Source: a virus. From it: a stretch of DNA of 31,047 bases. Both the position numbers and the translations under genes were made by a program. This document shows, one piece after another, positions 1 through 31,047 of the stretch. Under the pieces are notes generated by a model that made no database searches, was not told the DNA's origin, and saw only the letters and a list, made by a program, of their open reading frames with translations. Positions within the stretch are counted from its first letter, which is position 1, and each line of letters starts with the position of its first letter. The DNA lies in the IMG/VR virus record IMGVR_UViG_3300047383_000125, positions 1 through 31,047 of that record, one strand, 5' to 3'.

Positions 1-2
1 AT

Positions 3-134
3 GGTAATATAGGAGAGTTTAAAATAGCTGAAGACTATATACCAATTTTTCAATCTTTATTAATAACAGTCTACGGGGCGTATTTTGTTGGGCGTACCTG
101 GGAAAAAGCAAAGAAATCCAGCAATAACAATTAA
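3..134 (+). CDS. Small membrane-protein fragment (5' end outside window)
   Basis: Reading frame 3 is open from the left edge and stops with TAA at 132-134, giving 43 C-terminal residues. There is no in-frame ATG, so the gene starts outside the window. The fragment has a hydrophobic stretch (YIPIFQSLLITVYGAYFVG) followed by a positively charged, Asn-rich tail (RTWEKAKKSSNNN). This suggests one transmembrane helix with a cytoplasmic C-terminus. It ends 10 bases before the next start, so it probably belongs to the same operon. The TM-then-basic-tail layout resembles the 51-aa ORF at 30475. Small phage membrane proteins of this kind can be holins or spanin-like, but the fragment does not decide this. 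Confidence 0.5.
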   Translation, partial: GNIGEFKIAEDYIPIFQSLLITVYGAYFVGRTWEKAKKSSNNN

Positions 135-144
135 ATTAAATTAA
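131..144 (+). promoter_or_regulatory. A/T-only translation initiation region, no Shine-Dalgarno
   Basis: Three tandem TTAAA/TAAAT units stand directly before the ATG at 145 and contain no G at all. Bacteroidota ribosomes rely little on the anti-Shine-Dalgarno and favour A/T-rich, unstructured upstream regions. The same kind of leader precedes the starts at 7311, 9629, 18952, 19601 and 20831. I read it as an initiation region, not a promoter. Confidence 0.4.
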
Positions 145-387
145 ATGGCAAAAAAAGAAAAGCTAACAGCAGAAGAACTAGAAGTTCTAACAAACATTAT
201 TAAGCAATTAAATAGCGTTCAATCACAGATCGGTGGATTAGAGTTACAGAAGCATGAGTTATTACATACATTTGCTCAGGTTAAAACAAAGCTTGATGAG
301 CAGCAAAAAGAGTTGCAAGATAAGTATGGTGACAAAGTGATTGATATTAACACCGGTGAACTACGTGAGCCTGCTAAGGAAGATTAG
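145..387 (+). CDS. Small coiled-coil protein, hypothetical
   Basis: An 80-aa acidic protein predicted to be almost entirely helical. Two heptad-rich helices (about residues 8-30 and 32-62) are separated by a turn at QIGGLELQ, giving a helical-hairpin layout. A short non-helical tail follows (GDKVIDINTGEL). This outline is reminiscent of prefoldin-type hairpins, but I see no diagnostic prefoldin motif. The start is clear: ATG after A/T-only sequence. It lies two genes upstream of a GroES-like gene, so a chaperone or assembly-accessory role is possible. That is inference from context only; the function is unknown. Confidence 0.75.
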   Translation: MAKKEKLTAEELEVLTNIIKQLNSVQSQIGGLELQKHELLHTFAQVKTKLDEQQKELQDKYGDKVIDINTGELREPAKED

Positions 388-583
388 TATAGGGAAAGAC
401 TATAAAAATGACGCCATGCACTACTCTGTTGGACAGGAAGTGTATGGTGGTCATACTATAGTTAATATTATAGAAGAAGAAGAAAAGTACTCTATCTATA
501 TTCAAAAAGGTAAAGATATAATACCCTGGAAAGACTTTAATAAAAATATGGCAATAGCCATTGAATACAATATTGATTACTAA
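365..583 (+). CDS. Conserved-looking small phage protein, hypothetical
   Basis: The frame ends in TAA at 581-583, and the next gene starts in the same TAATG. The first in-frame ATG is at 416 (55 aa, starting MHYSVGQEVYGG). The residues just upstream (LLRKISIGKDYKND) look coding and continuous with the rest, so I chose the GTG at 365, which overlaps the previous gene by 23 bases. A TTG at 341 is also possible. The product is a small mixed alpha/beta protein with central EEEEKYSIYIQKGKDIIPWK and a C-terminal EYNIDY. No catalytic motif is visible. It sits in the packaging operon, and its function is unknown. Confidence 0.6.
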   Translation: MSLLRKISIGKDYKNDAMHYSVGQEVYGGHTIVNIIEEEEKYSIYIQKGKDIIPWKDFNKNMAIAIEYNIDY

Positions 584-1182
584 TGAAAGGTATTTTTGAT
601 TTTGTTGTAACTCCTAAAGACGATAGATACAATAATACTAAAACAATAGGCGACAAAAAATTAATATTAAATACAGAATTACAAAACCATAATTTTGTTT
701 CAAGAGTTGGTGTGGTAATGGCTGTACCTAGTCATAATCCAACAGGCGTACAAAAAGGAGACGAAGTAATATTACACCACAATGTTTTTAGAAGGTTCAG
801 AGATATTAAAGGTGAAGAAAAAAATAGCAGGAGTTATTACAAAAATAATTTGTATTTTGTTTCTCCTGATCAGATATTCGCATATAAGCGTATAATAAAG
901 TGGATTCCACTTGAGGGGTTTAATTTCGTTAAACCAATAAAAGAAGACAAGATGTTTTCTATAAACTTTGAAAAGCCATTAATTGGTATACTTAAGTATA
1001 AAGACCCAAGTCTAAAAGAAGCTAAAGAAGGTGATTTAGTGGGTTTTAAGCCAGGTGCTGAATATGAGTTTTTAATTAACAAAGAAAAATTATATCGTGT
1101 TCCAACAAATCTAATTACAATTAAATATGAATATCAAGGAAACGAAAAAGAATATAATCCAAGCTGGGCAGCGAGCAGTTGA
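583..1182 (+). CDS. GroES-like co-chaperonin with two tandem Cpn10-type domains
   Basis: A 199-aa protein that reads as two consecutive GroES-fold units. Unit 1 (about 5-105) has RVGVVMAVP, matching the GroES RGEVLAVG strand, then VQKGDEVILHHN, matching VKVGDIVIFNDG, then LYFVSPDQIFAYK, matching VLIMSESDILAI. A polar segment near residues 21-40 sits where the GroEL-binding mobile loop should be. Unit 2 (about 112-190) repeats the pattern: LIGILKY, AKEGDLVGFKP, LYRVPTNLITIKY. GroES proteins have a single domain of about 95 aa. Phage co-chaperonins such as T4 gp31 act with host GroEL to fold the major capsid protein, and the position before the packaging and capsid genes fits that role. The start overlaps the previous stop (TAATG). 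The fold assignment is from pattern reading only. Confidence 0.72.
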   Translation: MKGIFDFVVTPKDDRYNNTKTIGDKKLILNTELQNHNFVSRVGVVMAVPSHNPTGVQKGDEVILHHNVFRRFRDIKGEEKNSRSYYKNNLYFVSPDQIFAYKRIIKWIPLEGFNFVKPIKEDKMFSINFEKPLIGILKYKDPSLKEAKEGDLVGFKPGAEYEFLINKEKLYRVPTNLITIKYEYQGNEKEYNPSWAASS

Positions 1183-1402
1183 GGAATTAATAAAAGTAGC
1201 TAAAGAACCTATAGTTGATTCAGATGATGATATATCTGCTGATAGGCTTAAGAATGCGGCTGCCACAAAAAAGTTAGCTATATTTGACGCTTTCGAGATA
1301 TTGTCTCGTATACAAGATGAAGAAGCTATATTAGAAAATAAACCTAAAGAAGAAGAGAAAGCAAAAACTTTTTCAGGGTTTGCAGAAAGAAGATCTAAAT
1401 AA
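1127..1402 (+). CDS. Putative small terminase subunit
   Basis: A 91-aa, helix-rich, strongly charged protein directly upstream of and touching the large terminase gene (TAATG at 1400-1404). Its N-terminus (KKNIIQAGQRAVEELIKVAKE) and middle (AATKKLAIFDAFEILSRI) form amphipathic helices. The C-terminus is an acidic and then basic tail ending FAERRSK. The start overlaps the GroES-like gene by 56 bases. The next in-frame ATG would remove most of the protein, so the overlap is probably real. Position and size suggest the DNA-recognition subunit of the packaging motor, or a helper specific to this phage group. I see no clear helix-turn-helix, so the assignment rests mainly on context. Confidence 0.55.
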   Translation: MNIKETKKNIIQAGQRAVEELIKVAKEPIVDSDDDISADRLKNAAATKKLAIFDAFEILSRIQDEEAILENKPKEEEKAKTFSGFAERRSK

Positions 1403-3612
1403 TGTACGAGCAAAATTTATACAGAGTAGAGACTCCTATAAAAGCTAATACAATAGCTAGATTAAATAAATCAAAAAAGTGGAAGTACGGTTATAACAAA
1501 GAGCATGACATCGTAGTTATAAGCAAGACCGGACAAATTGGTGAAATATATAATATTCAAAATTTAAAAATTGCATTACCAAAAACTCCCACTAAAATAG
1601 ACAAGTCACAGGATAAATGGGCTGCAGATGAGTACCCTAAGGAATTAAAACGAATACAAAGCGTTTTTGATTGGCGGGAATATCCAGATGACTTTAAAGA
1701 AAAATGGGAACCATATATAGATGAACAATTTAAACGCAGAGAAGAAGGCCATTGGTTCAATAATAAAGGTGTGGCTACTTACATTACTGGCACTCACTTT
1801 ATGTACTTGCAGTGGAGCAAGATTGACGTTGGGAAGCCAGACTTTAGGGAAGCAAACAGACTATTCTTTATATTCTGGGAAGCTAGTAAAGCCGACTCAC
1901 GATCTTATGGAATGTGCTATCTTAAAAACCGTCGTTCAGGATTTTCATTTATGTCTTCAGCAGAAACCGTTAATTTGGCAACAATTACATCAGATGCACG
2001 GTATGGTATCTTGTCAAAGTCTGGAGCCGATGCTAAGAAGATGTTCACAGATAAGGTTGTACCAATATCCGTTAACTACCCCTTCTTTTTCAAGCCCATC
2101 CAAGACGGTATGGATCGCCCCAAGACCGAGCTTGCCTATAGAATACCAGCCAGTAGACTCACTAGAAAATCCATACAAAATAAACAAGACCAGGAGTTAC
2201 TTGAAGGATTGGACACAACGATCGACTGGAAGAACACGGGTGATAACTCCTACGATGGAGAGAAGCTTAAACTCCTCGTCCACGATGAATCGGGCAAATG
2301 GGAAAGGCCTGACAACATCCTCAACAACTGGAGGGTTACAAAAACAACATTAAGGCTAGGTAGTAGAGTCATAGGTAAATGTATGATGGGTTCAACCTCA
2401 AACGCGTTAGACAAAGGCGGTGAGAACTTTAAAAAACTTTATAATGACTCAGATGTTACAAAAAGAAACCGCAATGGACAAACTAAGTCAGGATTATATT
2501 CTTTGTTCATACCTATGGAATGGAATTACGAAGGATTCATTGACGATTATGGAATGCCTGTATTCGAAAACCCACCAGAAGATTGCGTTGGACCACACGG
2601 AGACGCTATCGAAGTCGGGGTTATTGAACACTGGGATAATGAGGTCGAAGGATTAAAAGGCGACCAGGATGCTTTAAATGAGTTTTACAGACAGTTCCCG
2701 CGTACAGAGGAGCACGCGTTTCGAGATGAAACTAAAAATAGTATATTTAACTTAGTAAAAATATACGAACAAATAGATTACAACGAAGATTTAAAAAGCA
2801 CAGGTGTTATTACAACTGGTAGTTTTAATTGGGAGCATGGTGTTAAAGATTCAAAAGTAATGTTTAGCCCAAACCCTAATGGAAGATTTAAAGTTTCGTG
2901 GGTTCCTAAAATTGGATTGCAAAATAAACAGGTAATTAAAAATGGTATAAAGCATCCAGGCAACGAACACATTGGTGCTTTTGGATGTGATAGTTACGAT
3001 ATATCAGGTACCACAGACGGCAGAGGATCAAAAGGAGCGCTACATGGGTTAACGTCTTTTAGTATGGAAGATGCTCCACCTAATTCATTCTTTTTGGAAT
3101 ATGTAGCAAGGCCTCAAACCGCTGAAATGTTTTTTGAAGACGTATTAATGGCTTTAGTGTTTTACGGTATGCCATTGCTTTGTGAGAATAATAAACCACG
3201 ATTGCTTTATTATTTAAAACGGAGAGGCTATAGGGGTTACTCTATGAATAGACCTGATAAGTTATATACAAAGCTTTCAGTTGCGGAAAGAGAAATAGGC
3301 GGGATACCTAACTCGTCTGAAGATATTAAGCAAGCGCACGCTGCTGCTATTGAAACTTATATTCAAACACACGTAGGGCTTAAAGCTGATGGCCAATATG
3401 GAACAATGTACTTTAATAATACATTGAACGATTGGGCTAAGTTTGATATAAATAAAAGAACAAAATTTGATGCGGCTATTAGCTCAGGGTTAGCAATAAT
3501 GGCATGTAACAGACATCTGTATAGACCTAACCCAAATGTGCAAAAACCAAAGTTAAACTTAAATATTGCAAAATATAAAAACGCCGGTTCAATATCGGAA
3601 ATAATAAAATAA
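1402..3612 (+). CDS. terL: Terminase large subunit (packaging ATPase and nuclease)
   Basis: A 736-aa DNA-packaging motor protein. It cuts concatemeric DNA and pumps it through the portal using ATP. The ATPase half has a deviant Walker A at residues 175-182 (KNRRSGFS, of the lambda gpA RVGYS kind, with no GK[ST]). Walker B is LLVHDE with D295 and E296, and a coupling motif is MMGSTSN near 329-334. The RNase H-like nuclease half has GAFGCDSYDISG (D530, D533) as its first acidic motif and KFDAAISSG (D690) as its last, with LLCENN between them as the likely middle motif. Length is at the upper end of the usual range. It is translationally coupled to the gene before it, and the portal gene follows after 3 bases. 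Confidence 0.93.
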   Translation: MYEQNLYRVETPIKANTIARLNKSKKWKYGYNKEHDIVVISKTGQIGEIYNIQNLKIALPKTPTKIDKSQDKWAADEYPKELKRIQSVFDWREYPDDFKEKWEPYIDEQFKRREEGHWFNNKGVATYITGTHFMYLQWSKIDVGKPDFREANRLFFIFWEASKADSRSYGMCYLKNRRSGFSFMSSAETVNLATITSDARYGILSKSGADAKKMFTDKVVPISVNYPFFFKPIQDGMDRPKTELAYRIPASRLTRKSIQNKQDQELLEGLDTTIDWKNTGDNSYDGEKLKLLVHDESGKWERPDNILNNWRVTKTTLRLGSRVIGKCMMGSTSNALDKGGENFKKLYNDSDVTKRNRNGQTKSGLYSLFIPMEWNYEGFIDDYGMPVFENPPEDCVGPHGDAIEVGVIEHWDNEVEGLKGDQDALNEFYRQFPRTEEHAFRDETKNSIFNLVKIYEQIDYNEDLKSTGVITTGSFNWEHGVKDSKVMFSPNPNGRFKVSWVPKIGLQNKQVIKNGIKHPGNEHIGAFGCDSYDISGTTDGRGSKGALHGLTSFSMEDAPPNSFFLEYVARPQTAEMFFEDVLMALVFYGMPLLCENNKPRLLYYLKRRGYRGYSMNRPDKLYTKLSVAEREIGGIPNSSEDIKQAHAAAIETYIQTHVGLKADGQYGTMYFNNTLNDWAKFDINKRTKFDAAISSGLAIMACNRHLYRPNPNVQKPKLNLNIAKYKNAGSISEIIK

Positions 3613-3615
3613 AGT

Positions 3616-6042
3616 ATGGCTGAGTCAGTTATAAATAGTTTTTTTCCAAGCCAAGTTGCTAGCGACCAAGAAAAAATGTCGGTTAAATATGGCTTAAGAG
3701 TTGGTAGGGCGATTCAAGACGAATGGTTCAAATCAGATTCTGGTACTAATAGATATAAAAGTAATCAAAATACATTTCATCAATTAAGACTATATTCTAG
3801 GGGCGAACAATCAATACAAAAATATAAAGATGAATTGTCTATTAACGGCGATTTATCATATTTAAATATAGACTGGAAGCCGGTTCCGATTATACCTAAG
3901 TTTGTTGACATAGTTGTAAATGGTATATCTGAAAGAACATTTGATATAAAAGCGTTTTCACAAGATCCTTATGGTGTTTCAAAACGTACAGATTACTTAA
4001 ACAGTATAGTTAGAGATTTGCAAACAAAAGAAATAAATGATTTTGCAAAAGAAAACTTTGGTGTTAACTTATATGAAAATCCTCCGGAAATGCTACCGGA
4101 TTCGCAAGAAGAGTTAGACGTACATATGCAGCTTAATTATAAGCAAGCTGTGGAGATAGCGGAGGAGCAAGCTATAAACGTTTTATTAGAAGGAAATAAT
4201 TACGATTTAACTAAGAAGCGCGTTGTATATGATTTAACAACAATAGGTATTGGCGCTGTGAAAAACAGATTTTCAAAATCAGAAGGCGTTGTTATTGATT
4301 ATGTTGACCCTGCTAATTTAGTATGGTCATATACAGAATCACCTTATTTTGATGATATATATTATTGTGGCGAGGTTAGAAACGTACCTATTAATGAAAT
4401 TAAAAAGCAATTTCCTGATTTAACTGACGAAGATTTAAAAAGAATATCTGAGACAGGTTATCAAAACAATGGCTTTTACGATAGAACAATATCTAATTAT
4501 AACGAATCGGATTCAAACACAGTTCAAGTATTGTATTTTAATTATAAAACATACATGAATGAGGTTTACAAAATTAAAGAAAGCGCAACTGGCGCTTCTA
4601 AAGTTTTGTTACGCGACGACACATTTGACCCGCCTGTTGAAGTATTAGAACAACAGTTTGGCAAATTATCTAGGTCTATTGAAGTATTATACGAAGGGGT
4701 GTTAGTATTAGGCACTGATTATTTATTACAATGGGAACTAGCAAAAAATATGATGCGTCCTAAAAGTGATAGTTCTAAAGTACTTTTAAATTATAGTATT
4801 AACGCGCCTAGAATGTATAAAGGTAAGATTGAATCTTTAGTAAGCCGTATTACTGGTTTTGCTGATATGATTCAATTAACGCATTTAAAGTTACAGCAAG
4901 TAATGTCTCGTATGGTACCAGATGGTGTTTATCTTGATGCCGACGGGTTAGCCGAAATAGATTTGGGTAATGGAACAAATTACAATCCGCAGGAAGCATT
5001 AAATATGTTTTTCCAAACAGGTTCTGTAATTGGTAGATCGTTTACGCAAGACGGCGACATGAATCCAGGTAAAATACCTATTCAAGAAATCACAAGTGGT
5101 AGTGGTGGTAATAAGCTAGGCGCTTTAATAAATACCTACAACTATTACTTGCAAATGATACGTGACGTAACCGGGTTAAACGAAGCAAGAGACGGCAGTA
5201 TGCCTGATAGCAAAGCTTTAGTGGGTATACAAAAAATAGCAGCAGCTAATAGCAACACAGCAACAAGACATATAATGCAAGCTGGGTTATATATAACAGC
5301 TCATTTAGCTGAATGCTTATCATTAAGAGTATCCGATATAATAGAATATTCTCCAGCTAGAGAAGCGTTTATACAAAAAATAGGGGCTCACAATGTAGCT
5401 ACCCTCTCGGAAATGAGCAATTTGCATCTATACGATTTTGGTATATTTTTAACACTTATGCCAGATGAAGAAGAAAAACAAATGCTTGAGAATAATATAC
5501 AAACCGCGTTATCAGCGGGGTTAATTGATTTAGACGATGCAATCGATATTAGAGAAGTGCAAAATTTAAAACTAGCAAATCAGCTTCTTAAAATAAAACG
5601 TAAGAAAAAGCAAGAGCGTGACCAAGCGATGCAACAACAAAATATACAAGCACAGGCACAAGCAAACGCTCAAGCACAACAAGTTGCTGCGCAAGCTGAG
5701 GTTCAAAAGAATCAAGCTTTAACTGCTCAGAAAGCAGAACTAGAACAACTTAAAGGTCAATTAGACATACAAAAGCTACAAGCTGAGGTAACAGCCAAAA
5801 AAGAATTAATGGCGCAAGAGTTTGAGTATAACCTACAGCTAAAAGGTATGGAAACCGATATATTAAAACAAAGAGAATCTCAAAAAGAAGATCGAAAAGA
5901 TGATCGTTCAAAAATGGAAGCTTCTCAACAAAGTGAATTAATTGAGCAAAGAAAAAACAATACACCACCAAAAAACTTCGAATCCGGCGGAAACGATATA
6001 ATTGGCGGAGGGTTTGACTTAGGAACCTTCGAACCTAAGTAA
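3616..6042 (+). CDS. Portal protein with long coiled-coil C-terminus
   Basis: An 808-aa protein immediately after the large terminase, as expected for the dodecameric portal through which DNA enters and leaves. Residues 1-600 look like a portal core. Examples are the early DWKPVPIIPKFVDIVVNGI segment, a central SRITGFADMIQLTHLKLQQV helix resembling the wing/stem region, and RDVTGLNEARDG further on. Residues about 655-780 are a very long Gln/Ala/Lys/Glu-rich helix (QAQAQANAQAQQVAAQAEVQ and onward). It would form an extended barrel or coiled coil inside the head, comparable in principle to the long P22 portal barrel. A Gly-rich tail (GGNDIIGGGFDLG) ends the protein. The role comes from gene order and overall layout; I cannot assign the exact portal family. 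Confidence 0.85.
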   Translation: MAESVINSFFPSQVASDQEKMSVKYGLRVGRAIQDEWFKSDSGTNRYKSNQNTFHQLRLYSRGEQSIQKYKDELSINGDLSYLNIDWKPVPIIPKFVDIVVNGISERTFDIKAFSQDPYGVSKRTDYLNSIVRDLQTKEINDFAKENFGVNLYENPPEMLPDSQEELDVHMQLNYKQAVEIAEEQAINVLLEGNNYDLTKKRVVYDLTTIGIGAVKNRFSKSEGVVIDYVDPANLVWSYTESPYFDDIYYCGEVRNVPINEIKKQFPDLTDEDLKRISETGYQNNGFYDRTISNYNESDSNTVQVLYFNYKTYMNEVYKIKESATGASKVLLRDDTFDPPVEVLEQQFGKLSRSIEVLYEGVLVLGTDYLLQWELAKNMMRPKSDSSKVLLNYSINAPRMYKGKIESLVSRITGFADMIQLTHLKLQQVMSRMVPDGVYLDADGLAEIDLGNGTNYNPQEALNMFFQTGSVIGRSFTQDGDMNPGKIPIQEITSGSGGNKLGALINTYNYYLQMIRDVTGLNEARDGSMPDSKALVGIQKIAAANSNTATRHIMQAGLYITAHLAECLSLRVSDIIEYSPAREAFIQKIGAHNVATLSEMSNLHLYDFGIFLTLMPDEEEKQMLENNIQTALSAGLIDLDDAIDIREVQNLKLANQLLKIKRKKKQERDQAMQQQNIQAQAQANAQAQQVAAQAEVQKNQALTAQKAELEQLKGQLDIQKLQAEVTAKKELMAQEFEYNLQLKGMETDILKQRESQKEDRKDDRSKMEASQQSELIEQRKNNTPPKNFESGGNDIIGGGFDLGTFEPK

Positions 6043-6075
6043 TAATAGTAATGTATAATTATATAATATTTTATC

Positions 6076-7287
6076 ATGTCAGAAAACCAAGAAGAAGTTC
6101 TTGAGGTACAAGAAGATACCCAAGATCAAACAACAGCTGAAAAAGAAGTTGTTGAGGAAAAACCTACAGGCCCTGTAACGCAGGACGAAGAAGGTACAAT
6201 AAAAGTTAACTTATCAGATTTAAATAAACCACAAGAAGATGCCGTTCAAGAGCAAAGCTCAGATGACAGCGATGCTGCTGTCGGACAACCCGAAGACGCG
6301 ACAGACAGCGAAGAAGTGGTTGAAGAAATACAAGACGCCGAAGAAGAAGTAAGTGTACTTGAAGAAGTAACAGAAGAAGACGAACCTGCACCTACAGTTA
6401 AAGAAGCGAAAGAAATTGTTGAAGAAGCTGTAGCTGAGTCAAATGAAACCGGCATTGAGTTACCGGAAAATATTCAAAAAGTTGTAGACTTTATGAATGA
6501 AACAGGGGGTAGCCTTGATGATTACGTAAAATTAAATACTGATTATTCTAAATTAAATCAAGGGCAATTAATTCGTGAATTTTATGAAACGACAAAGCCT
6601 CATTTAGATAAAGAAGATATTGATATCCTTATGGAAGACTTTTCATATGACGAAGAGTTAGATGAACCCAAGGATATTAGAAAAGCTAAAATAGCCTTTA
6701 AAGAAGAAGCTGCTAAAGCTAAAAAGCATCTTGAAGGTTTAAAATCTAAGTATTACGAAAATATTAAAGCTGGATCTAATTTAACACAGGACCAGCAAAA
6801 AGCAGTTGAATTTTTCAATCGCTATAATAAAGAAAACGAAGAGGTTACTAAAGTAGCTGAATCGCAAAAGAAAATATTTTTAACTGAAACCGAAAACGTT
6901 TTTAATCAGAATTTCAAAGGTTTTGACTATTCTGTAGGAGACAAGAAGTATAGGTTTAAAATTAAAAATACTGAAGACGTAAAGACAACCCAAAGCGACA
7001 TTAATAATTTCGTCAAAAAGTTTTTGAACGATAAAAATGAAATGTCAGACGCTAAGGGTTATCATAAGTCGCTATTTACAGCTATGAATGCTGATGCAAT
7101 CGCAAACCACTTTTACGAGCAAGGCAAAGCCGATGCAGTAAAGGATAGCATGTCGAGAACTAAGAATGTTGATATGGACCCGAGACGGGGACACGAAAAA
7201 GTAACAACACAAAATGGTTGGACGATACGCGCGGTCAATAATGATGCAGTAAGCACGAGTAGTTTTAAAGTTAAAAAACGAAAATAA
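6076..7287 (+). CDS. Capsid scaffolding protein
   Basis: A 403-aa protein between portal and capsid genes, the classic position of a scaffold. Residues 1-130 are extremely acidic and low in complexity, with runs of Glu, Asp and Val. The central part (about 140-300) is charged helix. The C-terminal 100 residues are increasingly basic and end SSFKVKKRK, a plausible capsid-binding end, since scaffolds commonly bind coat through basic C-terminal helices. No protease motif (Ser-His or ClpP-like) is seen, so I do not call a fused maturation protease. The start follows a 33-base A/T-rich leader. Confidence 0.8.
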   Translation: MSENQEEVLEVQEDTQDQTTAEKEVVEEKPTGPVTQDEEGTIKVNLSDLNKPQEDAVQEQSSDDSDAAVGQPEDATDSEEVVEEIQDAEEEVSVLEEVTEEDEPAPTVKEAKEIVEEAVAESNETGIELPENIQKVVDFMNETGGSLDDYVKLNTDYSKLNQGQLIREFYETTKPHLDKEDIDILMEDFSYDEELDEPKDIRKAKIAFKEEAAKAKKHLEGLKSKYYENIKAGSNLTQDQQKAVEFFNRYNKENEEVTKVAESQKKIFLTETENVFNQNFKGFDYSVGDKKYRFKIKNTEDVKTTQSDINNFVKKFLNDKNEMSDAKGYHKSLFTAMNADAIANHFYEQGKADAVKDSMSRTKNVDMDPRRGHEKVTTQNGWTIRAVNNDAVSTSSFKVKKRK

Positions 7288-7310
7288 TTAACCATTAAAA
7301 AATTAATAAA

Positions 7311-8723
7311 ATGGCTGGATCTTTTACTGGGAGCCCAACGGCTCTCGCACATTTAACCCCACGACCTATTAAGGGATTGTTTGGAGACAACTACCTTTCT
7401 GTCGCGGACTTAGACTTCACGCAACAATTTTTGCCTGAGGTATATGAGAAGGAAGTAGAACGATATGGAAATCGTACTATTGCTGGATTTTTACGTATGG
7501 TAGGCGCTGAAATGCCTATGGCTTCTGACGTAATTACTTGGTCAGAACAAGGACGTTTACACATTGCTTATGATGACGTTGAAGTAGCTTCTACTACAAC
7601 TTTAACATTCCCTGCTGGTCACTTGATTGGAAAAGGAATGACACTTGTTGTATCTAAAGGCTTCATTACTCAAAAAGCATATGTACAAGACGTAGTTGGA
7701 CAAACTGTAACTGTTGACACTTACGGCGAGGTTGCTGGTCTTACAATGACTGGTGCTGACGTTAAGGTGTTTGTTTATGGTTCTGAGTACGCTAAAGGAA
7801 CTGAAAATGCTGGTAACTCAATTGACGCTTCTTTCACAACCTTCAACAACAAACCAATTATTCTTAGAGATAAGTATAATGTAAATGGTTCTGATGTTGC
7901 TCAAATTGGTTGGGTAGAAGTAACTACTGAGGCTGGAACTTCTGGTTACCTTTGGTACTTAAAGTCTGAGCACGAAGCTCGTATCCGTTTCGAAGATCAA
8001 CTTGAAATGGCTATGGTCGAAGCTGAAAAATCTTTAAACATCGATGGCACAGTAAGAAACATTACTGCTGCTGCTGGTTTTGGAGGTGGTACTAACGTAA
8101 CAGGATCTGAAGGTCTATTTGCTGCTCTTGAAGATAGAGGATTAGTTTATACTGATGCTGACTTCAACGCTGCTGGTGGCGCAGGTCTTGCGGACTTTGA
8201 TACTATTTTAGCTGAGCTAGATAAGCAAGGATCAATCGAAGAAAACATGCTTTTCTTAGATCGTGGTACTTCACTAGCGATTGACAATATGTTGGCTGCT
8301 CAAAATTCTTACGGAGCTGGCGGTACATCTTACGGTGTATTCGACAATTCAGAAGACATGGCGCTAAACCTTGGATTCTCAGGATTCCGAAGAGGTTCTT
8401 ACGATTTCTACAAAACTGACTGGAAATATCTAAACGATTCTACAACTCGTGGATTAGTTGCAGATGTTGAAGGTGTACTAGTTCCTGCTGGAACTTCTAC
8501 AGTTTACGATCAGCAACTCGGAAAGAACATCTCTCGACCATTCCTACACATCCGCTACAGAGCTTCTGAAGCTGATGACCGTAGAATGAAGTCTTGGGTG
8601 ACTGGATCAGTAGGAGGTAACTATACTTCTGACGCTGACGAAATGAACGTACACTTCTTATCTGAAAGAGCGTTGTGTGTTCAAGCTGCCAACAACTTCG
8701 TATTGTTGAAAGCAACAAGTTAG
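7311..8723 (+). CDS. Major capsid protein
   Basis: A 470-aa protein after the scaffold gene. It is rich in Ala, Gly, Thr and Val and has no Cys except one near the C-terminus. It is presumed to have the HK97 fold. A long N-terminal arm (residues 1-35) leads into LPEVYEKEVERYGNRTIAGFLRM, then a beta-rich stretch (about 85-160) that may be an inserted surface domain. The core follows, with RFEDQLEMAMVEAEKSLNIDG as a candidate spine helix. Codon choice differs visibly from its neighbours: more C-ending codons (AAC, TTC, GAC) and many GCT/GGT, as expected for the most highly expressed late gene. A strong hairpin follows the stop. The identity rests on position, composition and codon bias. Confidence 0.85.
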   Translation: MAGSFTGSPTALAHLTPRPIKGLFGDNYLSVADLDFTQQFLPEVYEKEVERYGNRTIAGFLRMVGAEMPMASDVITWSEQGRLHIAYDDVEVASTTTLTFPAGHLIGKGMTLVVSKGFITQKAYVQDVVGQTVTVDTYGEVAGLTMTGADVKVFVYGSEYAKGTENAGNSIDASFTTFNNKPIILRDKYNVNGSDVAQIGWVEVTTEAGTSGYLWYLKSEHEARIRFEDQLEMAMVEAEKSLNIDGTVRNITAAAGFGGGTNVTGSEGLFAALEDRGLVYTDADFNAAGGAGLADFDTILAELDKQGSIEENMLFLDRGTSLAIDNMLAAQNSYGAGGTSYGVFDNSEDMALNLGFSGFRRGSYDFYKTDWKYLNDSTTRGLVADVEGVLVPAGTSTVYDQQLGKNISRPFLHIRYRASEADDRRMKSWVTGSVGGNYTSDADEMNVHFLSERALCVQAANNFVLLKATS

Positions 8724-8730
8724 AAAACCT

Positions 8731-8771
8731 GTAGTAATTACCCTCGTTGAACTGACGGGGGTAGTTATTAC
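8731..8771 (+). terminator. Strong hairpin after the capsid gene, probable terminator
   Basis: The left arm (8731-8746) and right arm (8756-8771) pair over 16 consecutive positions, including three G-T wobbles, around a 9-base loop (TTGAACTGA). A T-rich stretch follows (TCTTATTAACATTTTTATT). It begins 8 bases after the capsid stop codon. This matches the position of the T7 terminator after gene 10. The T tract is not perfect, so termination may be partial, or the hairpin may protect the 3' end of the capsid mRNA. Confidence 0.75.
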
Positions 8772-8800
8772 TCTTATTAACATTTTTATTATATTATATC
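8772..8800 (+). promoter_or_regulatory. A/T-only leader between hairpin and next gene
   Basis: These 29 bases contain only A and T apart from a few C. They end TATATTATATC directly before ATGTCA. The scaffold gene has a very similar leader (TATAATATTTTATC before ATGTCA at 6055-6081). The shared block could be a late-promoter element or only a common translation-initiation region. I do not see the flavobacterial -7 TAnnTTTG box, so no promoter is claimed. Confidence 0.25.
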
Positions 8801-9571
8801 ATGTCAAAAAAGAAAGAAGCCGAGGTTGTAATTCAATCTTGGGAAGTTAAAGATAGATTATATACGCTTAAAAATAATAAGCGTCCATTAGTATTCACAA
8901 TACCATCCAAACACAGCGCAAGAAAACCATTACTTTGGTTTGATGCTGATAAAGGATATCAACGTGAATTAAAATACGCTACAAACCAACCCACTCCGTT
9001 TGTTGATGAACAAAAAGGAACGGCAACGTTAGGGCGTATTGTTTTCAGAAATGGGGCATTAAATGTTCCAAAAGAAAATCAAGTTTTACAAAAGCTATTA
9101 TCATTGTACCACCCCATGAAAGACGAAGTGTGGGAAGAGTATAAGCCTCAACAGCAAGCAGCAAGTCAACTAGATTGGATTGAAGCAGAAATTGCAGCGC
9201 TTAACTTAGCTAAGACACTAGACGTTGAACAAATGGAAGCTATATTAAGAGTACAGTTTGGTACATCAGTTAATCAGTTATCAAGCAGCGAATTAAAAAG
9301 AGATGGATTAATATTTGCAAAAAGAAATCCATTGCTATTTGTTGAGTTAGCTAATGATGATAACGTACAATTAAGAAACTTTGGTATTAAATCTGTAGAA
9401 GCAGGTTTGATTAAACTATCAGCTGATCAAAGAACATTTACATATGGAGACGGCGATAGAAAGCTTATGACTGTTCCTTTTGATGAAAATCCATACTCTG
9501 CATTAGCAGCGTGGTTTAAAACAGACGAAGGTGTAGAAGTCTATAAGACAATTCAAAAAAGACTTAAATAG
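8801..9571 (+). CDS. Head-region protein of unknown function, own hairpin-bounded unit
   Basis: A 256-aa protein following the capsid gene. The N-terminal third is beta-rich with a basic, extended character (LYTLKNNKRPLVFTIPSKHS). The middle is a helix pair (QLDWIEAEIAALNLAKTLDVEQMEAILR). The end mixes beta strands (FTYGDGDRKLMTVPF) with a terminal helix. There is no catalytic motif, signal peptide or TM segment. The position suggests a head-decoration, head-completion or head-tail interface protein. It is the only gene in the module with hairpins on both sides (8731-8771 and 9587-9607), so its mRNA level may be set separately. I do not recognise a named family. Confidence 0.75.
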   Translation: MSKKKEAEVVIQSWEVKDRLYTLKNNKRPLVFTIPSKHSARKPLLWFDADKGYQRELKYATNQPTPFVDEQKGTATLGRIVFRNGALNVPKENQVLQKLLSLYHPMKDEVWEEYKPQQQAASQLDWIEAEIAALNLAKTLDVEQMEAILRVQFGTSVNQLSSSELKRDGLIFAKRNPLLFVELANDDNVQLRNFGIKSVEAGLIKLSADQRTFTYGDGDRKLMTVPFDENPYSALAAWFKTDEGVEVYKTIQKRLK

Positions 9572-9586
9572 TCACTCATAGTGGTC

Positions 9587-9607
9587 AGGCCATCTTATGG
9601 GTGGCCT
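9587..9607 (+). terminator. Short intergenic hairpin, possible terminator or mRNA-end element
   Basis: AGGCCATC (9587-9594) pairs with GGTGGCCT (9600-9607) around a 5-base loop, giving 8 bp with one wobble. A smaller CACT/AGTG hairpin lies just upstream at about 9573-9583. The following sequence is A-rich (AATTACTATAAATAAAAAAA), not T-rich, so an RNA-processing or stabilising role is as likely as termination on this strand. Confidence 0.5.
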
Positions 9608-9628
9608 AATTACTATAAATAAAAAAAT

Positions 9629-10414
9629 ATGAGCGTAAGTATAGATACTGTTTATCAAAGAGTATTAGGCATACTCAATAAAGAACAACGAGGGTATGTT
9701 ACGCCTCAGGAGTTTAACCTGTTTGCAAATCAAGCACAATTAGATTTATTTGAACAATATTTTTACGATATAAATCAGTTTGGCAGAACGCCAGGGAATG
9801 ACACAGAGTATTCCGACATGCTCGATATATTAAATAAAAAAATAGCTATATTCGAAACGCAAGATAGCTTAACATACGACGAAACAAATAGCTACTTTCC
9901 GTTTCCTACGGATATGTACAGACTTGGCACTGTTATATTTACTAATACAACAACTAGGGATCTTTACCCGTCGCCAACTCAGGAAGCAAACTTTCCGGAA
10001 AACAACCCTACTATATACAGGCAAACTCTTAATGAAGACATTGAAGCGGAGCGTATAAATGGTAATGAATTTTTATATATTAATTCCTCTCCATTAACTA
10101 AGCCTAAAAATATTCGACCTATATATGTTTCTAAAAACAATACTATTAATGTATACGGCGATACCGAATTAACTTCTGCTGTAAAGTGTAATTATATACG
10201 TAAGCCAGCTAAGGTAGAATGGAGATATCAAATGGTGTACGGTGAAGCGCTGTATGACGCAACATACTCACAAGACTTTGAGCTGGATCCGTCAGAAGAG
10301 ACTGAGCTTGTAATAAAAGTATTAGAGATGGCTGGGTTAGTTGTTAAAGATATTCAAATGTATCAAATAGCAGCAGGTGAAGAAATTAAGAATACACAAC
10401 AAGAAAAAGCATAA
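9629..10414 (+). CDS. Putative head-tail adaptor / ring protein
   Basis: A 261-aa protein with an N-terminal helical part (FNLFANQAQLDLFEQYFYD, about 28-46), a beta-rich middle (YFPFPTDMYRLGTVIF, KPKNIRPIYVSKNNTINVYG) and a C-terminal helix pair (SEETELVIKVLEMAGLVVKD). A helical bundle with a beta insert after the capsid gene and before the nozzle gene is typical of connector or ring proteins that seal the portal. The role is inferred from order and layout. The start follows AAATAAAAAAAT, with no Shine-Dalgarno. Confidence 0.6.
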   Translation: MSVSIDTVYQRVLGILNKEQRGYVTPQEFNLFANQAQLDLFEQYFYDINQFGRTPGNDTEYSDMLDILNKKIAIFETQDSLTYDETNSYFPFPTDMYRLGTVIFTNTTTRDLYPSPTQEANFPENNPTIYRQTLNEDIEAERINGNEFLYINSSPLTKPKNIRPIYVSKNNTINVYGDTELTSAVKCNYIRKPAKVEWRYQMVYGEALYDATYSQDFELDPSEETELVIKVLEMAGLVVKDIQMYQIAAGEEIKNTQQEKA

Positions 10415-10417
10415 TAG

Positions 10418-11338
10418 ATGGGTTTACTATATCAAAATAATGAGCAGTACTATTTAGGGCCAGATGGCATATGGAATAGTTACGATGAGAATTACGGTGA
10501 TTACCAGGCTGTTTCTTTAAAAGACATTATAAATAACTTTATAATATCTTATGTTGGCGAAGGTAAACTAGTTAGTAAAATTAAAAGAACTGATGTAGCT
10601 TTCCACGCACAACGCGGATTAGCTGAAATGAGTTTTGATATATTACCATCTTCTAAATGGATTGAAGTAGAGGTTGGACCCACATTATATGTGCCGTTAC
10701 CTCAAGACTTTGTTGGCTATGTAAAAGTTGCAATGACAGATGAATCTGGTATAGAAAGAATATTATACCCCGCAAGAAAAACAGGCGATCCTTTGCCTTA
10801 TGTTCAAGATAACGAATATGAGTATATATTTGACGAGCAGACTCGTGAAATAGTAACAGCAACACCATCAGAAACTTTTAAAAGATTTAGAAGATCAGAA
10901 GGACAGGGCAGTACACCTGACACAGATTTTCAAAATATAAACAATGCCGACCTTATGCGCGGAACATCTGCGGGCCGCAGATACGGTTTAGATCCAGAAT
11001 ATTCGCAAAGTAACGGGGTATTCTTTATAGACCCTATAAGAGGTGTTATGCACTTTAGTTCAAATTGTGTAAGTCAAATAGTTTCAATAAAATATATATC
11101 AGATGGGTTAGCCACTGACGAAGAAAGCAAAATACATAAGTTTGCAGAAGAAGCTTTATATAAATATATAGCCTACGCTATAGTTTCAACGCGCCCTGCA
11201 ATACCAGAGTATATTGTACAAAGATATAAAAAAGAGGCAAGAGCATCAAAGCGTAATGCTAAATTAAGGTTATCAAATATTAAGCTAGAAGAACTAACGC
11301 AGGTTATGCGAGGTAAGTCTAAGCAAATAAAACACTAG
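10418..11338 (+). CDS. Putative tail adaptor (T7 gp11-like position)
   Basis: A 306-aa protein starting 3 bases after the previous stop. An N-terminal helical region (LKDIINNFIISYVGEGKLVS, then VAFHAQRGLAEMSFDIL) leads into a beta domain (WIEVEVGPTLYVPLPQDFVGYVKV, IERILYP). A C-terminal helix bundle (FAEEALYKYIAYAIVSTRP) ends very basic (RASKRNAKLRLSNIK). Helical ends flanking a beta domain between ring and nozzle genes match the gatekeeper/adaptor role of T7 gp11 or P22 gp4 in general layout. I see no sequence signature that fixes the family. It may instead be a second ring protein. Confidence 0.6.
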   Translation: MGLLYQNNEQYYLGPDGIWNSYDENYGDYQAVSLKDIINNFIISYVGEGKLVSKIKRTDVAFHAQRGLAEMSFDILPSSKWIEVEVGPTLYVPLPQDFVGYVKVAMTDESGIERILYPARKTGDPLPYVQDNEYEYIFDEQTREIVTATPSETFKRFRRSEGQGSTPDTDFQNINNADLMRGTSAGRRYGLDPEYSQSNGVFFIDPIRGVMHFSSNCVSQIVSIKYISDGLATDEESKIHKFAEEALYKYIAYAIVSTRPAIPEYIVQRYKKEARASKRNAKLRLSNIKLEELTQVMRGKSKQIKH

Positions 11339-11341
11339 AAT

Positions 11342-14300
11342 ATGCCAGAATTGATTCATACGTTTCTCAAGGGTAAAATGAATAAAGACCTTGATGAGCG
11401 TTTAGTTCCAAATGGCGAGTATAGGGATGCGTTAAACCTAGAGGTAGCTACATCCGAAGGCTCAGACGTCGGTGCATTACAGACATTAGTTGGTAATGTT
11501 CAGATGGTCAATCGTACTTTAAACGATATAACTACGCTGCATACCACATGGGCAGCCTCTGGACTGGCTTATATACCTGCTGACGCTAAATGTATAGGTA
11601 CCGTAAAAGATGCAACCACAGAAAAGATATATTGGTTTATTACATCACAGAGCGTAGATGCTATTGTTGAATATGACCAAATAAGAGATGTTGTATTCCC
11701 TATTTTAGTTGATAAAAACGGTATACTTGGGTTTAATGAAAACTTTTTAATTACGGGTGTAAACATACTCGAAGGGTTTTTATTTTTTACAGATAACCAA
11801 ACTGAGCCTAAAAAAATTGAAATAAAGAAATTTAAAGAGGGTTCATCTGATTTTGCTACACACACACAAATATTCGGCAGAAACTTCATAGAAGCTGATA
11901 TTACTGTTATAAAAAAATCACCTCTTTTACGACCAACTATATATAAAAAGAATACTGTTAGGGATGGTGAGATAGAAACAACTACTACATTTGAGTTTAA
12001 CACACTGTCTACCGACCCAGAAGATGATCCTGATGAAACGATCTCTATGGACTTCGGTACTGTTATAACTTTAAACTGGACAAACGCAGTAGACTATATA
12101 GCAGGTGACTTTTTATTATTAACAATACAAGATCCCGACGATAATTTCTTAAGAGAATTCCAAGCTAGAGTAAAAGTTACACAAGTTGTTTCAGAAGCGC
12201 AGGCTATATGTGAATTACAAAGCGTAGGTGAGGATCTACCCGCGGGGCCACAAGGGTTTGATGTAGAACTGGAACAAGACGATCCATTATTTGAGTTTAA
12301 ATTTCCTCGCTTCGCATATCGTTATAAGTACGATGATAACCAATTTTCCACATTTTCTCCTTTTACAGAGATAGCATTTATACCAGGTGATGAGTTTGAG
12401 TATACAGGTGTTGATGGTTATAACTTGGCAATGACTAATAACATACGAGTCTTAGAAGTAAGGGATTTTATTACGCCTAACATTCCTGATGATGTAATAG
12501 CTATAGATATACTTTACAAAGAATCAAACAGTACCAATGTGTATCGTGTTGACACTATAGAAAAAACTGCGCCAAATTTACCTGGCCAATCATATAATCA
12601 ATGGAATGATACAAGCTATCAAGAAGGCGGGGCAACAGGTTATAGCGGTAGAATTAAAATAGAGACAGAGCTTATATCTTCTTTATTGCCGTCTAACCAA
12701 TTACTAAGACCTTATGATAACGTTCCTAAAAAAGCGTTGGCTCAAGAAATTACTGGAAATAGAATTATATACGGTAACTACACACAAAACTTTGACATGG
12801 TTGACTTCGCTGACAGTGAGGTTATACCAAACTTTGAGTTTAGTATTGTGCATGATCCTACAAAAAATGAAGATATCATTGAAGACCCGGATAACCCAGG
12901 GCAATTTATAAATATATCATCAGATCCCGACGGCTCTACGCCGGTGCCATCTTTAAAGTCTATGCGCACATATCAAATGGGTGTGGTATATTTAGACCAA
13001 TACGGTAGGCAAACGCCGGTATTTACAAATGATAGCGGTGGTAGATCATTAGCGAAAGAATTTGCAGACCTATACAATACTATAGAGATAGGTATGCTTT
13101 CAAACCCGCCAAAGTGGGCAACACATTACAAGTTTTATGTAAAAGAAACATCTAACGAGTATTATAACTTAGCATTAGATAGATTTTATCTGCCAGAAGA
13201 TGGTAGTGTATGGTTGTCTTTTCCGTCTGCCGACAGGAATAAAGTCGACGAAGAAACGTTTTTGGAGCTTAAAAAAGAGCATGACAACAATTCGTTTATT
13301 GAAGAAACCGCTAGATATAAGATATTAGCTATATCAAACGAAGCGCCAGATGCTGTTAAAATAAGAAGACACCAAGCTGGTAGGCAAACTACAGAGTTTA
13401 CGGGATCGGGATACCCTCAAGTTAACAAAGGGTTTTTTGAAATACCCGAAGATGATTTTGACGGTAAAGAAGACGGTACGGGATCCGGTGGTGGATTAGC
13501 TGATTTAAACAAAGAGAACAATCTTTCTTGTAGAATACTTTCTGGTTCAAATATATCTGATTATTTTGAAATAGAATGGATAAAAAAACAAGGTAATATA
13601 TATAGAATTCAACTTAGATTCCCTACTGATGAAAGCTTAGACTTTATACCAGAAGGACAAACAGGTATACCCTTAGACATAGCAATATATCAATCTAGAT
13701 CTGAAAATAAACCTGAATATCAAGGTAGATTTTTTGTAAAAATATACAAAGACAACGCTTTAGAACAACGTATAATTAAAAAAGCTGAAGACGCGCAGTT
13801 AACTATAGAATACCAAAAAGAAGTAGCCTATATACAAAAAGGCGGTAAGAGTAGTTTCTGGAGAGATACAGCCCCGGATAATAGTAAAGGATGGTTTTGG
13901 GATAAATCATCTCCATTAGATGTAAGAAGAAGAGCGTCTCCTGATGTTAAATATCAGCGTGGTAATCAAGACGATCGACCATATCAAGGATTAGGTATAG
14001 ATGTAGGATCTAGAAATTTAACCATATCATTTCACGGATTTGGTAATCCCTGGAAACAATCTAAAGCTTTCTACAATAGAAAAGGTATTTGGTGGAATTG
14101 GCCAACTAATCAACCAAGCGCTGGCCATCATATAGGTTTTGCTAAAGCGTTAGACACAGCAGGTAGTATATTTAGAATTACAGACGATCCAGATAAAGAG
14201 CTTGATTCTCATACTTACAATATAACAATGAGCTATCGCTCGGCGTACTGTGTTGCTAGTAGAAGAACTGGTAGACATGGTTCTGGTAAATATGGTAGCC

Positions 14301-17062
14301 GACGAGTTGTAAGATGGAATATAAAAATAGATAAGCCTATAGCTACGTCTGTAGGTTTACCACCTATTAATACTGGACAGGCAAACCCGACAAGAACAGG
14401 TGTAGAATTTTTAAGACTATATGCGGTAGATGCGGATACATACACATCTAATAATCCTGCTATATTTGAAACTTACCCAAAGGAAGCTGTTGATTTAGAC
14501 TTATATTATTCAGCTAGCGATATATATGAAATACAAAATGCCGGTAGCACTATGGCTGCTCACCAACCATTACAAAAACTAGATTGGTTTAATTGCTATT
14601 CTTTTGGGCAAGGCGTAGAATCTGATCGTATACGTGATGATTTCAATGCAACCCGTATAGACAAGGGTCCTGTTGTTTCAACTGTTTTAGACGAGGCGTA
14701 TGGCGAAGAAACAAAAGCCACAGGTTTAATATTCTCACAAATATTTAATTCTACTTCTGGTATTAATAGGTTAAACCAGTTTATAGCTGCAGAACCAATA
14801 ACTAAAGATTTAAACCCGTATTATACAAGTGTTCAAAAGCTGCACTCAAGAGATACTGACTTAATTGCTTTCTGTGAAGATAAAGTTCTTAAGGTATTAG
14901 CAAATAAAGATGCGCTATTTAATGCTGATGGTAACACAAACATTGTAGGTAATACAGCCGTGTTGGGGCAATCAATACCTTTCCTTGGTGAATATGGTAT
15001 ATCTAAAAACCCAGAGAGCTTTGCTACTTATGGTTTTAGAGCATACTTTACTGATAAAAACAGAGGTGTTATTTTAAGATTATCACGAAATGGGTTAGAA
15101 GAAATTTCATCCGCTAATATGCGTGATTTCTTTGCTGATAACTTACACTCATCAAGCGTGTTATTAGGCTCATACGACGACGATAAGGACGTTTATAACC
15201 TTACGCTTAATAATCTTACAGATGAATGGAAAGATAAGCTTAAACTTAATTATTTTAACCCGTCATTAACTCAAACTGGAACTACTGTTTCCTTTAAAGA
15301 AGACGTTAAAGGCTGGACTTCTCGTAAAGATTTTATACCTGAAGGTGCTATATCCTTAAATAACAAATATTACAGTATTAAAAATGGTAAGATTTGGGAG
15401 CACGGGGCAACAAGCGCTACAAGAAATAATTTTTATGGTGTTCAATATGACAGCTCGATTAGATTTCTAATAAATGACCAGCCAAATATTGTTAAAAAAT
15501 ATAAAACATTAAATTATTCAGGTACAGAATCTAGGGAGTATAGATACCAGGTAGAAGGAAAGCCAGAGGAGCAAACATTTAATTTAGCTGAATTACAAGC
15601 TAATCCAAATTATAATCCAACAAACGAGGTGTTTACGCCTGGTTGGTATACAAGTTTAATACAAACAAATCTTCAAGAAGGTAGCGTTAAAGAGTTTTTG
15701 GATAAAGAAGGCAAATACTTTAATTACATAAAAGGTATTGGCACGCAATTTAGTACTAATTTAGATAACAATTTAGATGCCGCAGAGTTTTCAATGCAAG
15801 GTATTGGACGTGCGGAAATATCAGGGGATACTCAAAGTTCATTTGTTTTACATGTGGAAGTTGACCCGTCTTGTTTTGTGGCAAGAGTTGCGCCTTATGT
15901 TATGAATGGAAGTTTAACCTCTATAGAAGATTGTACTACTTGTCCGACAATTGACCTTGCTAATTTAACTACAGACAATAATATACCAGCAGGGGTTATT
16001 ACATATGATATTACATCGGATAACACAAATAATGGGGCATTAACTATAAATGGCAGCATTGTTACTTTTACTCCAAACGCAAACTTTAACGGTGACGCTG
16101 GGGCATTTAACTTTACGGCAACTGATACCTTTAATGGATCACAACTTGTAAGCAATGTTGGTACAGTTACAATTGCGGTTGATCCAGTCGCAGATATTCC
16201 TTACTTTACAACAACTCCACCAACTACAGCGTATGCTATAGGTGATACGTATATTTATAATGTCGGAGTAGCTGACGCAGATCATACTGGGGCGGAGTTA
16301 ACTATAACTTCAAGTAATATACCAAGCTGGTTGACACTTACTGATAACGGAGACGGGACCGCCGTTGTAACAGGCACAGTCCCAGATGCCCAACCATACT
16401 CTTTTGATTTGGTTGTAAGCGATCCGGATAATCCGCCTAATACAGCTACACAAAATGTAACCGTAGAAGGTTTAGCTAATTTACTAACTAACTTAGACAT
16501 AATAGGTAGGTATGTTTCTACTAACGAACCACAAGGGGTATGGGTTGACCCTAGCACTGGGGTACAAACAACGGTATGCGCATCTCCAGCTTCAGGTGGT
16601 CATAGTTGCAGCAGGGGTACATTTAATATATTTGCAGCAGCGGATTCTGGTAACGCTGTAGAAATTGGTAGAGTTCATATTTCTAACACAGGCGGCGGTG
16701 GCTCAAACTATGTTGATAGTGATGGCAACCCAACACCCGATTTAGGTGCGCCAAGTGGAAATGAAAAATACTATACGCCACAAGGGCAGGTTAGAAGCAC
16801 GAGCGATAGATATAGTGCTTTCAAAATAAGTGAAGCGGATGCCCAGACATTAGCGCAAAACTCAAGCAATGGTCAGATTACGTTTTTTATGGAATGTGGT
16901 ACATTTAATACTGGTACTACAACCGCTAATTGCCACAGCACCGCTCTTTGGTTTAATGTATTTGACGGCAACGCACAACAAATACTTTGTACGGCATTTA
17001 CAACCGGAACTTTAATAACAATTGACATATATACAGGTCAACCCGTAAATCCAATACCATAA
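11342..17062 (+). CDS. Giant tail tube / nozzle protein with C-terminal Ig-like adhesin domains
   Basis: A 1906-aa virion protein. Residues 11-35 (KGKMNKDLDERLVPNGEYRD and following) and the next repeated beta strands look like a tail-nozzle or stabilising protein of the T7 gp12 kind. A second propeller-like block lies around 1160-1270 (LIAFCEDKVLKVLANKD, GEYGISKNPESFATYGF, YFTDKNRGVILRLSRNG). The C-terminal part is adhesin-like. Residues about 1534-1614 form a cadherin-like/tandem-95 unit (SIVTFTPNANFNGDAGAFNF). Residues about 1619-1706 form a putative Ig (He_PIG) unit (SNIPSWLTLTDNGDGTAVVT). Residues 1707-1906 are a Cys-containing terminal domain. Several Cys are clustered near the junction (CFVARV, DCTTCP). 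The Ig-like units may bind host surface carbohydrate or protein. The stop overlaps the next start (TAATG). Confidence 0.75.
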   Translation: MPELIHTFLKGKMNKDLDERLVPNGEYRDALNLEVATSEGSDVGALQTLVGNVQMVNRTLNDITTLHTTWAASGLAYIPADAKCIGTVKDATTEKIYWFITSQSVDAIVEYDQIRDVVFPILVDKNGILGFNENFLITGVNILEGFLFFTDNQTEPKKIEIKKFKEGSSDFATHTQIFGRNFIEADITVIKKSPLLRPTIYKKNTVRDGEIETTTTFEFNTLSTDPEDDPDETISMDFGTVITLNWTNAVDYIAGDFLLLTIQDPDDNFLREFQARVKVTQVVSEAQAICELQSVGEDLPAGPQGFDVELEQDDPLFEFKFPRFAYRYKYDDNQFSTFSPFTEIAFIPGDEFEYTGVDGYNLAMTNNIRVLEVRDFITPNIPDDVIAIDILYKESNSTNVYRVDTIEKTAPNLPGQSYNQWNDTSYQEGGATGYSGRIKIETELISSLLPSNQLLRPYDNVPKKALAQEITGNRIIYGNYTQNFDMVDFADSEVIPNFEFSIVHDPTKNEDIIEDPDNPGQFINISSDPDGSTPVPSLKSMRTYQMGVVYLDQYGRQTPVFTNDSGGRSLAKEFADLYNTIEIGMLSNPPKWATHYKFYVKETSNEYYNLALDRFYLPEDGSVWLSFPSADRNKVDEETFLELKKEHDNNSFIEETARYKILAISNEAPDAVKIRRHQAGRQTTEFTGSGYPQVNKGFFEIPEDDFDGKEDGTGSGGGLADLNKENNLSCRILSGSNISDYFEIEWIKKQGNIYRIQLRFPTDESLDFIPEGQTGIPLDIAIYQSRSENKPEYQGRFFVKIYKDNALEQRIIKKAEDAQLTIEYQKEVAYIQKGGKSSFWRDTAPDNSKGWFWDKSSPLDVRRRASPDVKYQRGNQDDRPYQGLGIDVGSRNLTISFHGFGNPWKQSKAFYNRKGIWWNWPTNQPSAGHHIGFAKALDTAGSIFRITDDPDKELDSHTYNITMSYRSAYCVASRRTGRHGSGKYGSRRVVRWNIKIDKPIATSVGLPPINTGQANPTRTGVEFLRLYAVDADTYTSNNPAIFETYPKEAVDLDLYYSASDIYEIQNAGSTMAAHQPLQKLDWFNCYSFGQGVESDRIRDDFNATRIDKGPVVSTVLDEAYGEETKATGLIFSQIFNSTSGINRLNQFIAAEPITKDLNPYYTSVQKLHSRDTDLIAFCEDKVLKVLANKDALFNADGNTNIVGNTAVLGQSIPFLGEYGISKNPESFATYGFRAYFTDKNRGVILRLSRNGLEEISSANMRDFFADNLHSSSVLLGSYDDDKDVYNLTLNNLTDEWKDKLKLNYFNPSLTQTGTTVSFKEDVKGWTSRKDFIPEGAISLNNKYYSIKNGKIWEHGATSATRNNFYGVQYDSSIRFLINDQPNIVKKYKTLNYSGTESREYRYQVEGKPEEQTFNLAELQANPNYNPTNEVFTPGWYTSLIQTNLQEGSVKEFLDKEGKYFNYIKGIGTQFSTNLDNNLDAAEFSMQGIGRAEISGDTQSSFVLHVEVDPSCFVARVAPYVMNGSLTSIEDCTTCPTIDLANLTTDNNIPAGVITYDITSDNTNNGALTINGSIVTFTPNANFNGDAGAFNFTATDTFNGSQLVSNVGTVTIAVDPVADIPYFTTTPPTTAYAIGDTYIYNVGVADADHTGAELTITSSNIPSWLTLTDNGDGTAVVTGTVPDAQPYSFDLVVSDPDNPPNTATQNVTVEGLANLLTNLDIIGRYVSTNEPQGVWVDPSTGVQTTVCASPASGGHSCSRGTFNIFAAADSGNAVEIGRVHISNTGGGGSNYVDSDGNPTPDLGAPSGNEKYYTPQGQVRSTSDRYSAFKISEADAQTLAQNSSNGQITFFMECGTFNTGTTTANCHSTALWFNVFDGNAQQILCTAFTTGTLITIDIYTGQPVNPIP

Positions 17063-18585
17063 TGAGTAATATAGTAGCAATAGATAATTTTACGGTAACA
17101 TCAGAAGAATTCATAATACCAGGCGGCGATTTGATAAGCAGTGTTGCTCCTCAAGCTGTATTAACAATAACACCTAATCAGGGTTACGAGATTGAGGCAA
17201 GTAATTTTACGGTTGTTTCGTCAAACCCAGAGGTAGATGTACCTAGCTCTTATTTTACACAAGACGGTGAAAACGTTATGCTGACAGTTGTTTTTGTATC
17301 GACAGCAACTATGCCTAGTAATAATCTTGATATAAAAGTATGTATGCGTGGAGCAGCTCAAGAGCTTGGTGTAACTATTGCAGGTACTGTATTTTATGAT
17401 ACAGCAAACGCTACGCCATTGCCCCAAAACTTACCTTATACAAATTCAGGGCCGGCGGAAAGTACGGAAGAAATATTATCACAGCTTATACAAGCCGATA
17501 CGGGTTACTATTTTCAATCTACGCCAACCATATCTCTTAGAACTGGCGATCCAACTGACTACAACTTATATACAACAGGCTCTGTACTTGATTCGGATAA
17601 CAGGTTAACCGCTATAAGAGTTAATGCAGACTACACATATCCTTTTGTAAATCATAGCGGCGATGAAATAGACGTATATGCACACGCAATAGAAATACCC
17701 GTTATTTTAGAATATGTAACTGGATATTCAATAAATACAACAGTTCCAGCCGCACAGACGGTTAGAAATCTAGCTATAACAGGTGTTCAAGGGGCAGACT
17801 ATTCTTTAACAATAGATAACGGCGCTACTTTTTCTAACGGCACAAATGCCATTACAGGTGTATTGCCTTCTGGCCAAGAGCTTGTACCTATAACATTCCC
17901 AACGGTAACATCAACCACAACACACAATTTAACATTTGTTGTTCCTGGGACGGATTTAAGTCCTGATTTTAGTCAGCCTAATCCAATAGTTTTCCAAAGA
18001 AGAGTTATTACTTCTATTCAATTAAGTGGAACAATAACCTCTGGTGATACTGATCTTTCAGTTACTAATCCTACACCATTGGCTTTAGACGCTAGTTATA
18101 GCTTTACACAAAGCGGCAGTCTGACCCATGATATTACTATTTCACCTTTAGCGGACTTCACTATAGCATGGACAGATACTAATTCTTTAGTTGATTCTGA
18201 TTTTACAAAAACAGAAGCCGATGGTAATTTTACAATAACTCAAGGAGCAAAGCTACTAAATTTAGGAAGTTCTGATTTAACACTTAGGGTTGATATTACT
18301 TCGCCATTTACAGGCGTACAGAATATGAGTTACGCACTTACAAATGATATTGATACTTACATTACTAAAACGTACGTATGTGCTGCGCTTGATTTTGACA
18401 ATTCACAGGGAACTGTAGACTCCGTATATGAATATGCTGATTGTGACACTGGCGCAATTACACAAGAAACAGTGCCCGCGGGAGGGGTTGTTACAGGGCA
18501 ATGTGCTCGACTAATGCCACCAGCTTCATTAATATCAGGTGATGGAAATCCACCTGCCCTTAACCCAACGATAACATGCCCATAA
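17062..18585 (+). CDS. Beta-rich tail fibre or adhesin-like protein
   Basis: A 507-aa protein, Thr/Ser/Asn/Asp-rich and almost all beta. Two similar units occur near the N-terminus: about 30-105 (TPNQGYEIEASNFTVVSSNP) and about 145-215 (QADTGYYFQSTPTISLRTGD). Each has GY, a strand, a turn, and a closing hydrophobic strand with Asp. Ig-like strands follow (250-430). The last 65 residues form a Cys-rich tail (TYVCAALDF, YADCDTGAI, GQCARLMPP, TITCP). There is no enzyme motif. Coupling to the nozzle gene by TAATG suggests the two products assemble together at the tail tip, possibly as the host-contact structure. No family is recognised. Confidence 0.65.
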   Translation: MSNIVAIDNFTVTSEEFIIPGGDLISSVAPQAVLTITPNQGYEIEASNFTVVSSNPEVDVPSSYFTQDGENVMLTVVFVSTATMPSNNLDIKVCMRGAAQELGVTIAGTVFYDTANATPLPQNLPYTNSGPAESTEEILSQLIQADTGYYFQSTPTISLRTGDPTDYNLYTTGSVLDSDNRLTAIRVNADYTYPFVNHSGDEIDVYAHAIEIPVILEYVTGYSINTTVPAAQTVRNLAITGVQGADYSLTIDNGATFSNGTNAITGVLPSGQELVPITFPTVTSTTTHNLTFVVPGTDLSPDFSQPNPIVFQRRVITSIQLSGTITSGDTDLSVTNPTPLALDASYSFTQSGSLTHDITISPLADFTIAWTDTNSLVDSDFTKTEADGNFTITQGAKLLNLGSSDLTLRVDITSPFTGVQNMSYALTNDIDTYITKTYVCAALDFDNSQGTVDSVYEYADCDTGAITQETVPAGGVVTGQCARLMPPASLISGDGNPPALNPTITCP

Positions 18586-18586
18586 T

Positions 18587-18919
18587 ATGGATCAAATAAC
18601 ATTAGCATTTAGCAGTCCCATACAAGTATCTGTACAAATTGGAGATATACTATATTACACGAACGATCCAATGGGTGTAACCGTTGTAAAAATAGGTGAT
18701 GTTGTGTCAATAGACTACGGCACAAATACAATTGTATGTAACATAGCTTCACAAACAGTTAGACCAACGTCTACGTCGTTTATATTATTTACTAAAGATA
18801 ATAAAGTTAATACAAGCGGCATATTAGGATATTTCGCGGAGGTTGAACTTAGAAACGATTCATTAAACAAATCAGAGTTGTTTTCTGTGGGCTCAGAGAT
18901 ATTTGAGAGCAGTAAATAA
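18587..18919 (+). CDS. Small conserved-looking structural protein
   Basis: A 110-aa, mostly beta protein starting 1 base after the fibre gene stop. The layout is VQIGDILYYTND, then VVKIGDVVSIDYGTNTIVC, then a C-terminal helical end (ILGYFAEVELRNDSLNKSEL). The terminal phrase FSVGSEIFESSK suggests a tail- or core-associated part. Repeated beta strands of this kind suggest a small barrel. There are no TM segments, signal peptide or catalytic motifs. Its place between fibre and core genes implies a virion component. Confidence 0.65.
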   Translation: MDQITLAFSSPIQVSVQIGDILYYTNDPMGVTVVKIGDVVSIDYGTNTIVCNIASQTVRPTSTSFILFTKDNKVNTSGILGYFAEVELRNDSLNKSELFSVGSEIFESSK

Positions 18920-18951
18920 CACGTAATAATAAATTATAAAACAATAAAATT

Positions 18952-19590
18952 ATGATACCAGTAGCAGCAGCAATGGGCGCCGTAAAGGGCTTAACCGGAA
19001 TAGCGGGTGGTATTATAGGTAGTGGAAAAAGAAAAAGAGAAGAAGCAGCGGCTCAAGAAGAGTACGATATGTTCAAAACTCAATACCAAGAACTTGACAC
19101 ATCTAACCTATACGCTAACTTAGAAAATACTATGGAAGACTTAACTGTCGACCAAAGAGCAGCGGAGTTCCAGTTGCAAGCGCAGCAACAGGGGCAAGCT
19201 AATATTATGGATCAGATGTCCGGAGCAGCTGGTGGGTCTGGTATAGCCGCGTTGGCGCAAGCGATGGCTAACCAACAAACGCAAGGAGCGGCACAAGCAG
19301 CGGCAAGTATAGGGCAGCAAGAAAGATCTAACCAAATGGCTAAGGCACAAATGGCGGGGCAATTACAATCTCAAGAAGCGCAAGGAGCTGAACAAGCAAG
19401 ATCATTAGAATATAGTAAAACTAGCACACAACTTGGAATGGCACAACAAAGATTAGGTGCCGCTAAACAAGCAAGAGCAGCCGCTACTCAATCTATTATG
19501 GGCGGTGTTGGTGGTTTGCTCGGAGCTGGTGTAGAAGCTGGAGCGGCCGGAGCTTTTGGAGAAGGAGTCGCGGGAATCTTAGGCGGATAA
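18952..19590 (+). CDS. Putative internal virion / DNA-ejection protein (T7 gp14 position)
   Basis: A 212-aa protein rich in Ala, Gln and Gly. Hydrophobic Gly/Ala segments sit at both ends (residues 1-25, VAAAMGAVKGLTGIAGGIIG; and about 182-212, MGGVGGLLGAGVEAGAAGAF). Between them is a long amphipathic Gln/Ala helix (residues 30-180). This composition is typical of small ejection proteins such as T7 gp14 or P22 gp7, which enter or cross the host membrane at infection. It is first in a run of three core-like genes of increasing size. The start follows AACAATAAAATT. Confidence 0.65.
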   Translation: MIPVAAAMGAVKGLTGIAGGIIGSGKRKREEAAAQEEYDMFKTQYQELDTSNLYANLENTMEDLTVDQRAAEFQLQAQQQGQANIMDQMSGAAGGSGIAALAQAMANQQTQGAAQAAASIGQQERSNQMAKAQMAGQLQSQEAQGAEQARSLEYSKTSTQLGMAQQRLGAAKQARAAATQSIMGGVGGLLGAGVEAGAAGAFGEGVAGILGG

Positions 19591-19600
19591 ATAAAATATT

Positions 19601-20815
19601 ATGGCAAAAAAAGCACAAAGAAATTACGGCGCTGACTTAAGTTTAGTTAGAGGCGAGGGAGCAATGAGGCAGGCTGGCGGGTTTCAACCGCTTATGCAAG
19701 CTTTTGACGCACCTATGCAACGCCTACAACAAGCCGCTAAAGAAAGACAAGCGAGAGAGCAACAAAGAAATAATAAAGTAGAGAGTTATATTTCTGCTTT
19801 AAACTCTAATATTGATGTTACAGCGTTAACTGAAACTGATCAAAAAGCGGTTAATCAATATTTAATGGGTGTTAAAGACGAATATGCACAAGCAGCAAGC
19901 GCTATAGTAAACTTTAAACCCGGCACGCCTGAGTACATGGAGCAGCTTGATATTATGAATGGCGTTAAAAACAGCCTCGGTAATTTGAAGGGGCAGCTTG
20001 ATGGCTATCAAGAGTCTAAAGGAAATTACATGGACTCCTTTAAAGATCAGTCTGCTGGTAATAATAGTTTACAGTCAGACAATGCGGCAAACATATTTAC
20101 AGGTGAAACACCTTTTACAATAGGCACAGGTGGGAATTTGTTCTTTCAAGGGCAAGATGGTACTAATATGGCTTATAAAGATATTAAGATGCCGTTTAAA
20201 AAAGACTACAAAACAGCAATGCAATATAATGATTTGTTTACACCTATTTATAACTCTGGTACATACGATTCAACTAAACAAAAGGTTTTTGAAGATAGAA
20301 TTAGAGCAATGATGTCTTCTAATCCAGACGGAATGAAGTCTATTATTGCTGATGAATTAAGTAGCTTTGGCGAATACCAAGATCTTATGCCATTGCTGGA
20401 TGATCCAGCTAAGCTTGAAGAAGTTACAGAGGCGTTTGTCCAAAGATCTAGTGAGGCAGCGCGTAGTGCGGCGGCGGAAGGTAAAGCTAAAAAACAAACA
20501 ACAGATGGCGGTTATCAACCTAGAATTGCAAGAGTTAAAGAAAATGCCTACAAAGGCCCAAATGGTACCGTATATAAGATAACCACATTATCTAATAATC
20601 AAAAAATAATTGAAGATGATTTTGGTAATGTTTATGAAGGTGATGTAAGCAAGTTAACCCCAGCAGGAGGCGGTGACGAAACTACTACAACTACCACCAC
20701 TCCGCCTAAAGAGGAAATAAACATGCAACTTGTTCAGGGGATGATGGCCCAATGCAAAATTGATGAAACTACCGCAATAGCACGTGTTAAAAACAAACAA
20801 TACGATTGTCCATAA
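19601..20815 (+). CDS. Putative internal core protein (T7 gp15 position)
   Basis: A 404-aa soluble protein, helical and Gln/Ala/Lys-rich in its first half (QPLMQAFDAPMQRLQQAAKE, residues 28-47). A more mixed second half (YKGPNGTVYKITTLSNNQKI) follows. Near residues 357-368 is a Thr-rich linker of seven consecutive Thr, separating a short C-terminal helical module (MQLVQGMMAQCKIDETTAIA) that ends with Cys-Pro. There is no known enzyme motif. The function is inferred from position between the small and giant core genes. The Thr linker and terminal module may be a docking tag. Confidence 0.6.
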   Translation: MAKKAQRNYGADLSLVRGEGAMRQAGGFQPLMQAFDAPMQRLQQAAKERQAREQQRNNKVESYISALNSNIDVTALTETDQKAVNQYLMGVKDEYAQAASAIVNFKPGTPEYMEQLDIMNGVKNSLGNLKGQLDGYQESKGNYMDSFKDQSAGNNSLQSDNAANIFTGETPFTIGTGGNLFFQGQDGTNMAYKDIKMPFKKDYKTAMQYNDLFTPIYNSGTYDSTKQKVFEDRIRAMMSSNPDGMKSIIADELSSFGEYQDLMPLLDDPAKLEEVTEAFVQRSSEAARSAAAEGKAKKQTTDGGYQPRIARVKENAYKGPNGTVYKITTLSNNQKIIEDDFGNVYEGDVSKLTPAGGGDETTTTTTTPPKEEINMQLVQGMMAQCKIDETTAIARVKNKQYDCP

Positions 20816-20830
20816 TAAAATTAAATAAAT

Positions 20831-23800
20831 ATGTTCAAAATAAAAATAGACGGCGTTGAGTATGAAATTAATGATTCTAACATCGGTGTTTTTCAAAACG
20901 CTTATGGCGATTTAGAACAATACAAAATAGAAGAAAATACTTTTCAACAAGACCCTGCAAGTGCGGAGACAAATGTAGGGTCGAAAAACAATACGGTCTC
21001 CAATTCGGAAAATGGTTTATTGGAATCAAATCAACCACCTGAAAGATATATTAATTATAAACGTAACGGTAAAGACGCTTCAATGTCTGAATCCGAATAT
21101 AATAATTTCTATGCAGACTTAGAGGACAAAGGTAGATACCCTGCGGAATTTGATGTTTATGTTGCAAAAACTTTTCCAAATACTAAAATCCAAACGACAA
21201 ACTTTGACGAGGGCGCGATGCTTGACGAGGTTGTTGTTAAAGCAGAGTTATCAGACGAAGTAAAACAAGCTAAAAAAGACAGCACAGAGCTTACTGCAGT
21301 TATTGAAGCTGAAACACCTGAAGCAAATTATGAAGAGATCGCAGGGGATTATTTTACTGGATTAAACGACGATGGTCAAATAACTGGTATGAATAGACCT
21401 CAATTTTTTCCTACATTAAGAAACTCCGACGGATCGCCCCAAATGTGGCAAGGTAAGGAAAGAAAAAGTGGATTTTCAGAATATAAAAATGATTATGATA
21501 CTGATTTAAAAAACCATTTAGGCCCTGTAAAATACAAACAGTATATAACCGCCAAAGAATTAGCTGAAGCAAACGGTGAAAATCTTACAAAAGAAAACGT
21601 AAACCAGTATATTAGTTTAGAATTAATTCAAGATAACAAAAACGACAAGACTATAGACTCTGTTGTAGCTAGTAAAAGAAGTAAGGCTGCTGAAAATTAC
21701 ACAAGAGACATAGGCGGATTTTATGTTACTGATGAAGAACAAAAAAGACAGGATTTATTAGAGCAATTTACTGGAACTGATGAAGTTGTTACAAAGAAAA
21801 ATACTGCTTTATTAAATGAAAAAGAAAGAGCGCTTAGAGATGCTAGAGATTTTGAAGCTAAATTCGGAAGGCCATTAGTTAGAACTGAAAAACTTCAGGG
21901 TAGAACATATACCCCATTTAACAGAGAGCTTACCCTTAATAAAGTACAAGAGGGAGAAGAAAAAAGAATAGCAAAAGAAGCGGGTGAGATTGAAAGTGCA
22001 GTAAAAATATTTGATACTCAAGCAACAGAGTTAAATAATGTACAGGATGAAATTAGAAACTACAATGTAGAACAAGATAATTTTAACAATCCTGAGGAGG
22101 TTGCTTTTAGAGATAGCTTATTTGATCGCCAAAGGGTATTAATGAACGAATTACAAGCTGATCAATTAATACTTCAAGCCCGAGCTGATAAACTTACCAA
22201 TGATTTAAATGTGTATAGCACGACAAATGTGGCTGACGCCGCTTTAGTTAAGTCTTACCAAACATCGGATTTGCTAGCGAACACATGGGAAAGCGCTTTT
22301 TTAGGTTCAGCAGCCCAATTAGGGGGTGCTATAATTTCTCCTTTTGATGGTGGTATAACTTATGAAGCTGCAACTAATTATAATCAAAGACTGCAAAGTG
22401 AGGCTCAAAAATATTTACCACAAGCTTTAACAAGCGATGATGACTCAAGTGCAGCGCAGTATTTTGGGGACATGCTCATCAGGAACTCCCCTTCAATAGC
22501 TGTGGCTGCTGCAACAATGGGTGCAGGTGCGGGGCTAACCGGCGCTGCTAGGCTTGCCGCTATAAGACAAGCATCCAATGCTTCAATGGGTATATTCTTT
22601 ACTATGGAAGCTGGTGGGCAGTTATCTAATTTAGAGATTCAGCAAAGAGAAGCGCCAAAAATGATCGCTGCTTTAAATAAACAAATAGAAGAAGCAAAAG
22701 CTAACGGTACACCCCTAAACGAAATAAATAAATTAGAGGCAGATAAAGAATATCAAGAAAACATATTAAGCTTAAACGCTTTTCAAAAAGGGTTTAACAG
22801 TACAATTTATGGTGGAACTGCCGCTTTAGCTGAAAGACTAGGATCTTTAGGTTTTGTTAAAAACTTTCAAAAATATTCAAGAGCCATAGGCGGTAACACG
22901 TTAAGAAAACAATTCGGTGAAACCTTAGGCACTAATATAAGTAAAGGCTTAGGTAACGTTACTGCTGTTGGGGCTATAGGCCCAGGTATAGAATTTATTG
23001 AAGAAGGTGCGACATTAATTGCGCAAAATTTAAGTGATAACTTAATTTTTCAACCGGAAAATCCTAAAAGTTTAATTGATGGTTTAGATGGCGAATTTTT
23101 TAGAAATACGTATGTAACATCTTTAGCTATTGGTGGAGCGGGTGCAAGCCAAAACGTTATGACTGCATTAAACAATGAAGTTAAAACTAGAAAGCAAGCT
23201 AGACAAGAAAATGAAATACGCGATAAATTAATAGATGTATCAAATAAGCTAAACACATTAGACGGCAGAACAAAGGAAGCTAGAAATTTAAAACAAGAAA
23301 GAGACAATCTAATAAGTGATGCTGCAGATTTAAATACAGCAATACCTTTAAATTTAAAAGGTCTTACTGGCAGTGAAATAAATAGAGTCTTTGAGAATGC
23401 TGCAAGCATTAGAAAATTAAAATACCAAGCTTCCCAATTAGATTTAGCTAGTTTTGATGCAAGAGATCGTAGAGAATTCGAGCGATTAAAAAATGCGTCT
23501 CAAGTTTTATATAATGAAAGCCAATCAATATTAGGTAGATCAGAAGCTGAAATAGAAAAGTTAGCAAAAAACACACCAAACCCACTTGTCACGGAGGTTA
23601 ACTTTCGCAGGTTTAACATGTTTAAAGAAATCGCTAAAGAAACTAAAGGTGTTAATGTCATAGATATAAATAACGAGGAGCAGTTTAACGCTTACTTAAA
23701 AGAAAACAAACTTGATGGCAAAAAATATAGCTATACGGCTATGAACGAAGGTAATAACAGCGCAGCTCAGGTTAACAATGATATATTAATTTTTAATGAA

Positions 23801-26800
23801 ATCGCCGCAAGAAATATGCAACAACCGGGTATTGACGGTGAGGTTGCTTCGGCTTCTCCTTTGCATGAGTTGGGCCACTGGCAAGTTAAACAGCAGGGTA
23901 TAATAAAAGACAACAAAATTGTTAGCGCTTCTAACGATATGGTTAGTAGTATTATAAATGATGTTAGGTCTAGGTTTAATAAAGGAAGCATATCTAAAGA
24001 AGCTTTTGATAATTTTAATGCTAGAATTGCCCTATACAAAGATGTAGATGTTAAAGGAATAGACGCTGACGAGTTATTGCAATTAGTTTCAGACTTTACA
24101 GCAATAGGCGTTTTGCCTAAAAGTAGTTTTGGTAATATATATGGGGCAAAAACATTTGTAAACAGTATACTTAAAAAAGTAAATGGCGACTATTCTCATT
24201 TCTTTAAAATTAATTCACCGAGCGATGTGTATGCGTTTGTTGCTAACTGGCAAAATAGAGCATTAGTATACCAATTACCTGAAGGGGAAGAAAAAGAGGG
24301 TGATAAAATTAAATCATCAAAGGCTGTAGAGAAGGTAAGACAAAGACTTGAATCAATACCATTAGAACAATTACCCTCACGCGCCAGTCAAAACATTATA
24401 GCTAATGAATTATTTGGCATGGTAGATGCACAAATACGTAATAGACTTAATTTAGATCCAAACGTAAGAGAAGAGCTACAAGCTGACGTAATTGCAAGAG
24501 TATATGAAGCACAAGAAAATACTAAATGGGACGGTAGGGGCAGCTTATATGGCTTTATAAACGGCCGTATCGCTAAGCGTATACTAGATGCTTTAAGAGC
24601 AAATCCAGATTATCTTGATGTTGTAACAAAACAAGAGCTTACTGGTTTAGAAAAAGCTTCTGAAGTTGTAGTCGATGATGTACAAACAGCAAAAAAAGAA
24701 AAGCCTAAATTTAGAAACTTATTACAAAGCAAAGTATTACCCGCTGACGCTTTAGAATCAGTACAAAAAAAATTGCTTAGTACAATAAGAGTGCTAAAAT
24801 CAAAACTAGGCGCCGACATTTCTATAAACAAAACAGTTACTCCTTTGGTAGCTGAGATTAAAAAAGAAATGGGTAAGCAGGCTGATATTGAATTTAAGAA
24901 AAGGTTAGGCTCAAAGAAAGATGGCATACTAAGAAAAAATTATCTTAGATTTAAAAAACCTATATTAGAAAACATGACAACCACTTGGTTGATGGGCGCT
25001 ATGCCATTTGCTGTTCAAAAACAAGTTAATGGTAAGTTTACATCTGACTGGCAGGGCAAAAAGATTGACAGAGAAACGGTTGATACAGATAAAGCGGGTA
25101 GAACATCAGGCGCTGATATAGTTAGAAGATTACCTAATATTGCAGATAAAGTTACTGACGAGCAATTTTTGTCTTACATGTTTAAAGACGGAGCTGTTAT
25201 TCGTGGTCGTAAAGAATCTTTATCGAAGGCATTAGCCGAAGAGCTTGCGTTTGATTTATTTAATAGTGAATTACAAAAGCCAGACAGTGAATTAAGAAAA
25301 GCATTTGTAAATAATCAAGCAGCATTAGGCGCTGAACTTGCAGATAACTTTGTTCAAGAAGTACAAAAAGATACAGAACGAGGTAATATAAAATTTAGTA
25401 AAGGATTAGCTACATTAACACCTGCAGAAAATGAAACTTTTAGAGATGGATTGCCAAAACTAAAAGAACTTATAGTAGGCATGGACAATGATTTTGGTAA
25501 AACGCCAACTGCAATTAAAAAAGTTCTGCAAAACACATATGGCGATAAATTTACTAAAAAACAATATGACGGTATATCTAAGCAATTTTTTAACTTATTA
25601 AAACCGTTAAATAAATCATTCCCTAAAAAGTATGTTAATGTAAGTGAACAAGAACTAACAGATTATGTAGAGCAAGTTGCGCAAGATGTAGATGGCAATG
25701 CTTCTATACAATTATATACAGGTGCTAGCGATTCTATTAAAAATTTATGGAACACAGGCACGAACGTTTATATAGCCCAGGAGGCTATTGAAAATGCGTT
25801 AAGCGAGTTACCTATAGAGACTGTTGTGGCTTTCTTTAGCGGTACTTTTGCTAACTCTGGCAAAGTTGGAATGCGTAACTTTAAAGACGCTAATGAAAGT
25901 TTTAGAGCTGATTTTTACGGAGGTGAGGCTCAATGGCTTCCGGCTTTAAAAAGGATGTTCCCGCAGCTTGAAAGTATACAGAAAAACGGTGACATTGTTT
26001 TAAAAAACGGTAAAGTTATAAAGAAAAAGTTTACAGCAACAGGCAGCGTTACTAAAGGCATGCTTGAAGCAAACTTTAATACAGATAAAGATATTAAAAA
26101 TGCAACAGCTGCTTGGGAATTTACTACAGCTGTCGTTAGGGGTATTAAAAATGAAAACCCCGACATACAAGCTATGGTTTTAGCGGCAATGAATAGCGGA
26201 ACTAATACAGCTTTAAGAGTAGCTGCTCCTGTATTATATAGAACAGCGGGTTTTAATTCATTAGATAAAGATGATTATAGATACGAGCATGCTTTACCTG
26301 CTAGACGGGTTCTTTTTGACATGTACAAGTCTATCGTGAAGGATGATAAGTCTATAAGCCTACAAGCGCTTAAAAACGATTATAAGGTCGCACTAATACC
26401 TAAGACAATGGATAAGGTTATTGGTGATCAAGGTTTAGGACCTATAGCAGTTGCAGGTTATGTTGCTGGGCAAACGCCATGGTACAGTCGCTATTATAAT
26501 ATACTAACGAGAGGAAAAGTACAATATGCTTTGGAATCTTTAGAGAATGGAGAAATTATTGGTCAAAATTATGCAGACTATTTTAATTCCACGTCTGATC
26601 CATTAACGGTTAAAACAGACGCGCCAGCTGTAGTAGAAGCGAGTATAGCATATGAAAACGCTTTCAAGCTTTCAAAAGGCTTAAACTACGGTATAAATCC
26701 TAAAGGTATAACTGTGTTAGACTTTGACGATACCGTGGCGATATCTAAAAGCATGGTAATAGTTAAAATGCCAGTTCAAGACAAAGAGATATTGGACATA

Positions 26801-29587
26801 GCTGCTAGAAGAAAATTTAATAGCACTGTATTTAAAGACCTTCCTAGCTTTAAAAGATCATTTGATAATCTTTCAGAAGAACAAAAGCAAGAAGTTTTAA
26901 AAGAAGTTCCTGGCCCAACTAAAAAAATTACACCAGCTGAGTTTGCAGCTGAATCGGTTAACTTAGAAAACCAAGGTGCTACCTTTGACTTTAGCGAGTT
27001 TAACAAAGTGGTTAAAGGCAGAAAAGGTCCATTGTTTGATTTAGCATTAAAAAGACAGGAAAAGTTTGGTAATGACAATATATTTATACTTACCGCAAGG
27101 CCGCAGGAATCAGCTTTAGCGATACAAAAATTTGCTAAAGGTTTAGGTTTAGATTTAAAGCTAGAGAATATAACAGGGCTCGCAGACGGAAGGCCAGAAG
27201 CAAAAGCCGAGTGGATGGTTGGGAAAGTTAACGAAGGATTTAATGATTTTTATTTTGCAGACGATCATTTTAAAAATGTTAAAGCAGTACAAGACACTTT
27301 AAGTTTATTTGATGTAAAATCTGATGTTCAACAAGCTAAAATTAAATTTAGCAAAGGTCTAAATAAAAGTCTTAATAAAATGATTGAGCGCAACAAAAAT
27401 GTAAAAGCCGAGGCTAATTACTCAAAAGCGGTTGCGCGAAGAAAAGGAGCTAATAAAGGTAGATTTAAATTCTTTTTACCATATGGAGCAGAAGACTTTA
27501 GAGGTTTAACATCTTATGTTTTAGCCGGCAAAGGAAAGCAAGGAGATGCAGATCAAAAGTTTTTTGAAGATAATTTAGTTAATCCTTATGTAACAGGTGT
27601 AGCAGCAATGGAAAGAGCCAAGAGAGCATTAAAAAATGATTACGCGGCACTTAGAAAAATGTTCCCCACAGTTAGAAAAAAATTAGGTAAGAAAGTGCCA
27701 GGATTAGAATATACTTATGACCAAGCTATAAGAATTTATTTGTATAATAAATCCGGGTTTGAAGTGTCTGGTTTATCTAAGCGTGATTTAAAAGCTATAA
27801 ACAAATTTGTCGAAGGTGATGCTGATGTAAAAGCTTTTGCCGATGGATTACAATTAATAACTAAAAAAGACGAATGGGTTAAGCCTAATGAGTATTGGGA
27901 TGTGAGTAGCATATTACAAGATATAAACGAAATATCCGAAAAAGTTAGCAGAAAAGAATATCTTGCTGAGTTTATTGAAAATGTTGACGCTGTATTTGAC
28001 GAGGCTATGCTAAATAAACTTGAAGCGGTATATGGGACTGGTTACGTTGAAGCTTTAAATAATATTATAAGCAGAATGAAGTCTGGTGTAAACCGACCTA
28101 GCCAGCCTGGTAAATACGAAAGACAATGGTTAAACTGGGTTAACAATTCTGTTGGTACTATAATGTTTTTTAACAGAAGATCCGCTGTGTTACAGATGTT
28201 ATCATTTGCTAACTTTGTAAACTGGAGCGACAACAATCCGTTAAAAGCGGGCATTGCTTTTGCTAATCAGCCGGCTTATTGGGAGGCATGGTCTAAAATA
28301 TTCAATTCAGATAAACTAAAAGAAAGACGTGGAGGTTTAAAGTCCGACGTGCAAGAACAGGAAATTGCGAATCAAGCTAGGAATAGTAAAAACAAAGCAG
28401 GTGCTATAGTTTCTTATTTATTGAAAATAGGTTTTACCCCTACACAAATAGCAGATAGTATGGCTATTGCGACCGGAGGTGCTACGTTTTTAATAAACAG
28501 GACTAAAACATATACAAAACAAGGCATGTCAAAAGCGGATGCCGAAGCTGCAGCGTTCGAAGATTTTAGTAAAATATCAGATGAGACACAGCAGTCAGGT
28601 GACCCTATGTTAATATCCGCTCAGCAGTCCAGCCATTTAGGGCGCCTTGTATTGGCTTTCCAAAATACGCCGATGCAATACACTAGATTAATGAAAAAAG
28701 CCGGCCAGGATCTTATAAACGGCCGTGGCGACTTTAAAACTAATGTTAGTAAGATTGCTTATTATGGTTTTATACAAAACTTAATATTTAACTCATTGCA
28801 ACAAGCTTTATTCGCTATGATACCCGGTTTTAGTGATGAAGAAGATGAAGAAGATGTTGATAAAAAGCTAGATAAAAAAGAGTTAAAAATACTGAATGGA
28901 ATGCTTGATTCTATATTGCGAGGCTCTGGTTTGTATGGTGCAATAGCATCTACGATTAAAAACGCATACATGCGCTACGAAAAAGAAGAAGAGAGAGGGT
29001 TTACCGCTGATCATACTTATACATTGTTGGAGCTTGCAAACATATCGCCACCTATAGGTTCTAAGCTTAGAAAAGTGTATGGGGCAATACAAACAAATAA
29101 ATTTGACAGGGGTATTATAGAAAAAAGAGGTTTAGAAGTTTTAGACAAGCAAGGTAACTTAAATTTAAGCCCATCATATCAAATAATAGGCGGTCTATCT
29201 TCAGCATTTCTTAACCTACCATTAGACAGGGTTGTATCTGAAATTAATGCTTTAGCGGAGGCGGTTGATGATAGAAACACTGCATATCAAAGAATAGCTT
29301 TGTCCTTAGGCTGGAGGACATGGGATGTTAGCGCTAAGAATGAATATCACGATTTTCTTAAACTAGCTATACAGGAAGAGAAAAAAGATGCTTCAAAGAA
29401 AAAAAGAGAATATAATAAACTTGTTGCAACGCAAAAGAAGTTTGATAAACTAGCTGCGATGACTCCTGATGAAAAACGAGAGTACTTATTAAAAGAAAAA
29501 GCAAAGCGATCTGCTGCAGCAAAAAAAGCAGCGGCTACAAGAAAGCGAAACAAAAGAGTAAGAGATTCAATACTAAGATCAAATTAA
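20831..29587 (+). CDS. Giant multidomain internal/ejected virion protein (T7 gp16 position)
   Basis: A single 2918-aa ORF without interruption. Modules, with rough residues: 1-140, small beta N-terminus ending MLDEVVVKA; 540-790, Gly/Ala-rich amphipathic or membrane-active segments (SIAVAAATMGAGAGLTGAAR); about 930-1120, zincin with HELGH at 1012-1016 and E1081 as a candidate third ligand; 1188-1258, sigma-70 region 2-like; 1526-1945, unknown, with YEHALPARRVL near 1818; 1960-2150, HAD phosphatase (D1964-D1966, T2088, K2125, D2144-D2145); 2180-2918, helical C-terminus containing RLVLAFQNTPMQYTRLMKK and a Lys/Ala tail. KFSKGL or a close variant separates modules at 1521, 1946 and 2172. Gene order points to the largest core protein, ejected with the DNA. 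The domain mix resembles the polyvalent proteins of phages and plasmids. No lytic transglycosylase is seen. Confidence 0.8.
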   Translation: MFKIKIDGVEYEINDSNIGVFQNAYGDLEQYKIEENTFQQDPASAETNVGSKNNTVSNSENGLLESNQPPERYINYKRNGKDASMSESEYNNFYADLEDKGRYPAEFDVYVAKTFPNTKIQTTNFDEGAMLDEVVVKAELSDEVKQAKKDSTELTAVIEAETPEANYEEIAGDYFTGLNDDGQITGMNRPQFFPTLRNSDGSPQMWQGKERKSGFSEYKNDYDTDLKNHLGPVKYKQYITAKELAEANGENLTKENVNQYISLELIQDNKNDKTIDSVVASKRSKAAENYTRDIGGFYVTDEEQKRQDLLEQFTGTDEVVTKKNTALLNEKERALRDARDFEAKFGRPLVRTEKLQGRTYTPFNRELTLNKVQEGEEKRIAKEAGEIESAVKIFDTQATELNNVQDEIRNYNVEQDNFNNPEEVAFRDSLFDRQRVLMNELQADQLILQARADKLTNDLNVYSTTNVADAALVKSYQTSDLLANTWESAFLGSAAQLGGAIISPFDGGITYEAATNYNQRLQSEAQKYLPQALTSDDDSSAAQYFGDMLIRNSPSIAVAAATMGAGAGLTGAARLAAIRQASNASMGIFFTMEAGGQLSNLEIQQREAPKMIAALNKQIEEAKANGTPLNEINKLEADKEYQENILSLNAFQKGFNSTIYGGTAALAERLGSLGFVKNFQKYSRAIGGNTLRKQFGETLGTNISKGLGNVTAVGAIGPGIEFIEEGATLIAQNLSDNLIFQPENPKSLIDGLDGEFFRNTYVTSLAIGGAGASQNVMTALNNEVKTRKQARQENEIRDKLIDVSNKLNTLDGRTKEARNLKQERDNLISDAADLNTAIPLNLKGLTGSEINRVFENAASIRKLKYQASQLDLASFDARDRREFERLKNASQVLYNESQSILGRSEAEIEKLAKNTPNPLVTEVNFRRFNMFKEIAKETKGVNVIDINNEEQFNAYLKENKLDGKKYSYTAMNEGNNSAAQVNNDILIFNEIAARNMQQPGIDGEVASASPLHELGHWQVKQQGIIKDNKIVSASNDMVSSIINDVRSRFNKGSISKEAFDNFNARIALYKDVDVKGIDADELLQLVSDFTAIGVLPKSSFGNIYGAKTFVNSILKKVNGDYSHFFKINSPSDVYAFVANWQNRALVYQLPEGEEKEGDKIKSSKAVEKVRQRLESIPLEQLPSRASQNIIANELFGMVDAQIRNRLNLDPNVREELQADVIARVYEAQENTKWDGRGSLYGFINGRIAKRILDALRANPDYLDVVTKQELTGLEKASEVVVDDVQTAKKEKPKFRNLLQSKVLPADALESVQKKLLSTIRVLKSKLGADISINKTVTPLVAEIKKEMGKQADIEFKKRLGSKKDGILRKNYLRFKKPILENMTTTWLMGAMPFAVQKQVNGKFTSDWQGKKIDRETVDTDKAGRTSGADIVRRLPNIADKVTDEQFLSYMFKDGAVIRGRKESLSKALAEELAFDLFNSELQKPDSELRKAFVNNQAALGAELADNFVQEVQKDTERGNIKFSKGLATLTPAENETFRDGLPKLKELIVGMDNDFGKTPTAIKKVLQNTYGDKFTKKQYDGISKQFFNLLKPLNKSFPKKYVNVSEQELTDYVEQVAQDVDGNASIQLYTGASDSIKNLWNTGTNVYIAQEAIENALSELPIETVVAFFSGTFANSGKVGMRNFKDANESFRADFYGGEAQWLPALKRMFPQLESIQKNGDIVLKNGKVIKKKFTATGSVTKGMLEANFNTDKDIKNATAAWEFTTAVVRGIKNENPDIQAMVLAAMNSGTNTALRVAAPVLYRTAGFNSLDKDDYRYEHALPARRVLFDMYKSIVKDDKSISLQALKNDYKVALIPKTMDKVIGDQGLGPIAVAGYVAGQTPWYSRYYNILTRGKVQYALESLENGEIIGQNYADYFNSTSDPLTVKTDAPAVVEASIAYENAFKLSKGLNYGINPKGITVLDFDDTVAISKSMVIVKMPVQDKEILDIAARRKFNSTVFKDLPSFKRSFDNLSEEQKQEVLKEVPGPTKKITPAEFAAESVNLENQGATFDFSEFNKVVKGRKGPLFDLALKRQEKFGNDNIFILTARPQESALAIQKFAKGLGLDLKLENITGLADGRPEAKAEWMVGKVNEGFNDFYFADDHFKNVKAVQDTLSLFDVKSDVQQAKIKFSKGLNKSLNKMIERNKNVKAEANYSKAVARRKGANKGRFKFFLPYGAEDFRGLTSYVLAGKGKQGDADQKFFEDNLVNPYVTGVAAMERAKRALKNDYAALRKMFPTVRKKLGKKVPGLEYTYDQAIRIYLYNKSGFEVSGLSKRDLKAINKFVEGDADVKAFADGLQLITKKDEWVKPNEYWDVSSILQDINEISEKVSRKEYLAEFIENVDAVFDEAMLNKLEAVYGTGYVEALNNIISRMKSGVNRPSQPGKYERQWLNWVNNSVGTIMFFNRRSAVLQMLSFANFVNWSDNNPLKAGIAFANQPAYWEAWSKIFNSDKLKERRGGLKSDVQEQEIANQARNSKNKAGAIVSYLLKIGFTPTQIADSMAIATGGATFLINRTKTYTKQGMSKADAEAAAFEDFSKISDETQQSGDPMLISAQQSSHLGRLVLAFQNTPMQYTRLMKKAGQDLINGRGDFKTNVSKIAYYGFIQNLIFNSLQQALFAMIPGFSDEEDEEDVDKKLDKKELKILNGMLDSILRGSGLYGAIASTIKNAYMRYEKEEERGFTADHTYTLLELANISPPIGSKLRKVYGAIQTNKFDRGIIEKRGLEVLDKQGNLNLSPSYQIIGGLSSAFLNLPLDRVVSEINALAEAVDDRNTAYQRIALSLGWRTWDVSAKNEYHDFLKLAIQEEKKDASKKKREYNKLVATQKKFDKLAAMTPDEKREYLLKEKAKRSAAAKKAAATRKRNKRVRDSILRSN

Positions 29588-29588
29588 T

Positions 29589-30173
29589 ATGGAACCATTT
29601 AACATTAGAATACAAAACATAACGCAAGGCACAAAAAAACCTGTTAACCAAGAGGTAACGCAAAATGCTGATGGTAGCGGTGGGCCTATTGCTATTGCTA
29701 AGCAGGTGTATACACCTCAACAGGACCCAAAAAATAAAAAACAAGCTAAAGAAAGATTAAGACAGTATGAACAAGACCCTTACCAAAGATCAGTTGATAA
29801 GTTTCCGCAGTTTAATCAAACTAATGACACCATCATAAGCAGCACAAGTGGGAACCGCAATCTTAATAAACACATGAATTCTCTTAAAGCAAAAAACGCT
29901 GCTACTCATTTACACGATGGCAACGAATCCAATAGTTATATAATAAATAATATGAAAGGGCCTAAAGACTCTGCTTCATATCGTGAACCAAACGGCAATA
30001 TAACTACTTATGAGTTGCATGATAAAGAAGGTTTAAGAAGTAGTGTTAAAGCTGTGGCAAAGAAAAAAGACGCATGCTACCGCAAAGCAAAAGCAAAGTA
30101 TGATGTATTCCCGTCCGCTTACGCTTCTGGTTATATAGCTAAATGTAGAAAACGAGGAGGTAAATTAGGATAA
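29589..30173 (+). CDS. Small basic protein with DACYRKAK...PSAYASGYIAKCRK C-terminal module
   Basis: A 194-aa basic protein beginning 1 base after the giant core gene. The first 140 residues are polar, low in hydrophobicity and probably flexible. The last 36 form a compact-looking module with two Cys: DACYRKAKAKYDVFP, then SAYASGYIAKCRKRGG. I recall the PSAYASG...KCRK phrase from marine phage and algal virus proteins of unknown function; that is memory, not a search result. A basic Cys-containing end suggests DNA or nucleoprotein contact inside the head. It shares its stop with the next start (TAATG). Confidence 0.65.
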   Translation: MEPFNIRIQNITQGTKKPVNQEVTQNADGSGGPIAIAKQVYTPQQDPKNKKQAKERLRQYEQDPYQRSVDKFPQFNQTNDTIISSTSGNRNLNKHMNSLKAKNAATHLHDGNESNSYIINNMKGPKDSASYREPNGNITTYELHDKEGLRSSVKAVAKKKDACYRKAKAKYDVFPSAYASGYIAKCRKRGGKLG

Positions 30174-30478
30174 TGGCATACGAGCAAAGCAAGTCCGCGT
30201 TCCCCAAAGTACGTAAGACTAAAAAAGGAGCATCACTTAAACGTTGGTTTAAAGAAGAATGGATTGATGTAAGAACCGGTAAGCCATGCGGCCGAAGCGA
30301 GGGCGAAAGCCGTGGTACGCCATATTGCAGGCCAAAGAAAAGAATATCAAGTAAAACCCCAAAGACCGCAAGCGAGATGTCAGCTAAAGAAAAAGCTGCA
30401 AAGATCGCTGAAAAGAAAAGACTAGGACAACCAAAAGGCAAACCCAGAAGAGTTAAACCTGTTAAAAGAAGAAAATGA
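30173..30478 (+). CDS. Small Lys/Arg-rich protein, DUF5872-like
   Basis: A 101-aa very basic protein. Residues 18-55 read GASLKRWFKEEWIDVRTGKP, CGRSEGE and TPYCRPKKR. This resembles the conserved W-x-x-x-x-W-V/I-D...CGR...CRP block that I associate with DUF5872-type proteins of phages and large viruses. The remainder is Lys/Arg-rich helix ending KPVKRRK. The charge suggests DNA binding or packing. It overlaps the preceding and following genes (TAATG and ATGA). The family link is from memory and uncertain; the molecular role is unknown. Confidence 0.6.
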   Translation: MAYEQSKSAFPKVRKTKKGASLKRWFKEEWIDVRTGKPCGRSEGESRGTPYCRPKKRISSKTPKTASEMSAKEKAAKIAEKKRLGQPKGKPRRVKPVKRRK

Positions 30479-30630
30479 GTTTACAAGAACTAAAATTATA
30501 CGCTATAAACGGCAGTACACTTGGCCTCACCACTTTTACACAAATAGAAGATGGTTTAAAAATAATGCTGCTCTTAGTGACTATTGGATATACCATAGCG
30601 AAATGGAAAGACATTAAAAAGAAAAAGTAA
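30475..30630 (+). CDS. 51-aa single-TM protein, holin candidate
   Basis: ATG at 30475 overlaps the previous stop (ATGA), and the TAA at 30628-30630 overlaps the next start (TAATG). This tight coupling supports a real gene. The product has a polar N-terminal half (MSLQELKLYAINGSTLGLTT), one hydrophobic helix (LKIMLLLVTIGYTIA, about 28-42) and a basic tail (KWKDIKKKK). One TM helix with a positively charged end, directly before a cell-wall peptidase gene, is a common layout for small holins. I cannot exclude a membrane anchor or spanin-like protein. Confidence 0.65.
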   Translation: MSLQELKLYAINGSTLGLTTFTQIEDGLKIMLLLVTIGYTIAKWKDIKKKK

Positions 30631-30986
30631 TGATGAAGTATTTTAATTATTCAGAATTTGATAGCCCCGATGTGCAGGGCTCTGGGCAGATGATGGATAG
30701 GGATTTTTTACAAATACTAGATCAAGCGAGAGATCGCTTTGATAAACCTATTAATATAAATTCTGGGTATCGTACGCCGCAGCATAATGATTCTGTTGGT
30801 GGGACCGAGAAGTCTTCTCACCTAAAAGGTTTAGCTGCTGATATTGATTGTCGCAAATCAAAAGATAGATTTGAGCTTATTGATATATTCTTAGACTTAG
30901 GCATAAACAGGATCGGCATTGCAGATACTTTTATCCACATTGATGTCGACCCTGATAAATCACCTAACGTTATTTGGACGTACTAA
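30630..30986 (+). CDS. M15-family Zn peptidase, probable endolysin
   Basis: A 118-aa protein with the complete signature of the M15 (Peptidase_M15_3) D-Ala-D-Ala or L-Ala-D-Glu peptidase group. It reads SGYRTPQHN (residues 45-53) and VGGTEKSSHLKGLAADID, with Zn ligands H64 and D71, then FIHIDVD with H103. The single-domain size fits a small phage endolysin that cleaves peptidoglycan cross-bridges. There is no signal peptide, so access to the wall would need the upstream holin candidate. The start ATG follows an in-frame second ATG (MMKYF); the first is coupled to the upstream stop. A virion-associated wall-piercing role is possible but less likely, given the position next to the holin candidate. 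Confidence 0.88.
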   Translation: MMKYFNYSEFDSPDVQGSGQMMDRDFLQILDQARDRFDKPININSGYRTPQHNDSVGGTEKSSHLKGLAADIDCRKSKDRFELIDIFLDLGINRIGIADTFIHIDVDPDKSPNVIWTY

Positions 30987-31045
30987 CCATCACAGGCAGC
31001 ACATTCAGGATCCATAGCTTGTTGTGCTATATCTCCGCGTAGAAC
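30983..31045 (-). CDS. C-terminal fragment of a convergent minus-strand gene
   Basis: Reading from the right edge on the minus strand gives 20 residues, VLRGDIAQQAMDPECAACDG, and a TAG at 30985-30983. That stop overlaps the stop of the peptidase gene. The phrase looks coding, with two Cys in ECAAC. The two other minus-strand frames meet stops earlier. If real, this is the end of a gene transcribed toward the late operon, possibly the early/replication module. Too little is visible for a function. Confidence 0.4.
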   Translation of the reverse strand, partial: VLRGDIAQQAMDPECAACDG

Positions 31046-31047
31046 AC

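Follow-up and report, generated by a model that had tools for sequence, protein, structure and literature searches.

The window is the whole stretch of DNA that was analysed, the 31,047 bases of IMG/VR virus record IMGVR_UViG_3300047383_000125. It contains a giant ORF encoding 2918 aa without interruption from an ATG start. This gene is the third of a 212 - 404 - 2918 aa series that follows the tail genes and closes the virion operon, and so occupies the position of a gp16-class ejection protein, as the initial annotation had proposed. The features of the region are the following.

18952..19590, + strand: 212-aa Gly/Ala/Gln-rich protein, first gene of the triad, in the position of T7 gp14 / DEV gp73
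19601..20815, + strand: 404-aa protein, second gene of the triad, in the position of T7 gp15
20831..29587, + strand: giant ORF, 2918 aa, probable polyvalent ejection protein
22241..23350 (aa 471-840), + strand: N-terminal core, also present in the final virion gene of flavophages in culture
23621..24280 (aa 931-1150), + strand: zincin-like metallopeptidase domain, with invariant H, E, H and E (77/77) and a zincin-like strand-helix order
23864..23878 (aa 1012-1016), + strand: HELGH active-site motif, with the third ligand Glu1081 at 24071-24073
24338..24646 (aa 1170-1272), + strand: sigma-70 region-2-like helical module, from profile, fold and motif
24683..25435 (aa 1285-1535), + strand: module M1300, with a DWQGKKIDR...TSG signature, in 34/49 dereplicated giants
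25748..26650 (aa 1640-1940), + strand: module M1650, with near-invariant Glu1819-His1820, in 33/49 dereplicated giants
26678..27325 (aa 1950-2165), + strand: cargo slot, here occupied by a predicted HAD phosphatase of the PNKP 3'-phosphatase type
27326..29380 (aa 2166-2850), + strand: all-helical C-terminal chassis, the most conserved part of the protein

Phage, gene order and the link to the virion

The giant gene is encoded together with a portal-terminase packaging system, among the late genes, as PHROG matches identified the terminase (1.1e-165) and the portal (1.8e-153). The nearest cultured or named portal relatives were Manatee Spring ctfjg026 (53%), Maribacter Panino (46%) and the Flavobacterium elemo phages (42%), followed at greater distance by Cellulophaga phi38:1 (37%) and phi18:3 (30%) and by Tenacibaculum Gundel_1 (24%). 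All of the cultured portal relatives have flavobacteria as hosts. The phage is marine, and its host is probably among the Bacteroidetes. A GroES-like co-chaperonin is encoded at 583-1182 (PHROG 2.1e-15), with GroEL present in relatives, and the virion protein of 1906 aa encoded at 11342-17062 has homologues in phi38:1 (gp97) and phi18:3 (gp114). No tRNA genes were found in the window or at the loci of nine relatives.

Full-length copies of the giant ORF with 100% identity were present in 3 further IMG/VR records, and in most of the other 27 loci retrieved from IMG/VR the identity was 36-68%. When the C-terminal module alone was used as query, at least 585 related stretches were recovered from the same collection. 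In genome assemblies the matches were limited to four contigs. Three came from MAGs with a Bacteroidetes or Crocinitomicaceae label and the fourth from a Maricaulis MAG, and all are read as phage contigs binned together with their hosts. The family is large and phage-only.

The T7 gp14-15-16 and DEV gp73-72-71 ejection proteins follow an order parallel to that of the triad (PMC10925440). Homologues of the 212-aa protein were located upstream of the giant gene in 21/21 relatives, and its profile matched Gundel_1 gp72, a virion structural protein (3e-8). Homologues of the 404-aa protein directly adjoin the giant ORF on its upstream side in relatives, and no family match was found for this protein. 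The small-medium-giant order was also observed in phi38:1, phi18:3, elemoA and Gundel_1.

The family shares the N-terminal core, in the broader interval of aa ~130-850, with the cultured flavophages: elemoA matched the relative L026 (3e-17) and phi38:1 gp101 matched the relative L029 (1e-13). In turn, phi38:1 gp101 matched phi18:3 gp123 (3e-21), which is annotated in its record as a virion protein by MS/MS. Packaging in virions is therefore well supported at the level of the family, and for the 2918-aa protein itself it is very probable, through a transitive link to phi18:3 gp123. The homology of the N-terminal core to Panino and ctfjg026 was weak, and no claim is based on it.

Single-sequence searches of the giant protein gave no match beyond a weak one to HP1451_C (0.029), which was taken as chance, as was the one match of a whole-family profile against the PDB, to a designed protein. 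Neither Pfam nor PHROGs matched the giant protein to T7 gp16, and neither detected a transglycosylase in it, in agreement with the initial annotation. The 'membrane-active' module proposed there was not recovered, as every 19-residue stretch of the protein had a mean hydropathy of 1.32 or less.

Modules of the giant protein

The HELGH zincin noted initially was confirmed in a stronger form. His1012, Glu1013, His1016 and Glu1081 were invariant in 77/77 distinct homologues; no other position of the domain was fully invariant in this set, and two others exceeded 80%. An HExxH motif occurred in 0.05% of shuffles of the giant protein, and the five sequences that failed the zincin profile still had one, at aa 1281-1299. 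Strands and helices are predicted in an order that fits the description of the zincin in PMC5512222, and a second structural look returned a weak zincin fold match (Z ~5). Autoproteolytic release of domains is among the proposals made for polyvalent proteins (PMC5512222). By analogy, the giant protein might be the putative substrate of its own zincin.

A module resembling sigma region 2, also proposed in the initial annotation, was supported as a fold and questioned as a sigma factor. When 35 slices were compared with Pfam, Sigma70_r2 was the family matched most often (5 members, best 0.0039). A profile-profile comparison with genuine sigma region 2, represented by 14 sequences taken from MAGs, gave 67% probability over 75 columns, against 0.6% or less for nine control modules. 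In the predicted structure, aa 1179-1259 aligned to residues 368-447 of sigma70 (Z 5.3, 3.5 A); TFIIB cyclin folds scored higher (Z up to 7.4), and such Z values lie within the chance range for helical bundles, so that weight is placed on the combined evidence. The profile match was obtained in 21/49 members. The DLxQE core-binding motif kept its acidic ends in 18/20 and 19/20 sequences and had lost its Gln in 19/20, and Pfam scans of the whole giant proteins listed no sigma region 4 up to an E of 1. A sigma-70 region-2-like fold thus has moderate support, and the module was not filed as a sigma factor, an identity that is doubtful given the loss of the core-binding Gln and the missing region-4 match.

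A sigma-70-like protein also exists on its own, ~250 aa long and with a possible region 4, in a near-identical longer relative and in 12/15 others (one such locus, L156, is at G001:C1:51967-52116, outside the window). Derivation of the giant's module as a recent copy of this standalone protein found no support (0.2% probability). RpoB was not found in 16 relatives, and 13/16 encode the separate sigma-like protein, which makes use of the host RNA polymerase likely; the phage probably needs it. A search of the 16 genomes for a single-subunit RNA polymerase domain with PF00940 was empty, as were its controls.

At least one conserved-looking module of unknown kind had been suspected initially. Two such modules, M1300 and M1650, are without a family match; no claim of new folds is made for either. 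M1650 may be another enzyme. The model covering aa 900-1945 (mean pLDDT 66, pTM 0.37) returned only chance matches to helical repeats in Foldseek, and PDB sequence searches with the sigma2, HAD and zincin slices gave nothing useful.

The C-terminal chassis can be added to these conserved modules, with a mean column identity of 70% in alignment A4. A model of aa 1935-2860, comprising the HAD domain and the chassis, reached a mean pLDDT of 82.4 and a pTM of 0.69. Among predicted viral proteins its matches included many giant ones from phages, annotated as large polyvalent protein, ART-PolyVal, MuF, nuclease or methylase (E ~1e-12 to 1e-4, TM on query ~0.2-0.5, identity 10-15%). LPD-named proteins were included among the fold matches of the chassis region, and no Pfam LPD match was found in the giants. 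As the model used for this comparison included the HAD domain too, the match was assigned to the chassis on account of its length (~800-1100 columns). From this modelling, the chassis is read as a putative shared packaging or delivery domain. The resemblance to polyvalent proteins that was first seen in the domain content was borne out, also at the fold level.

The cargo slot and its exchange

Between M1650 and the chassis lies a slot that holds a HAD domain, a P-loop kinase, both, or, in close relatives, 0-8 residues. In the window it holds a HAD domain with the motif DFDDT at aa 1964-1968. The catalytic set (D1964, D1966, T2088, K2125, D2144 and D2145) was invariant in 45/45 sequences. The HAD hydrolase of the initial annotation was retained under a closer name, that of a PNKP 3'-phosphatase-like domain. 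PNKP filled all but one of the first six places in the fold list (T4 Pnkp phosphatase, Z 11.8; T4 Pnkp, 11.7, 11.2 and 10.6; Pnkp1/Rnl/Hen1, 11.5), with other HADs beginning at Z 10.9 and 10.4, so that the lead of PNKP is less than 1 Z unit. The PHROG polynucleotide kinase family matched 24/33 HAD slices (best 3e-7), and in whole-genome searches this match fell inside the giant frame. The NCBIfam DNA 3'-phosphatase (TIGR01664) was matched in 6/33 relatives (best 2.8e-4), and the window's own copy had no match to it. Generic HAD family matches were also seen, and a PDB sequence search with the HAD profile found no PNKP chains. The domain is most like a PNKP 3'-phosphatase, its activity being predicted.

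With the kinase profile, PNKP kinase chains (5.5e-5) ranked ahead of a zeta chain (3.4e-4) among PDB chains. The top kinase chains are deposited as 'metallophosphoesterase', and we take them to be the Clostridium thermocellum Pnkp kinase domain. The PHROG polynucleotide kinase was matched at 4.9e-11, and Pfam zeta toxin was matched in 4/17 members (best 1.7e-12). The slot kinase is predicted to be PNK/zeta-like. In two distant lineages, L010 (15524-16642) and L119 (aa 2157-2525 of its giant ORF), the kinase is inserted inside the HAD domain, directly after motif I.

At least 12 changes of slot state are required on the chassis tree, and 25/89 rows have neither HAD nor kinase. Between L010 and L029 the kinase identity is 80.7%, whereas that of the flanking modules is 21-64%; with L006, a member without kinase, the L010 modules share 69-94% identity. 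The kinase cassette has therefore moved independently of its surroundings.

The genomes of cassette-free members were searched for PNKP genes at other sites, and none were found. End healing is accordingly not essential, as these members are without it. An RNA-ligase-like ORF (L151 and L152; PF09414, 4e-7, below the cut-off) is located ~2 kb from the standalone sigma-like gene in only two relatives (L020 and L021), both cassette-free. As this gene is confined to two cassette-free relatives and scores below the cut-off, a complete repair pathway is unsupported.

Proposed action and comparison with known systems

The giant ORF probably encodes the third ejection protein of a podovirus of Bacteroidetes, with the architecture of a polyvalent protein. 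The protein would be packed in the head with the 212-aa and 404-aa proteins and would exit via the tail before the DNA or together with it, while the N-terminal core would help to form a passage across the envelope. The zincin may then cut the chain, most likely its own, leaving the domains free inside the cell. The slot would deliver an enzyme for healing nucleic-acid ends, a 3'-phosphatase here and a 5'-kinase or both in relatives, and ends produced by host nucleases (cut tRNA, nicked phage DNA) would be repaired before phage gene expression. The sigma2-like module may engage the host RNA polymerase. The more specific idea of virion-delivered end healing, in which a self-cleaving carrier would bring in a phosphatase and/or kinase of PNKP type against the cuts of host defence nucleases, with the cassette swapped between phages at a fixed slot, is put forward tentatively.

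It is quite improbable that the protein acts in a purely mechanical way, as an inner-membrane channel and DNA ratchet of the kind proposed for T7 gp16, with the added domains as fillers or degenerate remnants. The homologues of phi38:1 and phi18:3 (1691-1935 aa) are evidently sufficient without zincin or HAD profile matches, that of phi38:1 has neither an HExxH nor a HAD motif, and the empty slots in the chassis tree speak against the cargo being needed. However, the complete catalytic sets of the zincin and the HAD domain are invariant while the rest has diverged, for which reason both are read as active enzymes, and the cassettes move between lineages. A cargo directed against the host, with a zeta-type UDP-GlcNAc kinase and a nucleotide or sugar phosphatase altering host metabolism or cell-wall synthesis, is a doubtful reading. 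The zeta toxin and generic HAD matches point to it, and zeta-like kinases are reported in polyvalent proteins (Iyer et al. 2017, PMC5512222), but the PNKP kinase chains outscore the zeta chain, the PHROG match is to polynucleotide kinase, and the HAD domain that shares the slot is itself PNKP-like.

It also appears unlikely that the sigma2-like module is a working specificity factor that directs the host RNA polymerase to early phage promoters on entry. The profile and fold matches to sigma70 region 2, the retained acidic ends of the motif and the lack of a phage RpoB in the 16 relatives are consistent with such a role. Against it stand the lost Gln, the missing region-4 match, the restriction of the profile match to 21/49 members and the separate sigma-like protein of most relatives.

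Polyvalent proteins form a class known largely from computation, and this family provides a clean test case, with one chassis, one slot, four observed states and invariant catalytic residues; N-terminal relatives exist in culturable flavophages. RNA and DNA end repair is known from T4 as a counter-defence that is produced once infection has begun. Should the PNKP assignment prove correct, the family would suggest that end repair can be carried in the particle, and the phage may arrive with tools ready for work.

The initial annotation had the anatomy largely right, with the exception of the membrane-active module, but its 'undescribed system' belongs to a class already described by Iyer et al. 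2017 (PMC5512222). In common with the proteins of that survey, the giant protein combines disparate domains in one late-gene polypeptide of a portal-terminase phage, has as its hub a zincin in which the HExxH is complemented by a Glu of a later helix, and has a helical C-terminal fold common to proteins named polyvalent. At least two unrelated activities in one chain, by which the class is recognised, are represented by the zincin and HAD catalytic sets, and by the kinase in relatives. Unlike those proteins, it lacks a Pfam LPD match and has one defined exchange slot. The words 'sigma' and 'phosphatase' do not occur in the main text of the survey, which names neither a sigma region-2-like nor a PNKP 3'-phosphatase-like module (PMC5512222). 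What is new here is the exchangeable slot with HAD, kinase, both or none.

N4 gp50 (PMC12633501) and DEV gp71 (PMC10925440) are likewise giant third ejection proteins after a small and a medium one, with an N-terminal domain, an HExxH domain and a large all-helical C-terminal domain. The zincin precedes the payload here, whereas it follows it in those two proteins, and no RNA polymerase domain was matched by Pfam in the giants, unlike in N4 gp50, the virion RNA polymerase. Among the flavophages, phi38:1 gp101, phi18:3 gp123, elemoA and Gundel_1 gp74 share the gene series and the N-terminal core. The first two differ in having no zincin and HAD profile matches, and elemoA in carrying DUF3293. 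Gundel_1 gp74 has an HExxH and a chassis match (7e-10), but its giant (L039:9876-17324) carries another cargo, a probable GNAT acetyltransferase at aa 896-966. T4 Pnkp has the same HAD fold and catalytic set, and a kinase of related type occupies the same slot in relatives of the window. In T4 Pnkp the kinase precedes the HAD domain, whereas in this family, where the two occur together, it is inserted in the HAD domain after motif I, and the whole is part of a giant protein.

Follow-up and report, generated by a model that had tools for sequence, protein, structure and literature searches.

Can a phage deliver part of a transcription initiation factor inside one of its own virion proteins? The question is raised by a 31,047-nucleotide stretch of DNA from a marine bacterial virus (IMG/VR record IMGVR_UViG_3300047383_000125, positions 1 to 31,047; hereafter the window), which encodes a giant protein in which a segment resembling region 2 of sigma-70 factors had been noticed from the sequence. 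Phages inject polymerases and polymerase-modifying enzymes. If true, an injected sigma-like domain would constitute another route to seize early transcription, and would let one see in a natural setting what sigma region 2 is capable of without region 4.

The structural module of this phage ends with the giant gene. Terminase, portal and capsid/virion structural genes, assigned by PHROGs, lie upstream, and an endolysin gene comes after. The relevant genes of the window are the following:

18952-19590, plus strand: 212-aa protein, a possible ejection partner given its upstream position, with the same order in L005-L009
19601-20815, plus strand: 404-aa protein, a possible ejection partner directly upstream of the giant gene, with the same order in relatives
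20831-29587, plus strand: giant-protein gene, an open frame of 2918 aa encoding a probable virion (ejection) protein
30630-30986: endolysin gene, matching PHROG 894 with E 7e-30, a short way past the giant gene

Neither the 212-aa nor the 404-aa protein matched a PHROG. An identical giant protein is encoded by a 64.9-kb viral record (L003). In cultured flavophages, syntenic positions are occupied by giant genes with a structural annotation, namely gp18 of Flavobacterium elemo, gp101 of Cellulophaga phi38:1 and gp127 of Cellulophaga phi13:2, each the last large gene of a structural module in a phage with a related TerL; none of these three proteins gave a profile match to the window's giant. 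The nearest named TerL proteins are those of an uncultured Manatee Spring podovirus (64%) and of Flavobacterium, Cellulophaga, Tenacibaculum and Maribacter phages, so the flavobacterial host guessed at the outset fits. Judging from synteny, the giant is most likely a virion protein, packaged and ejected so as to enter the host with the DNA.

The segment pointed out in the original prediction (24392-24604) encodes residues 1188-1258 exactly as quoted there. Taken alone, the window sequence is marginal, with Pfam E-values of 0.08-0.16; the 71-aa piece scored 13.2 bits against Pfam Sigma70_r2 (E 0.079), below the 24-bit gathering cut-off. The whole giant protein had no sigma match in Pfam or among PHROGs and no sequence match in the PDB, and PDB profile searches with the early alignments A3 and A5 gave no sigma match. 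A single-sequence search would thus miss the domain, and relatives were therefore gathered.

Scans of viral contigs revealed the domain in about 30 distinct viral records, each time within a giant ORF or a fragment truncated at a contig end. Where complete, the domain-bearing proteins span 2400-3500 aa and hold the domain at the same place. A diverged version was found with a domain HMM in L005, L006 and L009, and the same approach recognized no sigma2-like domain in L007. None was detectable in the syntenic giants of elemo, phi38:1 and phi13:2. With tblastn, no named phage matched the domain or the giant significantly, and a single scan of genome contigs confirmed no relative.

Once relatives were included, the comparisons converged on sigma region 2. 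Of all Pfam families, the domain consensus matched Sigma70_r2 alone (E 0.016). This was also the best family among 29 members, at a best E of 1.3e-4, with scores still short of the curated cut-off; the L041 giant, for instance, reached 17.6 of the 24 bits required. Against a reference alignment of 55 sigma2 sequences from bacterial genomes, the domain profile obtained an hhalign score of 34.8 (P 4.1e-6, which like the other hhalign P-value below refers to one chosen comparison, uncorrected for a search of all families), and 200 column shuffles yielded a mean of 9.7 (SD 2.0, maximum 20.2). The phage's own stand-alone sigma protein, used as a positive control, matched the full sigma2 set with P 3.6e-6. 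After trimming, a 34-member alignment gave 32.9 with the whole sigma2 set and 32.4 with its ECF-type subset (shuffle maximum 19.0), and found no match in profile comparison with the RpoD-type subset; RpoD-type sigma2 was consequently rejected as the closest kind. When the giant was divided into 90 sliding windows, matches to ECF sigma2 were confined to those over residues ~1172-1283, and windows away from this core scored at most 16.3. Likewise, six of the eight top matches of a sigma2 HMM run on 17 giants fell at the domain site (E 1.1e-5 for L060), with no more than 1.3 bits for 102 shuffled or reversed giants. The domain members are not independent since the relatives form one family, and the sigma hypothesis itself originated with the original prediction rather than with these tests.

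Structure prediction points the same way. AlphaFold2 models built with the family alignment (pLDDT 84 for the window domain and 88 for L060) display three main helices in sigma2 order. The L060 model was made because this member is the most sigma-like and was expected to give a clearer structure-search result. By title, 48 of its best 50 PDB matches are sigma factors, counting 9a4r and 9a7s as sigma-H and sigma-D, and its top match is the N-terminal domain of SigE (probability 0.85-1.00). For the window model, which aligns to the same SigE N-terminal structure with TM 0.61-0.70 by target length, only about 14 of the best 50 PDB matches are sigma factors. Foldseek E-values are weak for both models, none falling below 0.001. 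As AlphaFold may lean on sequence similarity, the evidence from the fold is not fully independent of that from the profiles.

The domain and its parts were delineated from the 34-relative alignment, its column counts and the AlphaFold2 model of the window domain:

24374-24634, plus strand: sigma2-like domain, residues 1182-1268, matched to sigma region 2 by profile, HMM and fold
24380-24445, plus strand: predicted helix 1, residues 1184-1205, region 2.1-like
24458-24511, plus strand: predicted helix 2, residues 1210-1227, region 2.2-like
24527-24544, plus strand: WDGRGS loop, residues 1233-1238, equivalent to the loop that precedes region 2.3
24545-24601, plus strand: predicted helix 3, residues 1239-1257, region 2.3/2.4-like

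Along the alignment, an invariant M is followed by an acidic pair with V, R and Y or L, and then by F/W-D-G-R-G-x-L-Y-G-F/Y-I/L-N-G-R...R..D. Helix 2 is acidic at position 1215 in 30 of the 34 relatives and at 1219 in 29; position 1233 of the loop is aromatic in all 34, with DGRG in most; and helix 3 carries the near-invariant LYG[FY][IL]NGR...R..D. The loop and third helix thus hold the most conserved residues, the clamp-facing helix being more variable. Mean column conservation over residues 1201-1250 (0.56) is the peak of the giant's first ~2050 residues. At the region 2.2 position where a Gln of sigma70 contacts the beta' clamp, the window has Ala and only 8 of the 34 relatives have Gln.

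The resemblance to ECF-type sigma region 2 (Sigma70_r2, PF04542; SigE N-terminal domain, 8b3z; E. coli sigmaE, 4lup) extends from the three-helix order to the F/W-D-x-x-G loop, the aromatic residue and the subsequent D in the third helix, with TM values of 0.59-0.70 by target length between 8b3z and the window and L060 models. Unlike ECF sigma factors, the domain sits inside a 2918-aa protein with no region 4 found, scores below the Pfam cut-off and contains an inserted NGR motif that is invariant or nearly so. Sigma70_r4 was absent from the Pfam matches of the 17 giants at E 0.1, in line with the earlier statement that region 4 is unrecognizable; with no detectable region 4, the domain is not a complete sigma factor.

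Could an unrelated three-helix domain merely resemble sigma2 by chance or convergence? The marginal signal of the window sequence, the PDB profile searches with A3 and A5 that returned no sigma match, and the weak Foldseek E-values obtained for such a small helical domain would fit that case. Against this, profile, HMM and fold tests converge on one family, and shuffled, reversed and native-window controls fall well below the observed matches, which makes a fortuitous likeness very unlikely. We therefore consider, from sequence comparisons and predicted models, that residues ~1182-1268 constitute a true domain belonging to the sigma-70 region 2 superfamily (probability of about 0.9), whose similarity is closest to ECF-type rather than primary sigma2. 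The region 2 homology of the original prediction is hence retained, as are the profile match and three-helix sigma2 arrangement it called for, with the correction that the kinship is to ECF-type sigma2.

The domain is embedded among other conserved parts of the giant:

23864-23878, plus strand: HELGH, residues 1012-1016, HExxH of a putative metallopeptidase, near-invariant in 17 giants
24071-24073, plus strand: E1081, a Glu downstream of HExxH and possible third zinc ligand, invariant in 17 giants
24683-25420, plus strand: conserved module, residues 1285-1530, kept also in L007, which has no recognizable sigma2-like domain
26720-27277, plus strand: HAD-like motifs DFDDT, ILTARP and FADD, residues 1964-2149, conserved in relatives

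Profile searches of the PDB gave no match for the HExxH region, which is identified at the motif level, and no significant match for the 1285-1530 module or the HAD-like region. The C-terminal ~690 residues (27353-29410) are the best-conserved region overall, with a mean column identity of 56%, and matched nothing in the PDB and nothing convincingly in Pfam. In alignment A6, Zeta_toxin and AAA families were matched by 3 of the 17 giants (best E 1.6e-14) and polynucleotide-kinase PHROGs by up to 4; none of these domains was found in the window's giant.

Such an architecture recalls the polyvalent proteins of phages and conjugative elements (Iyer et al. 2017, PMC5512222), ejected multidomain proteins for which metallopeptidase processing and jump-starting of transcription have been described. 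Shared features are the giant size, the multidomain organization, the near-invariant HExxH motif and E1081 (at the motif level) and, in some relatives, zeta-toxin or polynucleotide-kinase-like domains. Conversely, the modules we found described do not include a sigma2-like domain; the word "sigma" is absent from the text of PMC5512222. More broadly, the literature searched revealed no ejected phage protein with a sigma domain, and the matches listed concerned, by title, reovirus and other non-phage subjects. The N4-type virion RNA polymerase is a delivered protein that gives early transcription. The giant would resemble it in this respect, and would differ in bringing an initiation-factor-like domain; no polymerase domain was recognized in it by a single-subunit search whose control did not work. 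In 19 related records, many of them fragments, no multisubunit RNA polymerase was matched by a search whose control did work.

The same phage genome also encodes a sigma factor of its own:

L066:11464-12216 (about G001:C1:51463-52215), minus strand: stand-alone 250-aa RpoD-type sigma protein, with region 2 and a weak region 4

Orthologs occur in L068, L069 and L070; Pfam matches to regions 2 and 4 are mostly below cut-off. Region 2 is common to this protein and to the domain of the giant, yet the two have no profile match to each other; because the former is RpoD-type and the latter ECF-type, derivation of the domain from the phage's own sigma gene is unsupported. Directly upstream of the stand-alone sigma gene lies a gene for an HTH-domain protein (HTH_11, E 3.3e-5; L066:12213-12500, minus strand), and similar neighbors are seen in L068 and L069.

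What might the domain do? Known structures of ECF factors have the loop and third helix turned towards the melted -10 DNA. As these are the best-kept parts of the domain, the alignment favors a nucleic-acid-binding role, and clamp binding is uncertain given that the clamp Gln is poorly kept. A mechanism can be sketched in which the giant virion protein, as suggested by synteny, would enter the host along with the phage DNA; the domain, acting within the giant or cut loose by a peptidase as in polyvalent proteins, would, by virtue of its fold, attach to the beta' clamp of the host's RNA polymerase or to melted -10 DNA; and, once bound, the domain would make the polymerase favor phage promoters, or disfavor host promoters, as infection begins. 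Early delivery of a sigma-like domain with the genome would be plausible. The whole mechanism, ejection with the DNA followed by an early bias of host polymerase, stands somewhat short of even odds. The sigma2 matches of sequence and predicted fold, strong domain conservation, structural-gene synteny and the lack of multisubunit polymerase matches in relatives favor it. Weighing against it are the missing region 4, the mostly lost clamp Gln, cultured relatives free of the domain, the phage's own sigma gene, the divergence of the domain in L005, L006 and L009 and its unrecognizable state in L007, and Foldseek E-values not below 0.001. Its more specific form, in which the virion would package a stripped-down ECF-type sigma domain that retargets host RNA polymerase before any phage gene is expressed, appears rather doubtful.

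Some of these observations lend themselves to other explanations. A sigma2-derived module for DNA binding or packing in the ejection apparatus, with no part in transcription, would have retained the fold and its nucleic-acid-facing parts; the peak of conservation in the loop and third helix, against a more variable clamp-facing helix, the missing region 4 and the place of the giant in the structural module would all suit it. Packing alone would not require the acidic positions kept in helix 2, however, and cultured relatives eject their DNA without the domain, so we regard this as unlikely. Alternatively, the ejected domain could be a competitor that occupies the sigma2 site of the polymerase or an ECF anti-sigma factor, shutting down or rewiring host transcription without initiating at phage promoters. 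A region 2 of ECF-type similarity, devoid of region 4, is what such a competitor might look like, and the separate full-length sigma gene could then serve phage promoters; a pure competitor would not need so strongly conserved a DNA-facing loop, and we hold this to be quite unlikely. The ~30 relatives delimit a compact domain, ~85 residues long, suited to direct expression and assay.

Several related records show further peculiarities. In L004 (6704-11617), the giant is split just upstream of the HExxH region into frames of 985 and 651 aa, the second being open at the contig end; this is either a real split or an assembly error. The giant frame of L033 (4974-10404) stops at 1810 aa while the near-identical L032 reaches 2675 aa, which again reflects an interruption or an assembly error. 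Finally, L065 (6175-7728) encodes a phage GroEL-like protein, whose relatives occur on contigs assigned to MAGs of bacteria and archaea, perhaps phage contigs themselves.
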